A stretch of 64,000 nucleotides of DNA from a bacterium. Lineage in GTDB: Bacteria; Myxococcota; UBA727; JAUIJE01. The translations under genes and the position numbers were made by a program. Location: assembly GCA_030431455.1 (NCBI GenBank), contig JAUIJE010000011.1, positions 1 through 64,000 on the forward strand. The letters are read 5' to 3'. The notes beneath the pieces are model-generated. The model worked only from the letters and a program-made list of their open reading frames with translations. It did no database searches and was not told the DNA's origin. Within the stretch, counting starts at the first letter, position 1; every line of letters begins with the position of its first letter. Positions 1-64,000 of the stretch are shown here, in pieces.

Positions 1-436
1 GTTGCGCTTGTTGAGGGGCCGCCGGTGGGGGTTTGGGTTTGTCGACGCGGAGGAGGGGGAGGGGGGCGGCTTTGCTCGCGGAGAAGAAGGCCGGGTCCTC
101 GGCCGCGGCCTTGTTGGCGTCGGCGGCTTTGAGGGCCTTTTGGAGGTCCGCGTCCGTGGGGAGCGGGTCATGCGGTCGGGGGGCGTTGGCCGGCTTGGCG
201 GCGTTTTTGGCCTCAGCCGCCGCGGGCACGACCGGGGGGCGGTGGCTTTCGCGGGCGGGGTTTTGGGGCATGGGGGGGGGCGGGGCGGCCGCGCGGTCTT
301 GGGGGCGCTCGAAGGGGATGTCGCCGCGCAGAGGTTCGGCCGCGGTGTGGCCCCCGTCGTCACAGCCGGCGGCGGTGCGCACGAGGAACACGGTCACGGC
401 CACAAACAGCGACAGCGCGAACACTTTTTGCCACAT
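1..436 (-). CDS. Anchored proline/alanine-rich protein (3' end outside window)
   Basis: This reading frame starts at an ATG at 436-434 and runs off the left edge without a stop, so only about 145 N-terminal residues are visible. A strong ribosome site (AAAGGAGG) lies just upstream, which fixes the start. The first 24 residues form a hydrophobic segment after MWQK and end at a Cys (RTAAGC), so it is either a membrane anchor or an atypical lipoprotein signal. The rest is Pro/Ala/Lys-rich and likely disordered. No catalytic domain is visible. It faces the membrane gene at 617 divergently. Function unknown; I am confident it is a gene because of the ribosome site and the signal-like start. Confidence 0.72.
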   Translation of the reverse strand, partial: MWQKVFALSLFVAVTVFLVRTAAGCDDGGHTAAEPLRGDIPFERPQDRAAAPPPPMPQNPARESHRPPVVPAAAEAKNAAKPANAPRPHDPLPTDADLQKALKAADANKAAAEDPAFFSASKAAPLPLLRVDKPKPPPAAPQQAQ

Positions 437-616
437 CGCGGGCCCTCCTTTGGCTCGTCGGCCCGCAGGGGCGGGCCGTCGTTGGAGACGATTGTAACGG
501 ACGAGGGGGGTGGAGGATCTTTTGGAGGGGGGGCGCGGGATCGGCGCGGCGGTGGGCGGTGGTCGTCGAGCGGGCGGTTTTTTGCCGGCGGCGGACGGGC
601 GCGCTACCGATGGGAC

Positions 617-1021
617 ATGCGCGGGATGCGGACGCTGTTCAACGGGAGCGGGTGGCTTTTGGCCCTCGGCGCGGCCTCTGTGTTTGGCCTCGCGATGCTC
701 ACCCATTGGCCGATGCGCCTGGGCGCGGTCGGGCTGGTGGGGGCTATTGCGTGGGCGGGCCTGTTGCTCGGGTTGCGCGTGTGGGGCCCGCGGGGCCTGT
801 CGCGCGGGGGGCGGGTGTTGCTCGGGATCGTGCAATGGCTTTGTGCGGTGGGCCCCGGCGTGAGCGGGCTGCACGGCTTTTTGGCTGAGCCCGCGTCCCC
901 AGCGGGGCTGGTCGACGCCGCGCTTTTGTACCTGGCCGGCCCGGGGGTGGGGCTGTTTGTGCCCTGGGCGGTGGGGCTGATGGTGGTCGCCCTCTGGCTG
1001 CGGGCCCGCAGCGCGGCGTGA
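617..1021 (+). CDS. Small hydrophobic membrane protein
   Basis: A 134-residue protein with about four hydrophobic stretches (near residues 11-30, 35-55, 65-82 and 105-130), so very likely an inner-membrane protein. I recognise no family. The frame is open further upstream, but hydrophobic sequence begins only after the ATG at 617; ATG 626 is an alternative start. No clear ribosome site precedes either. It converges on icmF with 55 bp between the stop codons. Function unknown. Confidence 0.6.
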   Translation: MRGMRTLFNGSGWLLALGAASVFGLAMLTHWPMRLGAVGLVGAIAWAGLLLGLRVWGPRGLSRGGRVLLGIVQWLCAVGPGVSGLHGFLAEPASPAGLVDAALLYLAGPGVGLFVPWAVGLMVVALWLRARSAA

Positions 1022-1076
1022 CCGACGGGGCCCGGCCCTCGACGACGGGGCCCGGGCTTGACGCGGCTTTTGGGCT

Positions 1077-4000
1077 CTACATGTTGCGGCGGTAGGCGCC
1101 GCCCACCGCGTAAAGCGCCTGGCTGATGCTGCCGAGGCTGCACACCTTGGTGGCCTCCATCAACTCTGCAAAGACATTGCCGCCGGAGGTGGCGGTGGCC
1201 TTGAGGTTGTCGAGGGCTTCGTCCCGCTCGTCGGAGAAGCGCCGCTCGAGGTCCTCGACCACCGCGATCTGGGCTTTCTTTTCCTGTTCGGTGGAGCGGA
1301 TGAGGGCGACCTCGGGCACGAGCTCTTCGGCGTCGTCGGGCAGGAAGGTGTTGACCCCGATGATGGGCAGCTCGCCGGAGTGTTTCTGGGTCTCGTACAC
1401 CAGCGACTCGTCCTGGATCTTGCTGCGCTGGTACATGGTCTCCATCGCGCCGAGCACCCCGCCGCGGCCGTCGATGCGTTCGAACTCCTGGAGCACGGCC
1501 TCCTCGACGAGGTCGGTGAGCTGTTCGATGAAGTAGCTGCCCTGCCAGGGGTTTTCGTTTTTGGTGAGGCCGAGCTCGCGGTTGATGATCAGCTGGATGG
1601 CGAGGGCCCGGCGCACCGACTCTTCGGTGGGGGTGGTGATGGCCTCGTCATAGGCATTGGTGTGCAGCGAGTTGCAGTTGTCGACGATGGCGTAGAGCGC
1701 CTGCAACGTGGTGCGAATGTCATTGAACGCGATCTCCTGCGCGTGCAGCGACCGGCCCGAGGTCTGGATGTGGTACTTGAGCTTCTGGCTGCGGGCGTCG
1801 GCGCCGTAGAGCTTCTTGAGCGCCACCGCCCAGATGCGCCGGGCCACCCGACCGATCACCGAATACTCGGGGTCGAGGCCGTTGGAGAAGAAGAACGAGA
1901 AGTTGGGCGCGAACTTGTTCACGTCCATGCCCCGGGCCCGGTAGTACTCGAGCAGGGTGAACCCGTTCGCCAATGTAAATGCAAGCTGGGTGATGGGGTT
2001 CGCCCCCGCTTCGGCGATGTGGTAGCCGCTGATCGACACCGAGTAGAAGTTTCGCACCGTGTGGTCGACGAAGTACTGCTGGACGTCGCCCATCATGCGC
2101 AGGGCAAACTCGGTGGAGAAGATGCAGGTGTTCTGGGCTTGGTCCTCTTTGAGGATGTCGGCCTGCACCGTGCCCCGCACGCTCTTGAGCACGTCGGTTT
2201 TGATGCGGTCGTATTGCGCCTTGTCCATCACCCGGTCCGCGGACAGGCCGAGGAACCCGAGGCCAAAGCCGTCGTGGTTGTCGGGCAGCTCGCCGCGGTA
2301 GGTGGGCCGGGGGGCGGCCCGATCGTGGAACCACGCGGAGATTTTTTTCTCGGTGTCGTTCCATTGGCCGTCTTTTTTGAGTTCGCGCTCACACGCCATG
2401 TCGATGGCGGTGTTGAGGAAAAACGCGAGCACGGTGGGGGCGGGGCCGTTGATCGTCATCGACACCGACGAGGTCGGGGCGAGCAGGTCAAAGCCGGAGT
2501 AGAGACGTTTGGCGTCGTCGAGGCAGCACACGCTCACGCCGGAGTTGCCCACCTTGCCATAGATGTCCGGGCGCAGGTCGGGGTCGGCCCCGTACAATGT
2601 CACGGAATCAAACGCGGTGGAGAGACGCACCCCGCGCTGGCCTTTGGCCAGGTAATGGAAACGACGGTTGGTGCGCTCGGGGGTGCCTTCCCCCGCGAAC
2701 ATCCGGGTGGGGTCCTCGGCGGTGCGCTTGAACGGGAACACCCCCGCGGTGTAGGGGAACTCTCCAGGCACATTCTCTTTGGCCGAGAACAGAAGCTGGG
2801 TCTTGTAGTCGTCGGTGTCGGGGACCGCGACCTTGGGGATGTCCTGCTCGGACAGGGACTTGATGTAGTTCTCGACTTCGAAGGTCTTGTCCCGGACCTG
2901 GTAGCTCTGTTTTTCCTCGCGGTAGCTTTGCACCAATTGGGGAAAACGAATGAGCTGCTGCTGGCTCTCGGGGGTCAGCTCGGCCCAGAGGGCTTGGGCC
3001 TTTTCCGACAACGTACGCACGGTGGCGTCGTCGGAGGCGGGGTAGGGCTCGCCGAGGGCGGGGGGCGTTTGTCCCAGCTCTTGCAACGTGCGGCGCAGGC
3101 CGTCGAGGCGGCGGGCGATGTGGGCTTGGGCCTTGGCCTGTTCGTGGTGGGTGCGCACGCTGTCCGCAATTTCTCCCAGGTAGCGGGTGCGGCGATCGGG
3201 AATGAGGCTGTCGGTCTTGGGGTCGCCGACCTCGAGGTCGGGCGGGGTGAGGCCGATGGCGGGGCGTTTTTCGTTCACCCGGGCCATGAGCTCGCAGAAC
3301 AGCTTGTTGGTGCCGGGATCGAAGAAGCGATGCGCGCTCGTCGGGTAGACCGGCATCGTCTTCGGGTCTTGGTCGAACGCTTGGCGGTTGCGCTGCACGG
3401 TCTTGCGTACGTCGCGCAACGCGTCGTCGGCCCCGCGCTTGTCGAACTTGTTGATCGCCACCAGGTCAGCGAAGTCGAGCATGTCGATCTTCTCGAGCTG
3501 GCTCGGGGCGCCGTATTCGGGGGTCATCACGTACACGCTGAGGTCGACGAGCTCGGTGACCTCGGAATCGGACTGGCCGATGCCCGCGGTCTCGAGGATG
3601 ACGAGGTCGTAGCCCGCGGCGCACAACACCGAGAGGCCATCGCGCACCGCGGCCGACGTCGCCGAGTGCGCGCGCCGGGTGGCCATGGACCGGATGAACA
3701 CCCGCTCGCTCTTCGCGCTGTTCATGCGGATGCGGTCGCCGAGCAGCGCGCCCCCCGACTTGCGGCGGGTGGGGTCGACGCTGAGCACGGCCACGTGTTT
3801 GTCCGGGTAGGCTTCCAAAAAGCGCAGCAACAGCTCATCGATGAGCGAACTTTTGCCCGCGCCCCCGGTGCCGGTGAAGCCGAGCACGAACGCTTTTTCT
3901 TGGGTCTCGGCGAGCAGGGTGCGCAGCTTGACCGCGTCTTTGTCCTCGGGGTGGGTCTCGAGGGTGGTGATCGCGCGCGCCACCGCGCCGCGGTCTTTGC

Positions 4001-4493
4001 GGTGCGGCACCGTCGTGGCCGGGGCCCCCGCCGGGTGGTCGGCGGCGGTGAGCACCTCGCGGATCATCCCGGTGAGGCCCATGCGCCGGCCGTCCTCGGG
4101 GGAGAAGATGCGCACGTCGTGCTTTTGCAGAAGTTCGATCTCTTCGGGCACGATCACGCCGCCGCCCCCGCCGAACACCTTGATGTGGCCCGCGCCCCGC
4201 TCGTCGAGGAGCTGGCGCATGTAGGTAAAGTACTCGACGTGGCCGCCCTGGTAGCTCGACACACAGATCGCTTGGGCGTCCTCGCAGATCGCGCAGTCCA
4301 CGACCTCTTGCACCGCCCGGTCGTGCCCGAGGTGGATCACCTCGCCGCCCTCGGCCTGGAGGATGCGCCGCATGATTTGGATCGCCGCGTCATGGCCGTC
4401 GAACAGCGACGCAGCGGTCACCACCCGCACGTTGTGGGTCAGGGAAAAGGGCGTTTCGGTCGTGAGCACGTGGGCGGTCACCTGTACCTCCAT
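1077..4493 (-). CDS. icmF: Fused isobutyryl-CoA mutase (IcmF)
   Basis: Predicted adenosylcobalamin-dependent enzyme interconverting isobutyryl-CoA and n-butyryl-CoA, with its own G-protein chaperone built in. Of 1138 residues, 20-150 form the B12-binding domain (FDGHDAA with the cobalt-ligand His at about 34, then a GGGGG loop near 108-112). A MeaB-type GTPase follows (P-loop [10 protein letters not shown] near 208-216, then a [10 protein letters not shown] switch and NKFD). The C-terminal half is the mutase barrel. The segment AGVFPFKR places Phe where methylmalonyl-CoA mutases have Tyr, as known for isobutyryl/pivalyl-CoA mutases. Domain order and length match IcmF. I chose ATG 4493 because residues before it resemble nothing in the family. 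It is divergent from the OmpA gene, 104 bp away. The exact acyl-CoA substrate is inferred. Confidence 0.93.
1971..1983 (+). repeat. Dispersed split motif CAATGTNNNTGNA (representative copy)
   Basis: This copy reads CAATGTAAATGCA; an identical copy lies inverted at 5089-5101. Other copies with the core CAATGTNNNTG, by first base: plus strand 18210, 21493, 24692, 25776, 29790, 32237, 32438, 40609, 42959, 44023, 49421, 50052, 59551; minus strand 7214, 7968, 23059, 30092, 31230, 34043, 35125, 35320, 40918, 49860, 50171, 59470, 63263. That makes 28 in total, 14 per strand. Three more have A as first base (10110, 13751, 14348), and at least 15 have another base at position 6 (for example 8495, 18543, 46280, 53440). 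Nearly all lie inside genes. See the findings for interpretation. Confidence 0.85.
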
Positions 4494-4597
4494 GGTCGTC
4501 TTCTGGCGTGGCGCACCGGCGCCGTGATATCGACAGACCAAGCGAAAACTGGCGCCAAGACGCCGTTTCGCACGACAACCTCGACCTGGGAAGAGCC

Positions 4598-6940
4598 ATG
4601 GCCCGCCATCCGCCCCTCGTGGTGCTGCAATGCGTTATCGGCCTGGTGCTGGCGGGCCCGGCCGCGGCCCAGACCCTCGAGCAGACGTCGCTGCAGATCG
4701 AGCGGTTCCGCGCGCCCATCGACCACCACGGCTTCGGCACCACCGAGGGCGGGCACATCGCCGACCACCTCGAGTTCCAAGGCGGGGTGGTGATGAACTA
4801 CGCCTACAACCCGCTGGTGCTCAACGGGGCCGACGGCCGGGTGTCGTCGCTGCTCGCCCACCGGGTGGGGGCCAACGTGCTCGCCACCATCGGGTTGTTC
4901 GACTACGTGTCCCTCGGCGTCGACGTGCCGGTGGTGCTCTACCAAGCCCCTGGCGGCGAAACCGCGCTCTACGAACGGCTCGGCATCGGCTCTTCCATCT
5001 CCAGCTTCGGCGGGGGCGATCTGAAGCTCGTGCCCAAGATCCGCATCCTCCGCGATGACCGGCACTTCGTGTCGCTCGCGCTCATTCCTGCATTTACATT
5101 GCCGACGGCGGTGGGGCTCAACGTGGTCAACGGGTTTTCGTTGGACTACGAAGGCAGCTACCTCGGCGAGGGCCCGTTGGGTTTTTCGTTCTTGCCCGAG
5201 GCGGTGCTCTCCACCAATCAATACGGGGTGCGGGCGTCGGCCAACCTGCAGTGGCGCCTGCGCCGCCAGGTGGACTACCTCGGCGCGGTGGCGGTCACCC
5301 CTGACCTCACCTACCGCCTCGGCCTCGGCTACGACTTTGGGTGGCTGTTCAAAAACGTGCTCAAGATGAAGTACCCCGACGGTCTGTTGGTGTACGGCGA
5401 GCTGTTCGGCGCCACCACCGACGTCAACCCCTTCGGCATCACCGACCTGCTGTTGCCCGCCACCGAGGAAGAAGAGGTGGGCCGGGCCCGGGTGCGCAAA
5501 CTCAACAACCACCTCGAGGTCAGCGCGGGGCTGCGGTACCACGTGTGGGCGGGCGTTCACGTCGAGGCGGGCATGGGCACCGGCCTGTTCAACGGCTACG
5601 GTTCCCCCGACTTCCGAACCTACGGCGGGGTGCGCTACGTGTTCGAGCGCAACGACAAGGACGGCGACGGCATCGAGGACGACGTGGACGCGTGTCCCGA
5701 GGAGGCGGAAGACAAAGACCAATTCCAAGACAGCGACGGATGCCCGGACAACGACAACGACGACGACGGCTTGCCCGACAATGGGGATGCGTGCCCGATG
5801 GAGCCGGAGGACATCGACGGCTTCGAGGACGGCGACGGGTGTCCCGAGGTGGACAACGACAAAGACGGCACCCTCGACGACAAGGACCGCTGCCCCACCG
5901 AGCCCGGGCCCGAACAGAACCAGGGCTGCCCCATCAGCGATCGCGACGAGGACGGCATCAAGGACGCCGAGGACGCGTGCCCCGACGAGAAAGGGCCGCC
6001 GGACCGCCAGGGCTGTCCGTTCAAGGATCGCGACCAGGACGGGGTCGAGGACAAGCAGGACAAGTGCCCGGACGAGAAGGGCCTGCCCGAGCGACAAGGC
6101 TGCCCGGTGCCGGACAAGGACAAAGACGGGGTCGAGGACGCGCAGGACAAGTGCCCCGACGTGCCCGGGCCGGTGGAGCGGCAGGGCTGTCCCCTCAACG
6201 ACAAGGACCTCGACGGGGTCATCGACGAGGAGGACAAGTGCCCGACGGAGGCGGGCCCGGCCACGCGGCAGGGCTGCCCGATTCCCGACAAAGACGGCGA
6301 CGGGGTCGAGGACAAAGACGACAAGTGTCCCACCGAGGCGGGGCCGCCGGCCTTGCAGGGGTGTCCGGACAAGGACGGCGACGGGGTCGCGGACAAGGAC
6401 GATCTCTGCCCCGAGGTGCCGGGCCAGGCGCAGTTCAGGGGCTGTGGCGACCGGGACCACGACGGGATTCCCGACAATCTCGACAAGTGCCCGGACGAGC
6501 CTGAGATCATCAACGGGGTCAAGGACGACGACGGCTGTCCCGACCAGGGCAAGGTGGTGGTGATCCTCACCAAGGAGAAGATCGAAATCTCCGAGAAGGT
6601 CTTCTTCCAGACCGCGCGGGACACCATCCAACGCAAGTCGTTCTCTTTGCTTGATCAAGTGGCATTGGTGCTCAAGGCCCACCCCGAGATCAAGAAGGTG
6701 CGCGTCGAGGGCCACACCGACTCCCAAGGCTCCGACGAGCTGAACAAAGATCTCTCCAACCGCCGCGCGGTGGCGGTGAAGATCTACCTCATGAAGGCGG
6801 GGATCGACCCCTTGCGCCTCGACGCGGTGGGGTTTGGCGAAGAACGCCCCATCGCCGACAACGGCACCCCCGAGGGCCGCGCCGAGAACCGGCGCGTGGA
6901 GTTTGTCATCGTCGAGCAGGAGGGGGCCCCCGCGCCCTGA
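4598..6940 (+). CDS. OmpA-family outer-membrane protein with thrombospondin type 3 repeats
   Basis: Predicted outer-membrane protein tethered to peptidoglycan, 780 residues. A Sec signal peptide (cleavage near AAAQ, residue 25) is followed by a beta-rich region to about residue 345, probably an outer-membrane barrel. Next come about a dozen Asp-rich repeats of the D-x-D-x-D-G type with paired Cys (about 346-650), typical calcium-binding TSP3 repeats. The last 130 residues are an OmpA C-terminal domain ([16 protein letters not shown]) that binds diaminopimelate peptidoglycan. A ribosome site GGAAGAG precedes ATG 4598. Such proteins are frequent in myxobacteria. Role beyond envelope integrity is unknown. 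Confidence 0.92.
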
Positions 6941-6941
6941 A

Positions 6942-6971
6942 CGCGCGGTGGGTGAGATCGCCCACCGCGCG
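6942..6971 (+). terminator. Hairpin downstream of the OmpA gene
   Basis: An 11-bp GC-rich stem (CGCGCGGTGGG with CCCACCGCGCG) around an 8-base loop begins directly after the stop codon. No T-run follows, so it may be a stem that stabilises the mRNA end or assists Rho rather than a classical terminator. Confidence 0.5.
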
Positions 6972-7097
6972 ATGTCGTGACATTGACCAGGTTTGCCCAC
7001 GCGGTGTCCAGCGTCGCCCGCGAGGTCGCGCATCTGCTAGCCTTCCCGCTCCTCGCGGATCGCCCCCTCGATGGGCGCCGGGGGGGTAGGGGAGGAC

Positions 7098-8828
7098 ATG
7101 GAGCTTGCGGTCGTCGTCGTCGTCGCCCTTTGGGGCCCTGCACAAACCCAGCCCGGTGAGCTCACCAACGACCTGACCGCGGGCACCGAATGCGCGATGT
7201 GCCACAGCAACGCTGCAGGCACATTGGCAGCAGACGGCTACCGGGCGGCGATGATGCGCTTGGCCAGCGTCGACCCGCTGTTCCAGGCCGCGTTCGAGAT
7301 CGCCATCGCCGATGCCCCCGGCCAGACCGGGTTCTGTTTGCGCTGTCACGCCTTGACCGGTTGGCTCGACGGGCGCGCGGACCCCCCGGACGGCACTGCG
7401 CTGCTCGACAGCGACAAACACGGCATCGCCTGCGACGGCTGCCACCGGATGGTCATCGACCCCGACGGGGTCCCCGACGACTGGGAGCCGGGCGACATCG
7501 ACCCCGACTGGCTCGGCTTCGGCAACGCCGAGATCACCATCGACAACTTCCCGTTCAAGCGGGGGCCCTTCGCCGAGGCCGCCCCCAACGGCGCCCACGT
7601 GTCGGTCTACGAGCCGCTCTTTTCCGAGTCCGTGATGTGCGCGTCGTGCCACACCGTCACCGGGCCCTTCCCCCGCATCGACCCCGACACCGAGGAACAG
7701 ATCGCCGACGGCCTGCCCGAACAGCGGACCTTTCGGGAATGGTTGGCCTCGGACTTTTCCCTGCCCGGCGGACAAAGCTGCCAGGACTGCCACATGCCGG
7801 AGTCCATGGACTACGTGAGCAGCATGCTCGAGGGCCCCGAGCGCCCGGTGCACGACCATTCGTTTGTCGGCGCCAACCACATCGCACAGGTGATGACCGC
7901 GTCGCTCCCGGCCGAGACGTTGCCGCCGGAGCTGCACAACCTCGGCAGCGCCGCCCTCGCGGCGAAGAGCAAGAACATTGCGTTCTTGCAGGCCGAGACC
8001 GCGACCCTGGAGATCGTTGGCGTCGATTTGGCCGCGAACACGGCCGAGGTGCGGGTCACCAACAACACCGGCCACAAGCTGCCCACGGGGTACTCCGAGG
8101 GCCGCCGGGTGTGGCTCGAGCACAAGGTCACCTCCGCCGACGGAGGGCTGCTCGCCTGGACGGGCAAGCCCGATCCCCAGACCTGGGATTTTGAATCCGG
8201 GCGCGAGCCGTTGGTGGTGTGGGAGATCTTGCTCGGGGCCGGCTCGGAGCTGAAGTCGTTCCACTTTCTGCAGAGCGATCGCATCATCAAAGACAGTCGC
8301 ATTCCCCCCAAGGGATTTGTGCCCGATGACGAGACCCGTCCGGTGCGCTGGGAGTTTGAAGACCTGGGGGGCGGCAAGCTCGCGCATTACGACACCGTCG
8401 AGGTCCCGCTGGGCGAGGGCTGTTTCCCCCGGCGGCTCGAAGCCACCGCGCACTTTCAGACCGCCTCGGGCGAGTACCTGCGTTTTCTCGTCGACAATGC
8501 CCCTGGATTCGCCACCACGTTGCAGGCCGCGATCAGCAGCGCGGGGGGGGCGCCGCCGGTGGCGCTGGCCGGCGCGGACGTGTGGGTGAACGCGGATGGG
8601 TCGATCACCCCCTACGGGGGGCCGCGGTCCTGCGACCCGGTGGGGGACGGCGACGGGGACGGCGATGGCGACGGCGACGGGGACGGGGACGGCGACGGGG
8701 ACGGGGATGGCGACGGGGGCGACCTCAACGGGGGCTGCAGCTGCGGTCCGTCGGATGCCCGAGGCGACCTCGGGTTGTGGTGCGGTCTGCTGCTGGTATC
8801 GGGTATGGTGCGGCGACGGCGGCGGTGA
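7098..8828 (+). CDS. Secreted pentaheme cytochrome c with (DG)n linker and MYXO-CTERM-like anchor
   Basis: Exported multiheme protein of 576 residues. It has a short N-terminal signal peptide, then five CXXCH heme-attachment motifs (CAMCH, CLRCH, CDGCH, CASCH, CQDCH) within the first 240 residues. A beta-rich region follows that contains NNTGHKLPTG, a sequence often seen in multiheme cytochromes. The C-terminus carries a (GD)n linker and then a Cys-x-Cys, a hydrophobic segment and five Arg, the layout of a MYXO-CTERM sorting tail. It may therefore be surface-anchored and pass electrons to extracellular or outer-membrane partners; that role is inferred. GGGGAGGAC before ATG 7098 supports the start. 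No cytochrome biogenesis or oxidoreductase gene is adjacent. Confidence 0.88.
   Translation: MELAVVVVVALWGPAQTQPGELTNDLTAGTECAMCHSNAAGTLAADGYRAAMMRLASVDPLFQAAFEIAIADAPGQTGFCLRCHALTGWLDGRADPPDGTALLDSDKHGIACDGCHRMVIDPDGVPDDWEPGDIDPDWLGFGNAEITIDNFPFKRGPFAEAAPNGAHVSVYEPLFSESVMCASCHTVTGPFPRIDPDTEEQIADGLPEQRTFREWLASDFSLPGGQSCQDCHMPESMDYVSSMLEGPERPVHDHSFVGANHIAQVMTASLPAETLPPELHNLGSAALAAKSKNIAFLQAETATLEIVGVDLAANTAEVRVTNNTGHKLPTGYSEGRRVWLEHKVTSADGGLLAWTGKPDPQTWDFESGREPLVVWEILLGAGSELKSFHFLQSDRIIKDSRIPPKGFVPDDETRPVRWEFEDLGGGKLAHYDTVEVPLGEGCFPRRLEATAHFQTASGEYLRFLVDNAPGFATTLQAAISSAGGAPPVALAGADVWVNADGSITPYGGPRSCDPVGDGDGDGDGDGDGDGDGDGDGDGDGGDLNGGCSCGPSDARGDLGLWCGLLLVSGMVRRRRR
8644..8722 (+). repeat. (GAY GGN)n repeat encoding a (Asp-Gly) linker
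   Basis: About 80 bp of alternating Asp and Gly codons with mixed third bases (GAC/GAT, GGC/GGG). It sits just before the hydrophobic C-terminal anchor of the pentaheme protein. Variable wobble positions argue for selection on the peptide rather than recent slippage alone. Confidence 0.9.
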
Positions 8829-8864
8829 ATGAGGGGTGCGCGCCGCCGTCTGAACGAGGTGGCG

Positions 8865-9929
8865 ATGCGCATTTTCACTGGCTTGATCGCGCTATGGATC
8901 GCGGGGGCGGCGGTCCCCGCCGCGGGCAAGACGTACGTCGACACCAAGCAACGCTTCAGCGTGGACCTGCCCGCGGGGTGGAATCTCACCCCCATGCCCG
9001 GCGACCGCACGGGCATGGCATTCAAAAAGGAGAAGGCGGGCGCGTTTGCCCTGTTGCGGGTGACGGTGCGCCCGATGCGCGCGGGGGAGACGTTGGACCG
9101 CAGCCTCGACGAGGCCACCCAGCAGTTCAAGGACGAGATCGGCTACACCCCATTGGGGGACAATCCCGCGCAGCTGGGGCTTTTTCTGGCCAAGCGGCGG
9201 TCGTTGTCGGTGTACGCCAGCGGGGACAAAAACACCGTGCGCTCGGTGGAGCTGGTGGCGATGCACGCCTTTGGCCACGTGCACATCGTGCATTTTGAGG
9301 CCCGGGACCAAGACCGCAAACGGTTCACCAAGGACTTTGACCGGGTCACGGGCTCGTACGAACCCAAGGCGGGGCTGGCCCTCTATGCGCCGTTGGTGGG
9401 CCGCTGGGCCTCGCTCAACGGGGGCCCGGAGATGTTGCTCACCGAGAACAATGCGTTCACATTGGGGCCGATGCGCGGGGTCTACGACGCCGACGGGGGC
9501 CGGCTCAACCTGCACGTGGCCGAGGGCAAGGAGAGCTACCAGTACGTGCTCGACGACAACGTGATGGTGCTCGAGTCGTCCAATCTCGACGGTCCGGCCC
9601 AATACCAGCGCCAAGGCGCGGCCCGCTTCACCGCCCCGGGCAAGAAAAAGAAGGGCAAGACCGGCCCGGTCAAACGCACCCATCTCGTCGGCAAGTGGCG
9701 GGCCCTGGACGCGCCCAGCACCGAGCCGTTGGTGCTCGAGCTCGCCCAGGGGGGCTCGGTGTCGTTCGGGCCCATGAGTGGGCGCTGGCGTTACAAGCGC
9801 GGTCTTTTGACCATCACGTCCACCGCGGGCAAGACCGTGACCTATACAGTGTCATTGTTGCCGAATCGCAAGCGGATGATTCTCGGGGGCGGGGACCTCG
9901 AGCGCGACCTGTTCCTCGAGCGCGAATAG
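8865..9929 (+). CDS. Secreted protein with duplicated C-terminal beta module
   Basis: 354 residues with a signal peptide (MRIFTGLIALWIAGAAVPAAG). Residues about 22-165 resemble the PsbP/DUF1795-like fold by pattern (FSVDLPAGW near the start, a central acidic/basic helix region, closing FDRVTGSYEP). Two copies of a module of about 80 residues follow: VGRWASLNGGPEMLL...FTLGPMRGVY and VGKWRALDAPSTEPLVL...SFGPMSGRWRY, joined by a Lys-rich linker. The module looks lipocalin-like, but that is only a guess. An ATG at 8829 directly after the previous stop is possible; ATG 8865 gives a clean signal peptide and has GAACGAGGTGG upstream. It may be cotranscribed with the cytochrome gene. Function unknown. 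Confidence 0.78.
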   Translation: MRIFTGLIALWIAGAAVPAAGKTYVDTKQRFSVDLPAGWNLTPMPGDRTGMAFKKEKAGAFALLRVTVRPMRAGETLDRSLDEATQQFKDEIGYTPLGDNPAQLGLFLAKRRSLSVYASGDKNTVRSVELVAMHAFGHVHIVHFEARDQDRKRFTKDFDRVTGSYEPKAGLALYAPLVGRWASLNGGPEMLLTENNAFTLGPMRGVYDADGGRLNLHVAEGKESYQYVLDDNVMVLESSNLDGPAQYQRQGAARFTAPGKKKKGKTGPVKRTHLVGKWRALDAPSTEPLVLELAQGGSVSFGPMSGRWRYKRGLLTITSTAGKTVTYTVSLLPNRKRMILGGGDLERDLFLERE

Positions 9930-9934
9930 GCCCG

Positions 9935-10495
9935 TCACCACCACGTCGAGCGGCGGGCCTTGGGGGTCCGGACCTCGATGGCGATCTCGCCCAGGTCGCG
10001 ATCGCTGAATGGGCGCTGGTCGGTGCCGGTCACCGGCCGCACCAGCCACTGGGCCATCAGCGCCGGGCCATGGTGGGCCAACGGCGCGATGAGCCGAGGC
10101 GAAACATTATGCAGTAACATTTTGGTGATGGCCCGGGCCTGCGCCTCGTGGTCCGCGTGGGGGCGGTTTTTGTGGCGGCGCTCGTCGAGGAGCTGGCCGG
10201 GCCGGGCGGGGTCGAGGTGCAACAGCTCGTGCACCAGCGTGGCCAGCCGCCGGGAGGCGTCGCCGGTGACGAAGAAAGGGGGCCGAAGGCCGAGCTCGAC
10301 GAGCCGGGTCTGTTTGCGCACCGTGACCGGGCCCGCGACCTCGGTGAGCCCCCGGATGGACGCGGCCACGGTGCCGTGCGCGGAGAGGAACACCGGGAGG
10401 ATGTGGTGGGCGTGCAGGCCGTCGAACTCGGCGGTGGCGGCGATGACGGCGGCGAGCAGTTGCTCGAGAGGGCGGGTGAGGGACGGCGGCTTCAG
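9935..10495 (-). CDS. Putative HELLH metallopeptidase-like protein, non-standard start
   Basis: The frame has good coding character up to about 186 codons. It holds the zinc-binding signature TLVHELLHL (HExxH), with basic/His-rich sequence after it (RHKNRPHADHEAQA) that could supply a third ligand. No signal peptide is visible, so it is probably cytoplasmic. The start is a puzzle: no ATG, GTG or TTG exists between the DUF4177-like stop and residue 30. A CTG at 10495 overlaps that stop as CTGA, which would mimic the ATGA coupling used elsewhere here. A GTG within LPVFLS is the next option, and translation by frameshift from the upstream gene is also possible. Family assignment is by motif only. 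Confidence 0.6.
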   Translation of the reverse strand: MKPPSLTRPLEQLLAAVIAATAEFDGLHAHHILPVFLSAHGTVAASIRGLTEVAGPVTVRKQTRLVELGLRPPFFVTGDASRRLATLVHELLHLDPARPGQLLDERRHKNRPHADHEAQARAITKMLLHNVSPRLIAPLAHHGPALMAQWLVRPVTGTDQRPFSDRDLGEIAIEVRTPKARRSTWW

Positions 10496-10704
10496 GGTGG
10501 ATCGTCCCCGGCCCCGTGGTCGGGGTCGACGCGTTCTTTGGTGAAGATGACGAACGCCATGCGGGGGCGTTTGCTCGCCTCGTTGGGCACAAACGAGATG
10601 CCGTCGAAGGTCCAGCCCGCCTGCGTCTCCTCGTTGAGGATGCGGGTGAGGACCTCGTCGGTGACGGTGCTGGTCTCGACGACGCGGTATTCGGTGACGC
10701 GCAT
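10492..10704 (-). CDS. DUF4177-like small protein
   Basis: 70 residues beginning MRVTEYRVVE and containing LNEETQAGWTFDGISFV, which fits the small DUF4177-type proteins (tyrosine after the start, then helix, then GW-x-FDG). It is probably a soluble domain of unknown function. ATG 10704 has TGAGG upstream. Its stop overlaps the likely start of the HELLH gene, so the two probably form one unit. A divergent 239-bp spacer separates it from the PilZ gene. Confidence 0.7.
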   Translation of the reverse strand: MRVTEYRVVETSTVTDEVLTRILNEETQAGWTFDGISFVPNEASKRPRMAFVIFTKERVDPDHGAGDDPP

Positions 10705-10943
10705 GCACAGCCTCAGGAGGCCGCGGTGGGCGCATTCCCGCCGCGGCGCGCCCCAACATACCCGGCTTCGGCCCAAGGCGCAGGATGTCGCCAAGTCGCG
10801 GCGCGCAGATCACAGGTGGGGAAACGCAGGGAAAGAGGTGAAAAATTTGGAGACCGGCGGCACGTGCCCCACCATGACCACCGTCTGGGCCAGGCGCCTC
10901 CAGGGGAGTGCGCGTGCGCCCACGGTGTGATGAGGAGGCCTCG

Positions 10944-12740
10944 ATGCAGACCATGCAGAACCTGCGTGCATTTTCCCGAACCAGCTTTTGTGGCCGCGTG
11001 GGCGTGGCCCGGGCGGGCTACCCCGCGTTCGAGGTGTGGGGCAGCGACCTGTCCGAAAACGGCATCTTTTTGCAGACCACCGGCGTGTTCAGCGTCGGCG
11101 AAGAGGTCTCGCTGTCCATCGACCTCGACGGGGAGACCATCGCGGTCGAGAGCGCGGAGGTCCGGTGGGTCCGGCCGTTCGAGCCGATCAACGTCGGTGG
11201 CGACATGCCCGGGGTGGGCGTCCATTTTGTCAGCTTGACCCCCGGCTGCCGCCGCGTGCTGCAGGCGTACATGGACAGCGAGGTGGCGGAGACCTCGCTG
11301 CCCCGTTCGGCGCGTTTTTCCGACACCCAAAAGATGTTCGCCGCGCCCGGGCCGAGCATTCCCCCTGTGCGACCGTTGACCACCCCGCCGCACACCGCGG
11401 CGCCGAACGCGACGATCCCCGCCACCCCGGCGCCCCCGTCCCCCCCGGCGCCGGCGCCGACGGCGGCCCCCGCGCCCGACCCATGGGCGAGTTGGTCGTT
11501 CAAAAAGCTCGACGACGGCGGACACGAACGGCTGTTGCCCAGCGAGCCCCCCGCGCCCGCCGAGGAGCCGCCGGCCCTCGCCGCCCCCGACGCGGCCCCG
11601 GTGGCCGATGCCGCCCCGCACCCCGTCCCCGATGCGGACGAGGCCGAAGCGCGCGAATTTGTGCAGAGCGTCTTCGGGGGCCGCACCGGGTTGGACGAGC
11701 CGGCCGACCCCTTCGCCGCTCCCCCGGCGGCCGCGCCGCCGTCGTCGTCGACCCCCATGCCCGCCCCGCACCCGGCCCTGGCGGGCCCGGATGCCCCGGA
11801 TGTGACCGAGGAGGTCGAGCCCTACGCGTTCGCGGACGAAGACGACGACGAGGACGCGGGCTCGGACGAGTGGTTGCTGGAGAACGAACCCGAACACCAC
11901 GTGGTCTCGGGCGAGCACGACCGCTATTCCCTGTCTTTCGATACGCCGGGTGAAGGCGTGGCCCGTCCCGCCGCGGGCACACCCCGCCGCAAAGGCATCT
12001 CGTCGAGGTGGATGCAGGCCGGGCTGATCACCACCGGCGCGGCCCTGGGCCTGTTCTTTGGCCTCACCGACGACCCCGCCCTCGGGCCGCCCACGCCGTC
12101 CACGGCGTCGGCCCCCGCGCCCAAGTCCGTGGCCGAGGCCGAGCGCGCCCTGCGGGCCGCGTCGGAGACCCCGCCGCCGGCCCCCGCCCCCGAGGCGGCC
12201 CCCGCCCCCGAGGCGGCCCCCGCCCCCGAAGCGGCCCCCGCCCCCAAGGTCGCCGCGGTGACGCCGAACGCGCCCGCCCCGGCGCAAACGCCCGCGCCGC
12301 CGCCCGCCCCGGCGCAAAAGCCCGCCCCGGTGGCCCGCGCTGCCCCCGACCGGGAGCCGCCGGTGTCCGCCGAGCCGTACGCGGAAAAGCAGACCTCTCG
12401 TCGACGGCTCCAGGACGTGGCCCTGACCGCGCCCGCCCACACCTCGCCGAAGACCCGCCTCCGCATCGAGCGGGGCCAGGTGGATCTGGCCCTCGCCGGG
12501 GGCGACATCGTGCGCACCTTCGCGCTGCAAAACCCGCCACGGGTGGTGGTCGACCTCGTGGGCGCTCAGTATCCTGGCTTTCGCAACCAACTGATCGACA
12601 CCAAGGGGATCAAGCGCTTGCGCATCGGCCGACCTGACCAGACCCACGTCCGCGTGGTGGTGGAGCTCGCGGGCAGCGAAAAGCCGCGTGGCATCCTCGC
12701 GGACAAATCCAACACCCACCTCATGGTGCGGTGGCGCTGA
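10944..12740 (+). CDS. PilZ-AMIN fusion protein
   Basis: 598 residues. The first about 110 form a PilZ domain with both c-di-GMP-binding elements, RxxxR (RAFSR, residues 8-12) and D-x-S-x-x-G (DLSENG, about 39-44). A long Pro/Ala-rich, partly acidic linker follows (about 120-340), then a single membrane span (MQAGLITTGAALGLFFGL, near 355) and a second linker with tandem (PAPEAA) repeats. The last 95 residues form an AMIN-type domain (RVVVDLVGAQYP, RVVVELAG), a fold that usually targets proteins to peptidoglycan or secretin complexes. Topology would put PilZ in the cytoplasm and AMIN in the periplasm, so c-di-GMP could be sensed inside and relayed to an envelope machine; that is inference. GAGGAGG supports ATG 10944. 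Confidence 0.85.
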   Translation: MQTMQNLRAFSRTSFCGRVGVARAGYPAFEVWGSDLSENGIFLQTTGVFSVGEEVSLSIDLDGETIAVESAEVRWVRPFEPINVGGDMPGVGVHFVSLTPGCRRVLQAYMDSEVAETSLPRSARFSDTQKMFAAPGPSIPPVRPLTTPPHTAAPNATIPATPAPPSPPAPAPTAAPAPDPWASWSFKKLDDGGHERLLPSEPPAPAEEPPALAAPDAAPVADAAPHPVPDADEAEAREFVQSVFGGRTGLDEPADPFAAPPAAAPPSSSTPMPAPHPALAGPDAPDVTEEVEPYAFADEDDDEDAGSDEWLLENEPEHHVVSGEHDRYSLSFDTPGEGVARPAAGTPRRKGISSRWMQAGLITTGAALGLFFGLTDDPALGPPTPSTASAPAPKSVAEAERALRAASETPPPAPAPEAAPAPEAAPAPEAAPAPKVAAVTPNAPAPAQTPAPPPAPAQKPAPVARAAPDREPPVSAEPYAEKQTSRRRLQDVALTAPAHTSPKTRLRIERGQVDLALAGGDIVRTFALQNPPRVVVDLVGAQYPGFRNQLIDTKGIKRLRIGRPDQTHVRVVVELAGSEKPRGILADKSNTHLMVRWR

Positions 12741-12744
12741 GCCA

Positions 12745-14904
12745 ATGCCGTTGGGTGTCTCTCAGCTGCTGAAAGGCGCGCTGTTCATCGGGGCCGGGCT
12801 GATGCTCGGGGCCGCGGCCCGCGCGGTGGTCCAAAGCGATGACATGCGCGGGGCCACCACCCGGATCCTCGCCGCCGCCCTCGATGGGGGGGCCGAGGCC
12901 GCGCCCGGGGCCGAGGCCGCGCCCGGGGCCGACCCCGCCGCCACCGCCGAGCGGGTGGACCGCCCCGCGCACGATCCCGCCCGCTTGTCACAGATTCCCA
13001 GCGAGGACTCCCAAAAGCTGCTCGGCCTCGCCGAGGTGTTGCACATGCCCGGCGGGGTGGTGGACAACCCCTGCCTGGCCTGGGCCGGGCCCCGCTGTGA
13101 GGAGTACGCCCTCGATGCGTTCTACGCGGCGCTCGACGACGCCGCCGCCCGCACCGGGCATGCCCGGGTGGTGGTGCTCGGCAACAGTCTCATTGCCTCC
13201 GATCGCATCACCAACATCTGGCGGGACCGCTTCGTCGAGCGCTTTGGCGACGGGGGCCGCGGGTTCTTGCTCGCGGACCGCATGGCCGAGTACGGACCCC
13301 GGCACCGCACCGGCCGCCGCACCTGGGGGTGGGGCACCCACAACATCGCGATGGGGCCCCGGGGCCGGTACCCGCATGGCATCTCCGGCGTGCTGCACGT
13401 GAGCAAGAGCAAGGCCCGCACCCTCTGGGACATCGACGGCGCGGACCGGGCCCAGCTTTTTTTCTGGGGGCACGAAAAGGCCCCCGCGCTCGCGGTGTCC
13501 GTCGACGACGAACCGTTGGAGACGGTGGCCGCCTCGGCCGCGTCCGGGCCCGGCCACGTGGTGTGGGATCTGCCCCCGGGCAAACAGACCATGACCCTGC
13601 GCACCGAGGGGCGCGCGGGGGTGATCTACGGCGTGTCTCTCGAGAAAAAGGGGCAGGGCTTCATCCTCGACACCATGGGGGTGCCCGCGGTGGATGGCTC
13701 GATCTTCCTGAGCGAAGCCCCCGAGGTGGCCGAGCCCCAGCTGCGCGCGCTGCAGCCACATTTGGTCACGGTGATGCTCGGGGGCAACGAGATCAAACGC
13801 ATCGCCTGGGGCAAAAGCTCGGTGAACAAGGTGCGGACCGACACCGGGCGGCTTCTGGCCTGGCTGCAAGACGTCGTGCCCGACGCGTCCTGTCTGGTCA
13901 TCGGCCCCATCGAGAACCTCAAGGGCAAAGGCTCGTCCCGGCCCTTGGCCACCCGGTGGCAGACCCACTTGGTCAATCACATCCTCGCCGAGCAGGCCCG
14001 CGAACACGGCTGCGGCTACATCGACCTGTTCGCGGCCATGGGCGGCTCTGGGGCCCTGAAAAAACTCAAACGCCGCGGCATGCTGCACGACGACCTGGTG
14101 CACCCGCGCGGCCTGGGCCTCGACCTGCCCGGCGAGCTCATCGCCCGGGCGGTGTTGCAAAGCTACGAAAAGACCCGGGTCCCGAGCGACAACGGGCCTT
14201 GGCGGCGTTTTCTGCGCCAACGCTACGAGGTGGCGGTGCGCGCGGGGGCGTCCACCGCCGCGGCGGTGGACGGGGCGCTGTCCCGGGCCCAGGAACGGGT
14301 GGTGCACGTGCACGCCGACGGCCTCCCCGATGAGGTGTTCGCGCGGTTGCAGGCACATTTGGTCGCGCGCTATGGGCCGGGGGGCTCGGGCTTGCGCCGC
14401 CTGGGCTACGAGATGAAAAAGCGTGAAAAGCAGCGCGTCGACGTGCCCGACGGGGGCAAGGTGGTGCGGCTGTGGTACCGCGCTGGGGCGGCCAAGGACC
14501 TCAAGGTCATCGAGCGGGTGAAGGGGGCGGATGTGTTCGAGCCCGCGCCCGGGTTGTTCGTGTGGGAAGGGCCGGTGGCCAAGGTCGGGTCCGCCCTGAG
14601 CGTGAAGGCCCTGAAGGCCGGGGTGCACCTGGTGGCGATCGAGTCCGAGGGCGAGCGCGGCATCGTGGTCGAGAACGGGCCCGTGCCCGAGGGCCACGGG
14701 GGACGTGAAGTGATTCAAATCGGCCGGCGCCCCGACGTGGCGGGTCCATGCTTGCGCGTGGCCGCCACCGACGGGGTAGTGTCGGGCCCGTGCGTGCACG
14801 TGTTGACCCCGCCCGAAGACCCCGCGTCCCTCGAGGACATCCTGCTGGCGATGTTCGGGCGCATCGACGGGTTGAGCGGCGGCGAGCGCCTCGCCAGTCC
14901 GTGA
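12745..14904 (+). CDS. SGNH-fold hydrolase/acyltransferase, anchored
   Basis: 719 residues with an N-terminal membrane anchor (about 8-27). All four SGNH blocks can be seen: VLGNSLI with the nucleophile Ser (block I, with GNS for the usual GDS), Gly, GGN in VMLGGNEIK, and D-x-x-H in HDDLVHPRG. The layout resembles periplasmic SGNH enzymes that add or remove O-acetyl groups on polysaccharide or peptidoglycan. A C-terminal part of about 220 residues has no recognised domain. ATG 12745 lies 4 bp after the PilZ-AMIN stop, so they are cotranscribed, and the downstream beta-lactamase-fold gene overlaps as GTGA. The three may act together on the envelope. Substrate unknown. Confidence 0.82.
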   Translation: MPLGVSQLLKGALFIGAGLMLGAAARAVVQSDDMRGATTRILAAALDGGAEAAPGAEAAPGADPAATAERVDRPAHDPARLSQIPSEDSQKLLGLAEVLHMPGGVVDNPCLAWAGPRCEEYALDAFYAALDDAAARTGHARVVVLGNSLIASDRITNIWRDRFVERFGDGGRGFLLADRMAEYGPRHRTGRRTWGWGTHNIAMGPRGRYPHGISGVLHVSKSKARTLWDIDGADRAQLFFWGHEKAPALAVSVDDEPLETVAASAASGPGHVVWDLPPGKQTMTLRTEGRAGVIYGVSLEKKGQGFILDTMGVPAVDGSIFLSEAPEVAEPQLRALQPHLVTVMLGGNEIKRIAWGKSSVNKVRTDTGRLLAWLQDVVPDASCLVIGPIENLKGKGSSRPLATRWQTHLVNHILAEQAREHGCGYIDLFAAMGGSGALKKLKRRGMLHDDLVHPRGLGLDLPGELIARAVLQSYEKTRVPSDNGPWRRFLRQRYEVAVRAGASTAAAVDGALSRAQERVVHVHADGLPDEVFARLQAHLVARYGPGGSGLRRLGYEMKKREKQRVDVPDGGKVVRLWYRAGAAKDLKVIERVKGADVFEPAPGLFVWEGPVAKVGSALSVKALKAGVHLVAIESEGERGIVVENGPVPEGHGGREVIQIGRRPDVAGPCLRVAATDGVVSGPCVHVLTPPEDPASLEDILLAMFGRIDGLSGGERLASP

Positions 14905-17036
14905 GAGGTCGGGTCACGTCGTTCAGCGTCGGCGCGGTGGGGCTCGTCGCCCTGCTCGTGGCCGCCCCCGCGGGGGCCGCCCCCGCGCTCCCCGCCCAGC
15001 TCGAGGGGGTGCGGGACTTCGTCGAGGCCCGGTTGCACGAACGGCCCAGCGCGGGGCTGTCGCTGTCGGTGCGGCACGGGAATGAGCATTGGGCCCAGGG
15101 GTTCGGCTACGCCAACCGAGCCCAAAAGACCCCGGCCCAGGCGGAGACGGTGTACCGGTTCGCGTCGGTGACGAAGATGTTCACCGCCGCGGCGGTGATG
15201 CAGCAATGGGAACAGAAAAAGCTCCGGCTGCGCGACACCATCCAGACCCATTTGCCCTGGTATCCACAAAAGCGATACCCGATCACGATCAAGCACCTGC
15301 TCGGGCACTTGTCCGGGATCAGCCACTACCGCAACAAGTCCGGGCCCGAGGGCCACATCCAAGCCACGCTCAACACCCGCCAGTCGCTGGCGGTGTTCAT
15401 GGACTGGCCCCTGGTGAGCCGGCCGGGCAGCCGGTTTGTCTACACCAGCTACGGCTTCAACGTGCTCGGCGCCATCGTCGAGAAAGTGAGTGCAACGCGG
15501 TACGGGCCGTACCTGCAGGAGCACATCTTCGGCCCCGCGGGCATGACCGATTCGATGTTGGACAACCCCGCGGTCCCGCAAAAGAACCGCGCCACGGGAT
15601 ACAAAATCCGCAAGGGCAAGCTCACCCTGTCGGACAAGGTCAACATCATGAGCCGGTTCGCGGGGGGCGGGACCCGGGGCACGGTCGTCGACATGACCCG
15701 CTTCGGCCAGGCGTTGGCCGGCGGCAAGCTGGTCAAGCCTTCGACCTTCCGGCGCATGCAGCGCTCGATGGTGAACGGCAAAGGGCGCCTCACCGACTAT
15801 GGCATGGGCATGGCGGTGTACCACGTGGGGGGCCGGCCGGTGATCGCCCACGCCGGGGCCCAGCCCGAGACCACCACCCTGTTGCTGATCTATCCCGCCG
15901 ACGACCTCGTCATCGGTCTCGCCACCAACGTCGAGGACCAAACGACATTGTTGTACGAGATCGCGGCCAAGGTCGCGGAGAGCGTGCTGCAAGATGGCGC
16001 CCGACGCCGCGACCTCACCGGGGCCAACCTGGGAGACTCCTTGCTCGCCGACGCCCTGACCCAGATCATGGGCCAAGGCCTGAGCGCGCACCGGCGGGGC
16101 CACAACTATGGACAGGGGGACGCCCGGCTGTTGGTGCGGGCCTTTTCCGACGTGCGCGACCTGCTCCAGAGCCCGCCCACCCTCGACGAGACCTCGCTGT
16201 ACCAAGGCTTGGACCGCTACTGGGGCCCGGCCGGGGAGTACGCCTTCACCCGGGTGGGCGCCCACATGGCGGGGGTGATCGAAGCCGCCCGGGGCAAAGA
16301 CGCGCTCACCCGGTATCACGTGCTCGGGGCTTTGCCGTTTTTCGCCGACTACACCCGGCTGTGCCGGCTCGCGTGGTGCCCCAACGCCTTCCGCCTCGAC
16401 GAGGCCACCGAACAAAAGCTGCTCGCCGCCGCCGACACCTGGGACCAGGTCTTCGACCACACCCTGCAGCGCACCACCTATCCACACGGCAAGACGGTCG
16501 AACAGATCGAAGCTGAGCTCTCGCCGCGTTTTGCCGGCCAAGCGTTTCGCCCCAACTTCGCCCCCGACCTGCTCGACCGGGCCGAGCGGGCCATCCGCGC
16601 CGGGGACGCGCCCACCGCGCTCGCGTGGTCGTCGCTGGCCCACCGGCTATTCCCCTTTGAAGCCAAAGTGCTCATCGCCCTCGGCCAGGCCGAGGCCATG
16701 ACCGAGGCCCAGGACGGCACCCGCTTTGTGCAAGCGGCCGCGCTCCCGGGGGGCAAAAAACGACTGTCCCCCGGTCGCATGAAGTACCGCGCGCTGGTGT
16801 TGCGCAAAGCCGGCGCCCCCACCGCGTCGCTCACGGTGTTGCGGGCCGCGGCCCTGCTGCACCCCGACGACGACGACATCCACGACGCCCACAGCCGAGA
16901 CGCCGCGCGCCTCGGCTTGCGCGACGAGGCCTGGGGGGCGTTGGTGCGCGCCATCGAGTTGGCCCCCACCCCGCGTCGCAAGGCACGGCTCGAGGCGTTG
17001 GGCAAAGACATGAAAGCGGCGCCCACGGCCCCGTGA
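14901..17036 (+). CDS. Serine beta-lactamase/penicillin-binding-fold protein with long C-terminal extension
   Basis: 711 residues, Sec signal peptide to about residue 26. The first 350 residues are a class C beta-lactamase/DD-peptidase fold: catalytic SxxK as SVTK (Ser89, Lys92), YxS in YTSYGF, and HAG (AHAGAQP) in place of KTG, as in many esterase-like members. The remaining 350 residues are helical, with a TPR-like end. Secreted hydrolase of envelope peptides, D-amino-acid peptides or esters; the true substrate cannot be read from sequence, and antibiotic resistance should not be assumed. GTG 14901 overlaps the previous stop (GTGA), giving a clean signal peptide. Last gene of the PilZ-AMIN/SGNH operon. 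Confidence 0.87.
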   Translation: MRGRVTSFSVGAVGLVALLVAAPAGAAPALPAQLEGVRDFVEARLHERPSAGLSLSVRHGNEHWAQGFGYANRAQKTPAQAETVYRFASVTKMFTAAAVMQQWEQKKLRLRDTIQTHLPWYPQKRYPITIKHLLGHLSGISHYRNKSGPEGHIQATLNTRQSLAVFMDWPLVSRPGSRFVYTSYGFNVLGAIVEKVSATRYGPYLQEHIFGPAGMTDSMLDNPAVPQKNRATGYKIRKGKLTLSDKVNIMSRFAGGGTRGTVVDMTRFGQALAGGKLVKPSTFRRMQRSMVNGKGRLTDYGMGMAVYHVGGRPVIAHAGAQPETTTLLLIYPADDLVIGLATNVEDQTTLLYEIAAKVAESVLQDGARRRDLTGANLGDSLLADALTQIMGQGLSAHRRGHNYGQGDARLLVRAFSDVRDLLQSPPTLDETSLYQGLDRYWGPAGEYAFTRVGAHMAGVIEAARGKDALTRYHVLGALPFFADYTRLCRLAWCPNAFRLDEATEQKLLAAADTWDQVFDHTLQRTTYPHGKTVEQIEAELSPRFAGQAFRPNFAPDLLDRAERAIRAGDAPTALAWSSLAHRLFPFEAKVLIALGQAEAMTEAQDGTRFVQAAALPGGKKRLSPGRMKYRALVLRKAGAPTASLTVLRAAALLHPDDDDIHDAHSRDAARLGLRDEAWGALVRAIELAPTPRRKARLEALGKDMKAAPTAP

Positions 17037-17124
17037 TCCGGTCAAAATCTTGATTGGTGGGCGGGTGGCGGAGACCATGGGACTCCGGCGCCACCAGGCG
17101 CCTCTTGGCGACGAAAGGACCAAG

Positions 17125-20100
17125 ATGGGCAAGGACGCGACCAGCGAGAGCCAGATTCCGAAACCGGCGCCGGCCGAGGGCCAAGCGGACAAGAAGCGCC
17201 GGCGCACGACCCGGAAAAAGCAGCCCCGCATCGTGCTGACCTCCGACCCGGTGGCGGAAGCCCCCGCGGCCGAGGGGGAAAAGCCCAAGCCCAAACGGAA
17301 GCGGAAGCGCAAAGACGCCAGCACCGCCGACGAGGGACCGCGCGCCCACAAGCGGCGGGTGCGGCGGGAGCGCGAACCCAAAAAGGGCCTCATCTCGACG
17401 GTGGTGGCGGCGCTGCGCAAAGACCGGCTGTCGATCCCCCCCCGGGGCTCGATGCGCCCGACCCGGGTCCACCGACGACGCATCCTCAGCCTCGAGCTGG
17501 GCGGCCTGATGTTCATGTTCGCCGGCGGCATCATGCTGCTGGCGCTGCTCACGTTCCACAAAGACGACCCCGGCTTCTCGTCGGCGGGGGGCGCGGTGGT
17601 GCACAACTGGGTGGGGCCGTTCGGCGCGTTCCTCGCCGATGGCGCGACGTTGTTGTTCGGCATCGGGGCGTACTTTTTTCCCCTCGCGCTCATCACCTAC
17701 GGCGCGATGATGCTCAAGACCTATCTGATGGTGCCGCGCCAACGTCACTTCATCGGCGCGGCCTTGGCCGGCATCGGGGGCATGACCCTGCTCGAGGTGA
17801 TGCTCGGCACCCAAGACCTGCCGTTCCCCGCCGGGGGCTTGGTCGGGGTGCTGTTCAGCGCGCTGCTCATGCCGCTGCTGTTCCCGGTGGGCACCGGTTT
17901 GGTCTCTACCTTCGCTTTGCTCCTCGGGGGCTTTGTGTGCATCGACCGCCCCCTGGTGGTCGCGCTCCACGACGCGGGGGTGTGGATTCGCGCGCGGTGG
18001 GACCAGCTGGTGGATCGCATCGAGGTGTACAAAGAGGAGCAGCGGTTGCTGCGCGAAGAGCGCGCCCGGCTGGAATGGGAGCTGCGCGCGGGCGAGCTCG
18101 ACGACGACGGCCCCGGTCGCCACACCCGGGTGCGGCTCAAGGCCGACGCCCGGGCCAAAGAGAAGCTGCGCCAGGAGCTGCCCGCGGCGATCGACGAGGC
18201 CTCGCGATCCAATGTGCCTGAACTGTCCGAGGAGGCCGAGTACCCGGCCGCCCCTGGTCCGCGCATCGTGGCCCCCGCGGCGCCGCCTCCGGCCCCCGCC
18301 GACGACGAGGCCGAACCCACCCCCCGGGCGCGCAAGCGGGCGCGGGGCGATGACCCCGCCTGGGCCCGGCCCTCGGTGGTCACCCGCTTGCCGGGCCTTG
18401 GCACCGATGTGTCCGACGCCGCCCCCGGGGAGGCCGAAGACGATGTGGTGCACGCGCCCACCGACATCGACCCCGACGCGCCCACCGCGGCCCCCTCGCG
18501 CCGGCCCCAACCCGCGGCCGACCCTGGGCCCAGCGCCGATGACAATGCCGCTGCAGAGAAGGCGGCCGAGGCGGCGAACAAGCCGAGCAAGAAGAAACCG
18601 AAGAAGACCGACGACGAAGGGTTGGTCATCGTCGAGCGCGACGACGACAAAGAGGTCTCGATCAACGACGACGACGCCTTCGAAGCGGAGGCCGAGACCC
18701 CCTTCGAGTTGCCCCCGTTGAAGCTGCTCGACTACGACGCGCCCGACCGGGTGAAGATCGATCAAGAGGTGATGTACGCGGAGGCGGACAAGCTGGTGCG
18801 CAAGTTCGCCGACTTCGGCATCAAGGGGCGGGTGCGCGAGGTGCGCCCCGGCCCGGTGGTCACCACCTATGAGTTTGTGCCCGCCCCGGGCATCAAGGTC
18901 TCGCGCATCGCGGCCCTGTCCGATGACATCGCCATGGCGATGGAGGCGGTGCACGTGCGGATCGTGGCCCCGATTCCGGGCAAAGGTGCGGTGGGCATCG
19001 AGATCCCCAACGAGAGCCGCGAGACGGTGTTTCTCAAGGAGATCATCGCCTCCGACAAGTTCAAGGAGAAGGCGGATCAGAAATTGATGATGGCGTTGGG
19101 CAAAGACATCGAGGGCCGCGCCTACACCGCGGACCTGTCCGCGATGCCCCACGTGCTCATCTCGGGCACCACCGGCTCTGGCAAGTCGGTGAGCGTCAAC
19201 GCGATGATCTGTTCGCTGCTGTACCGGGCCACGCCGGAAGAAGTGAAGTTCCTGATGATCGATCCCAAGATGTTGGAACTGTCGATCTATGACGGGATTC
19301 CCCACCTTCTGCTGCCGCCGATCATTGACTCCAAGAAGGCCGCCAACGCCTTGATGTGGGCGGTGGGGGAGATGGAGCGCCGCTACAAGGCGATGAGCGA
19401 GCTCGGGGTCCGGGACATCACCGGCTACAACGAGGTCATCGCTGACGTGCGCGCGGGCACGGACCCGCAAAAGCGGACCGTTCCCCTCGACGACAAAGGC
19501 AAACCGCTCGATCGGTTCCCCTTCATCGTCATCGTGGTCGACGAGTATGCCGACCTGCTCGCCATCGCGGGCAAAGAGGTCGAAGGCTACGTCATGCGCT
19601 TGGCCCAAAAAGCCCGCGCCGCGGGCATTCACGTGATGCTCGCGACCCAGCGGCCCTCGGTCGATGTCATCACCGGCGTGATCAAGGCCAACTTCCCGGT
19701 GCGCATGGGTTTCCGTTTGGCCTCGTCGCACGACTCCAAAACCATCATCAACCGGCCCGGGGCCGAGAAGCTGCTCGGCCGCGGGGACATGCTGATCATG
19801 CCCCCCGGCACCAGCAACGTGACCCGCGTGCACGGGGCGTTCATCTCCGAAAAGGAGCTGCACCGGGTGGTGGGCTTCTTGAAAGAGCAGGGCACCCCCG
19901 ACTACGACATGTCCATCGTCGATCCGCCCACGTCGGACGGGGGCGATGGGGACGACGGGCCCCAGGAGCGGGACGACAAGTGGGACGAGGCGATTCGGGT
20001 GGTGGCCCGTTCGCGCAAGTGCTCGACCAGCTGGCTGCAGCGCCAACTCGGCATCGGGTACAACCGCGCCGCCCGCATCGTGGAGATGATGGAACGCGAA

Positions 20101-20172
20101 GGCCTCGTCGGCCCGCAGCTGTCCGCCAAAGGCGACCGCGACATCTTCGTTCCGCCCTCGGCGGGAGACTGA
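17125..20172 (+). CDS. ftsK: DNA translocase FtsK
   Basis: 1015 residues. A basic N-terminal tail of about 115 residues precedes four membrane spans (about 128-300), which anchor the protein at the division septum. An acidic, Pro/Ala-rich linker runs to about residue 540. The motor then has Walker A GTTGSGKS (near 680) and Walker B VVVDEYADL (near 805). A winged-helix gamma domain (about 950-1010, YNRAARIVEMMEREGLVG) would recognise polar KOPS-type DNA sites. FtsK pumps chromosomal DNA and activates XerCD at dif during division. CGAAAGGACC supports ATG 17125. The extended basic tail before the membrane domain is longer than in E. coli. Confidence 0.96.
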   Translation: MGKDATSESQIPKPAPAEGQADKKRRRTTRKKQPRIVLTSDPVAEAPAAEGEKPKPKRKRKRKDASTADEGPRAHKRRVRREREPKKGLISTVVAALRKDRLSIPPRGSMRPTRVHRRRILSLELGGLMFMFAGGIMLLALLTFHKDDPGFSSAGGAVVHNWVGPFGAFLADGATLLFGIGAYFFPLALITYGAMMLKTYLMVPRQRHFIGAALAGIGGMTLLEVMLGTQDLPFPAGGLVGVLFSALLMPLLFPVGTGLVSTFALLLGGFVCIDRPLVVALHDAGVWIRARWDQLVDRIEVYKEEQRLLREERARLEWELRAGELDDDGPGRHTRVRLKADARAKEKLRQELPAAIDEASRSNVPELSEEAEYPAAPGPRIVAPAAPPPAPADDEAEPTPRARKRARGDDPAWARPSVVTRLPGLGTDVSDAAPGEAEDDVVHAPTDIDPDAPTAAPSRRPQPAADPGPSADDNAAAEKAAEAANKPSKKKPKKTDDEGLVIVERDDDKEVSINDDDAFEAEAETPFELPPLKLLDYDAPDRVKIDQEVMYAEADKLVRKFADFGIKGRVREVRPGPVVTTYEFVPAPGIKVSRIAALSDDIAMAMEAVHVRIVAPIPGKGAVGIEIPNESRETVFLKEIIASDKFKEKADQKLMMALGKDIEGRAYTADLSAMPHVLISGTTGSGKSVSVNAMICSLLYRATPEEVKFLMIDPKMLELSIYDGIPHLLLPPIIDSKKAANALMWAVGEMERRYKAMSELGVRDITGYNEVIADVRAGTDPQKRTVPLDDKGKPLDRFPFIVIVVDEYADLLAIAGKEVEGYVMRLAQKARAAGIHVMLATQRPSVDVITGVIKANFPVRMGFRLASSHDSKTIINRPGAEKLLGRGDMLIMPPGTSNVTRVHGAFISEKELHRVVGFLKEQGTPDYDMSIVDPPTSDGGDGDDGPQERDDKWDEAIRVVARSRKCSTSWLQRQLGIGYNRAARIVEMMEREGLVGPQLSAKGDRDIFVPPSAGD

Positions 20173-20245
20173 CGACACAGAGTTGTTGCGCAGAGGGCCT
20201 TGACGCGCCGCGGCGCGCCTCCCAGGGTCGTCGTCGGAGGTGCCG

Positions 20246-22258
20246 ATGACCCCGCGGACCACGCTCGTTGCCCTGGTGTTGACCCTGTGCCTGGGGGCGC
20301 CCGCCCACGCCGGCCAATGGGCGAACAACCAATCGTTGGGCGGCTTCTCCGCCGTCCACGTGTACACCCCCGACACCTACAGCCCGGTGGGGCCGCCAAG
20401 CGCCCGGGCGCTCCTGGTGGTGCTGCACGGTTGTACCCAGAGCATCGGGGCGTTTTTGACCGCCAACCTCGAGGACGGGGCCGACGAGTTCGGGATGGTG
20501 GTGGCGGTGCCGGACGCGGTGAACAAGGCGGGCTTCGGGTGTTGGTCCTACTGGCAGGGCGAAAAGAGCCGGACCGCGGACGACTATGCACGGTTGATCA
20601 GCTTGGCCCAGACCCTGTCTGGCGACGCCAGCTACGGCATCGACCCCGACCAGGTGTACATCGCGGGCCTGTCGAGCGGGGCCGCGTTTGCGCACACCAC
20701 CGCCTGCCTGGCCCCGGACGTATTCGCCGGGGTCGGGGTCAGCGCGGGCCCGAGCATCGGCACGAGCTCGTCGGGGGCGCTGGGCACGTGTGAAGCGGCG
20801 GACGTCGAAGCCCGCTGTGCCCAATACGCGGGCCCCACCTATGCGCCGTTTTTTGCCACCCAGGTCGCGTCGCTCGCCCACGGGGACGCGGACACCACGG
20901 TGAACACCTGCTACCTCGACCAGAACACCGACGGCATGGCCGGCCTCTACGGTGTGAGCGCGCAGCCGGGCACGACCACGATCACCGAAGGCGCGGGCCA
21001 TGTCGCCACCGAGACCCTGTACACCGACGGGCGGGTGTCGCGGCTGTCGTTCTCCGGCCTGCCCCACGCCTGGTCGGGGGGAGCGGGCGCCTCGGGCAGT
21101 TACATTTCGGACGAGAGCATCAACTACGCGTCGTACCTTGGCGCCTATTTCGCCGCCTACAACCCGCGGGTGGGTCCGCCCAATCCGCCCCCGGTGGTGA
21201 GCAACGTCGCCGCCAGCGTGGCCGGCAGCGTCGTCACCGTGAGCGCGGACGTCACCGACGACGGCGTGGTCGCGTCGGTGTCCGCGGACATCGCCTCGGC
21301 CGCCACCGGCAACGTGGTGGACACGGTGACGCTCGCGGGGAGCGGGTCGTATCTGGGCCAGAGCGGCTCGTTGCCCGATGGGGTGTACGTCGTGACCATC
21401 ACCGCCACGGACGCGGGGGGCGCGAGCGCCGAGGCCGACGCGGGTCAGGTCACTGTGGGCACGCCGCCGCCCCCCACCGCCCCGGCCTTGAGCAATGTCA
21501 CTGCGGTGCCAACGGGGGCCTGCGCCACCGTCACCGGGGCTGTCATCGACGTGAACGGCGACCTCGACCACGTCGAGGCGAGCTTCGCCGGCGGCCCCGC
21601 GGTGCCGGCCAGCGTGGTGGGGACGTCGTTTTCGGCCACGCGGTGCGGCCTGCCCGGGGGCGCGCAGACGGTCACCGTCACCGCCACCGACCTCGCGGGC
21701 GCCGCGAGCCAAGCCGAGGCGTCGTACACCATCGACGCGGTGGTCGAGGGGACCTTGGACGAACACATCGCCGCCGGGCGCCTAGATTTCCCCAACTACG
21801 CGGATTGTTACCTCGAGTACGGCAGCGCCACGTTTGGCTTGTCCGAGGTGGTGGTGAGCGGGGGATGCCAATGGCAAGACGACGACAACACCTGCGCCGG
21901 CCCGGTCGTCGCGTGTACGGCGGTCGGTGATGGCGACGGTGACGGCGACGGGGATGGCGACGGGGATGGCGATGGAGACGGGGATGGAGACGGGGATGGA
22001 GACGGCGACGGGGATGGCGATGGAGACGGGGATGGCGACGGGGATGGCGATGGAGACGGCGACGGGGATGGAGACGGCGACGGGGATGGCGACGGGGATG
22101 GCGATGGAGACGGAGACGGGGATGGCGACGGCGATGGGGACGACGATGGGGACGACGACACCGGCGGCTGTTCCGCCACCCACACCGGGGGACGAAGCGC
22201 TCCGTTTGGCTTGGCCGGTCTGTGGTGGATCGCGTTCGTGTTCCGTCGTCGTCGGTGA
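20246..22258 (+). CDS. Secreted PHB-depolymerase-family esterase with (DG)n linker and anchor
   Basis: 670 residues. A signal peptide (ends AHAG, about residue 24) is followed by an alpha/beta-hydrolase of the PHB depolymerase/feruloyl esterase type: oxyanion region LHGCTQ, nucleophile box GLSSGAA, and a C-terminal catalytic His region (GLPHAW). Two Ig/Fn3-like modules of about 85 residues follow (about 315-405 and 410-500). Then come a short Cys-rich segment, about 40 (DG) repeats, and a tail with Cys, a hydrophobic stretch and four Arg. The tail resembles MYXO-CTERM but lacks the second Cys of the motif. Likely a surface-anchored polyester or carbohydrate-ester hydrolase; substrate inferred. 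GGAGG 5 bp before ATG 20246 decides the start. Confidence 0.87.
   Translation: MTPRTTLVALVLTLCLGAPAHAGQWANNQSLGGFSAVHVYTPDTYSPVGPPSARALLVVLHGCTQSIGAFLTANLEDGADEFGMVVAVPDAVNKAGFGCWSYWQGEKSRTADDYARLISLAQTLSGDASYGIDPDQVYIAGLSSGAAFAHTTACLAPDVFAGVGVSAGPSIGTSSSGALGTCEAADVEARCAQYAGPTYAPFFATQVASLAHGDADTTVNTCYLDQNTDGMAGLYGVSAQPGTTTITEGAGHVATETLYTDGRVSRLSFSGLPHAWSGGAGASGSYISDESINYASYLGAYFAAYNPRVGPPNPPPVVSNVAASVAGSVVTVSADVTDDGVVASVSADIASAATGNVVDTVTLAGSGSYLGQSGSLPDGVYVVTITATDAGGASAEADAGQVTVGTPPPPTAPALSNVTAVPTGACATVTGAVIDVNGDLDHVEASFAGGPAVPASVVGTSFSATRCGLPGGAQTVTVTATDLAGAASQAEASYTIDAVVEGTLDEHIAAGRLDFPNYADCYLEYGSATFGLSEVVVSGGCQWQDDDNTCAGPVVACTAVGDGDGDGDGDGDGDGDGDGDGDGDGDGDGDGDGDGDGDGDGDGDGDGDGDGDGDGDGDGDGDGDGDGDGDGDDDGDDDTGGCSATHTGGRSAPFGLAGLWWIAFVFRRRR
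21927..22160 (+). repeat. Long (GAY GGN)n repeat
   Basis: About 230 bp of Asp-Gly codons with 9- to 18-bp higher-order units (GATGGAGACGGGGATGG recurs), the longest such tract in the window. It encodes the stalk next to the C-terminal anchor of the esterase. Its internal identity makes slippage and length variation likely. Confidence 0.9.
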
Positions 22259-22261
22259 GCC

Positions 22262-23332
22262 GTGCTGTTCAAGCAAGCCCACCTGACCGGCATCGCCGCG
22301 GGGCGCATCACCCGCGCGTTCCGCAAATGGACGCGCCCCACGGTCAAAGAAGGCGGCACCCTCACCTGCGCGGTGGGCGTGCTCGCCATCGACGAGGTCG
22401 CGGCCATCGACCGCGCCGAGGTCACCGAGGCGCACGCGCAGCAGGCCGGGTTCGACAGCGCCGCGGCGCTGTGGGCCGAGCTCGACAAGCGCAAGCCCGC
22501 GCCGCTGTACCGCGTGACCTTCCGCCTGGTGGGCGAAGACCCGCGGGTGGCGTTGCGCCAGGACACGGCGTGGACCGCCGGCGCCGTCGACGAGATGCGC
22601 GCGTGGTTCGCCCGGCTCGACGAGCGCTCCCCCGACGGGCCCTGGACCGACAAGGTCCTGCGCACCGTCGCGGCAAACGAACAAGTCCGCGCCCCGACCC
22701 TGGCCGACCAGATCGGGATGCAGACCAAGCTGTTCAAAGATCGGGTGCGCAAACTCAAAGGCAAGGGCCTGACCGAGAGCCTGCCCATCGGGTACCGCAT
22801 CAGCCCGCGCGGGCGCGCGTTGATGGCCAAGCTGGGGCTCGAGGTCGCGTCCACCCCGCCGCCGGCCGCGGCGGTCACCGACGAGGACAAAGCCGCGGTG
22901 TTGGCCCTGGTCGAGCGCGCGGGGGTCGTGCTCCAAGCCGCGGCGGGACCGGTGCCGACCCTGACGTACGAGATCGCCGGGGCCCCGTTCAACACCTCGT
23001 GGTGGGGCCACCAAAAGGCCCACGAGATGCTCGCCCTCATCGAACACGTGGCGGATAGTCCAGATACATTGGGCTGCCGGCTGTACCAGGGCAAGAAGAC
23101 CTACGTGCACCGGCGGCTCTGGCCCCACCTGTTGGCGCTCAGTCCCCGGCTCCCCGCGTCCCAGACCGAGGTGGTCGAAGAGGAGCACACCGCGCGCGGC
23201 CGGCACCGGGTGGTGACCACCCCGCTGGTCGATTGGGTCCCCGGTGACGTGTGCCAAGCCGCAGCCGAGATGTCCGAGGAAGAGGCGCTGGCCGGGCTCG
23301 GAGACTGGGTCGCGCGCGAACTGTGCTGGTGA
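22262..23332 (+). CDS. ASCH-domain protein with winged-helix-like middle
   Basis: 356 residues, soluble. Residues 1-110 resemble an ASCH domain (start LFKQAHLTGIAAGRITRAFRKW), a PUA-like fold linked to RNA or modified-base binding. Residues about 135-195 look like a winged helix (ADQIGMQTKLFKDRVRKLKGKGL, then SPRGRALM). The C-terminal 150 residues are unassigned (NTSWWGHQKAHEMLALIEHV). Start is GTG 22262, 3 bp after the esterase stop, with GGTGAG upstream, so it is cotranscribed although the products look unrelated. A bidirectional terminator follows. Possible role in RNA or nucleotide sensing; inference only. Confidence 0.75.
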   Translation: MLFKQAHLTGIAAGRITRAFRKWTRPTVKEGGTLTCAVGVLAIDEVAAIDRAEVTEAHAQQAGFDSAAALWAELDKRKPAPLYRVTFRLVGEDPRVALRQDTAWTAGAVDEMRAWFARLDERSPDGPWTDKVLRTVAANEQVRAPTLADQIGMQTKLFKDRVRKLKGKGLTESLPIGYRISPRGRALMAKLGLEVASTPPPAAAVTDEDKAAVLALVERAGVVLQAAAGPVPTLTYEIAGAPFNTSWWGHQKAHEMLALIEHVADSPDTLGCRLYQGKKTYVHRRLWPHLLALSPRLPASQTEVVEEEHTARGRHRVVTTPLVDWVPGDVCQAAAEMSEEEALAGLGDWVARELCW

Positions 23333-23343
23333 CGTAGACAACA

Positions 23344-23369
23344 AAACGCCCGCCAAGCGGCGGGCGTTT
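23344..23369. terminator. Bidirectional intrinsic terminator
   Basis: Perfect 11-bp stem (AAACGCCCGCC with GGCGGGCGTTT) and a 4-base loop between two converging genes. T or A tracts flank both sides, so it can stop transcription from either direction. Confidence 0.9.
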
Positions 23370-23378
23370 CGAGAACGG

Positions 23379-25805
23379 TCAGGGTTTGTTCGCGGGGGGG
23401 GATTTCGCCGGCTGATCCGCGGGACTGAACACCCATGGGTAGGTCACCTTCACCGTGCCCCCGCCGCGCGGCTTGGGGAACTGCAACCGCTTGACCACCT
23501 TGAGCACGCAGTCGGCCACTCGCTTGTCTTGCAGGGTGCTCTGGGAGACCTTGGCGCCGGTGACCGTGCCGTCCGCGCCGATGCTCCAAGCAAGCACCAC
23601 CTTGCCGGCGAGGTCTGGGGTGTCCGAAAGTCGAGCGGTGTAGCAATGCTTCACTTGGCTCTGCACTCGGGTGATCACACGCTGAATCTCTTCGCGGGAC
23701 AGGCTCCCCAGATACGTCACCTTGGCCGGCTTCAGCTTGGTGCGTGCGCCACCACGCCCGCCGAGGTCGATGCCCCCGCTGCCACGACCATAGCCAATGC
23801 CATTGCCTGAGCCGCCTGTGCCGAGCACGTGGCCGCCGCCGCCCGCGCCGGTGCCGCGCAACCCGAGGCCCCCCGCCCCCCCGGTCGTGCCCACGCTGGT
23901 GCCGAGCAGGCCGCCAAGCCCGGTCTGCAACTCGTTGGGGTCCGGCTTTTCCGGTCGCGTCATCTCGGCCGAGGCGGCGCGCACCGCGGTGTCCACCGCC
24001 ACGAAGCTTGTATAATCTGTGAGCAGCCGGTGTTCGAGCCCGAGCGCGGTGACCTCGGCTTCGGCCTCATCGCTCTCGGGCAAGAAGTCCACGAGCTCCC
24101 GCACGCGTTCGCGGGCCCAGAGCACCCGGAGGGTGCGGTGGGCCTCGTCCTCGAGGTGGTCTTCGACCTCGACCACCCCGTGGTAGGTCTCGGCCCCGGC
24201 CCTGGCCTCGACGAGGATCTGGCCCGCCGCCGGGCCGCGGTACTTGCCCATCACCACCACCGGGCGGTCCGCGAGCAGGTCCCCGAGGTGTTGCGGGGCC
24301 AGGTCATAGGCGTCGAACCCGTTGAACGACAGCTTGATGTCGGTGAGCGCGGGGCGTGACGCGTACCGGGCGAACCGCGCCACCGTGGGCGCGACCTGGG
24401 CCTCGGTCTCGACGAAGAATGGCGCGGTGCCCGACGCGCGGGCGATGCCCTCCATGAGGAATCGATTGGGCGACGGCCCGACCCCCATCGCGAACAATGT
24501 GGCTTGATCTCGGCGCGACCAGATGTCGTGAATGACCTCGCGGTCCGCGTGGATGAAGCCGTCGCTCAACAACACGAACGACCGCGCCACCCCGTCGCCC
24601 ACCGCGGGCAGGGCGAAGGCCCGGTCGAGGGCATCCTGCAGCAACGTGCCGCCTCCCGCGCCGCTGTCGTTCAAAAACGCCAATGCTTCCGCAATGTGTT
24701 TGCGCGTGGCGGGTACACTCTTGTGCCGGAACGTGGCCTGGGTCCCCGCGAACAGGATGAGATTGAAGCGGTCCTCCGCCCCCAGGCTGTGCAGCAACCG
24801 GGTCATGGTCGCGCGCACCGTCTGCAGGGGAAAGCCGGCCATCGAACCGGACACGTCGACGACGAACACCAGCTCGCGGGGGGGGATTTTGTCCTCGGGG
24901 AGGGCGGGGGGCGGGGCCAGGGTCATGAGGAAGTAGTTCTCGCCATGGTCTTTGTCTCGGTAGAGCAGCGCGCCCTGGGCAATGGCATTGTCGGCGTGGC
25001 GCCACTCGAGCACCAGGTCGGTGGCATCGCCCGGTCCCGCGTCAGCGGCGTTCAACCGGACCCAGGCTTCGCGGGCGGAGCGGAACTGCGGCTGGATCAC
25101 GTGGGTGGGGGACCGGACCTCCCGCACCGGCAGCGCGCCCTTGAGCAAGACATCGACGCTCCAGCTCCGGCCCGCCTGGGGGTCGACCACGTAGGGATTT
25201 TCGCTCGTGCTCTTTTCGGCCCGAAGCGGGTTGAACTCGCCGCCGTAGCGCGCCCCCACCACCCGTGGGTACACGAACCGCGTCACCCCCTCTTCGGGGA
25301 CGAGCAGCTCCGAATACTCGAACTCGATGTCGACCACGTCGCCGGGTTGAATGTGGCCCACCCGCGTCCGGAACACGTTGGGGCGTTCTTGCTCGAGCAG
25401 GCTCGCGGTGCGGCCCTCGGCCAATGCTTTTTGATAGGCCCTTCGGGCCTCCGCGCGCTTTTTGATCTCGGCCCGGATGGTGCGCGGGCCGATGCGCATC
25501 AGCAGGTCGTGCACCGCCGCGCGGGTCGACGCGGGGAAGACGTAGTCCCCGGACAACACCTGGTCGGATTCGTTGACCCAGGTTTGGTAGACGCGGACCT
25601 CGGCCACCGGGCCGGTGATGTGCACCTCGGCCCGGCTCGCAGACAAGAACAGCAGGTCTTGCGCGGGCAGGTCGATGCCGGCCGCGGGGGGCAAGGCGTC
25701 GATGGCGAAGTGGGGGGCCAATGTTCGGTCCCGGTCCTCCCCCGGGTCGGTCCCGGGGACGGGCAGGCCCGCCGACAATGTGCATGCAAGAATGAACGGG
25801 ACCAT
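23379..25805 (-). CDS. VIT/VWA-domain protein with AgmX/PglI-type C-terminal domain
   Basis: 808 residues, signal peptide of about 22. A VIT domain (about 40-165; NVFRTRVGHIQPGD) and a von Willebrand A domain (about 290-460) with an intact metal site (DVSGS) match inter-alpha-trypsin-inhibitor-like bacterial proteins. A Gly-rich linker (about 645-705) precedes a TonB-like C-terminal domain of the AgmX/PglI type (GKVVLAWSIGADGTVTGAKV, two conserved Cys). In Myxococcus, AgmX and PglI belong to gliding-motility genes; the domain alone does not prove that role. It probably binds envelope partners. AGGAGG before ATG 25805 fixes the start. Two small proteins with the same kind of domain lie directly upstream on the same strand. 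Confidence 0.88.
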   Translation of the reverse strand: MVPFILACTLSAGLPVPGTDPGEDRDRTLAPHFAIDALPPAAGIDLPAQDLLFLSASRAEVHITGPVAEVRVYQTWVNESDQVLSGDYVFPASTRAAVHDLLMRIGPRTIRAEIKKRAEARRAYQKALAEGRTASLLEQERPNVFRTRVGHIQPGDVVDIEFEYSELLVPEEGVTRFVYPRVVGARYGGEFNPLRAEKSTSENPYVVDPQAGRSWSVDVLLKGALPVREVRSPTHVIQPQFRSAREAWVRLNAADAGPGDATDLVLEWRHADNAIAQGALLYRDKDHGENYFLMTLAPPPALPEDKIPPRELVFVVDVSGSMAGFPLQTVRATMTRLLHSLGAEDRFNLILFAGTQATFRHKSVPATRKHIAEALAFLNDSGAGGGTLLQDALDRAFALPAVGDGVARSFVLLSDGFIHADREVIHDIWSRRDQATLFAMGVGPSPNRFLMEGIARASGTAPFFVETEAQVAPTVARFARYASRPALTDIKLSFNGFDAYDLAPQHLGDLLADRPVVVMGKYRGPAAGQILVEARAGAETYHGVVEVEDHLEDEAHRTLRVLWARERVRELVDFLPESDEAEAEVTALGLEHRLLTDYTSFVAVDTAVRAASAEMTRPEKPDPNELQTGLGGLLGTSVGTTGGAGGLGLRGTGAGGGGHVLGTGGSGNGIGYGRGSGGIDLGGRGGARTKLKPAKVTYLGSLSREEIQRVITRVQSQVKHCYTARLSDTPDLAGKVVLAWSIGADGTVTGAKVSQSTLQDKRVADCVLKVVKRLQFPKPRGGGTVKVTYPWVFSPADQPAKSPPANKP

Positions 25806-25869
25806 ACAAACCTCCTGACCGGATCAGGCCCAGACCGTTCGCGGCTCGACGTCGGCTGGGCGGGTGGCG

Positions 25870-26337
25870 TCACTGACGCGCAGGAGATCGGACAGGGGAG
25901 GGGGCAAAAGGTTCCGGGCCGGGTGAGGGCCCAAACGTGAGGTCCACCGTGGGCGTCCAGCGGCAGGGGGCGGCCTCCACCGGTCCCGGCCCCGGGCCGG
26001 GGGCGCGACACATGAGAAAATAGGCCTGCCGCATCACCAGCCGGGACCGGCCCCCCGGGGCAGGGGCAAAGCGCAGCGCGGTCAGCGTCCGCCGCAAGCA
26101 GCGCGCGAACCGGCGGGGGCCGGGAGCCGAAAGCTCGACGTTCTCGACGTGACCGCGGCGGTCGATGACCAACGTGGCCAGGACCCGGCCGCTCCGCCGC
26201 GGGTCTTCGTTCACCTCGCGGGCATAGCAGCGGACCAGGCCCGCGCGGGCGCGCCGCACCGGCGCGGTCATGTCAGGGGGGCGGGGCAGCCCCGAACACA
26301 ATGAATAGGCAAGCGAGAGTGCGAACAGGCTGCCCAC
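25870..26337 (-). CDS. Small secreted AgmX/PglI C-terminal-domain-like protein
   Basis: 155 residues. A short signal-like start (GSLFALSLAYSLCSG) is followed by about 95 residues with the pattern of the TonB-like AgmX/PglI domain: CYAREVNEDPRRSGRVLATLVIDRRGHVENVEL, then a second Cys (FARCLRRTL). The end is Pro-rich. Start is GTG 26337, 6 bp after the upstream stop, with no strong ribosome site, so translation is probably coupled. It sits between two relatives, suggesting one envelope module. Function unknown. Confidence 0.75.
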   Translation of the reverse strand: MGSLFALSLAYSLCSGLPRPPDMTAPVRRARAGLVRCYAREVNEDPRRSGRVLATLVIDRRGHVENVELSAPGPRRFARCLRRTLTALRFAPAPGGRSRLVMRQAYFLMCRAPGPGPGPVEAAPCRWTPTVDLTFGPSPGPEPFAPSPVRSPARQ

Positions 26338-26343
26338 GATGCG

Positions 26344-26874
26344 CTATAGTTCCCGGAGGGTGAGGTAGGGCGCTTCGCGCGGCAGCTCTTTGCCCGGGGG
26401 CAGCGGGCGAAACACCACCGGGTAGCGCACTTCGTAGTGTCGCCCCTTGGTGGGGATGAGCAAGCGCAGATCGTGCAGCACGTTGGTGACACACTCGACG
26501 ACGTTCACGTCGGCCAGCGACGACTCCTCCACCTCGACCCGCTCGACGTGGCCATCGAGTTCAAAGAAGATGCGCCACCGCACCCGGCCGGCCAGATCCG
26601 GCTCTCGTTGTCGTCCGTGTTCGTAGCAGGCGCGCATCCTCGGGCGCACCGCCTTGAACAACGGTTCGAAGTCGCCCCGGTGCGGTCCGGAGACGCAAGG
26701 CATATTCGGCACGCCGGGGTTGAATCTCACCGGGCGCCTCCGCCGTCGCCGGTGCCCGGTCGGGGGCATGAAGGGATCGCGCGGCTCGACCTCCACCTTT
26801 GCGGGCTCAGGCGGCGGGGATGTTTGGTGGCCGCCGGTGCTCCACATCCAGGTCCACAATAAGAACGCGGCCAT
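26344..26874 (-). CDS. AgmX/PglI C-terminal-domain-like protein with short anchor
   Basis: 176 residues. The start MAAFLLWTWMW gives a short hydrophobic anchor, then a Pro-rich and Arg-rich linker, then the same domain type as its neighbours (ACYEHGRQREPDLAGRVRWRIFFELDGHVERVEV with paired Cys). The AGGAGGGG ribosome site and ATG 26874 are strong, but both lie inside an 18-bp hairpin (26865-26905) in the mRNA, so initiation may be controlled. First of three genes ending with the VIT/VWA gene. Confidence 0.78.
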   Translation of the reverse strand: MAAFLLWTWMWSTGGHQTSPPPEPAKVEVEPRDPFMPPTGHRRRRRRPVRFNPGVPNMPCVSGPHRGDFEPLFKAVRPRMRACYEHGRQREPDLAGRVRWRIFFELDGHVERVEVEESSLADVNVVECVTNVLHDLRLLIPTKGRHYEVRYPVVFRPLPPGKELPREAPYLTLREL

Positions 26875-26905
26875 GTCCCCTCCTGTGAGGGAGACACGGC
26901 CGCGT
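26865..26905 (-). promoter_or_regulatory. Long hairpin enclosing a ribosome site and start codon
   Basis: On the transcribed (minus) strand, 18 bases pair with 19 around a 4-base loop, with one bulge and one G-U pair. The right arm contains the AGGAGG-type site and the ATG of the gene at 26874. The mismatch is A-C on the other DNA strand but G-U in this RNA, so the structure fits the minus-strand transcript better. It could be the terminator of the upstream Fe-S gene (followed by UUCUUAUU) or a translation-blocking element. Confidence 0.65.
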
Positions 26906-26931
26906 CCTGGGCGGTTCCCACCGCGGGCTTG

Positions 26932-29124
26932 TCAGTTGGTGGCGAGCCGCTCGGCCACGAGCTCGGCGATGTCCTTGACCGCCACGTCCTCCTCGACGTC
27001 CTTGGCTTTGGTGCCGTCGGTGACCATGGTCATGCAGAACGGACACGCCACCGCCACCGCCTGGGACTTGCCGTTCTTTTTGCCCAGGGTGACCAAGGCT
27101 TCTTCGGTGCGCTCGACGTTGACCCGTTTGCCGATGTGCTCTTCCATCCACATGCGGCCGCCGCCCGCGCCGCAGCAGAAGCTCTTGTTCTTGCTGCGGG
27201 GCATCTCTTTGGTCTCGATGCCGGGCAGGCCCGCGAGGATGGCCCGCGGGGCGTCGACCTCTTCGTTGTAGCGGGACATGTAGCAGGGATCGTGCAGGGT
27301 GATTTGTTCCTCGATCTTCTTTTTGTCGTCGAGGGGGATGCGCTTGTCCTTCATCAGCTCCGCGAGCAGCTGGGTGTGGTGCATGATCTCATGCTTGACC
27401 CCGTAGGCCGGGTACTCGTGCTTCAACGAGTTGAAGCAGTGGGGGCAGGCGGTGAAGATCTTCTTGAACTTGTCTTTGTGGGTCTCGATCACGGCCGCGT
27501 TCTCTTGGGCCAAGGCGTCGAATACATACTCATTGCCCATGCGCCGCGCGGGGTCACCGGTGCACTTTTCTTCACAGCCGAGGATGGCGAAGTCCACCCC
27601 CGAGGCTTTCAAGATCTTCACCAACGCTTTCTGGGTCTTCTTCGCGCGGTCGTCGGTGGCGCCGGCGCAGCCGACCCAGAACATGTATTCGACCTCGCCC
27701 TCGACGTTGGCCATGGTCTTCACGTCTTCGCCTTCGATCCAGTCTTCGCGTTTGTCTTGGCCGATGCCCCAGGGGTTGCCCTGGGTCTCCATGCCCTTGA
27801 ACGCGGGGGTGAGCTCTTCGGGGAAGCTCGCCTCCATCATCACCAACGACTGGCGGAGCCCAATGAGACTGCCGGGGACCGAGTCGATCAACACCGGACA
27901 GGCGTCGATGCAGGCCGCGCAGGTGGTGCACCCCCAGAGCTCGTCGAGGTGAATCTGGCCCTGGACCTTGGCGTAGGTCCCGTCTTCTTTGACCTCGTCT
28001 TTGTTGTCCCGGTCAAACTCGTCGCGGTTGATGAGGGGGACCTTGGGCTCGTATTCCTTGAACGCGTCTTTCTGGTCGTCCTTGAGCCGCCCGAACGCGT
28101 CTTTGAACTTGAGGATGTCGACGCCGTTGTGTTCGCGGAGGTTGTCCTTGATGTCGTGCAGCACCTTCTTGGGTTGCAGGGGCTTGCCGGTGGTGTGGGC
28201 CGGACAGACCGCGTTGCAGCGGCCGCACTCGGTGCAGGCGAAGGTGTCGAGGATGGTCTTCCAGTCGTACTCGTCGACGCGATCGATGCCGTACTTCTCG
28301 AGGTTCTCGTCCATGAAGTCGATCTTGGGGGGCAGGCCCATGGGGGCCTCCTCCTTCTCGAGGTAGATGTTGGGCCCGGCGAACACCAGGTGCATGTGTT
28401 TGGACGTGGGCACGTAGGCGCCGAAGCCGAGGAAGATGCTCAGGTGGGCCCAGTAGCCGGCCTCGTGGATGTAGTAGAGGGTGTTGGCGTCGATGCCCAC
28501 CATCCATTGGGCCACCAGCGACGACAGCGGCACATACCAATGCAACTGGGTCGCCATCGCGCCGCCCTGCATCAACATCGCGTTCTTGCTGCCTTCGAAG
28601 ATGAAGAAGGTGATGTAGAGGAACAAAATGAACCAGAGGATGATCTCGGCGTCGAGCGACCGGGGCATCAGGCGGTCGACCTGGCCGGAGAAGCGGCGGG
28701 CGAGGGCGATGACGCTCATCAGCACCACCGCGCCGGCCATGAAGTCTTGGGACAGGTGGTAGATGTGCATCAACGGCGCAGGCAGCACGGTGCCGTAGCT
28801 CAGGGCCGACACCCCGAGCACGTCGGGGAACCACGTGGTCAGGCCGGTGAGCAACAGCTCCATGTGGCCGATGCCGAGGATGAGGAAGCCGTACAGGAAG
28901 AAGACGTGCATCAGGCCCGCGTAGGGGTCCTGCATCACCTTCTTGTGGCCGAACACCAGCCGCACGACCTTCATCGCGCGCTCGCCGACGTTGTCGGTGA
29001 GCTTTTCGTCGGGGTCCTTGCCCGCGCGGATCATCGCGTAGATGTGCAGAAACTTCGTCGCGGCGAACCACGACACCCCGGCAAGCATGGCCAACACGAC
29101 GACCGACTTGATGATTCCGTACAC
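26932..29124 (-). CDS. Membrane Fe-S oxidoreductase, EMO type (ETF:menaquinone oxidoreductase-like)
   Basis: 730 residues. The first 250 hold about six membrane spans with His residues, resembling the heme-b-binding NarI-like subunit. Two [4Fe-4S] ferredoxin motifs follow (CTECGRCNAVCP and CTTCAACIDACP). The C-terminal half has two CCG-type cysteine domains (CPHCFNSLKHEYP, FCCGAGGGRMWMEE, CPFCMTMV) as in heterodisulfide reductase HdrD/GlcF. This order is that of the membrane proteins proposed to pass electrons from electron-transfer flavoprotein to menaquinone during acyl-CoA oxidation. No etf genes are adjacent, but icmF elsewhere in the window suggests acyl-CoA metabolism. GTG 29124 with AGAAAGGTGG is the best start. 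An alternative is another HdrD-like quinone reductase. Confidence 0.85.
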   Translation of the reverse strand: MYGIIKSVVVLAMLAGVSWFAATKFLHIYAMIRAGKDPDEKLTDNVGERAMKVVRLVFGHKKVMQDPYAGLMHVFFLYGFLILGIGHMELLLTGLTTWFPDVLGVSALSYGTVLPAPLMHIYHLSQDFMAGAVVLMSVIALARRFSGQVDRLMPRSLDAEIILWFILFLYITFFIFEGSKNAMLMQGGAMATQLHWYVPLSSLVAQWMVGIDANTLYYIHEAGYWAHLSIFLGFGAYVPTSKHMHLVFAGPNIYLEKEEAPMGLPPKIDFMDENLEKYGIDRVDEYDWKTILDTFACTECGRCNAVCPAHTTGKPLQPKKVLHDIKDNLREHNGVDILKFKDAFGRLKDDQKDAFKEYEPKVPLINRDEFDRDNKDEVKEDGTYAKVQGQIHLDELWGCTTCAACIDACPVLIDSVPGSLIGLRQSLVMMEASFPEELTPAFKGMETQGNPWGIGQDKREDWIEGEDVKTMANVEGEVEYMFWVGCAGATDDRAKKTQKALVKILKASGVDFAILGCEEKCTGDPARRMGNEYVFDALAQENAAVIETHKDKFKKIFTACPHCFNSLKHEYPAYGVKHEIMHHTQLLAELMKDKRIPLDDKKKIEEQITLHDPCYMSRYNEEVDAPRAILAGLPGIETKEMPRSKNKSFCCGAGGGRMWMEEHIGKRVNVERTEEALVTLGKKNGKSQAVAVACPFCMTMVTDGTKAKDVEEDVAVKDIAELVAERLATN

Positions 29125-29284
29125 GGCGCCACCTTTCTCAAGACCGCGGGGGCGACCGCGGCAGACGCCCTTTAACACCCACAAAATCGGTCGTCTATGG
29201 CGATGACGCAGTGCGATATGTCCAGAAAGATTCCGGTTTTTCCCGCCTCGCCCGCCAATGGTAATGGACATCCGGAGGTCTCGC

Positions 29285-29623
29285 ATGGTGCGCGCGGCGG
29301 GGGCGGTGGTGGCGGTGTTCTTGGCGTACTGCACCGCGATGCAGGTCAACGATCCCGACGCCGCCTTGTGGATCGGGTTGTACGGCGTGGGGCTGGCGCT
29401 GGCGGGGGCGGTGGCGGTCGGGCGCGCGCACCCGGTGGTCCTGCTCACCTATGCGGGGGTCAGCGCGGCGGGGGCGGGGTTTTGTCTGCGGGCGGGGCTG
29501 CCCCCCTCCTGGCTCGACGACGAGGTGGGCCGGGAAGCGATGGGGCTGCTGCTGCAGGCGGTGCTGTTGGCGGCCTTGGCCGCCGGGGTTCAGCGCGGGG
29601 GACGGGGCACCACCCGGTCGTAG
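29285..29623 (+). CDS. TMEM220-family membrane protein
   Basis: 112 residues with four hydrophobic segments and the family feature MQVNDPDAALWIGLYG near the N-terminus. Predicted inner-membrane protein of unknown role. CGGAGG before ATG 29285 decides the start over an upstream ATG. Its 3' end overlaps the convergent hemerythrin gene by 34 bp. Confidence 0.82.
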   Translation: MVRAAGAVVAVFLAYCTAMQVNDPDAALWIGLYGVGLALAGAVAVGRAHPVVLLTYAGVSAAGAGFCLRAGLPPSWLDDEVGREAMGLLLQAVLLAALAAGVQRGGRGTTRS

Positions 29624-30015
29624 ATGGTGCGGTTTTCGTGGACCATGCGCTCGTGGAGCATCTGCAGAACCTCGGAGGTGGCGAGGGCAAACGCGGCCGG
29701 ATCGCGGCGCACCTCGTCGGGGGTCCAGCTCTCGTCGTAGGCGAAGAACGTCTGGTAGATGGGGCCGAGCTCGTCGGCCAATCGTTGCCCAATGTCTCTG
29801 AGTTCTGCGTCGGGATGGCCCCGCAGCCACGGGTACAGGGCCTCGTCCTCCATGGCGGCGTGGACCCGCAGCTGTCCACAAAAACGCGCCCGGGCCCGCA
29901 GGGTGGGCATGATGTCGTCGGGGAAGGTCCCGTCGTACAGCTCGCGCACCAGATCGGCGGCGAGCTTTTGCAGTTCGCGGTGTTGTTGGCGGAATCGCGC
30001 AAAGCGGTCGAGCAT
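29590..30015 (-). CDS. Hemerythrin HHE-domain protein
   Basis: 141 residues. The four-helix pattern has the expected metal-ligand residues: HRELQKLA, HAAMEDEALYPWL (HxxxE), and HERMVHENRTIYD. Such cytoplasmic proteins bind a di-iron centre and act in oxygen, nitric oxide or iron-cluster stress. ATG 30015 follows a GGGGG stretch; a longer TTG-started form would add Pro-rich sequence unlike the family. A TGTGAC/GTCACA palindrome lies about 70 bp upstream and may control it. Confidence 0.85.
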   Translation of the reverse strand: MLDRFARFRQQHRELQKLAADLVRELYDGTFPDDIMPTLRARARFCGQLRVHAAMEDEALYPWLRGHPDAELRDIGQRLADELGPIYQTFFAYDESWTPDEVRRDPAAFALATSEVLQMLHERMVHENRTIYDRVVPRPPR

Positions 30016-30084
30016 CGGGCCCCCGGGATCTGTGCGGACTACGGGCGAAAAGCCCAACCGGTTCGCGGGGTTGGCGGGATCAAT

Positions 30085-30101
30085 TGTGACCAACAGTCAC
30101 A
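30085..30101. promoter_or_regulatory. Palindrome TGTGAC-N5-GTCACA
   Basis: Perfect 6-bp half-sites with a 5-base spacer in the divergent space between the hemerythrin and NtrC genes. It resembles a CRP/FNR-family operator, but the spacing is one base longer than the TGTGA-N6-TCACA consensus. Flanking CAA and TTG extend the symmetry, and the right half overlaps a copy of the dispersed CAATGT motif. Confidence 0.5.
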
Positions 30102-30220
30102 TTGCCCCGCCTACATGTGGGTGTGCGCCCCGCGGGCCGAAATCACGCGAGGTTCGCACCGGTTATGCGTCGGGGGCGGCCGGGTGTTTTGCTAGGTTCG
30201 CCCCCGGGAGTGTGCCGCTT

Positions 30221-31579
30221 ATGAACGACCATCGCGTTCTCATCATCGACGACGAGAAGAACATCCGCACCACCATGAGCCGGGCGTTGGACCTCGAGGG
30301 CTTCGCGGTGGACACCGCCGCGGATGGGGGCGCGGGCATCGTGGCGGTGCGCGACACGTCCCCCGACCTGGTGCTGCTCGACCTCAAGTTGCCGGACATG
30401 ACCGGTCTCGAGGTGCTCGAGAAGGTGAGGGCCGAGCACGAAGCGCTTCCGGTGGTGATGATGAGCGGGCACGGGACCCTCGAGGCCGCGGTCAAGGCCA
30501 CCCGCCTCGGCGCGGTCGATTTTCTCGAAAAGCCCGTCGAGATGGACCGCCTGGTCCTCACCGTCAAGAACGCCCTGCGGCTCGGCACCCTCGAGGGCGC
30601 GGTCAAGGCGCTGTCCCGCAACGTCGAGCGCCGCCACGGCATGGTCGGCGACAGCGCTGCGCTCTCCCGGGTACAGGCCGACGTGCGGCGGGCGGCCCCG
30701 ACCAAGGCGCGGGTGCTCATCACCGGCGAGAGCGGGGTGGGCAAGGAGCTGGTCGCCCAGGCGATCCACGAGCTGTCCAACCGGTGCACCGGGCCGTTTG
30801 TGAAGCTCAACTGCGCGGCCATCGCCGAGAACCTCGTCGAGAGTGAGCTGTTTGGCCACGAAAAGGGCGCGTTCACCGGCGCGGACCGGCAACACCAAGG
30901 GCGCTTTGAGCGCGCGGACAGGGGCACGCTTTTCCTCGACGAAATCGGCGAAATGCCCCTGCAAACCCAGGCGCGTCTGCTGCGGGTGTTGCAAGAGGGC
31001 GAGTTCGAGCGGGTGGGGGGCACCAAGCCCATCAAGATCGATGTGCGGGTCATCGCCGCCACCAACCGCGACCTGCTCGAGGAGGTGCAAAAAGGCACCT
31101 TCCGCGAAGACCTCTACTACCGGCTCAACGTGATCCCGGTCGAGGTCCCGCCCCTGCGGGACCGCAAGGAAGACCTCCCCGCGCTGGCCATCCATCTCCT
31201 CGAGCGCTCCTGCCGCGAGAACGACCTCGAACAGAAACATTGGGCCGACGACGCGCTCGAAGGCCTGAAGAACCACGACTGGCCCGGCAACGTGCGCGAG
31301 CTCGTGCACCTCGTCGACCGCCTCGCGATCCTGTCCCCCGGCGACACCATCACCGCCGCCGACGTCAAACGCACCCTGCCCGGCGCCCCCTCCCTCACCG
31401 GCGGCGAGATCCCGCAGGAGGGGCGGCTGTACGACCTGCTCGAGGCCTTCGAGCGCCGCATCATCGAAGACCGCATCAATGTCTTTTCCGGCAACATGTC
31501 CAAAGCCGCCGAAGACCTCGGGCTCGAGCGTTCGCACCTGTACAAGAAGGTCCGGCGGCTCGGCATCCACCGCGACTGA
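30221..31579 (+). CDS. NtrC-family sigma-54-dependent response regulator
   Basis: 452 residues. Receiver domain (1-120) with phospho-acceptor Asp54 (LLDLKLPD), acidic pair DD10-11 and Lys near 106. AAA+ domain (about 140-375) with Walker A GESGVGKE, the sigma-54 contact loop GAFTGA and Walker B-like GTLFLDEIGEM. C-terminal Fis-type helix-turn-helix (MSKAAEDLGLERSHLYKKVRRLG). It activates sigma-54 promoters when phosphorylated. No kinase is adjacent; the NtrY-like kinase at 35602 is a plausible partner. ATG 30221 has GGGAG 10 bp upstream. Confidence 0.95.
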   Translation: MNDHRVLIIDDEKNIRTTMSRALDLEGFAVDTAADGGAGIVAVRDTSPDLVLLDLKLPDMTGLEVLEKVRAEHEALPVVMMSGHGTLEAAVKATRLGAVDFLEKPVEMDRLVLTVKNALRLGTLEGAVKALSRNVERRHGMVGDSAALSRVQADVRRAAPTKARVLITGESGVGKELVAQAIHELSNRCTGPFVKLNCAAIAENLVESELFGHEKGAFTGADRQHQGRFERADRGTLFLDEIGEMPLQTQARLLRVLQEGEFERVGGTKPIKIDVRVIAATNRDLLEEVQKGTFREDLYYRLNVIPVEVPPLRDRKEDLPALAIHLLERSCRENDLEQKHWADDALEGLKNHDWPGNVRELVHLVDRLAILSPGDTITAADVKRTLPGAPSLTGGEIPQEGRLYDLLEAFERRIIEDRINVFSGNMSKAAEDLGLERSHLYKKVRRLGIHRD

Positions 31580-31781
31580 CCCCGCCCCGTCGACGTCTGC
31601 CCGCGCGACGTGTGGCCGCCAGCGTGACCGCGCCCACATGTGCGTACACGGCCCCACACGGACACAAACCGCCGTGTCCCCGGGGCCACACGACCTGCGC
31701 CAACGTGGCATGAGACGGTCGCGCGCCGCTTGGCACGATTGATGAGTTGTGCAGAGGCGAACCCCAACCAAAAGGTCGCCC

Positions 31782-32795
31782 ATGAAAACGCATCCCCTGT
31801 TCGACGTCGCCCTTCCCCTCGTGTTCGCCGGTGCCTTCACCTTCGCCTGCACCGAGTCGCTCCCCCAACAAGCGCCCCCAGTGCGCGCGCCCACCGCGAC
31901 GACGGACACCCCCGAAGCGGGGGTGGTCACCACCGACGACATCCCCGCGGTGGCCCAGGTCGAGCCCGCGGTCCTCGACGAGGCCCCGCCGCCCCCGCCC
32001 ACCCTGCGCGAGCGGGAAGCCCTCGTGCCGGCCGATCCCAACGTCGACCACTTTGCTCTCGGCGAGCAGCACCTGAAAGACAAGAAGTTCGACGAAGCCA
32101 CCGCTGCCTTCCGCACCGCGCTCGGCGCCGAGGACCGGCCCGAAATCTGGGCCGCGCTCGGCACCGCCTACGCGAAGTCCGGCGAGCGCGAACGCGCCAT
32201 CGAGTGTCTCGAGGAGGCGGTGTCCCGGGACATTGACAATGTGGGTGCACGCGCCAGCCTCGCCCGGCTTTACCTCGACGCGGGCAACGCCGAAGAGACC
32301 ATCTTCCACGCCCAGATCATGATCAAACAAGGGGTCAACGCCCAGGGCCACTACCTGCTCGGCCGCGGCTACATGGCCCAGTCGATGTGGAAGGAGTCGA
32401 TGGAAGCGATGGAGAAAGTCATCGAACTCGAGCCCGACAATGTGTATGCACACAACAACCTGGGCTTCGCCGCGCTGCAGATCGGGGACAGCCTCCGGGC
32501 GGTCGATGCCCTCGAGACCATCTTGGACCTCGACGGCCAGAAGGGCTACATGATGAACAACCTCGGGGTGGCCTACGAGCGCCAAGACCGTCAGGTCGAA
32601 GCCTACGCCGCCTTCGCCCGGGCGCTCGAGCTCACCCCCGGCTACGTGAAGGCCACCCTCAACCAAGGCCGGGTCGCGGCGGTGCTCACCGCCGATGAAG
32701 TCGAGCTCGCCATGGACGTGCTCGAAGACCTGAAGACCCCGGTGGCCCAGACCGACGTGCTCGCGGCCAGCCTCAACGAGGACGACGGCGAGTAG
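31782..32795 (+). CDS. TPR lipoprotein
   Basis: 337 residues. The signal (MKTHPLFDVALPLVFAG) ends in FTFAC, a usable lipobox with Cys at 24. A Pro/Thr-rich spacer leads into about six tetratricopeptide repeats (about 95-320; for example PEIWAALGTAYAKSGERERAIECL). TPR lipoproteins commonly scaffold envelope assemblies such as type IV pilus or BAM machinery; which one is unknown here. AAAAGG before ATG 31782 fixes the start. Tandem hairpins follow the gene, so it is probably monocistronic. It contains two close copies of the dispersed motif, at 32237 and 32438. Confidence 0.85.
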   Translation: MKTHPLFDVALPLVFAGAFTFACTESLPQQAPPVRAPTATTDTPEAGVVTTDDIPAVAQVEPAVLDEAPPPPPTLREREALVPADPNVDHFALGEQHLKDKKFDEATAAFRTALGAEDRPEIWAALGTAYAKSGERERAIECLEEAVSRDIDNVGARASLARLYLDAGNAEETIFHAQIMIKQGVNAQGHYLLGRGYMAQSMWKESMEAMEKVIELEPDNVYAHNNLGFAALQIGDSLRAVDALETILDLDGQKGYMMNNLGVAYERQDRQVEAYAAFARALELTPGYVKATLNQGRVAAVLTADEVELAMDVLEDLKTPVAQTDVLAASLNEDDGE

Positions 32796-32839
32796 CGGCC
32801 CCGGCCCCGTCCGGATCCCTGGTGGCGTCGCGCGGAATG

Positions 32840-32888
32840 CGCGGCGCCGCGTTTTTGTTGGCCCCCGAGAGGGGGCCGCGGTTTTGCA
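32840..32888 (+). terminator. Two tandem terminator-like hairpins
   Basis: First a CGCGGCGCCGCG palindrome followed by TTTTT (32840-32856), then a 7-bp stem GGCCCCC-GAGA-GGGGGCC followed by GCGGTTTT (32860-32885). Both point in the direction of the TPR lipoprotein gene. Confidence 0.75.
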
Positions 32889-32921
32889 CCCCGCCGTCGC
32901 CGTGTTTACGCTCCGTTGACC

Positions 32922-34241
32922 ATGGCCTGTGTCGCGCTGTTTTGTTCATTGTGGGTCGGGCTGGCCCCGGCCCAAGCCCCGGCGGTGCCGTCAGCGGGCG
33001 CGGTGGCGCGTCCGGCGCCCACCGGGTCGTTGGCGGTGTGGGTCGACGCGGTGGCCACGAGCCTCGAGGCGCGGCTGGTCGCCGAAGGGGCCCGGGGCCC
33101 GGTGGCGGTGGCGATCACCGCGGGCCGCGGGCTCGACGGGGACAAGGTCCGGCGGGTGCTCGGGCCCCGGCTCAAAAAGCGCCTGGCCCAGGGCGGCATC
33201 ACCAACGTCGACGAGCGGTCGGGCTTGACCGTGCGGTTGGTGGTGTCGGTGGACGCGGGCAAGCTGTGGGCGGTGGGGCTCATCGAGGGCGACGATCTCG
33301 TGGCGCCGACGAGCTTCGCGGTGGATGCGTCGTTGGACCGCGAGCTGCAGACCGTGTTCGGCGCGGGGGCGACCGCCAGGGGCCGGTCCCGGTGGCAGCT
33401 CGAGGGGCTCGGGGTCCTGCCCGCGGGGGTGCTCGACGTGGTGTGCCTCGACGTGGACGGTGACTTCGCCGACGAGATCGTGGTGCTCAGCCTCGAGGGC
33501 GTGACCGTGTACCGCTACACCGCGGGGGTGGGCGCGCCGGAGAAGGTCGGGTCCACCGTGGCGTTGCCGGCCCAGCCGGCGGGCTGGCCGCGGGTCGTCA
33601 CCGGTTGGTTGGCCCCCTCGGACAAGGACAAAGAGGTGGTGCTGGCCACCACCGCCGGCCATCACCTGGCCGTCGACTTGGTGGGCCACACCGTGCGCCC
33701 TCACCAGGAGGGGCGGGTGCCGCTCAAGGGCCTCGGGCCCCTGGGCACGTCGGTGACGTGGCTGCGCGGCGGCTACGCCAGCCCCTTGCTCGCCCTCCCC
33801 GCGCGGGGGGCGGACGGCCGCAAGCTCACGTTGCCCCGCATGCCCGATCGCGTACGTGACCTGTGGCGCACCAAGCGCGGGGTGGTGTTCGTGGCCGAAA
33901 ACGGTCAGCTGTTCTTGGCCGACGACGACGGGGTCGCCCCGCTGTTGTCCCAAAGTCGCATCGGCGACCGGGTGTTGTTGGTCGATCTCGACCTCGATGG
34001 GCGGCTGGAGGTGGCCACCACCGCCGCCACCGGCGAGGGTGAAGCAGACACATTGACGTTGACCCGCCCGTTTTCATCCCCGGGTAACGAGGGGCCGCTG
34101 TTCCGCAGCGGGCTGTCGGGGGGGAGCGTGGTGGCGATGGGGGTCGGCGACGTCGACTACGACGAACGCCCCGATTTGCTCATCGTCGAGGAGACGGACA
34201 GCGACGAGGCCCTCCTCTGGCGGCTGGAGTACGCCCCATGA
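32922..34241 (+). CDS. Secreted protein with FG-GAP/VCBS-like repeats
   Basis: 439 residues, signal peptide ending near PAQA. The N-terminal third (about 40-160) is an alpha/beta region of no known family. The rest contains blocks of the type VCLDVDGDFADEIVVLS, VDLDLDGRLEVATT and GDVDYDERPDLLIVE, the Asp-rich turns of FG-GAP/VCBS beta-propeller repeats. Probably periplasmic or surface-exposed. First gene of a four-gene operon whose members overlap by 4 bp. A TACGCT hexamer lies 9 bp before ATG 32922 and no ribosome site is seen, so the mRNA may have almost no leader. Confidence 0.75.
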   Translation: MACVALFCSLWVGLAPAQAPAVPSAGAVARPAPTGSLAVWVDAVATSLEARLVAEGARGPVAVAITAGRGLDGDKVRRVLGPRLKKRLAQGGITNVDERSGLTVRLVVSVDAGKLWAVGLIEGDDLVAPTSFAVDASLDRELQTVFGAGATARGRSRWQLEGLGVLPAGVLDVVCLDVDGDFADEIVVLSLEGVTVYRYTAGVGAPEKVGSTVALPAQPAGWPRVVTGWLAPSDKDKEVVLATTAGHHLAVDLVGHTVRPHQEGRVPLKGLGPLGTSVTWLRGGYASPLLALPARGADGRKLTLPRMPDRVRDLWRTKRGVVFVAENGQLFLADDDGVAPLLSQSRIGDRVLLVDLDLDGRLEVATTAATGEGEADTLTLTRPFSSPGNEGPLFRSGLSGGSVVAMGVGDVDYDERPDLLIVEETDSDEALLWRLEYAP

Positions 34242-35605
34242 CCCGGGCCGGGCGGTTCTGGCTGCTCCTTTTGGTGGCCGCGGCGCCGGCCGCCGGGCAC
34301 CGCCACCCGGCCCCCGGGGGACAACTCACGGTGTCGCTCCCCGCCGCGCTCATCCGCGCCACCGTCGACGCCCATGTGTTTGCCCCGGTGGTGGAGCCGG
34401 CGGTGACCGGCCGGGTCCGCGACCGTGTGGCCCACCCCTCTCTCGACGGCTGGCCGGCCTGGCGGTCGGGGGTGGTGACTCGAATTGATAAATCTGCAGA
34501 TCTCAAAACGTGGACTTTGGTGCCCCGCGACGACGGCGACCGGCTCGGGCGCGCGGTGGCCCTGTGCCTCGGCGCTTTGGGCACGAGCAACGATTGGCCG
34601 GCCTTGGCCTTGGCCGGGGCCGGGGTCCGGGTCGAGGTCGAGACCACCCGGAAAAAAGTCACGTTGCGTTTCACCAAGCCGGTGGGGCCGGTCCCCGACC
34701 TGCTCAGCGGGTGCTTGTTGCGGGGGCCCCAGGCCACCGGGGCCTACGTCGCGCTCACCGGGGGCGAACTTCGTCGACGGGAGGGCGCCCCCCTGGGTCC
34801 GCCGCTGTTGTCCCGCATCGTGTTTCGGGCCCCGGGCAGCCCGGCCGAGCTGTCGGGGGGCGACCCGGACCAAGACTTTGGCTCGACGCTGTTCGCGCCC
34901 TTCCCCGACATGGTCTTGCTGCTCCAGGCCGAGACCGCGCGCACCGCCGACCCCCTGGGGCTGCAGGGCAAAGAGACCGGGCGCCTGGCCGCGTTTCGCA
35001 GCGAGCTCAACCCCGACATGCTCAGCGGCATCTTCTGGAACGGCCGCGGGGGGGAGGCGGTGGGCATTCTCCCCCCGGGCTTGGCCCCGGCGCGCCCGCT
35101 GCCCGAGCCCACCGGCCTCGCTCGTCCACTGACATTGGCGCTGGACGATCTCGAACCCAACGCGCCCACCCTGCGCATGCACCGTGTGCCCGGGGACCCC
35201 TTGGTGGACGGCACGGTGGACCGCTTGGCCCTGATGTTGCGCACCCGGGGCCTCCGGTTGGTGATCGATGACCCCGTGCCCGGCCCTTTGATGGACGGGG
35301 TCGAGGTCATCCGTTGGCGTCCAGCGACATTGGACCCGGCGCTGGCCGTGCTCCAGCTCGCGGGCCAGTACCCCGAGGTGCTGGCCCGGGACACCAGCGT
35401 GGCGGACAAGCTCCTGTCCCCCGACGCGGGCGAACGGCTGGCCGCGGCCTTGCTCATCGAGACCACCTGGCTCGAGGACCGCAAGATCGTGCCTCTGCTC
35501 TGGGCTGAGCGCTGGGTGTCGGTGGACTCCGACCTGCGGGGGCTGAAGCTGCGCCCCGATGGGGTGCCGCTGCTGTCCGACGCCCATTGGGGGCAAGCGC
35601 GATGA
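34238..35605 (+). CDS. Secreted protein distantly resembling extracellular solute-binding proteins
   Basis: 455 residues, signal peptide ending near PAAG. The overall layout and the end (PLLWAERWVSVDSDLRGLKLRPDGVPLLSDAHWGQ) faintly recall family 5 peptide/nickel-binding proteins, but ligand-binding features are not evident and no ABC transporter genes are near. Its position directly before a histidine kinase, with ATGA overlaps on both sides (34238-34241, 35602-35605), suggests a sensory accessory role. That is inference; treat it as an unknown periplasmic protein. Confidence 0.65.
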   Translation: MTRAGRFWLLLLVAAAPAAGHRHPAPGGQLTVSLPAALIRATVDAHVFAPVVEPAVTGRVRDRVAHPSLDGWPAWRSGVVTRIDKSADLKTWTLVPRDDGDRLGRAVALCLGALGTSNDWPALALAGAGVRVEVETTRKKVTLRFTKPVGPVPDLLSGCLLRGPQATGAYVALTGGELRRREGAPLGPPLLSRIVFRAPGSPAELSGGDPDQDFGSTLFAPFPDMVLLLQAETARTADPLGLQGKETGRLAAFRSELNPDMLSGIFWNGRGGEAVGILPPGLAPARPLPEPTGLARPLTLALDDLEPNAPTLRMHRVPGDPLVDGTVDRLALMLRTRGLRLVIDDPVPGPLMDGVEVIRWRPATLDPALAVLQLAGQYPEVLARDTSVADKLLSPDAGERLAAALLIETTWLEDRKIVPLLWAERWVSVDSDLRGLKLRPDGVPLLSDAHWGQAR

Positions 35606-37356
35606 GTTTGCGGGTCCGCATCATCGGCGCGTTTGTGCTCCTGGTCGCGGTGGCGGTGGGGGTCGGCACCGCCGCCCACCTCGCGGAGGTGTCCCGCCAA
35701 CTCGAGGCCAGCCTGCGCCGCCAAGCCGCGCGGGTGGTGGACGCCCTACAGGCCGAATTGGCCATCACCCAAAAAGCGCTCGACAGCGAGCTCGACGCGC
35801 TCCAGACCAGCGGCCGCCTCGATCGGTGGTTGTCGGTGACCGGCGCGGCCCGCTACGCCCAAGCCAAAGGCCGCTTGGCCCAAGGCCGCGTGGACGTGAT
35901 CAAGCTGCTCGGCCCGCGGGGCGACATCCTCTTGAGCGGCCACTGGCCGTCGTCGTTCGGCGCCCTCGACCCGCTCCTGCAGCGCTACCAAGGCGAGCAG
36001 CCCGAGGCCGCGGTCCTAGTCGGTGAGGCGACCCCGCTCGGCAACGCGCCCACCCTCGAACGCTGGCGCAGCCTGCGCCGGGGCCGGTCACAGCTCACGC
36101 TGGTGGTGGGGCGGTTTTTGGATCTGGACGCTCTCGAACGGCTCCGGGCCACCGTGGGCGCGGATGTATTGGCATTGTGTCGCTCGGCCCAGGGGCCTTC
36201 GTCGTCGTTTTCGGACAAGACCGTGACCCAGTTGACCGACTGCGTGCACGCCACCGACGACGCCCGGATGGCCGATGTGGGCTTTACCCCCGGGCAAGAG
36301 CCGCTGTGGCGCGATCGGTTTTTTCTCACCCCGATTCAGCTCTTGGGCAGCGATGACTTCAGCCTGGTGGCGGGGCTGTCGCGGCAAGACCTCGACGAGG
36401 TCAAGGCCGGCATCGTGCGGCGGGCGTTGTTCGTCGGCTTCGCCAGCGCGGTGTTGGCGATGTTGTTTGGGCTGTTGCTCGCCACCCGCATCACCCGCCC
36501 GGTGGAGGCCCTGGTGCAGGCGGCCGAGGAGGTCGCCGACGGCAACCTCAGCGTGCGGGTGCCGGTGCGGCCGGGGGAGGGCGGTCCCGAGGTGTCGCGG
36601 CTGGTGGACGCGTTCGAGCAGATGGCGGCGGACATCGATCAGAGCCAACGCGAGCTGCGCCAAGCCGAGCGGGTGGCGGCCTGGCGGGAGATCGCCCGCG
36701 GGCTGGCCCACGAACTCAAAAACCCCCTCACCCCCATTCGCGGGGCCATGGACGTGATCCGCCGGGCCCACCGGCTGGGGCGCGAAGATTTTGATGCCAT
36801 CCTCGAGGAGCAAGCGGGGGCGGTGGTCGAGGAGGTCGAACGGCTCAAGGAGCTGTCCGACGCGTTCGCCCGGTTTGCCCGGCTGCCGGACCCGTCGCCC
36901 GAGCCGGTGAGCGTGTCCGCGGTGCTTGACAATGCAGTGGCACTGTATGCGGGGGAGGAGACCCGGGTGAGCATCGAGCGCAACTACGTCGGGGACGGCG
37001 TGGTGCAGGCGGATCGCACCCAGATGGCCACCGCCTTGACCAACCTGATCAAAAACGCGGTGGAGGCCATGGACGGGGCGGGCACCCTGTGGCTCAGCAC
37101 CCGGCCGTTCTCCGTCGAGGGGGAGGACGGGGTCCAGCTCGCCATCGAGGACTCCGGCTCGGGCATCAGCGACGAGGTCCGCGAGCGTCTGTTCACCCCC
37201 TATTTCACCACCAAGGGCAGCCGCGGCACCGGCCTCGGCCTCGCCCTCGTGCACCGCATCGTGGTCGAGCACGGGGGGCGCATCTCCGTCGACAATGGCC
37301 GGGAGGGGGGCGCGCGGTTTTTGGTGTGGTGGCCCAAGGGAAAGGTCGAAGCATGA
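35602..37356 (+). CDS. Membrane sensor histidine kinase, NtrY-like
   Basis: 584 residues. Two membrane spans (about 8-28 and 275-297) flank a periplasmic sensing domain of about 245 residues. HAMP domain near 298-350, then HisKA with phospho-acceptor His370 in GLAHELKNPLTPIRG, then HATPase_c (N box NLIKNAVEAM, G boxes EDSGSGI and GTGLGLALV). The HELKNPLTPI sequence is typical of NtrY/NtrB-type kinases that pair with NtrC regulators. No regulator is adjacent; the NtrC gene at 30221 is the nearest candidate. ATG 35602 overlaps the upstream stop. Confidence 0.93.
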   Translation: MSLRVRIIGAFVLLVAVAVGVGTAAHLAEVSRQLEASLRRQAARVVDALQAELAITQKALDSELDALQTSGRLDRWLSVTGAARYAQAKGRLAQGRVDVIKLLGPRGDILLSGHWPSSFGALDPLLQRYQGEQPEAAVLVGEATPLGNAPTLERWRSLRRGRSQLTLVVGRFLDLDALERLRATVGADVLALCRSAQGPSSSFSDKTVTQLTDCVHATDDARMADVGFTPGQEPLWRDRFFLTPIQLLGSDDFSLVAGLSRQDLDEVKAGIVRRALFVGFASAVLAMLFGLLLATRITRPVEALVQAAEEVADGNLSVRVPVRPGEGGPEVSRLVDAFEQMAADIDQSQRELRQAERVAAWREIARGLAHELKNPLTPIRGAMDVIRRAHRLGREDFDAILEEQAGAVVEEVERLKELSDAFARFARLPDPSPEPVSVSAVLDNAVALYAGEETRVSIERNYVGDGVVQADRTQMATALTNLIKNAVEAMDGAGTLWLSTRPFSVEGEDGVQLAIEDSGSGISDEVRERLFTPYFTTKGSRGTGLGLALVHRIVVEHGGRISVDNGREGGARFLVWWPKGKVEA

Positions 37357-38147
37357 TCCGGATGATGATGACAACGACGTGCGCGCTGGCGTTGGTCGGA
37401 TGCCCGAGCGCGGCCGGTCCCGACGCCGGTCCCGCCGACGCGGGGCGGCACGACGCGGGGCAAGACGACGCGGGGCAAGACGACGCGGGCCAGGTCTCCT
37501 ACAGCGAACCGCTCACCCTCACCGCCTCCGACGGGACCACGTTGGCCGCGCGCATCCACCGCCCGGCCAACCCCGACGGGCGGGGGGTGGTCCTGGTGCA
37601 CCAGTTCAACGCCGACCAGACCCAGTGGGCGCCCTGGGTTGACGACCTGCGCGACCGGGGGTTCACCGTGCTCACCTTCGACCTGCGCGGCCACGGCGAC
37701 AGCGACCCCTACACCGGGACGAACTTTCTGCAGGACCCGGCCGGGGCGCCCCTCGACGTGCACGCGGCGGTGCAGGCCCTCGCCGCCGACGACGCGGTGA
37801 CCGCGCCGGGCATCGCGTTGATGGGGGCGAGCGTCGGCGCCAACCTCGCGGTGGCCAGCCGCCTCCTGGGCTGGACCACCCACGTGGTCGCGCTCTCTCC
37901 CCGAAGGGTCCGGGTGGAGGACTTGGCCGCCCAGGCCTTCGCCACCACCAGCGGGGTCTTCTACGCCTCGGGCGAACTCGAGCCCGGCGAACAGGCCGCC
38001 GACTGTCAAGCGATGTACGACGACACCACCGACCCGCGCGGGCTCTACATCGCGGCCGGATCAACCGCCCACGGGGTGCAGCTGCTCATCGATGACCCCG
38101 CGTTCGCCACCGCGGCGATCGACTGGCTCGACGCGCCCGCGCTCTGA
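37353..38147 (+). CDS. Alpha/beta-hydrolase lipoprotein
   Basis: 264 residues. Lipobox LALVGC with Cys at about 17, then an acidic DAG-repeat spacer (DAGQDDAGQDDAGQ). The hydrolase domain shows FDLRGHGDSD, nucleophile elbow GASVGA and a late His (STAHGVQLL). Likely an envelope esterase or peptidase anchored to a membrane; substrate unknown. ATG overlaps the kinase stop (ATGA), so it ends the four-gene operon. The link between a sensor kinase and a lipoprotein hydrolase is unexplained. Confidence 0.84.
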   Translation: MIRMMMTTTCALALVGCPSAAGPDAGPADAGRHDAGQDDAGQDDAGQVSYSEPLTLTASDGTTLAARIHRPANPDGRGVVLVHQFNADQTQWAPWVDDLRDRGFTVLTFDLRGHGDSDPYTGTNFLQDPAGAPLDVHAAVQALAADDAVTAPGIALMGASVGANLAVASRLLGWTTHVVALSPRRVRVEDLAAQAFATTSGVFYASGELEPGEQAADCQAMYDDTTDPRGLYIAAGSTAHGVQLLIDDPAFATAAIDWLDAPAL

Positions 38148-38160
38148 TTGTTCGATTCGA

Positions 38161-38182
38161 TGATTCTGCAGGTATTGAATCA
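38161..38182. terminator. Short inverted repeat between converging genes
   Basis: TGATTC and GAATCA form a 6-bp stem with a 10-base loop in an AT-rich patch (38143-38182). The right arm includes the stop codon of the minus-strand peptidase gene. Weak as a terminator, but it is the only structured sequence here. Confidence 0.35.
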
Positions 38183-39400
38183 GCCGGCCAAGAACCGCGC
38201 GGCCACGTCCTCGTCGACCAGGAACCGGGCCAGGGCCAGGGTGCGGCGCCGCAGGCTCGAGAGCGAGCTCCACTCTTCGACCTTGTGAAAGTGTTGCCCG
38301 TAGGGCCCGAGGCCGTCGATCACCGGGACCCCCCGGGCCGCGAGCAGGTTGGCGTCGGAGCCGCCCCCTTGCAGGGGGGCCTCGCCCACGTCGAGGCCCA
38401 CCGCGGCGGCGTGGCGCTCGTACAGGCCGCGCAGGTCTTGGATCGCCGGAGTCGGCTCCATGGGCGGGCGGCTGATGTGCCCTTCGAGGCGGAAGGCGAC
38501 CTCCGACAAGCGCGGGGTCACCGTCGAGGTCACGCCCTGGTCGCACAGCGCCTGCAACCGGGCGTGCACGTCGGGGCCATCGGGACCCTTTTCGAACCGG
38601 CAATCGATGACCAGATGGGCGCGGTCGGGCACGGTGTTCTTGGCGGTCCCGCCCTCCATCAGCCCGACGTTGCAGGTCACGCCGCGGTCGTAGTCGGTGA
38701 GCGCCTCGATCGCGGGCACGAGCAGACAGAGCGCGTGGATCGCGTTGATGCCGTCTTGGTGGTGGTTGCCGGCGTGGGCCGCGCGCCCGGTGGCGTGGAT
38801 GCGAAACACCGCCGAGCCCTTGCGGCCGGTGACGATCTTGTCCGCGGTGCGGCCAGCCTCGAACACCAGCGCCGCCCGCAGCTCCGGTTGCAGGGCGTCG
38901 TACACGACGGGCGCGCTCGAGGGAGAGCCGACCTCTTCGTCGCTGACCACCACGCAGGCCACCGGCAGCGCCTCGAACCGGGTCCGGTCCACCGCGCGCA
39001 CCGCGGACAGGGCAAAGGCCATCGCGGTGAGGCCGCTTTTCATGTCGAGCGACCCCGGGCCGAAGACCTTGTCGTCGTCACGGGAGAAATCCAGGAACGC
39101 CATCGACCGGGGAAAGACGGTGTCCATGTGCCCGACGAGGGCCAGGCAGGGCGTGCCCGCGGCCTGGGTGCGGTACACGCGGTGGTCGGCGAACCTCTGG
39201 TCGGGGTCGGGCATCAACGTGCGGGTCAGGCCGAGCGCGGCCATGGTCTCGTCGTAGACGGCAAAAGCCGCTTCTACGTCGTCGCGGGCGTGGGTGTGGC
39301 TCGGGGTCTCGACCAGGGTCTTGAGCAACGGCACTTGGCGGGACTCGAACGCGTCGTCGACGGCGCGTTCGAGCTTTGCGAGCAGGTCTTGGTCGGTCAT
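38180..39400 (-). CDS. M20 family metallopeptidase (carboxypeptidase G2-like)
   Basis: 406 residues, no signal peptide. Metal-site segments of M20 enzymes are present: GHMDTVFP (His and Asp ligands), GSLDMKSG, SDEEVGS with the general-base Glu, and a late GGGSDANLLAARG then GQHFHKVEEW. A dimerisation domain (about 190-300, ATGRAAHAGNHHQDGINAI) is present. Expected to hydrolyse C-terminal amino acids or N-acyl-amino acids in the cytoplasm; the substrate is not readable. ATG 39400 is preferred to an upstream ATG at 39433 because the family starts near here. Divergent from the ABC-F gene. Confidence 0.9.
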   Translation of the reverse strand: MTDQDLLAKLERAVDDAFESRQVPLLKTLVETPSHTHARDDVEAAFAVYDETMAALGLTRTLMPDPDQRFADHRVYRTQAAGTPCLALVGHMDTVFPRSMAFLDFSRDDDKVFGPGSLDMKSGLTAMAFALSAVRAVDRTRFEALPVACVVVSDEEVGSPSSAPVVYDALQPELRAALVFEAGRTADKIVTGRKGSAVFRIHATGRAAHAGNHHQDGINAIHALCLLVPAIEALTDYDRGVTCNVGLMEGGTAKNTVPDRAHLVIDCRFEKGPDGPDVHARLQALCDQGVTSTVTPRLSEVAFRLEGHISRPPMEPTPAIQDLRGLYERHAAAVGLDVGEAPLQGGGSDANLLAARGVPVIDGLGPYGQHFHKVEEWSSLSSLRRRTLALARFLVDEDVAARFLAG

Positions 39401-39478
39401 GCCTGCACTCTGTGAAAATCCTGCGCCGGGCACAACCCAGGGTGCGCACCCGGTCTCGGCGTGTCACATTCCGCCCCG

Positions 39479-41365
<1,887 letters not shown>

Positions 41366-41371
41366 GCGCGG

Positions 41372-43471
41372 TCAGCGCCGCTGAAGCACCAGGGCCTCGA
41401 GCACAAACATCAGCCCCGCGAGCAACAGCAGCCACGGCCAGAGGCGTTCGTCGGCTTCGCGCTCGCTTTGTTTGACCGCGGCCCCGCTCGGGACCGCTTG
41501 GGTGAGCGCGTCCTGGGTCGCGGGGGTCAGGTCGCTCTCGCTCGCGGGGAACAGGGCAAAAAAGCGCAGCTTGTCGAGCACCACCGGCTCGCCTTCGCCC
41601 CGCCGGCCGCGCACGGTGTGCAGCCCGGGCACGGCGGGCACGTAGGTCTGCACCGCGGGGTCGTCGCCGGCCAGGGTGGGTGCGGCCTCGCCCTCCGGAT
41701 TCAAAACTTCCAAAACTGTAAAACCGGTCGGCACCCCCAGCCGATGGGGCGTGCCCACCTCGGTGAAGCGGTCCACCGGCCCGGTGGACAGGCCCGCGAG
41801 GTGGGCCAAGAGCTGCTGCACCAGGGGCAAAAACCCGGGCCGGATGCAGAGGTCGCTCCAGTCCCGGTCGAGGCTGGTGAGCAGGACGATGGCCCGGCCG
41901 TCGCCCACCCGGCGCTCCACCAGCGCGGGGGTGCCGTTGGTGAAGCGCACCAGCACCTCCCGGGGCGCGTCCGCGGAGGGCTCGATCAACATCGTGGTGT
42001 GGGTGCGCACCCGGGACAGGCCGCGCACAAACCCTTCGGTGGCGTCGAGCCCGGCGAACACCGGGTGCGCGGCCGAGAACCGGTGCAGGCCGAGCACCTG
42101 CGCGACCTGGGCGTCGTCGAGCAAGGCTTGGCCCTTGGCCCCCCGCAGGGCCCCGGGCAACACCGGGCCGAGGTTGGCGTTGGTCCAGTCCACGTCGAGC
42201 TGGTCGCCGGCGCTGAGCAGGAGGCCGCCCCCCGCCCGCACGAACTCGACCACCGCGGCCGCCCCCCGCGCGGGCAAAGAAGCAACATTGGCGAGGATGA
42301 GCACCCGGGTGTCGGCGAGGGGGCCGGGGCCGAGCTGTTCGGGGCCGATGACCTCGTAGCTGACCCGGCTGCGGAGCAGGCGCACCTGGCGGAGGGCGTT
42401 CTCCAGGTAGTAGACCTCGTCGCGGTAGGGGACGGCATCGGGGGCGCCGTCGACGACCAGGACCTTGAGCCGCTGCCCCGGGGTGAGCGGAATCTCGATG
42501 CGGTCGTCGGCGGGCAGCGCGTCCTCACCGGACAGGACCAAGGCCGCGGAGGGCACTTTCTCGTCGTCGGCGGCGAAGGTGTGGGTAAACGTGCCTTGGA
42601 CCTCGGCCCCCGGCGCGGTGGGCAGCACCGTGCGGGCGAGCCGCTGCCGGCCGTAGAACAGGTCGACCGCGCTGTCCTCGGGGGCCGCGCCCTGGCCGGT
42701 GGCGCGCACGGTGAACCGGAAGGTGAGCGCGGCTTCCTGGCCCCGGGCGGCCGCGACCTCGGGGGCGGACAACGACCGGTTGCGGGGGGCGTCGTCCCCG
42801 ACCAGGTCCACCCACTCGAAGGTCACCCCCGGGGCCGCGCCCCGCTGGTCGGTCGAGGCCAACGCGGGGGCGAACAGGTCGCTGAGCACGACGACGAGCT
42901 TCCCCCCCGGGCCGCTTTGGGGCCCGAAGGCGTCCGCGGCCGCGGACAGGCAGGGCGCCAATGTGGCTGGAGCATAGCCGGGGGTGCGGCCGTCCACCGC
43001 CTCCCGCACCAACGCGCGGTCGAAGCCGGGGGCCACCAGCACCTCGGGCCGCGCCCCGCACGCGACGAGCCCCACCGCGACGTCGTCTTTTTCGTCCCCC
43101 AGCCGTTCTTGCAGGCGGGCCACCGCGCGTTCGTACACCGTCTGGTCCCCGGTCTGGGTCCACATCGAGGCGCTCTCGTCGAGGGCGTACATCACCGCGC
43201 TGGGGCCGGTCTTCTCCGCTTGGTCCGCGGGCCGCAGCACCGGCCGCATCACCGCCAATGCCAATGCGGCAATGAACAACGTGCGCACCACCAAGAGCAG
43301 AATCTGCCGCAACCGAATGTCCCGCGCGGTGCGCTTTTGGCTCTTGAGCACAAACGCGATGGGGGCAAACTCGATCACCCGGGCCCGGCGGCGGCTGATC
43401 AGGTGCACCACCAACGGCACCCCCGCGAGCAGCAACCCGGCAAACCCGGCCCCGAGCCACAGAAGATTCAT
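41372..43471 (-). CDS. BatA/VWA-type membrane protein
   Basis: 699 residues. The N-terminal 80 residues are the paired-membrane-span BatA domain (LLWLGAGFAGLLLAGVPLVVHLISRRRARV, LVVRTLFIAALALAVMRPV). A VWA-like domain follows with DESAS as metal site, then a beta-rich region, a glutamine-amidotransferase-like segment (about 350-450) and a final membrane span. With MoxR and DUF58 upstream, this is the third part of a MoxR/Bat unit, known to act in envelope stress or protein maturation. Start ATG overlaps the DUF58 stop. A separate BatB or BatD gene is not seen. Confidence 0.88.
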   Translation of the reverse strand: MNLLWLGAGFAGLLLAGVPLVVHLISRRRARVIEFAPIAFVLKSQKRTARDIRLRQILLLVVRTLFIAALALAVMRPVLRPADQAEKTGPSAVMYALDESASMWTQTGDQTVYERAVARLQERLGDEKDDVAVGLVACGARPEVLVAPGFDRALVREAVDGRTPGYAPATLAPCLSAAADAFGPQSGPGGKLVVVLSDLFAPALASTDQRGAAPGVTFEWVDLVGDDAPRNRSLSAPEVAAARGQEAALTFRFTVRATGQGAAPEDSAVDLFYGRQRLARTVLPTAPGAEVQGTFTHTFAADDEKVPSAALVLSGEDALPADDRIEIPLTPGQRLKVLVVDGAPDAVPYRDEVYYLENALRQVRLLRSRVSYEVIGPEQLGPGPLADTRVLILANVASLPARGAAAVVEFVRAGGGLLLSAGDQLDVDWTNANLGPVLPGALRGAKGQALLDDAQVAQVLGLHRFSAAHPVFAGLDATEGFVRGLSRVRTHTTMLIEPSADAPREVLVRFTNGTPALVERRVGDGRAIVLLTSLDRDWSDLCIRPGFLPLVQQLLAHLAGLSTGPVDRFTEVGTPHRLGVPTGFTVLEVLNPEGEAAPTLAGDDPAVQTYVPAVPGLHTVRGRRGEGEPVVLDKLRFFALFPASESDLTPATQDALTQAVPSGAAVKQSEREADERLWPWLLLLAGLMFVLEALVLQRR

Positions 43472-44370
43472 CGCCCGCCCCCGTCGGCGAGCTGCCGCAC
43501 CGCGTCCACCGGCCCCTCGTCGGTGGGCAGCAGGTGCCAGCGCAGGTCGAGCCGGCGCGCCCGGCTGCGCAACCCCTCCAAGAACGCCCCGAACTCCTCG
43601 AGGTAGGCCTGCTTGATGTGGGGGGCGTCGACCTGGACCTCGCGGTCGCCCTCCATGTCCAAAAACCGCACCATGCCGTCGAAGGGAAACGCCAACTCGT
43701 CGCGATCGAGCACTTGGCCCACCACCACGTCGACCCCGCGGCTGCGCAGGGCCCCGAGCAGGGCCAGGGCGCCATCATCGACGTCGAGAAAGTCCGAGAG
43801 CACCACCAGCAGACTGCGCGGGGGGATCGCCTCCTGGGCGGTGCGCAGGGTGGTCAACAGGTCGGTGGTCCCCGCCGGCCCTTGCTCGTCGAGCACGCGG
43901 AGCACCCGGTCGAAGTGGTCGCTCCGGCTCTTGGGGGGCAGCCCCGCCTTCTTGCCGTCGGCGAACACCGTGACCCCCAGGGCGTCCCCTTGGCGACGGC
44001 AGAGCAACACCAGGGCCGCCGCCAATGTTTGTGCGTACTCCCACTTGCTGATCGAGACGCGGCCGGTGGCCCCCCCGCGGTAGGCCATCGACGTCGATCC
44101 GTCGACGATCACCGTGACCGTGAGCTTGGTCTCGTCGACGAAGCGCCGGATAAAGTGCCGGTCGGTCCGGCCGTAGGCCCGCCAGTCGAGGTCTTTGAGG
44201 TCATCGCCGGGGGTGTAGAGCTTGTGTTCGGCGAACTCGCTCGACGACCCGAACCGGCGGCTTTGGTGGTGCCCGGCCCAGAGCCCGTCGACGATGGTGC
44301 GGGCCCGCAGCTCGAGGCTGTCGAGGGCGAACACCACCTCCGCGAGCCGGGCGTCGTCGAGGCGGACCAT
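43468..44370 (-). CDS. DUF58 domain protein
   Basis: 300 residues, soluble. Contains the DUF58 core YTPGDDLKDLDWRAYGRTDRHFIRRF, then a VWA-like metal site VDGSTSM and the LVVLSDF segment. DUF58 proteins are the standard partner of MoxR ATPases. Lies between moxR (6 bp apart) and the BatA gene (4-bp overlap), so the three are made together. Confidence 0.92.
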   Translation of the reverse strand: MVRLDDARLAEVVFALDSLELRARTIVDGLWAGHHQSRRFGSSSEFAEHKLYTPGDDLKDLDWRAYGRTDRHFIRRFVDETKLTVTVIVDGSTSMAYRGGATGRVSISKWEYAQTLAAALVLLCRRQGDALGVTVFADGKKAGLPPKSRSDHFDRVLRVLDEQGPAGTTDLLTTLRTAQEAIPPRSLLVVLSDFLDVDDGALALLGALRSRGVDVVVGQVLDRDELAFPFDGMVRFLDMEGDREVQVDAPHIKQAYLEEFGAFLEGLRSRARRLDLRWHLLPTDEGPVDAVRQLADGGGR

Positions 44371-44376
44371 CGCGCG

Positions 44377-45444
<1,068 letters not shown>

Positions 45445-45496
45445 GTCGAACCCTGACGGTAGCGTTCTTCGCCGGGCGGGGCCAGGCGACCGCGCC

Positions 45497-46522
45497 CTAC
45501 GCGCGGATCGTGTCGAGCACGGCTTGCACCGACTCCACCGGGGTGAACGGGTGGATGCCGTGGCCGAGGTTGAACACGTGGCCGGGCCGGCCCGCGACCT
45601 CGTCGAGGATGGCCTGGGTCTTTTGTTTGATCACGTCGGGGGGGGCGTGCAGGATCGCGGGGTCGAGGTTGCCTTGCACCGCCACGTCGTGGCCGAGGGC
45701 GTCCCAAGCCTTGGTGATGCGGGCGCGCCAGTCGAGCCCGTAACAGTCGGCCCCGGCCTGCTTGACGATGTCGAGGCTGTCGGCGCAGCCCCGGGCGAAA
45801 TAGATCGCGGGCACGGTGACCCCGGCGGCGCGGAGGCCCGCGATGATGCGGCGCGCGGGATCCACCGCGAAGCGCTCGAGGTCGTCGGAGGACAGCTCGC
45901 CGGCCCAGGTGTCGAAGATTTGCACCGCGCGGCAGCCCGCGTCGACCTGGCCCTTGAGGTAGGTGATGCTGTGCTCGACCAGGGTGTCGAGGAGCTGTTG
46001 GAACACCTCGGGCTGGGCGTACATCAGCCGTTTGACCTCGATGAAGTGTTTGCTCCCTTTGCCCTCGACCATGTAGCAGGCGACGGTGAAGGGGGCGCCG
46101 CAAAAGCCGATCAACGGGGTGTCGGCGGGAAGCTCGGCCACAATGGCTTTGCATGCGTCCATCACGTAGCCGAGCTTGTCCAAGGGATCGAAGTCGGCCA
46201 GCGCCTTGAGGCCCTCGGCGTCGCGCACCGCGGGTTCGAGCTGGGGGCCCATGCCCTTGCCGAAGGTCAGGGTCTGGCCCAATGCCTCTGGAATCACCAA
46301 GATGTCCGAGAACACGATCGAGGCGTCAAAGCCGAAGCGCCGGATCGGTTGCAGGGTCACCTCGCAGGCGAGCTCGGGGGTCTTGCACACCTCCAAAAAG
46401 GAGTGTTTTTCCCGGAGGGCGCGGTACTCGGGCAGGCAGCGGCCGGCTTGGCGCATGAACCACACCGGGGGGCGTTCGGTCTTTTCGCGGCGCAGCGCGC
46501 GCAGGAACAACGGCTCGGTCAC
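45497..46522 (-). CDS. hemE: Uroporphyrinogen decarboxylase
   Basis: 341 residues. The enzyme removes four acetate carboxyls from uroporphyrinogen III to give coproporphyrinogen III in heme synthesis. Signatures seen: PPVWFMRQAGRCLPEYR near the N-terminus (with the substrate-binding Arg residues), FSDILVIPEALG with the key Asp, GFCGAPFTVACYMVEG, and the ending HVFNLGHGIHP. GTG 46522 with GGAGAG 6 bp upstream is the best start; an upstream ATG would add unrelated residues. hemH lies 11 kb away, so heme genes are scattered. Confidence 0.95.
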   Translation of the reverse strand: MTEPLFLRALRREKTERPPVWFMRQAGRCLPEYRALREKHSFLEVCKTPELACEVTLQPIRRFGFDASIVFSDILVIPEALGQTLTFGKGMGPQLEPAVRDAEGLKALADFDPLDKLGYVMDACKAIVAELPADTPLIGFCGAPFTVACYMVEGKGSKHFIEVKRLMYAQPEVFQQLLDTLVEHSITYLKGQVDAGCRAVQIFDTWAGELSSDDLERFAVDPARRIIAGLRAAGVTVPAIYFARGCADSLDIVKQAGADCYGLDWRARITKAWDALGHDVAVQGNLDPAILHAPPDVIKQKTQAILDEVAGRPGHVFNLGHGIHPFTPVESVQAVLDTIRA

Positions 46523-46725
46523 GGACACTCTCCGAGAAGGGGCGGCGGCATGCCGGGGCGGCCACGCTAACCCCATCCCGAAGGCCGGGCAAACGCGAGA
46601 AGTTGAATATTTTCAGGGCCCTATGGTGTAGGGAAGGGTCGTATCGGTCGATCGCCGGAGGGAGATCGGCGGATGTGGGTGGGGGTGGCGGCTGGGATCC
46701 TGTCGCTCCCTGAGTGGAGGTCCTC

Positions 46726-48039
46726 ATGTGGCGCGTCCTCGTTGGTTCGGTTGCGATGATTTCGGTGGCGTTGGCGGTGTCCTGCGGGCCGAGCCCCACC
46801 CCAGTGGGCGATGGCGACGGGGACGGCGACGGTGGTGACGGCGACGTCATCGGCGGTGACGGCGACGTGGTCGGCGACGGAGACGGGGACGGGGACAGCA
46901 ACAACAACGGGGGCCTGCCCCCCGGCGTGGTCGACGACGTCGGCCTCCCCGAGAACGAAGACGCGGACGGCTACTGCTTCGAGGCCGAGCTCGGCTACTA
47001 CGAGTGCGACGACGGCGCCCCCCCGGGCACCGGGCGTCCCGGTTGGGGCGACGGCACGGTGGGCGATGGGGACGGGGACGGCGACGGCGATGGGGACGGC
47101 GGGTATGAGCCGCCCCCGGTGTGCGTCGACCAGTACTTCTCCGCGGACGAGTCCTTGCCCCCGCGGGTGATGCTCGTCGTCGACAAATCGGGCTCGATGG
47201 AGGACGACGCGGTGGGCTACCCGGGCAGCAAATGGGACGGGGCCACCAGCGCGCTGTCGGGGGTGGTCAACGGCCTCGACAGCGAGGTCGAGTTCGGCTT
47301 GATGTTGTTCCCCGACGGCAACGCCAACAACAACGTGTGCCGCGAAGGGGCGGTCGAGGTCGGGGTGGCGCTGGGCCGCGCCGACGACATCGTCGACGCG
47401 CTCGACGACACCGGTCCCGGCGGCGGTACCCCCACCGCGCCCACGCTGTACGAAGCCAAGTCCGCCCTCGACGGGCTCGGCACCGACGGCGGCAACCGCG
47501 CGGTGATCATCGCCACCGATGGCGCCCCCAACTGCAACGCGAGCCTCAACCCCAACACCTGCAACTGCACCCTGCCGCAAGGCTGCGACGACGGCCGCAA
47601 CTGCCTCGACGACGGCAACACCCTCACCGCCACCCAGGCCCTCAACGACGCTGGCTATTCAGTGTTCGTGGTGGGCATCCCCGGCAGCGAGAACTTCACC
47701 CACGTGCTCAACGGCATGGCCGAAGCCGGCGGCACCGCGCTGCCCGGCACCAACGCGTACTACGAGGCCACCGACGCGGCCGCCCTCGAGTCGGCGGTGG
47801 CCGACATCGCCAACCGCCTCGCGGGCTGTCGCTTCGACCTCGAGGGCAACCTCGCCGACCAGACCCTGGAGGTCAGCGTCAACGGCCAAAACATCGCCCG
47901 CGACCAGGACCGCGAAAACGGCTGGGACCTCGTCGATGACGACACCATCGAGCTGTTCGGCGACGCCTGCACGTTGGCCACCGGGGACACCGGCATCGAG
48001 GTCCAGGTCGGGTACTGCTTCACCCCCCTGCCGGGCTGA
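46726..48039 (+). CDS. VWA-domain lipoprotein with (DG)n linkers
   Basis: 437 residues. Signal with lipobox LAVSC (Cys about 24), then (DG) repeat tracts (about 32-60 and 114-125) separated by a Cys-containing acidic segment. The VWA domain (about 145-370) has the metal site DKSGS and later ATDGAPNC, with several Cys pairs (CNCTLPQGC). A C-terminal beta domain ends the protein. Such lipoproteins are typically outer-membrane or surface adhesins or scaffold proteins in this lineage. GGAGG before ATG 46726 decides the start. Divergent from hemE with a 203-bp spacer containing an AT-rich patch near 46602-46612. Confidence 0.87.
   Translation: MWRVLVGSVAMISVALAVSCGPSPTPVGDGDGDGDGGDGDVIGGDGDVVGDGDGDGDSNNNGGLPPGVVDDVGLPENEDADGYCFEAELGYYECDDGAPPGTGRPGWGDGTVGDGDGDGDGDGDGGYEPPPVCVDQYFSADESLPPRVMLVVDKSGSMEDDAVGYPGSKWDGATSALSGVVNGLDSEVEFGLMLFPDGNANNNVCREGAVEVGVALGRADDIVDALDDTGPGGGTPTAPTLYEAKSALDGLGTDGGNRAVIIATDGAPNCNASLNPNTCNCTLPQGCDDGRNCLDDGNTLTATQALNDAGYSVFVVGIPGSENFTHVLNGMAEAGGTALPGTNAYYEATDAAALESAVADIANRLAGCRFDLEGNLADQTLEVSVNGQNIARDQDRENGWDLVDDDTIELFGDACTLATGDTGIEVQVGYCFTPLPG
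46808..46902 (+). repeat. (DG)n codon repeat after the lipobox
   Basis: Asp-Gly codon tracts directly after the lipid-modified Cys of the VWA lipoprotein; a second tract lies at 47064-47102. Interrupted by Val, Ile and Ser codons. Confidence 0.85.
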
Positions 48040-48071
48040 TTCACACCGCCGCGCGCTATAGTCGGCGCGGC

Positions 48072-49127
48072 ATGACCACGACCACGGGCCAGACCAGGTC
48101 CCCACGCCTTCGGGCGTGGGTGCCGTTGTTGGTGGTGTTCGTCCTGCCGTTCTTGCTCCGCCCCGACGACGGGCTCGCGCCCCCACAGGCGAGCTGGGGC
48201 GACGGGCACAAGCCCGCGGGGGCGGCGCCCTTCGATCCCGCCCCTGGGCTGACGCTGGCCCGCGATCGGCCGGTCGACGTCTTCATCGGCAACTCCATGC
48301 TCTACACCCGCATCGATCCCGCGACCTGGGAACGCGAGGTGGGGGCGCGGGCTCAGCTGCTCGCGATCTCCAATACCTTTGCCCCCCACTGGTACCTCCA
48401 GCTCAAAAACCACGTCGCCGCGTCCGCCCACCGGCCGCGCACGGTGTTCGTGTTTTTCCAAGACCAACAGCTCACCGAGGTGTCGTTGGCCTCCCCCGCG
48501 GCCCGCTATGCCCTGTCTCACGAGGTCGAACCCGCGTTTGCGGCCTTGGCCCACCGTCCATGCCACTCCCTGCGCCAGCGCTTCGACGCCACGGTGGAGC
48601 GGGTGGTGGGCGCGGCGCTGCCCCTCACCCGCCGCCGGGGCGCCTACCCGCTGGCCCACGTGGTCGACGCGTGGCTCGGGCCCGGCTTTTTTGACGGCCA
48701 AGAGCCGTTCGCGTTCCGGCAACAGACCAACGCGTTGTTCGATCTCGCCAACCTTCGTCACCTGGTGGTTCCCTTCGAGGCGGGCCGGGAGGTGGCGGTC
48801 GAGGACCCGGCCGATTTCGACCGGTTGGTCGGCTGTTCACTGTTGCCGGCGATGCTCGACGTCGCCGACCAGGCGGGGCTGTCGCTGGTGTTTGTGCGCA
48901 TCCAAAACCGCCCCCGGGCCCACCAGCCCCCGGCCCAGACCGACAATCTCACCCGCTACCTCGGATGGCTCTCCACGTTTGTGACCGCGCGGGGGGCCCG
49001 GTTGATCGACCTGCGCGGCGTCATCGACGCGCCGCTGTCGATGTACAGCTATGGCTCGCACATCGACGAGGACAGCACCGCGGAATACACGCGGCGGTTC
49101 GCCCAGACCTGGCGCAAGGTGTTCTGA
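48072..49127 (+). CDS. SGNH-like (DltD/AlgX-type) partner of an MBOAT acyltransferase
   Basis: 351 residues, one N-terminal membrane span (about 16-30). The block VFIGNSMLY looks like the nucleophile motif of SGNH acyltransferases (Ser after Asn), with a possible catalytic His in YGSHIDEDS near the C-terminus. Located 3 bp before the MBOAT gene. In DltB/DltD and AlgI/AlgJ/X systems the MBOAT passes an acyl group across the membrane and the SGNH partner transfers it to a polymer, so this pair probably acylates a surface polysaccharide or similar polymer. TATAGT lies 9 bp before ATG, with no ribosome site. Confidence 0.8.
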   Translation: MTTTTGQTRSPRLRAWVPLLVVFVLPFLLRPDDGLAPPQASWGDGHKPAGAAPFDPAPGLTLARDRPVDVFIGNSMLYTRIDPATWEREVGARAQLLAISNTFAPHWYLQLKNHVAASAHRPRTVFVFFQDQQLTEVSLASPAARYALSHEVEPAFAALAHRPCHSLRQRFDATVERVVGAALPLTRRRGAYPLAHVVDAWLGPGFFDGQEPFAFRQQTNALFDLANLRHLVVPFEAGREVAVEDPADFDRLVGCSLLPAMLDVADQAGLSLVFVRIQNRPRAHQPPAQTDNLTRYLGWLSTFVTARGARLIDLRGVIDAPLSMYSYGSHIDEDSTAEYTRRFAQTWRKVF

Positions 49128-49130
49128 CCG

Positions 49131-50543
49131 GTGGCGTTTCAGAGCTTCGACTTCTTGATCTTCTTCGCCCTGGTGTGGGCGCTGTATTGGCGGTTGCCCC
49201 GGCGGGGGCAGAACGCGCTGCTCCTCGGGGCCAGCGTGGTGTTCTACGGCTGGGTGCACCCTTGGTTTGTCTTGCTGCTCGCGACCTCGGCCCTGACCGA
49301 CTTTGTGTGCGCCCAGCGCATCGAGGACGATCCCGTTCACCGTCGTCGTTGGCTGGGGCTCAGCCTGGTGGTCAACCTCGGCATGCTCGGGGTGTTCAAG
49401 TACTTTGGGTTCTTTGTCGACAATGTAGCTGTGTTGCTGGAGGCGGCGGGCCTGCCGAGCTTCACCCGCACGTTCTCGGTGGTGCTCCCGGTGGGCATCT
49501 CGTTCTACACGTTCCAGACCATCAGCTACACCGTGGACGTGTACCGCCAGACCCTGCGGGCCCGGCGCGATCTGCTCGACTACGCGGTGTACGTGAGCTT
49601 TTTCCCGCAGCTGGTGGCGGGGCCCATCGAGCGGGCGGATCGGCTGTTGCCCCAGATCGAACGCGACCGGCGCCTGTCTCCCGAACAGGCGCGGGACGGC
49701 CTGTTCTTGATGGTGTGGGGGTTTTTCAAGAAGTTGGTGGTGGCCGACAACCTCGCGGTCACGGTGGAGAAGGTATTTCTCCTCGAGGCGCCCACGTTTT
49801 CGATCTTGTGGGTGGGGGTGTTCGCGTTCGGGATGCAAATCTACGCCGACTTCTCGGGATACACTGACATTGCGCGGGGGGCGGCGCGGCTCCTCGGCAT
49901 CGACCTGGTGGAGAACTTCCGCCACCCCTACCTGTCCCGGTCCCCGGCGGAGTTCTGGCGGCGGTGGCACATCACGTTGTCGGAGTGGTTTCGCGACTAC
50001 GTGTACATCCCCCTGGGGGGATCCCGGGTGGGGGGGGCGCGGTCGTTTGCCAATGTGATTGTGGTGTTCGGTCTGTCCGGCTTGTGGCACGGGGCGAGCT
50101 GGAACTTCCTGCTCTGGGGGCTGTACTGGGCGGCCCTGTTGCTGCTGCACCGGGCCTGGGTCCGGGTGGTTCCAGATACATTGCGGGGCGGGGGGGCGCT
50201 TTGGCCGCTGCAGGTGGGGGTCATGTTTGTGCTCGCCCACGTCGGGTGGCTGCTGTTTCGCCAGACCGACGTGGGCATGATCGGGACCTATCTCACGCTG
50301 TCCCCGACGAGCCAGACCCCGCTGGAGGGCCGGGCCGCGCTCTACCTGTTGGGGTTGGTGGCGGTGACGGCGAGTCCGCTGGCCGTCGACTCGGTCCGGG
50401 CCGCGGTCGACGAGCGGTGGCCGCGGTGGGGCAGCCCCGACCTGCGGTTGGCCCTGCACACCGTGGCGATGGCCGCGTGTCTGCTTGGCATCATTGTGCT
50501 CGCGGCGCCGTCGCGGGTGGCGTTTATCTATTTTCAGTTCTGA
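49131..50543 (+). CDS. MBOAT family O-acyltransferase (AlgI/DltB-like)
   Basis: 470 residues with about ten membrane spans. Family signatures: FQTISYTVDVYR, FFPQLVAGPIERADRLLPQ, YADFSGYTDIARG, and FWRRWHITLSEWFRDYVYIPLGGSR. The catalytic His lies in LSGLWHGASWNF. GTG start 3 bp after the upstream stop, so translation is coupled to the SGNH partner. Polymer target unknown; no polysaccharide synthase is adjacent. The 3' end overlaps the next minus-strand gene by 10 bp. Confidence 0.93.
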   Translation: MAFQSFDFLIFFALVWALYWRLPRRGQNALLLGASVVFYGWVHPWFVLLLATSALTDFVCAQRIEDDPVHRRRWLGLSLVVNLGMLGVFKYFGFFVDNVAVLLEAAGLPSFTRTFSVVLPVGISFYTFQTISYTVDVYRQTLRARRDLLDYAVYVSFFPQLVAGPIERADRLLPQIERDRRLSPEQARDGLFLMVWGFFKKLVVADNLAVTVEKVFLLEAPTFSILWVGVFAFGMQIYADFSGYTDIARGAARLLGIDLVENFRHPYLSRSPAEFWRRWHITLSEWFRDYVYIPLGGSRVGGARSFANVIVVFGLSGLWHGASWNFLLWGLYWAALLLLHRAWVRVVPDTLRGGGALWPLQVGVMFVLAHVGWLLFRQTDVGMIGTYLTLSPTSQTPLEGRAALYLLGLVAVTASPLAVDSVRAAVDERWPRWGSPDLRLALHTVAMAACLLGIIVLAAPSRVAFIYFQF

Positions 50544-51118
50544 GCGGGCAGCCGGGCGTACAGGCAATCGAGGGCGTCACCGCGCACGGCCCAGCGGCTC
50601 TGGGCCGAGGCCTCGGCCGCGCAGGCCCGGGCCAAGGGTTTGCACTGTTCGTAGCGGGGCCCGCTGTGGATGTTGGCCGCTTCGCACAAGGCGTGCTCAA
50701 AAAAGGTGTCCTCGCGGTCGACCCCGTCGAACATCGCGTGCACCAAGCCCCAGCCCAGGACCGCGCCGACCACGACGAAAAACGGCATCGACAGCACCGC
50801 CCACCGGGCGGCCATCCGTCGGGTGGACACGAGCGCCTTTTTGTAGCCGGCGAAGGTCACGGGCAGAATCCCCGCCGCCACCACCGCGACGACCAGGTTG
50901 CCGGCGTAGGTGTGAGGCAAGCGCTCGAGGGCGGCGTCGGCGAGGCTGCCGGCGCTGACCATGGCCGCGAACACCGTGGGCAGGCCCCGCCCGAGCATGG
51001 CCAGCAACGTCTTGCCGTCGGGGGCGGGGGGCAGGGGGGGATCGGCGGGGACGTCGGGGGCCACGACGTCGTCGGGCACCGCGGTCGAGGTCGCGAGGGG
51101 GCGGTGGTCGTCGGTCAT
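50534..51118 (-). CDS. Uncharacterised membrane protein
   Basis: 194 residues. An N-terminal Pro/Asp-rich stretch is followed by two or three hydrophobic segments (about 73-110 and 125-148) and a Cys-containing C-terminal domain (CEAANIHSGPRYEQC, ALDCLYARLP). No family recognised. ATG 51118 was chosen; upstream sequence in frame is Arg-rich and unlikely. Convergent with the MBOAT gene and divergent from the gene at 51198. Confidence 0.65.
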   Translation of the reverse strand: MTDDHRPLATSTAVPDDVVAPDVPADPPLPPAPDGKTLLAMLGRGLPTVFAAMVSAGSLADAALERLPHTYAGNLVVAVVAAGILPVTFAGYKKALVSTRRMAARWAVLSMPFFVVVGAVLGWGLVHAMFDGVDREDTFFEHALCEAANIHSGPRYEQCKPLARACAAEASAQSRWAVRGDALDCLYARLPAQN

Positions 51119-51185
51119 GCCGTCGCGTACCCCAACCCGACGGCGTGGTCGAGGTGGGCTGAACAACCGCGCCGCGGGCATCGTC

Positions 51186-51191
51186 TATAGT
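51186..51191 (+). promoter_or_regulatory. TATAGT -10 element, probable leaderless start
   Basis: TATAGT lies exactly 6 bp before the ATG at 51198, where transcription would start at or next to the start codon. No ribosome site is present. No clear -35 box. Confidence 0.55.
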
Positions 51192-51197
51192 GGGTCC

Positions 51198-51860
51198 ATG
51201 GTTGCTTGGTTGATCGCCCTGAGTCTCGCCTTGCCCGCCGCACCGGAGAAGGCGGCGGACAAGCCCGCGCCCCTGCCGGACACGTTCCCCGACCCGGGGG
51301 TGTGCCGGGTGATCCTCGACGACATGGGGGCGGTGGGGTACCGCATCAGCGACGCGCAGATGTTGGCCGAGACCACGATGAGCGAGATGCAAAAACGCCT
51401 CGGTTACGGCGGCATCGTCTACGCGGGCACGGTGAAAAACGCGCACAAGATGAAGCGCATGCTCGGTCCGTCGGCGGAGACCCAGCTGCAGGACGACCAA
51501 ATCGAGTACCACCGCCGCGCCGAGGCCGCGGCCACGCATCGGATTCGGGTGCGGTTCAAAAAGAAGAAGGGCCAACACCACATCACCGTCACCTGCCGCA
51601 AGCAGGGGGACGCGCCCGGCAAGGTGATCGAAAAGAAGGTGTTCACGGGCCAGAAGTTTCGCGAGGTCCGGCAGAGCCTCGCCGAGGGGTTGCCTGGATT
51701 CTGCACGGACATCGGCGCCGCGCCGGGCATGGGCGCGCGTCCCGCGGCCGCGACCGGGGGTCAGCGCGGGGAAGCGGGCGGGCCCCCCGGGTTGTCGGCC
51801 ACGGAAAAGGCCCGTCGCAAGCGGCTCCAAGAGTGGTCGCCGCCGCCCCCGCGCAAATGA
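51198..51860 (+). CDS. Secreted hypothetical protein
   Basis: 220 residues with a short signal (MVAWLIALSLALPAAP). The middle (about 35-175) is an alpha/beta region with two Cys and a basic cluster (RFKKKKGQHHITVTC). The C-terminus is Gly/Pro/Arg-rich. No family recognised; the pattern suggests a small periplasmic domain. Upstream of the kinase gene, which has its own -10-like element. Confidence 0.68.
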   Translation: MVAWLIALSLALPAAPEKAADKPAPLPDTFPDPGVCRVILDDMGAVGYRISDAQMLAETTMSEMQKRLGYGGIVYAGTVKNAHKMKRMLGPSAETQLQDDQIEYHRRAEAAATHRIRVRFKKKKGQHHITVTCRKQGDAPGKVIEKKVFTGQKFREVRQSLAEGLPGFCTDIGAAPGMGARPAAATGGQRGEAGGPPGLSATEKARRKRLQEWSPPPPRK

Positions 51861-51930
51861 CGCTGGCGGGTACCTGTCCGTACATGGCCCAATGACGGCG
51901 ACGGGTTGGCCTCCGAGGGCGCACTTCGCC

Positions 51931-51936
51931 TATTGT
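51931..51936 (+). promoter_or_regulatory. TATTGT -10 element before the kinase gene
   Basis: TATTGT is 7 bp before ATG 51944, again without a ribosome site. A TTGGCC at 51906-51911 could be a -35 box, with a slightly long 19-bp spacer. Confidence 0.5.
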
Positions 51937-51943
51937 CCCCGCG

Positions 51944-53752
51944 ATGGACGGTGAAGGCGACGAGCAGAACTTTCCCATTCCGTTTGGGAAGTACCTCCTG
52001 ACCGACCTCCTCGCGGTGGGCGGCATGGCCGAGGTGTACCGGGCCAAGATTTTCGGGGCCTCTGGCTTTGAAAAGGAAATGGTCGTCAAGCGCATCCTGC
52101 CCAAGTACGCGAAGAACCCGAACTTCGTGCAGATGCTCATCGACGAAGCCAAGATCGCGGTCAACCTCACCCACGGCAACATCGTCCCCATCTACGAGCT
52201 CGGCGAGTTCGAGGGCAGCTACTACATCGCGATGGAGTACGTGGTCGGGCAGACCATCTTGGACCTGCTCCGCCTCGCCCACTCCAAGAAGCGTCACCTC
52301 GATTGGCAATACGCGGTGCACGTGTGCGCGGGGGTCGCCGCCGGCCTCGGCTATGCACACAGCCGCAAGCGCCCCGATGGCAGCGAGCTCGGGCTCGTGC
52401 ACCGGGACATCAACCCGCGCAACATCGTGGTCACCGTCGACGGCGAGGTCAAAATTCTCGACTTCGGCATCGCCCGGGCCTCGACGAAAAAACACCAGAC
52501 CGCATCGGGGGTCATCAAGGGCACCCCCGGCTACATGTCGCCCGAACAGATGAACGGCCAAGCGGTCGACAGCCGCTCGGACATCTACTGTGCCGGAATC
52601 CTTCTGCATGAGCTCTTGACCCTCCGCCGGCTGTTCCCGGTGTGGACGGTCAAAGAGATGCGCACCTACTTCGCGGACAATCCCCCGCTGCCCCCCTCGG
52701 AGCTGGCCCCCGAGCTGCCCAAGGCCCTCGACGAGGTGGTGCTCAAGTCCTTGGCCGCCGACCCCCAGCAGCGCTACCAAACCGCCGACGAGTTTGAAGA
52801 AGCATTGCGCTCGGTGGTGGCCAAGTCGGGGGTCGCCACCACCGACCGCGGCTTGGCCCAAAAAATCGAGGAGCTGCAAAAGAGCCCCATCCCCGCCCTC
52901 GACGCGGAGATCCCCGGACCCGTCGCCGACGATGGCGACCGCCCCGGCCCCGGCCCCGAGGCGCCCACCTCGCACGAGACCCCGTCGTCGTCGTCCAACT
53001 CATCGCCCCCCGCGCCCGCGCCCCCCCCGGCGGAGAAAAAGCCGCCCCCCCAGACCGAGGCGATGGAGGGGCAACGCTCCGCCCCGCTCCCCGCCGGCGA
53101 CGAGAACACCTTCGTCATCGCCCTGGCCAGCGACCCCCCGGAGAAGGGGGCCGGGGCCCCGCGCCCCCTCGAGCCGTTGCCCCGCTCCAGCCACAGCGCC
53201 GGGCCCCCCAAGACCAACGTGCTCGCCCAGAACGCTGACCTCTCGTGGTCGGCGTCCATCGGCAACGACGCCGAGCTGCTCGCCTTGGCCCGGGCCTCGG
53301 CGGTGGCCCCGGGCCAGCTCAGGAACCGCTTCGCCATCGTGGCCGCCGCGGTGGTGGTGCTGCTCGTGCCGGTGCTCGCGTTCTACGGGCCTGACCTGGT
53401 GGACACCGTCGGCCGGGCCATCGAGGGCAAGACCCTGCGTCCAGGGGCATTGGTGGCCAAGACCCGCCCGTCGGGCGCAGAGGTGATCCTCGACGGCAAG
53501 TCCCGGGGCCAGACCAACCTGAAGCTCACCGGGGTGGACCCGGACAGCCCCCACCAGTTGGTGATCAAACCCAGCGATCCCCCCGGCATGGACCCCATCG
53601 TCCTCGAGATCACCCCCGCGGACTTCAAGCCCGAAGACGGATTGCCCACCTACACCTTCGACCGTGACTTCGCTTCGCCGGAAAAAGAGCCCGAAGAAGA
53701 CAAGCCGAAGGACAAGCCCAAGAAGCGCAAGAAGAAGAAGCGCCGCCGGTGA
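51944..53752 (+). CDS. PknB-type serine/threonine kinase with PEGA domain
   Basis: 602 residues. Kinase domain 14-285: Gly loop ending GGMAEVYRA, Lys in VVKRIL, catalytic loop VHRDINPRNIV, DFG in LDFGIARAS, then GTPGYMSPEQ. A Pro-rich juxtamembrane linker with GD motifs leads to one membrane span (about 463-485). The external part is a PEGA domain (ARTRPSGAEVILDGKSRG-like) and a Lys-rich tail. Myxobacteria carry many such kinases, which signal from envelope to cytoplasm. The pentapeptide gene overlaps its 3' end (GTGA) and may encode a substrate or partner. Confidence 0.93.
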   Translation: MDGEGDEQNFPIPFGKYLLTDLLAVGGMAEVYRAKIFGASGFEKEMVVKRILPKYAKNPNFVQMLIDEAKIAVNLTHGNIVPIYELGEFEGSYYIAMEYVVGQTILDLLRLAHSKKRHLDWQYAVHVCAGVAAGLGYAHSRKRPDGSELGLVHRDINPRNIVVTVDGEVKILDFGIARASTKKHQTASGVIKGTPGYMSPEQMNGQAVDSRSDIYCAGILLHELLTLRRLFPVWTVKEMRTYFADNPPLPPSELAPELPKALDEVVLKSLAADPQQRYQTADEFEEALRSVVAKSGVATTDRGLAQKIEELQKSPIPALDAEIPGPVADDGDRPGPGPEAPTSHETPSSSSNSSPPAPAPPPAEKKPPPQTEAMEGQRSAPLPAGDENTFVIALASDPPEKGAGAPRPLEPLPRSSHSAGPPKTNVLAQNADLSWSASIGNDAELLALARASAVAPGQLRNRFAIVAAAVVVLLVPVLAFYGPDLVDTVGRAIEGKTLRPGALVAKTRPSGAEVILDGKSRGQTNLKLTGVDPDSPHQLVIKPSDPPGMDPIVLEITPADFKPEDGLPTYTFDRDFASPEKEPEEDKPKDKPKKRKKKKRRR

Positions 53753-54432
53753 GCACAAAAAAGGGCAAAGCCACCGCCCGGCGGTTCGACGCGCCCGATC
53801 TCGACGAAGACGATCTCGACGACACCACCCTCGCCGCCCTCGTCGACGACGCGGACCTGAGTGAGCTCAGGATCGAGGGCCAGACCACCGAGGGCCACCA
53901 GGCCACCGACCTCCGGGTAGAGTTCGCGCGATTTGCGCACGTGGCCTTGCCCAAGAGCCAGTGGCGCCGGGCCCGGGTGTTCGATGTGCGCTGGACGGAT
54001 TGTGACCTGTCCAACTGCGAATGGCCGTTCGTGAAGTTGACCCGGGTCGAGTTTTCCCAATGTAAATTGATGGGCAGCATCTTTGCGGACGCCGAGGCCG
54101 AGGACGTGCGGTTCTCGTCGTGCCAGGCTCGGCTGGGGCGGTTTTATGGGGCCAAGCTGGCCCACTGCCGGTTCGTGGACTGCGATCTCACCGAGGCGGA
54201 CTTCACCGGGGCGGACCTGAGCGCGGCGATCTTTCGCCGCTGCCGGTTGAGCGGGGCGCAGTTCGAGCATGCCCAGCTCGCCGGCGCGGACCTGCGCGGC
54301 TCGCAGCTTGACGGCATCGAGGTGCGGCCGGGGGCCCTCAAAGGGGTGGTGATCGACCCGGGGCAGGCCCTCGATCTCGTCGGCTTGCTCGACGTCGAGG
54401 TGACGATGTTGGATGAGCGCGAGGTCTTGTAG
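53749..54432 (+). CDS. Pentapeptide-repeat protein
   Basis: 227 residues. After an acidic N-terminus, residues about 45-200 follow the A(D/N)LXX pattern of pentapeptide repeats (for example CDLTEADFTGADLSAAIFRRCRLSGAQFEHAQLAGADLRGSQLDG), which fold into a right-handed beta-helix. The early repeats contain Cys and bulky residues. GTG 53749 overlaps the kinase stop. Some such proteins mimic DNA and bind gyrase, but nothing here shows that; a kinase-associated role is equally likely. Confidence 0.87.
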   Translation: MSTKKGKATARRFDAPDLDEDDLDDTTLAALVDDADLSELRIEGQTTEGHQATDLRVEFARFAHVALPKSQWRRARVFDVRWTDCDLSNCEWPFVKLTRVEFSQCKLMGSIFADAEAEDVRFSSCQARLGRFYGAKLAHCRFVDCDLTEADFTGADLSAAIFRRCRLSGAQFEHAQLAGADLRGSQLDGIEVRPGALKGVVIDPGQALDLVGLLDVEVTMLDEREVL

Positions 54433-54438
54433 CCGGCC

Positions 54439-54993
54439 TCAGACCGCGGGGGCGCTGCCCCGGAGCATGAAGTAGACGACCACCCCGGTGACGGAGACGT
54501 ACAACCAGATCGGGTAGGTCCACTTGGCGATCTTCTTGTGCGACGCGTGGCGCTTTTTGATCGCGAAGTAGATGGTGGTGAGCACCATCGGCACAATGGG
54601 AATGGACAGCACCACATGGGACGCGAGCACGGTGAGGTACACCGTGCGCATCACGCCCTCGCCGGCGTACTTCGTGTCCCCGTGGGCGGCGTGGTACAAG
54701 ATGTACCCGACGAGGAAGAGGGCGCTGGCGGTCACCGCCCCCACCATCATCACCCGGTGCACCTGGGGGTTGCCGCGCTTGATGAACACCAGGCCGGTGG
54801 TGATCAGCACCGCCGACGTCGCGTTGAGCGAGGCGTTGACCGCGGGCATGAAGCGCAGGTCCCAACCGCCGTCGCCGCCTTTGCGCACCAAGAGCAGGTA
54901 GGCGAGAAAGCCCAGCGCGAGCACGCTGATGACGCCGGTGAACACAAAAAACGCGCGGTCTTGTGATGGCGCGGGCAGGGTGGTGTCGGTCAT
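54439..54993 (-). CDS. DUF420 family membrane protein (CtaM/YozB-like)
   Basis: 184 residues with five hydrophobic segments and conserved His: NASLNATSAVLITTGLVFIKRGNPQVHRVMM, LYHAAHGDTKY, LASHVVLSIPIVPMVL and HKKIAKWTYPIWLYVSVTGVVVY. This matches DUF420, members of which assist heme-copper oxidase maturation (CtaM). Start ATG overlaps the upstream stop (ATGA). No oxidase genes are in the window. Confidence 0.9.
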   Translation of the reverse strand: MTDTTLPAPSQDRAFFVFTGVISVLALGFLAYLLLVRKGGDGGWDLRFMPAVNASLNATSAVLITTGLVFIKRGNPQVHRVMMVGAVTASALFLVGYILYHAAHGDTKYAGEGVMRTVYLTVLASHVVLSIPIVPMVLTTIYFAIKKRHASHKKIAKWTYPIWLYVSVTGVVVYFMLRGSAPAV

Positions 54994-55985
54994 GAGGACG
55001 GGTAGTCGCCGGCGAAGGCGTCGTCGTCAACCGCCCCGGTTCCGTGCGCGTCCTCGTCGAACTGCTCGTCGCCGGCTTGGGGAAAGGGGATGTCGAGCCG
55101 CACCGCGAGGGCTTCGGTGGCGCGGGATTGGCGGTAGGTGCGCGGCAGCTCGAACAGCTCGATGGCGACGAGGATGGCCTCGTCCCGGCGGCCGAGTTGG
55201 CGCAGCGACTCGGCCCGGCACAAGGTGCGCTCGACGACGCGGAAGGGGGCGCCGGCCCCGTCGTCGAGGGACTCGGCCCGGGCCAACGATTGCAGCGCGG
55301 CCTTGGGGTCGCCCGCGACCAGGCATTGCATCGCCCGGGTGCCGGCCAGGGCCCCGGCGATTTTTTTGAAATTGTGCACCCCGCCGAATCCGCGGGGCCC
55401 GGCTTTCTCCAAGCGGCGCTCGGCGTCGTCGAGGAGCGCGTCGGCGGCGTCGGCGTCGGCGGGGGTGATGGACAGGGCGAAGGCGCGGTTGTTCTCCCAG
55501 AGCACGGTGGCGATGGGCACGTGGGGCCACCGCGGGCGGTGCTCGTCGAGCACGCGGGCCCCGTCGCGGATGCGGTCGAGCTGCATCAGCACCGAGGCGA
55601 GGTTGGCCGCGGCCAAGGTCCGCATCGCCCCCGCCGGGCTCTCGAGCAGCGCGCGCTCGGCCGCGAGCAAGGCCTGGTCGAGGTCACCGCGGGCGATGCC
55701 GCCCATCACGTCCTGGCCGAGCCGGTTTTGGTGGAAACTCTGCGCCACCACTTGAAAGGTGGCGAGCCCGACCGCGGCGAGGATCGCGTGCGGGACCGCA
55801 ATCGCGCCGAGCGCGACCCCCGCGCCGATGCCCACGCTCCCCGAGAGCAACACCAGCGAACGCATCGAGCTGCGCATGCTGCGACCGGGACGCGGCGGCT
55901 CGTACACCGTCATGCGCCGTCCGGTCGGGCGCTTGACCAGGGCGGTGGGGGCTTCGGAGGGGGCGACGGCGCCGCTTTGGCTCAT
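54990..55985 (-). CDS. Membrane protein with TPR-like helical repeats
   Basis: 331 residues. Two hydrophobic stretches (about 43-85), then a helical region with TPR-like spacing (LDQALLAAERALLESPAGAMRTLAAANLASVLMQLDRIRDGARVLDEHRP). The acidic C-terminus is Asp/Glu-rich. No family name assigned. A TAGCCT hexamer 6 bp before the ATG and the lack of a proper ribosome site suggest a leaderless mRNA. Operon with the DUF420 gene. Confidence 0.75.
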   Translation of the reverse strand: MSQSGAVAPSEAPTALVKRPTGRRMTVYEPPRPGRSMRSSMRSLVLLSGSVGIGAGVALGAIAVPHAILAAVGLATFQVVAQSFHQNRLGQDVMGGIARGDLDQALLAAERALLESPAGAMRTLAAANLASVLMQLDRIRDGARVLDEHRPRWPHVPIATVLWENNRAFALSITPADADAADALLDDAERRLEKAGPRGFGGVHNFKKIAGALAGTRAMQCLVAGDPKAALQSLARAESLDDGAGAPFRVVERTLCRAESLRQLGRRDEAILVAIELFELPRTYRQSRATEALAVRLDIPFPQAGDEQFDEDAHGTGAVDDDAFAGDYPSS

Positions 55986-55991
55986 GACAGG

Positions 55992-55997
55992 AGGCTA
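55992..55997 (-). promoter_or_regulatory. TAGCCT -10 element, probable leaderless start
   Basis: On the minus strand TAGCCT is followed by six bases and the ATG at 55985. The sequence between reads CCTGTC and cannot pair as a ribosome site. Confidence 0.5.
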
Positions 55998-56156
55998 ACA
56001 AATATCCCGCCGCGCGCGGCCCGTCGCCGGGCACTGCCGGCCGGGGCGGGCGGGGGCCGCGGGCTGCAGGGGGTGAACATCACACGGCTTTTGAACCGCT
56101 TCGGAGCGCGGTTTGAAATGTCCTGGACGGTCGGCTACCCAGGTGCGGGGAGTTCG

Positions 56157-56858
56157 ATGAGCGATCACCGCGGCGCCAGCACCACCAACGACGAGTCGCC
56201 GCGCCTCCGCTATGTGGTCGTCGAGGGCTGCATCGGGGTGGGCAAGACCACCCTGACCAACATCCTCGCCGAGCGCCTCAACGCCAAACGGGTGATGGAG
56301 GTGGTCGAAGAGAACCCCTTCTTGGCCGATTTTTACGCCGACCAGGCCGCCCACGCGTTCAAGACGCAGATGTTTTTTCTGCTGTCGCGCTTCAAGCAGC
56401 AAGAGCAGATCATCCAGACCGAGCTGTTCGAGGACGCGGTCGTGGCCGACTACATGTTCGCCAAGGATCGCATCTTCGCCGAGCTCACCCTCACCGGCTC
56501 GGAGCTGTCGCTGTACGACCAGGTGTTCCAGGCCCTGCTCGAACGTGTCCAGGTTCCCGACCTCGTGGTCTACCTCCAGGCCCCCCTCGACGTGATCCTG
56601 TCCCGGATCAAAAAACGCGGCCGCAGCTTCGAACAAGACATCGACCCCGGCTACCTCGAGGACCTCGTGGGCTCGTACCAGCGGTTCTTCAAGGACTTCG
56701 ACCGCTGCCCCCTGCTCGTCGTCGACACCGAAGAGCTCAACTTCCCCGGCAGCGACGCGGCGGTGGACCAGGTGATGCGCGCGTGCCTCGACACCGTGCG
56801 CACCGGCGGCCACCGCCGCCTCACCACCACCGACGCGCGACAGCCGCGGCTCGTGTAG
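56157..56858 (+). CDS. Deoxynucleoside kinase (dGK/dAK family)
   Basis: 233 residues, cytoplasmic. P-loop EGCIGVGKTTL (about 23-33), a Glu-rich catalytic segment VVEENPFLADFY, a DRS-like motif replaced by KDRIFAE, and a lid with Arg (RIKKRGRSFEQDI). It phosphorylates deoxynucleosides in salvage; the closest pattern is bacterial deoxyguanosine/deoxyadenosine kinase. GGGGAG before ATG 56157. Followed by an unusual hairpin-rich spacer. Confidence 0.9.
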   Translation: MSDHRGASTTNDESPRLRYVVVEGCIGVGKTTLTNILAERLNAKRVMEVVEENPFLADFYADQAAHAFKTQMFFLLSRFKQQEQIIQTELFEDAVVADYMFAKDRIFAELTLTGSELSLYDQVFQALLERVQVPDLVVYLQAPLDVILSRIKKRGRSFEQDIDPGYLEDLVGSYQRFFKDFDRCPLLVVDTEELNFPGSDAAVDQVMRACLDTVRTGGHRRLTTTDARQPRLV

Positions 56859-57343
56859 TTGAGGGGGGATGTCCCATCCCTGGCAATGCTCGCATTGCTT
56901 CAGGCGAACTTCGTTCGCCCACCCTCAGAGCCTCACGGCTCGCAAGCTCGCCGATGTCGGCTGGCCATTCCGAAGGAATGGCTTCAGCAACGCGAAGCGT
57001 TGCCAGCTCACCCCCAATGTCGCTTCTCCAGGCGGCTCCGCCGCGTCGAAGCGGGTTGCATCCTGCGGATGCACTGGGCTGAAGAACGGCCGTCCGCGCG
57101 CGTGGTGGCGGACTCGAAGCGGTTCGCTGGTGGTGGTCGATGCTTCCTGCGAATACGCCGTTCCACCGCCGTGGGCGTGTGTTGGCGCGTCGACGCGGTT
57201 GCATTCAGCGGATGCAACGGGCTGAGGAGCGAATCGGACGTCGCGACCGTGCGTGGTGGGCGGGGCGGGAGCGGCGAAACCGTTCGTGGGGTTTTGGCAT
57301 CCAACGGGTCCTTCTCGAGAGGGCCCTCAGGTAGACTCCCCGC
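56859..57343. repeat. 485-bp hairpin-rich non-coding block with imperfect direct repeats
   Basis: No convincing gene. At least eight small inverted repeats stand nearly end to end: 56866-56880, 56883-56898, 56903-56919 (7-bp stem, TTC loop), 56928-56941, 56950-56961, 56964-56982 (8-bp stem, GAA loop), 56987-57003 (7-bp stem, GAA loop) and 57057-57073 (7-bp stem, TGC loop), with a variant of the last at 57199-57217. A segment of about 70 bp around the last two is repeated imperfectly (57042-57112 and 57187-57262). Short frames here have odd composition (Cys, Arg, Trp rich) and are not likely genes. The hemH -10 element closes the block. Confidence 0.75.
57332..57337 (+). promoter_or_regulatory. 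TAGACT -10 element of hemH, probable leaderless start
   Basis: TAGACT followed by CCCCGC and the ATG of hemH at 57344. The same hexamer with the same 6-bp spacing occurs before the gene at 62834. Confidence 0.58.
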
Positions 57344-58456
57344 ATGCACAAACGCGCCCTGCTCCTCGTCAATCTCGGCACGCCCGACGCGCCCACCGAG
57401 GCGGCGGTGCGGCCGTACCTCAAAGAGTTCTTGAGCGACCCACGGGTGGTCAGCATCCACCCGGTGGCGCGGTGGTTGTTGCTCAACCTCATCATCCTGC
57501 GCACCCGCCCGAAGCGGAGCGCGGCCGCGTACCAGAAGGTCTGGACCGAGGCGGGCAGCCCCTTGCTCGTCGAGAGCGAAAAGCTCACCGACAAGGTGCG
57601 GGCGTTGGTGCACCGGGACATCGACCCCGACATGCCGGTGGCGCTGGCCATGCGCTACGGCAACCCCTCCATGCAGTCGGTGATCGATCGCCTGTGCGAC
57701 GAGGGGGTCACCGAGGTGGTGTGCGTGCCCCTCTATCCACAGTTCGCCTCGGCCACCACCGGCAGCACCATCGAGAAGCTCAATGACATTCTGAACCACA
57801 AATGGACGATGCCCAGCGCCACGGTGGTGGGGGCGTTCTACGATCACCCCGGCTTCATCGAACCCCAGGCCGCCCTCGTCGAGGATGAGCTGCGCGACTT
57901 CAACGCCGACCACGTGTTGTTCTCGTTTCACGGCGTGCCCGAGGACCACATCCGGTGGGGGGACAAGTCGGGCACGCACTGCCTGGCCAAAAACGGCTGC
58001 TGCGACGAGGACGTGCCCGTCAACCGCCTCTGCTACCGCGCTCACTGCGTGCGCACCGCGAAGGCGCTGGCCGCGCGGCTCGGTCTCCCCGACGACGGCT
58101 ATTCGGTGACCTTCCAGTCGCGCCTCGGCCGCACCCCCTGGTTGCGTCCCTACACCGACGAGACCTTGGTGCGGCTCGCCCAAGACGGGGTCAAGCGCCT
58201 GGCGGTGTTCACCCCCGCCTTCGTGGCCGACTGCCTCGAGACCATCGAGGAGATCGGCATGGAGGGGCGCGAGGAATTCCTGGCCCACGGCGGGGAGGCG
58301 TTTTTCTTGGCCCCGTGTGTCAACGCCGACGACGGCTGGGCCCAGGGGTTGGTCGACATCATTCGCGACGCGGGCGGTTTTTCAAATCGGAAATTGGCGG
58401 TAGTGCAGGACGCACAACCCCGCGTGGCGGCGGCAGCCGGGGGGGCGCCGTCGTGA
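57344..58456 (+). CDS. hemH: Ferrochelatase with internal Cys cluster
   Basis: 370 residues. Inserts ferrous iron into protoporphyrin (or coproporphyrin in other lineages). Features: LLLVNLGTPDAP start, YPQFASATTGS, catalytic His in FSFHGVPEDH, and late metal-path Glu in CLETIEEI. Between the His and the second half lies HCLAKNGCCDEDVPVNRLCYRAHC, a cluster of Cys residues. Myxobacterial ferrochelatases are known to bind a [2Fe-2S] cluster with four internal Cys, so this enzyme probably does so too. It ends in an Ala/Gly/Pro-rich tail. Confidence 0.95.
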   Translation: MHKRALLLVNLGTPDAPTEAAVRPYLKEFLSDPRVVSIHPVARWLLLNLIILRTRPKRSAAAYQKVWTEAGSPLLVESEKLTDKVRALVHRDIDPDMPVALAMRYGNPSMQSVIDRLCDEGVTEVVCVPLYPQFASATTGSTIEKLNDILNHKWTMPSATVVGAFYDHPGFIEPQAALVEDELRDFNADHVLFSFHGVPEDHIRWGDKSGTHCLAKNGCCDEDVPVNRLCYRAHCVRTAKALAARLGLPDDGYSVTFQSRLGRTPWLRPYTDETLVRLAQDGVKRLAVFTPAFVADCLETIEEIGMEGREEFLAHGGEAFFLAPCVNADDGWAQGLVDIIRDAGGFSNRKLAVVQDAQPRVAAAAGGAPS

Positions 58457-58498
58457 CAAAAGCGGTGCGCCGGCTGCGCACCGCGAAAGGACGTCGGC

Positions 58499-59902
58499 AT
58501 GGCCCATCCCGAGATCGAGAACATCAAAAAGCGCGCCGAAGAGAAGTTCGACGCCACCGTCGCGCAGCTCGTCAGCTACCTGAAAATCCCCGCCATCTCC
58601 TGCGACACCGCCCACTACGGTGACGTCGAAAAGCTCGCCAGCGTGGTGCGCGGCGATCTCGAACAAGCCGGGTTCGACAACGCCCGGGTGCTCACCCTCG
58701 ACGGGGCGTTGCCTCTGGTCGCGGCGGAGCGCCTCAAGGCCGGCCCGGACAAGCCCACCGTGCTCATCTACGGCCACCTCGATCTGCAGCCGGTCAAGGG
58801 CGAGCCCTGGGAAACCCCGCCGCACGAGGCGGTCGAAAAGAACGGCCGGCTCTACGCGCGGGGGAGCGCCGACGACATGGGCGGCTGGGTCAGCCACATG
58901 GCCGCGTTGTCGAGCTGGCTCGAGGTCGCCGGCGAGCTGCCGCTCAACGTGAAGCTGGTGATCGAGGGCGAAGAGGAGATCGGTTCGCCCAACCTCGAGC
59001 GGTACATGGACGCCCACCCCGACGTGTTCGACGCCGACCTGATGGTGCTCACCGACTGCGAAAATCCCTCGCCCGAGATCCCGGGCCTGACCGTGTCGCT
59101 GCGGGGCCTGTACGAGGTCAAGCTCGAGCTTGAAGCGCTGACCTCGGACGTGCACAGCGGGCTGTGGGGCAACATGGGCCCCGACGTGTCCACCTCGCTG
59201 ATCAAGCTCTTGTCCCGCATCATCGACGACGACGGCCGGCTCAACCTCGGGCGCCAAACGGTGGACGCGGCCTGGGCCAAGGCGGCCTGGGACGTGCCCA
59301 TGGGCGACGATGTCATCCGCACCGGCGCGCACCTCATCGACGCGGTGGAGCCTTTGCCCACCCGGGACCGGGCCCCGGCGGAATGGGTCTGGCGCCAGCC
59401 CGCGCTCACCGTGCTCTCGACCACGCTGCCCCGCGAGGACCAACACAAAAACGCGCTCCGGGCCAAGGCTGCAGCGACATTGTCGATCCGGCTCGCCCCC
59501 GGCCAGACCAAAAAGGACATGCGGGCGTTGCTGGAAGAGCAGCTGCTCACCAATGTGCCTGGAGGATGCAAGGTCACCCTCACCGACATGCCCGCCTCGG
59601 CCGAGAGCTGGCTGTACGAGCCCCAGGGGCCGGCCTTCGACGCCGCCGACCGGGCCTACGAAAAGGCCTGGGGCAAAAAGCTGCTCCAGATCGGGGTGGG
59701 GGGCTCGATCCCGTTCGTGGCGTTGTTCGGCCGACGGTTCGGCGACCTGCCGCTCATCCTCAACGGGGTCATGGACCCCGAGACCGGCGCGCACGGGCCC
59801 AATGAGTCCATGCATCTCGGGGTGTTCAAAAAAGCGATCGTGGCCAACGTCTACCTGCTCGACGAGCTGAGCCAGGTGCCGGGCCTGGTTCGCCGGAAGT
59901 AG
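58499..59902 (+). CDS. M20 family peptidase (dipeptidase-like)
   Basis: 467 residues. M20 metal-site segments: IYGHLDLQPV (His, Asp), GSADDMGGWVSHMAAL (bridging Asp), EGEEEIGSPNLERY with the catalytic Glu, and TDCENP. A late Gly-rich stretch GVGGSIPFVALFGRRFG and HGPNESMHLGVF complete the site. The longer length and ARGSADDMGG fit the CNDP/dipeptidase branch, unlike the shorter M20 protein at 38180. GAAAGG before ATG 58499. Cytoplasmic; cotranscription with hemH is possible (42 bp apart). Confidence 0.92.
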   Translation: MAHPEIENIKKRAEEKFDATVAQLVSYLKIPAISCDTAHYGDVEKLASVVRGDLEQAGFDNARVLTLDGALPLVAAERLKAGPDKPTVLIYGHLDLQPVKGEPWETPPHEAVEKNGRLYARGSADDMGGWVSHMAALSSWLEVAGELPLNVKLVIEGEEEIGSPNLERYMDAHPDVFDADLMVLTDCENPSPEIPGLTVSLRGLYEVKLELEALTSDVHSGLWGNMGPDVSTSLIKLLSRIIDDDGRLNLGRQTVDAAWAKAAWDVPMGDDVIRTGAHLIDAVEPLPTRDRAPAEWVWRQPALTVLSTTLPREDQHKNALRAKAAATLSIRLAPGQTKKDMRALLEEQLLTNVPGGCKVTLTDMPASAESWLYEPQGPAFDAADRAYEKAWGKKLLQIGVGGSIPFVALFGRRFGDLPLILNGVMDPETGAHGPNESMHLGVFKKAIVANVYLLDELSQVPGLVRRK

Positions 59903-59911
59903 GGGCGGACC

Positions 59912-61354
59912 GTGACCCGCTTTCGTCGTCGAGATGTGCTCAAGGCCGGCGCCGCGGTGCCGGTGTGGTGGGCCGCGGGTTGCCCCGGCCCGGGCATGTC
60001 CGATGGGGGCCCCGACGCGGGGCTGGTCTACGACGAGCCGACCCTGGACCCCGACGCCTACGACGACCCGGAGGTCCGGGGGTTCGACGCCGAGGGGGTG
60101 ACCGTCGACGAGGCCGTGTTTTCCCTGGGGGTGTCCGCGGGGGTGATGCGGGCGACGTCGGCGGTGTTCGCCGGGCACATCGCCAGCGACGCCGCGCACC
60201 GCTTGTTGGTGTGGCGCGACGGCGCGGCCGCGGGGGAGATCAAGGTGGTGGCGGACCTGCCGGTGGCCCGGGACGAGGACCACAACGTGCGGGTGCCGGT
60301 CAACGACCTCGCCCCCGGCACGTGGTACCGCTATGCACTATTTTCTGATGACCTGAGCACCCGCAGCGTCATCGGCCGGGTCAAGACCGCCTACCCCGAC
60401 GATTGGCGTTGGCCGGTCACGGTGGGGGCGATGACCTGCACCAACTTCCGCAACCAGCCGTACACCGCGCTGGAGGTGCTCGCTGACGAGGAGGTGGACG
60501 TGCTCGTTCACCTCGGGGACATGAGCTACAACGACGGGGCCACCACCCGCCCCGCGTACGGCGAGAAGTGGCGCCAGACGCTGGCCGATCCCGGCTACCG
60601 CGCGGTGTTGCCCACCGCCGGCCTCTACTACACCTGGGACGACCACGAGATCGCCAACAACCTCAACCCCGAGGAGCTCGACCCCGATCAGCTCCGGGCC
60701 GCCCGCGAATCGTTGCACAGCCACGTGCCCGCGGCCCGGGACGCCGCGGGGGAGTTGTTCACGTCGTTTCGCTGGGGACACACCGTCGAGTTCATCGTGC
60801 TCGACAGCCGCAGCCGCCGCACCCCGTCCCGGCGCAACGAGGACGTGGGCGCCTACCTGGGCGCCGACCAGCACGCCTGGCTGAAGCAACGCCTGGCCGA
60901 GTCACCCTGTCACTTCAAGGTCGTGCTCAACTCCGTGCCCGTCACCGAGATGACCGATCTCTGGCTGCTGCAAGGCGACCGCTGGCAAGGCTACCGCCCC
61001 GCGCGCGATGACCTGATGGGCTGGCTCGAGCAAGAGGACGTGCGGCGGGTGATCTTTCTCAGCGGCGATTTTCACATCGGGTTCGCTGGGCGCGTGTGCC
61101 CCGAAGGCTACGGCGCGCGCTTGTACGAGGTGGCGGTCGGCCCCTCGGGCAACCTCGGCAACCCCCTGGGCTTTTTGGCCGAGGACCCGGAGCTGCGCCC
61201 GGACGTGTTCCCCGACGACCAGTTCTTTTACGGGCGGGGCAAGATCGCGGCCACGATGTTGACCTTCGATCCCATTGCCGACGAGGTTCGGGTGGTGTTC
61301 AAGGACGGCAACACCGGCGAGGTGTTGTACGACGGAGTTCTCGATGAGTTCTGA
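59912..61354 (+). CDS. PhoD-like alkaline phosphatase/phosphodiesterase, Tat-exported
   Basis: 480 residues. N-terminus RFRRRDVLKAG is a twin-arginine signal, followed by AAGC, so it may also be lipid-modified. An Fn3-like N-terminal domain (about 70-155) precedes the metallophosphatase core: HLGDMSYND, YYTWDDHEIANN, SGDFHIGF. These supply the metal ligands of PhoD, which needs iron and calcium in Bacillus. Likely hydrolyses phosphodiesters or monoesters in the envelope. GTG 59912 with AGGGGCGG upstream. Overlaps the next gene by 11 bp. Confidence 0.9.
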   Translation: MTRFRRRDVLKAGAAVPVWWAAGCPGPGMSDGGPDAGLVYDEPTLDPDAYDDPEVRGFDAEGVTVDEAVFSLGVSAGVMRATSAVFAGHIASDAAHRLLVWRDGAAAGEIKVVADLPVARDEDHNVRVPVNDLAPGTWYRYALFSDDLSTRSVIGRVKTAYPDDWRWPVTVGAMTCTNFRNQPYTALEVLADEEVDVLVHLGDMSYNDGATTRPAYGEKWRQTLADPGYRAVLPTAGLYYTWDDHEIANNLNPEELDPDQLRAARESLHSHVPAARDAAGELFTSFRWGHTVEFIVLDSRSRRTPSRRNEDVGAYLGADQHAWLKQRLAESPCHFKVVLNSVPVTEMTDLWLLQGDRWQGYRPARDDLMGWLEQEDVRRVIFLSGDFHIGFAGRVCPEGYGARLYEVAVGPSGNLGNPLGFLAEDPELRPDVFPDDQFFYGRGKIAATMLTFDPIADEVRVVFKDGNTGEVLYDGVLDEF

Positions 61355-62171
61355 CCTGCCCGAAAATGACGGCCCGCCGCCGAAGAAGCCGCGGCCCCCC
61401 GGGGGCAAGTACCGCCGGCAAAAGCCTTCGGCCCAAAACGCGGCCGAAGCGGACGAGTACGAAGACGAGCCGCCGATGATGCACGTGACCCCGACCGGGT
61501 TGGTGTTCGACGGGCCCGAGGACGCCCCCGCGACGTTGATTCTCGCCCACGGGGCGGGCGCCCCCCTCGACCACCCCTGGATGAACGACATGGTGGCCGC
61601 GCTCGCGACCAAGGGCATTCGCATTGTGCGCTTCAACTTTCCGTACATGCAGCAGGCCCAACGCACCGGCCAGCGCAAACCCCCCAATCACATGGACACC
61701 CTGCTCGAAGCCTACGAGCAGGTGATCGAGCTCGTCGGGGACCCCGGCGAGCTCTACATCGGCGGCAAGTCGATGGGGGGCCGGGTGGCGTCCATGCTCG
61801 CCGACGACGTCGGGGCCAAGGGCGTGGTCTGTCTCGGCTACCCCTTCCATCCCCCCGGGCAGCTGGAGCGGGTGCGCACCGAGCACCTTTATGCACAGAA
61901 GACCCCGACGTTGATCGTGCAGGGCACGCGCGACCCCTTCGGCACCAAGTATGAAATCGAGAGCTACGACCTCGCCGCCACCGTGCGGGTGGTGTTCATC
62001 GACGACGGTGACCACGGGCTGTGTCCGCGGAAGATGACCGGGCGCACCCAGGCCGACGGGCTGGCCGAGGCCGCGGACGCGGTAGCGCGGTTCATCGAGT
62101 CCAAGGAGCGGGGCAAGAGCCGCCGCTCTCGGTTGGTCCGGCCCAAGCACGTGATCCCGGGCCAGAGCTGA
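61344..62171 (+). CDS. Alpha/beta-hydrolase (KANL3/dienelactone-hydrolase-like)
   Basis: 275 residues, cytoplasmic. A charged, Pro/Lys-rich N-terminal 60 residues precede the hydrolase core: LAHGAGAPLDHPWMNDM (oxyanion region), nucleophile elbow GGKSMGGRVA, acid in QGTRDPFG, and His in DDGDHGL. This arrangement is common in the bacterial alpha/beta family related to KANL3. Substrate unknown. GGAG upstream of ATG 61344, which lies inside the 3' end of the PhoD gene. Confidence 0.88.
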   Translation: MSSDLPENDGPPPKKPRPPGGKYRRQKPSAQNAAEADEYEDEPPMMHVTPTGLVFDGPEDAPATLILAHGAGAPLDHPWMNDMVAALATKGIRIVRFNFPYMQQAQRTGQRKPPNHMDTLLEAYEQVIELVGDPGELYIGGKSMGGRVASMLADDVGAKGVVCLGYPFHPPGQLERVRTEHLYAQKTPTLIVQGTRDPFGTKYEIESYDLAATVRVVFIDDGDHGLCPRKMTGRTQADGLAEAADAVARFIESKERGKSRRSRLVRPKHVIPGQS

Positions 62172-62183
62172 CCCGGTCCGGGC

Positions 62184-62729
62184 TCACTTCTTCGCGGCTT
62201 TGTCGTCGGGGTTGGCCGGGTCGGCCCCGTCGTGCTGGGCGGGCACGAACACCAGCGACGCGCTGTTGATGCAGTGACGTTGCCCGGTGGGGGGCGGTCC
62301 GTCGGGGAAGCGGTGGCCGAGGTGGCCGCCGCACCGGCTGCAGAGCAGCTCTTCGCGGACCATGCCGAAGCTGGTGTCGGTCTCGATCTTCACCGCCTTG
62401 TCGTCGATGGGTCGGGTGTAGCTCGGCCACCCGGTGCCGGACTTGAACTTGTCTTTGCTCGCGTACAGCGGCTGGTTGCAGCCCGCGCAGTGGTACACGC
62501 CTTCGTGTTTGTTGTTCCAGTACTGGCCGGTGAAAGCGCGTTCGGTGCCTTTCTCCCGCAGCACATGGTACTGGATGTCGTTGAGCTGTTTTTTCCACTC
62601 GGCTTCGGTTTTCATCACCGGGTACACCTCCGGGGATTTTTGGGCGGCGTCGGTGGGGGCCGCGCTCGAACACGCCGCGACCAGAAGAGCGCCCGCCACC
62701 GCCAGTGAAAGTTTGTGCGTTTGGTTCAT
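62184..62729 (-). CDS. msrB: Methionine-R-sulfoxide reductase lipoprotein
   Basis: 181 residues. Lipobox LVAAC (Cys about 20), so the enzyme is envelope-anchored. MsrB core: structural zinc Cys pairs CAGC and CSRC, GTGWPSY substrate site, GHLGHRFPDGP, and catalytic Cys in RHCINSASL. Reduces methionine-R-sulfoxide in exported proteins, so it protects envelope proteins from oxidation. AGGAGG before ATG 62729. Most MsrB proteins are cytoplasmic, so the lipoprotein form is worth noting. Confidence 0.94.
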   Translation of the reverse strand: MNQTHKLSLAVAGALLVAACSSAAPTDAAQKSPEVYPVMKTEAEWKKQLNDIQYHVLREKGTERAFTGQYWNNKHEGVYHCAGCNQPLYASKDKFKSGTGWPSYTRPIDDKAVKIETDTSFGMVREELLCSRCGGHLGHRFPDGPPPTGQRHCINSASLVFVPAQHDGADPANPDDKAAKK

Positions 62730-62821
62730 CGCGCCTCCTGTTGTTTGTTCTACGAACCCGGGGGGAAAAGTGTTGCCGGGCGCGGGGTTGCCGCGGGGAT
62801 GGGCAGATCCGGCGGACGCGC

Positions 62822-62827
62822 TAGACT
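62822..62827 (+). promoter_or_regulatory. TAGACT -10 element, probable leaderless start
   Basis: TAGACT followed by CGCGGC and the ATG at 62834. Identical in hexamer and spacing to the hemH element at 57332. Confidence 0.55.
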
Positions 62828-62833
62828 CGCGGC

Positions 62834-63799
62834 ATGCGCAAGTTGTTGAATGTTTTCGCGGTGTTGTTGTTGGCCTCGGGGTGCCCGGGCGAGGGCGGGG
62901 CGGACGCGGGGCCGGCCGACGCCGCCGGTGACGGTGACGGTGACGGTGACGGTGACGGAGATGGAGATGGAGATGGAGATGGAGATGGGGATGGAGATGG
63001 GCCGCCCGACGGCGGAGCCGTCGACGCCGGTTCTTCAGGGGATGGGGATGGTGACGGCGACGGGGATGGGGATGGGGATGGGGATGGAGATGGGCCGCCC
63101 GACGGCGGAGCCGTCGACGCCGGTTCTTCAGGCGACGCGGGTGGGGTCGACGCGGGGGGGCCCGACGCGGGGGTGACGTACCCGTTGCCGGGGTTCGGTG
63201 CGATCAGTGGCATGTGCGATGTGATCGACGATGAGCTGTTGAGCCCGGCCCCGAGCGTGTTTCGCAATCACATTGACTTCATGGATGACCCCTTCGATGA
63301 CCCGGCGGACGCGCCCTACCTGACCCCGGGGGGGCAACAAATCCTCGACGAGGACAACGCGGGGGGCAGTTCGCTCTATTCGGAGATGTTCGCGTACGAG
63401 GTCTTGGCCCGGTGTGAAGGCGCCGACCTGCTCAAGACCGAGACCACGATCGTCTACGACCCGCTGCACACGGGATCGATCACCGACTTCTTGGTGGAGA
63501 TGGACGCGCTGAAGGTGGGGGTGAGCGTGGTGCGGGCGTTCAAGTTTCCGCCGGGTTCGGAATACACCGTGGCCGACGCCCAGGCGAAAATGGAAGAGAA
63601 GCTCAGTGGCATTCTGTCCTCGTCGAGCGGGGTGGCGCCGGAGGATGCGTGGGTCAAACAAGTCCTGCACGTCATCGCCTACGCGGACATGCACGCGGAC
63701 AGCGTGGAGGCGGCGCTCGCGTTGATCGACCCCGCGATCAAAGCGGACACCATCGTGGTCATCACCGTCACCGACGGCGATGACAGTTTTGCGTACTGA
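62834..63799 (+). CDS. (DG)n-linker lipoprotein
   Basis: 321 residues. Lipobox LASGC (Cys about 17), then two (DG)n tracts, each ending in the same PPDGGAVDAGSSGD sequence, and a DAG-rich spacer. The C-terminal about 200 residues (from about 115) form an unrecognised globular domain with two or three Cys and acidic surface stretches (CDVIDDELLSPAP, FMDDPFDDPADAPYL). Probably displayed on the outer surface. Function unknown. The start is set by the lipobox; no ribosome site is present. Confidence 0.8.
   Translation: MRKLLNVFAVLLLASGCPGEGGADAGPADAAGDGDGDGDGDGDGDGDGDGDGDGDGPPDGGAVDAGSSGDGDGDGDGDGDGDGDGDGPPDGGAVDAGSSGDAGGVDAGGPDAGVTYPLPGFGAISGMCDVIDDELLSPAPSVFRNHIDFMDDPFDDPADAPYLTPGGQQILDEDNAGGSSLYSEMFAYEVLARCEGADLLKTETTIVYDPLHTGSITDFLVEMDALKVGVSVVRAFKFPPGSEYTVADAQAKMEEKLSGILSSSSGVAPEDAWVKQVLHVIAYADMHADSVEAALALIDPAIKADTIVVITVTDGDDSFAY
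62928..63132 (+). repeat. (DG)n codon tracts with an exact 53-bp duplication
   Basis: A segment of 53 bp at 62987-63039 recurs exactly at 63080-63132, a 93-bp offset. It spans the end of each (DG)n tract and the PPDGGAVDAGSSG spacer, so the linker grew by a recent in-frame duplication. Confidence 0.9.
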
Positions 63800-63915
63800 G
63801 AAAAGTGACGGCTCCCGTTTGTGCGCGCTGTCTCAGAACGGCCCAACGCAACTTTTGCGCGCGCGCTGACGATCGGTTTCTCTAGGTTGGAGGCTCACCG
63901 ATTTCGGGAGCCTTG

Positions 63916-64000
63916 ATGCAACGACCTCGTTTTTCATTCTTTGTGTTCACCGCTGCGCTGTGCGTGGCCCTGGCCGGTCCTGCCTGTGGCCCGTCGTCGA
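63916..64000 (+). CDS. Lipoprotein, N-terminus only (continues past the window)
   Basis: 28 codons are visible: MQRPRFSFFVFTAALCVALA then GPACGPSS. A hydrophobic signal ends in a lipobox (GPAC). GGGAG precedes ATG 63916, and a TAGGTT hexamer at 63883-63888 could be its -10 element. Nothing can be said about the mature protein. Confidence 0.7.
   Translation, partial: MQRPRFSFFVFTAALCVALAGPACGPSS

Follow-up and report, generated by a model that had tools for sequence, protein, structure and literature searches.

A minus-strand hairpin at positions 26907-26863 of the window, the 64,000-nt stretch of DNA analysed here (G000:C12:1-64000, from a genome of 7.7 Mb with about 68% G+C), is probably the intrinsic (Rho-independent) terminator of an Fe-S oxidoreductase transcript, overlapping the start of the next open reading frame (ORF). 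The features of the region are as follows.

26932-29448, minus strand: Fe-S oxidoreductase ORF with CCG cysteine-rich and 4Fe-4S domains, stop codon TGA at 26934-26932 (ORF list, profile matches).
26911-26924, minus strand: small 5-bp stem-loop, GCGGU-GGGA-ACCGC, immediately 5' of the main hairpin (301-nt fold).
26887-26907, minus strand: left arm of the main hairpin, with 15 and 5 paired bases flanking the bulged U 26892; the 15-base part is GGACGCGGCCGUGUC (26907-26893) and the inner part is CCCUC (26891-26887).
26883-26886, minus strand: loop, ACAG.
26863-26882, minus strand: right arm, GAGGGGACAUGGCCGCGUUC, carrying the ATG and four of the six Shine-Dalgarno bases.
26879-26884, minus strand: Shine-Dalgarno sequence AGGAGG, 4 nt 5' of the ATG (26874-26872).
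26855-26865, minus strand: T-rich tract TTCTTATTGTG at and beyond the stem base, the putative terminator U-tract (sequence, T-rich site scan).
26344-26874, minus strand: 176-aa ORF with an AgmX/PglI C-terminal domain, whose first in-frame start is the hairpin ATG (ORF list, profile match).
25870-26337, minus strand: 155-aa ORF with a second AgmX/PglI-like domain (profile match of 38.5 bits, just below the cut-off of 40).
23379-25805, minus strand: 808-aa VIT-VWA protein with an AgmX/PglI C-terminal domain (ORF list, profile matches).

The three genes with AgmX/PglI-type C-terminal domains, coding for two small proteins and the VIT-VWA protein, lie in succession at 23379-26874 on the minus strand. 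The gene nearest the hairpin had been called AgmX-like in the first-pass annotation, and the label holds: residues 75-156 of its 176-aa product match NF033768 with 52.8 bits against a curated cut-off of 40, and this ORF has no Pfam match at 0.001. On the plus strand of the window, a 672-aa ORF contains a long GAC/GGC/GAT-type tandem repeat (21917-22159, periods of 12-54 bp), which translates into an Asp-Gly tract close to the C-terminus.

RNA folding of the minus strand from 26907 to 26863 gives a stem of 20 bp, two of them G-U pairs, that is interrupted by a single bulged U and capped by a 4-nt loop. The core of 18 bp described before, which has a single bulge and one G-U pair, is correct; two further outer pairs, one of them G-U, extend it to 20. 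The first-pass annotation placed both AGGAGG and ATG in the right arm, which is true of the ATG, whereas AGGAGG has four of its six bases in the arm and its first two in the loop. It also put the hairpin 27 bp after the Fe-S stop codon; the measured distance is 24 nt for the 20-bp stem or 26 nt for the 18-bp core. The sequence that it named after the hairpin, UUCUUAUU, is found at 26865-26858. The fold of the 61 nt around the hairpin has a free energy of -41.5 kcal/mol on the minus strand, compared with a shuffle mean of -20.6 (z -6.7), and none of the 200 shuffles is equally stable. The plus-strand fold of the region reaches -33.2 kcal/mol and the G-U pairs are mismatches there, bearing out the strand asymmetry (G-U versus A-C) that had been pointed out. 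Because of these mismatches, and because a T-rich tract stands 3' of the stem on the minus strand only, the hairpin is oriented along the genes. A bidirectional terminator was rejected, as no T-tract follows the stem on the plus strand.

To place the hairpin against its genome background, genes were called with a simple codon model over 964 kb (contigs C8, C18 and C12), and 742 of 744 were scanned, two being too close to an end. One contig has an apparent low G+C content that is a masked-base artefact; this contig could affect the training of the codon model only, not the hairpin counts. The hairpin (-40.3 when scored as a single hairpin) is the strongest within 110 nt after the stop codons of the 742 sampled genes. 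Post-stop hairpins of -30 or lower occur after 36 of the 742 genes, as against 6 of 742 control regions inside the same genes. At -35 or lower there are eight after the 742 genes and none in the 742 in-gene controls, so that chance does not account for the hairpin. It is likewise the strongest hairpin preceding any of the 1663 sites with at least six T in eight bases. Such sites have a preceding hairpin of -30 or lower in two cases, both 3' of stop codons (201 of the 1663 sites follow stops). Shuffling yielded one such case among 1663 sites, and with a threshold of -20 the real sites are only modestly in excess (79 versus 61 in shuffles). Among hairpins at or below -25, at least five of the next 10 bases are T in 16 of 173 post-stop cases versus 1 of 110 in-gene cases. 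Convergent neighbours are not over-represented after strong post-stop hairpins (24/67 versus 246/741 overall), and most of these hairpins in the genome have no T-tract; thus not every strong post-stop hairpin is a terminator, and strength alone is insufficient. Another post-stop hairpin (-34.7) was observed at G000:C8:361748-361802 (in L160), where the right arm extends into the Shine-Dalgarno sequence of the next gene (GGAGGA), the gene itself beginning 2 nt past the folded stretch.

At least six T in eight bases are found at about 0.2% of positions, and on the transcribed strand UUCUUAUU stands right at the stem base. It is a moderate example of a U-rich tract: it is interrupted, with 5 T in the 10 bases past the full stem, and termination efficiency may therefore be partial. 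In the frame of the AgmX-domain ORF, TTCTTATTGTG codes for F-L-L and includes a TTA codon (26862-26860). Long genes contain 19 TTA codons among their 215912 internal codons, and one such rare codon sits exactly within the hairpin's T-rich tract, which suggests that the T-richness has been kept for its own sake; the placement fits a tract retained for termination. Among called genes of at least 600 nt (contigs C8, C18 and C12; L142-L186 and the window), 29 of 269409 codons are TTA, in 25 of 555 genes. This rarity is reminiscent of bldA-type TTA control in Streptomyces.

A terminator overlapping the next gene was one of two functions suggested in the first-pass annotation, and it is supported by the post-stop position, the strength of the stem, the 4-nt loop, the T-rich tract, which is confined to the minus strand, and the recurrence of hairpins after the homologous gene. 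Like typical intrinsic terminators, the hairpin combines a G+C-rich stem and a 4-nt loop with a T-rich tract 24 nt after a stop codon; it differs from them in its unusually long 20-bp stem, its interrupted T-tract and the start of the next ORF inside it. A stock terminator scanner run on 23000-30000 did not list it. For the E. coli terminator tR2, passages of PMC4824070 report that efficiency is maximal when the distance between stop codon and terminator exceeds 27 nt, and that the ribosome no longer interferes at distances above about 27 nt. A ribosome on the Fe-S gene might thus interfere here, but any effect should be slight because the stem starts 24 nt past the stop and a ribosome at the stop codon should hardly cover it. 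The same passages indicate that a terminator can also be efficient when it sits within 100 bp of the beginning of a coding region (PMC4824070).

Hairpins recur after the homologous Fe-S gene in relatives. The closest relatives of the Fe-S protein are 59-63% identical, the nearest named ones being Myxococcota/Myxococcales metagenome assemblies, and the 15 other genomes of the same order that were searched are all from other families. Of 90 homologous loci, 89 match the end region of the protein and 69 could be read past the stop, 20 having been dropped for running off the contig or having an ill-defined end. A post-stop hairpin with z of -2 or lower is present in 35 of the 69, and one of -29 or lower in 27 of 69, compared with 0 of 69 in-gene controls (counted from the table). 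The two nearest relatives, L031 and L032, have no significant post-stop hairpin (L032 and L121 are one locus, without a hairpin). The Myxococcus and Corallococcus examples closely resemble the hairpin in the window: their stems are long and G+C-rich, and TTCGTC-like tails come after them. Eight Corallococcus loci (L053, L055, L057, L067, L071, L072, L074 and L084) share a near-identical GGGCCCGGTGGCTCCC...GGGAGCGGCCGGGCCC hairpin after the Fe-S gene, with varying tails. The downstream neighbours of the Fe-S gene differ among the inspected loci, and inspection by eye of short translations at 16 loci, including that of the window, found no second AgmX cluster 3' of the gene. The hairpin therefore seems, from these comparisons, to be associated with the end of the Fe-S gene and not with the AgmX genes.

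The fold also sequesters the start of the AgmX-domain ORF. The ATG is paired with a probability near 1 (unpaired probability of its bases at most 0.002), and opening a 13-base stretch around the Shine-Dalgarno sequence and ATG costs 25.0 kcal/mol, whereas the 687 called starts have a median cost of 7.2 and never exceed 21.4; once the left arm is removed, 0.7 kcal/mol is enough. Because opening the start costs about 25 kcal/mol, above any called start, read-through RNA should, on this model, be nearly silent for the ORF when read from the hairpin ATG. We infer the following sequence of events. Polymerase leaving the Fe-S gene would make the 20-bp stem, which would fold while the enzyme sits on the T-rich tract, and the majority of Fe-S transcripts would end there. 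The next co-directional ORF would begin within this terminator, its Shine-Dalgarno sequence and ATG being part of the 3' arm and the U-tract supplying its first codons. In RNA that reads through, the start site would be locked in the stem, so that the AgmX-domain ORF would be weakly expressed or would use another start or promoter.

The ATG at 26874 is the probable start of the AgmX-domain ORF. It is possible, if somewhat doubtful, that the real start lies further downstream (GTG 26730, ATG 26847 or another), with the hairpin ATG unused and the hairpin a plain intergenic terminator hiding nothing; this explanation is compatible with the terminator and competes solely with the overlap. The gene caller chose 26730, and the first 48 codons from the hairpin ATG have a codon-model score of -4.6, when the 1st percentile of called genes longer than 600 nt is 0.3, but the called genes are an upward-biased control, since poor N-termini are trimmed by the caller. 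The rare TTA at codon position 5 and an opening cost exceeding all 687 called starts also speak for a downstream start, and a -10-like TATTGT at 26861-26856 would suit a leaderless start at ATG 26847. Against it, AGGAGG lies 3-10 nt 5' of the ATG at 33 of 436 called ATG starts versus 1 of 2472 out-of-frame ATGs inside genes, a statistic somewhat inflated in that the caller rewards AGGAGG and the hairpin sequence itself constrains it. In addition, the protein read from the hairpin ATG opens with a short hydrophobic stretch in the style of secreted proteins, as does the next ORF with its similar N-terminus, and the ORF's frame is the best of the three minus-strand frames in five of eight scoring windows from 26892 to 26677.

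The other function suggested in the first-pass annotation, a conditional switch for the downstream envelope genes, finds no support: the 301-nt fold has no alternative pairing, there is no Rfam match, and neither the hairpin nor its flanks contain a consensus promoter. The start opening cost of 25 kcal/mol also leaves little room for regulation. One form of such control would be a translational lock with a key in the style of T4 late genes, in which the start is sequestered in the long RNA and an internal promoter, or an RNase cut in the loop, yields in certain conditions a shorter RNA whose start is free. This is improbable. The start is indeed sequestered in the long RNA and nearly free without the left arm (25.0 versus 0.7 kcal/mol), and passages of PMC2988022 describe the arrangement for I-TevI and other T4 genes. 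However, a promoter scan of 23000-30000 found no promoter-like site in or just 5' of the hairpin; between 26990 and 26850 the best sigma-70-like matches have 6 of 12 bases mismatched, and the best sigma-54-like matches (at 26873 and 26980) have 4 mismatches. No promoter for a short transcript lacking the left arm was thus found by these consensus scans, which cover alternative sigma factors incompletely. Nor does any close relative support conservation of a lock, the nearest Fe-S proteins being those at 59-63% identity. T4-late-type control would be possible only given an unrecognised promoter or an RNase cut inside the hairpin. The sigma-54 pattern with 3 mismatches was set aside as uninformative, with at least 500 matches in the window versus 602 expected.

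Riboswitch expression platforms feature sequestered starts and terminator-like stems, and the hairpin resembles them in both respects, yet a riboswitch, thermosensor or attenuator with a signal-dependent fold is very unlikely. The window has no Rfam match, and one fold dominates: the stem is intact in the 301-nt minimum-energy fold, with the ATG paired at a probability near 1. The untranslated leader, only 24 nt long, is too short to house a sensor that does not reach into the Fe-S coding region, and the stem is far too stable to melt at ordinary temperatures. A REP-like palindromic or other mobile repeat inserted between the genes, which the long near-perfect palindrome in an intergenic gap might bring to mind, has next to no likelihood, since the hairpin occurs as a single copy in the genome and the next best match to a 71-bp query is 18 bp.

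Terminators inside the 5' ends of ORFs and hairpins that sequester starts have both been described, in passages of PMC2988022 and PMC4824070, and the overlap of terminator and start is in that sense already known. The internal terminators of T4 mobE and segF resemble the hairpin in being intrinsic terminators in the 5' end of a downstream coding region, as set out in part of PMC2988022; the hairpin in the window differs in being chromosomal (bacterial) and non-homologous, with termination predicted from sequence. The T4 late-gene hairpins of I-TevI, e and soc, described in the same source, share with it a stable stem that, in long transcripts from upstream, hides the Shine-Dalgarno sequence and the start region, whereas the hairpin in the window has no recognisable internal promoter and a T-tract that makes it terminator-like. 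It is most likely an extreme example of an ordinary kind. Among the papers listed by our literature search, none dealt with terminators in this bacterial group.

The most far-reaching interpretation is a fused terminator and translation lock on a bacterial chromosome, in which the Fe-S transcript would be short, read-through would be blocked again at the start codon, and the AgmX genes would be made only from RNA with its 5' end in the loop or right arm. It has little chance of being right; if true, this conditional double lock would parallel, in a bacterium, the control of T4 late genes. Read as a probable terminator of the Fe-S transcript, the hairpin makes a clear case of compact gene packing, in which one 45-nt segment may close one gene at its 3' end and open the following one at its 5' end, and this sharing makes start-site annotation unreliable there.

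Follow-up and report, generated by a model that had tools for sequence, protein, structure and literature searches.

Hairpins that are conserved in structure and stand close behind stop codons in a single orientation are familiar from integron attC sites. Among dispersed repeats, REP/BIME elements are extragenic, lie mostly downstream of genes, form hairpins and occur in larger mosaics (PMC3733652, PMC12306157). Many E. coli REPs are located at most 15 nt from a stop codon, with effects on translation (PMC3733652, PMC12306157), and REPs at this distance stall ribosomes according to PMC12306157, which cites its reference 17 for the point. MITEs such as Correia/NEMIS and ERIC are short, non-coding and copied, and are transcribed with neighbouring genes (PMC3733652), and in Neisseria the dispersed repeats of DNA-uptake-sequence terminators form hairpins at gene ends (PMC2267715).

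The array studied here lies in the window (the whole 64,000-nucleotide stretch of DNA that was analysed) between a deoxynucleoside kinase gene (56158-56858, start approximate; PF01712) and a ferrochelatase gene (PF00762), both of which the preliminary description had named correctly. We counted eight perfect, non-overlapping hairpins with a stem of at least 5 and a loop of 3-4 bases at 56866-57073 (56866-56880, 56883-56898, 56903-56919, 56928-56941, 56964-56982, 56987-57003, 57032-57044 and 57057-57073), which bears out the number originally claimed, and the GAA/TTC triloops reported with them are present in three of the eight. In 2000 dinucleotide shuffles the hairpin number averaged 1.09 (1.1 when rounded) with a maximum of 6, ruling out that the hairpins arose by chance, and the summed stem lengths reached 51 in the array versus 35 as the highest value among the shuffles. 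Stretches of the array also top the whole 64 kb in hairpin density, and the folding z-score is -3.9 as RNA and -4.1 as DNA. The extent first given, 56866-57217, stands for the hairpins at 56866-57073 but not for 57075-57185, which is poor in hairpins, nor for the start, the true beginning being the stop codon TAG of the kinase gene at 56856-56858. Elsewhere in the window, seven short hairpins, mostly of 5 bp, are clustered within a predicted coding sequence (33704-34060).

Comparison with other copies from the same genome resolved the array into parts, all on the + strand. The kinase gene ends with the last codon GTG, and the first base of the array is three bases past its TAG, the leader being 56859-56860 here and usually about 4-8 nt and pyrimidine-rich in other copies. 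Hairpin C (GAGGGGGGATGTCCCATCCC...CCCTC; 56861-56926), delimited by alignment with an uninserted copy (C28:70968), has its 3' arm split by a first twin-hairpin insert of 41 nt (56881-56921), in which TTCA joins the hairpins at 56883-56898 and 56903-56919. Domain D (56928-56962; covariance model R2 match at 56926-56966, E = 6.9e-8) consists of an outer stem GAGCC/GGCT, an internal loop TCA/ATGTC, an inner stem CGGC/GCCG and the apical loop TCGCAAGCTC. It is followed by a second twin-hairpin insert of 44 nt (56963-57006; model R1 match, E = 4.2e-17), where TTCA joins 56964-56982 and 56987-57003, and by a conserved spacer, CTCACCCCCAATGT (57007-57020), identified by comparison of copies including the C28 alignment. 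Domain E (57021-57053) has an outer stem CGCTTC/GAAGCG, an internal loop TCCA/GTC, an inner stem GCGGC/GCCGC and the loop TCC, and hairpin F (TTGCATCC-TGC-GGATGCAC) occupies 57056-57074. A second, partial copy of the unit's E/F end makes up the final 30-40 bases (57186-57225), with the end of E, F and the start of the tail; it forms an 83% direct repeat with 57054-57088 and includes a one-mismatch match to hairpin F at 57199-57217.

A blastn search matched the array at 57 places in its own 7.7-Mb genome. Model R2, built on domain D, found 57 copies at E < 1e-4, with the next match only at 0.099; about 20 of these loci had not been used in building the model, and those that were read share the layout of the unit. 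Model R1, built on the twin hairpin, returned 80 rows at E ≤ 0.01, both-strand duplicates included. The order of the unit is constant (leader, hairpin C with its G-rich and C-rich arms, domain D, C-rich spacer, domain E and hairpin F), and C-D-E-F without inserts spans roughly 110-160 nt. In general, domain D runs as outer stem, TCA, inner stem, loop TCGCAAGCTC and A-GTC, and domain E as outer stem, TCCA, inner stem, triloop and GTC. Hairpin F occurs as TTGCATCC/GGATGCAA, elsewhere as TCGTATGC/GCATACGA, and in further variants. Two or three units stand in tandem at several loci. Tandem units also occupy two contig ends (C6:56-413, with a 159-nt period, and C20:18-57); the assembly therefore seems to break in unit arrays, and the copy number is probably underestimated. 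A genome search for the same architecture, suggested earlier as a check, thus revealed more than 50 copies, and like REP/BIME elements the array fits a palindromic-repeat element dispersed in intergenic DNA, one of the explanations offered in the preliminary description; support comes from the many related genomic copies and from a pair of nearly identical copies whose upstream genes are unrelated. The remains of a repeat expansion had been proposed as well, and tandem expansion does occur at some loci.

The near-identical pair, C12:148755 and C5:89824, shares 98% identity over 205 nt, and the genes upstream of the two copies are unrelated to each other. Their identity begins at the C before TAG, one base ahead of the stop codon. 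CTAG or TAG motifs at both ends of several TAG-type units suggest a possible target-site duplication, and no terminal inverted repeats were seen by eye at the ends of the 205-nt copy. The twin hairpin is an independent element of 41-45 nt and not part of the C-D-E-F unit. It is present twice in the window copy and leaves empty sites in other copies: C28:70968 lacks the 41 nt that split the 3' arm of C in the window copy, as well as the roughly 44 nt between D and the spacer. At C12:148724 the twin is located inside domain E, and a unit on C27 holds one twin in C and another in E. A tandem run of twin hairpins with a period of about 43 nt was also seen at C16:114.38-114.80 kb.

For the analysis of pairing, domain sequences were gathered through their unpaired motifs, not through their stems; R1 was built from pairs picked for perfect hairpins, and its covariation is therefore biased and was excluded as proof. 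In 30 sequences of domain D, both-sided changes affected all five outer pairs and two of the four inner pairs, giving 64 double-change cells versus 30.5 when shuffled, and sliding the partner by one column lowered the paired cells from 85% to 34-40%. Across 16 sequences of domain E, 94.4% of cells were paired versus 72.7%, and double changes were found in 9 of 12 pairs (34 cells versus 11 shuffled). These compensatory changes across genomic copies confirm the earlier impression that structure is more conserved than the bases. Over the stems of C, D, E and F, with the register set from Watson-Crick pairs only, 1080 of 1158 cells were Watson-Crick, 11 were G-U and 21 were A-C, whereas 30 tRNAs from this genome, their stems taken in fixed geometry as a control, had 30 G-U and 0 A-C. 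Since RNA folds tolerate G-U and the units show no excess of G-U over A-C, pairing appears to be maintained at the DNA level or equally on both strands, although an RNA hairpin under very strict constraint might in principle look alike. These pair types do not support a structured RNA of the usual kind, also proposed at the outset, and no Rfam family matched the array above its gathering score. A weak Rfam match to mir-671 at 57096-57178 (E = 0.042, far below the cut-off) is regarded as chance.

To describe the position of the units, 53 domain D hits were read with their flanks, with genes predicted from open reading frames and codon bias. A same-strand predicted gene of at least 150 aa lies directly upstream in 40 of the 53, and the hits without one are mostly second or later tandem copies; 40 of about 43 primary units begin a few bases past a same-strand stop codon. 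The distance from stop codon to D is mostly 26-29 nt, and greater in units that hold a twin. Reversed orientation was seen in none of the primary units, and only about three are not next to a detected stop codon. TAG is the stop codon of 25 of the 40 unit genes versus 54 of 165 other genes at the same loci (p = 9e-4). The last codon ends in C or T in 36 of 40 versus 94 of 165 (p = 5e-5), and its middle base is A or T in 38 of 40 (95%) versus about 46% of the 165, so that the codon ahead of a unit is almost always N-A/T-Y; the GTG of the window kinase conforms in its middle T but does not end in a pyrimidine. Five more units with a variant D, outside the 40, likewise follow a gene whose last codon is NWY. 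The genes concerned are diverse (PheS, DnaJ, H+-PPase and dNK among varied Pfam families), and Pfam found no transposase among the proteins upstream of units. The stop-codon rule, the structure of the unit and the nested inserts had all been overlooked in the preliminary description.

Two simple accounts of the position were tried and rejected: target-site preference as its sole cause, as only 28% of non-coding WYTRR sites are stop codons, and coding or read-through past the stop, as frame 0 stays open about as long as the other two frames (medians 80, 77 and 71 codons for frames 0, 1 and 2). Three loci deserve mention in their own right. At C18:415.84-416.33 kb, convergent genes carry one unit each (415901+ and 416264-), leaving a long inverted repeat between them. 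At about 189.4-189.5 kb of C24 (L221:2150-2800), two tandem units stand directly behind a fragment of about 48 nt that resembles a tmRNA 3' end (RF00023, 19.6 bits, below the family cut-off of 47) and is possibly the attachment-site remnant of an integrated island. At C18:682126-682464, a unit that is among the few without a detected stop codon ahead shares its region with a separate repeated stretch (around ACCAGGCATAGCTGATGCACACATCTCTGTGATGTCAGACGCCGA, present twice).

Searches for an enzyme and for relatives were made in the same genome and beyond. The RAYT/Y1 transposase model PF01797 had no match in the genome (96.9% complete) and matched 5 of 14 control genomes; a Y2 search matched in none of the control genomes. 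The integron-integrase model TIGR02249 gave hits only below the cut-off, likewise in all 14 control genomes, and the best of them (C23:24.9 kb, 410 aa) looks, from its sequence, like an ordinary Xer-type recombinase. No DNA match to the array was found in 38 relatives, nor in plasmids and phages, and the exact twin pattern was absent from the genome_contigs and viral contigs in a search that may omit the source genome itself. Among 194 other genomes of the phylum there was no convincing match of the unit: R1 gave single weak hits per genome (E 3e-6 to 9e-4) and R2 at most two (E 2e-4 to 1e-2), which, judged without their surroundings, were taken as chance. A diverged homologue elsewhere could have escaped these searches. 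The hemH genes of named genomes are about 50% identical at best. The relatives listed include none from the same genus or family and are too distant for a strain comparison.

Copying, dispersal, gene-end bias and hairpins together place the unit near the REP elements. Our favoured reading, held with confidence and doubt about evenly balanced, is that the array represents one copy of a mobile hairpin cassette that is REP-like, non-autonomous and specialised for gene ends; a REP-like element of this form looks to be previously unreported. During copying, the hairpins would be recognised by some enzyme as folded single-stranded or cruciform DNA. Once placed, the unit would be transcribed together with the gene before it and form the 3' end of that mRNA, with hairpin C starting inside the stretch covered by the terminating ribosome; the position would be retained as tolerated or useful there. 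By analogy with E. coli REPs, we infer that the C-D-E-F series may act on termination by slowing ribosome release, may set and protect the mRNA 3' end, or both. In a bolder form of the cassette reading, which we think unlikely, this class of mobile DNA would depend for its insertion on the stop codon itself (target N-W-Y-T-R-R), would be recognised as a folded strand of DNA, and would supply each recipient gene with a ready-made 3' end controlling ribosome release and transcript ending.

Alternatively, the unit may chiefly be a functional RNA that closes the mRNA at its 3' end, as a terminator lacking a U-tract, an exonuclease barrier or both, and that was duplicated between genes as useful. 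We consider this doubtful but worth serious thought: the strict sense orientation and gene-end position, upstream genes as diverse as for a general terminator, convergent genes each with their own unit and unpaired loops conserved amid covarying stems all speak for it, whereas G-U is not in excess over A-C, and the window copy is without a T-run terminator (0 sites with a GC-rich hairpin and T-run in 56700-57500). A classic terminator set a few bp past a gene was moreover almost completely repressed in E. coli (PMC4824070). Since a terminator so close is expected to be weak and the T-run is lacking, we favour the REP-like cassette; any action it has would be on ribosome release and the mRNA end. 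A purely selfish repeat with no gene effect, stop-adjacent only as other insertions were lost, would also suit the recent copying, the nesting of inserts and the duplications in tandem; insertions deep in intergenic DNA or reversed between convergent genes should, however, be harmless too, yet no primary unit is reversed and only about three lie off a stop, and the last-codon rule is left unexplained, making this improbable. We give still less credence to compensatory changes from hairpin-templated mutation (template switching at palindromes), with the arrays as mutational debris of a repeat, although the mostly perfect Watson-Crick stems without G-U preference and related twin hairpins carrying the loop as GAA or TTC agree with it; TCA/AGTC of domain D and TCCA/GTC of domain E, the internal loops, are unpaired and conserved while both flanking stems change, and the position is not accounted for. 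Finally, a hairpin starting about 4-8 nt past TAG or TGA might promote read-through as a stop-codon recoding element, but the leader length, hence the frame, is variable, and we find this scarcely credible.

The units provide a natural set of more than 50 gene ends in which a modular element follows the stop codon at an almost constant distance and the last codon obeys a strong rule. With this set one can ask directly whether stop-adjacent repeats act on the termination of translation, on that of transcription or on nothing but their own spread. In addition, the tRNA-calibrated comparison of G-U with A-C is a simple way to tell RNA-level from DNA-level conservation of hairpins in repeats. When compared to known systems, the unit resembles integron attC sites in its structure-conserved hairpins near stop codons and single orientation, but the genes it follows are spread over the chromosome, on most contigs, and the integrase-model hits were all below the cut-off. 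Neisseria uptake-sequence terminators are likewise dispersed hairpin repeats at gene ends; in them, identical short oligonucleotides are arranged as inverted pairs, whereas here the sequence diverges, the structure persists and a T-run is absent after the window copy. Like MITEs, the unit is short, non-coding and copied, but obvious terminal inverted repeats were not seen by eye and the CTAG duplication is only suggested. REP/BIME elements and REPINs are alike in being dispersed, extragenic, hairpin-forming repeats, mostly 3' of genes and in mosaics. The twin differs from them as two different hairpins in tandem, not inverted copies. REP/BIME palindromes of 20-40 bp carry a GTAG or CGTC tag at one foot; no constant tag was noticed at the hairpin feet among the twins listed. 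In contrast to REP/BIME, whose GTAG class is associated with a RAYT gene, no RAYT-type Y1 transposase was detected in the genome, and the element here has four domains, exceeds 100 nt, conserves its internal loops, and keeps strictly to the sense orientation and to the neighbourhood of the stop codon.
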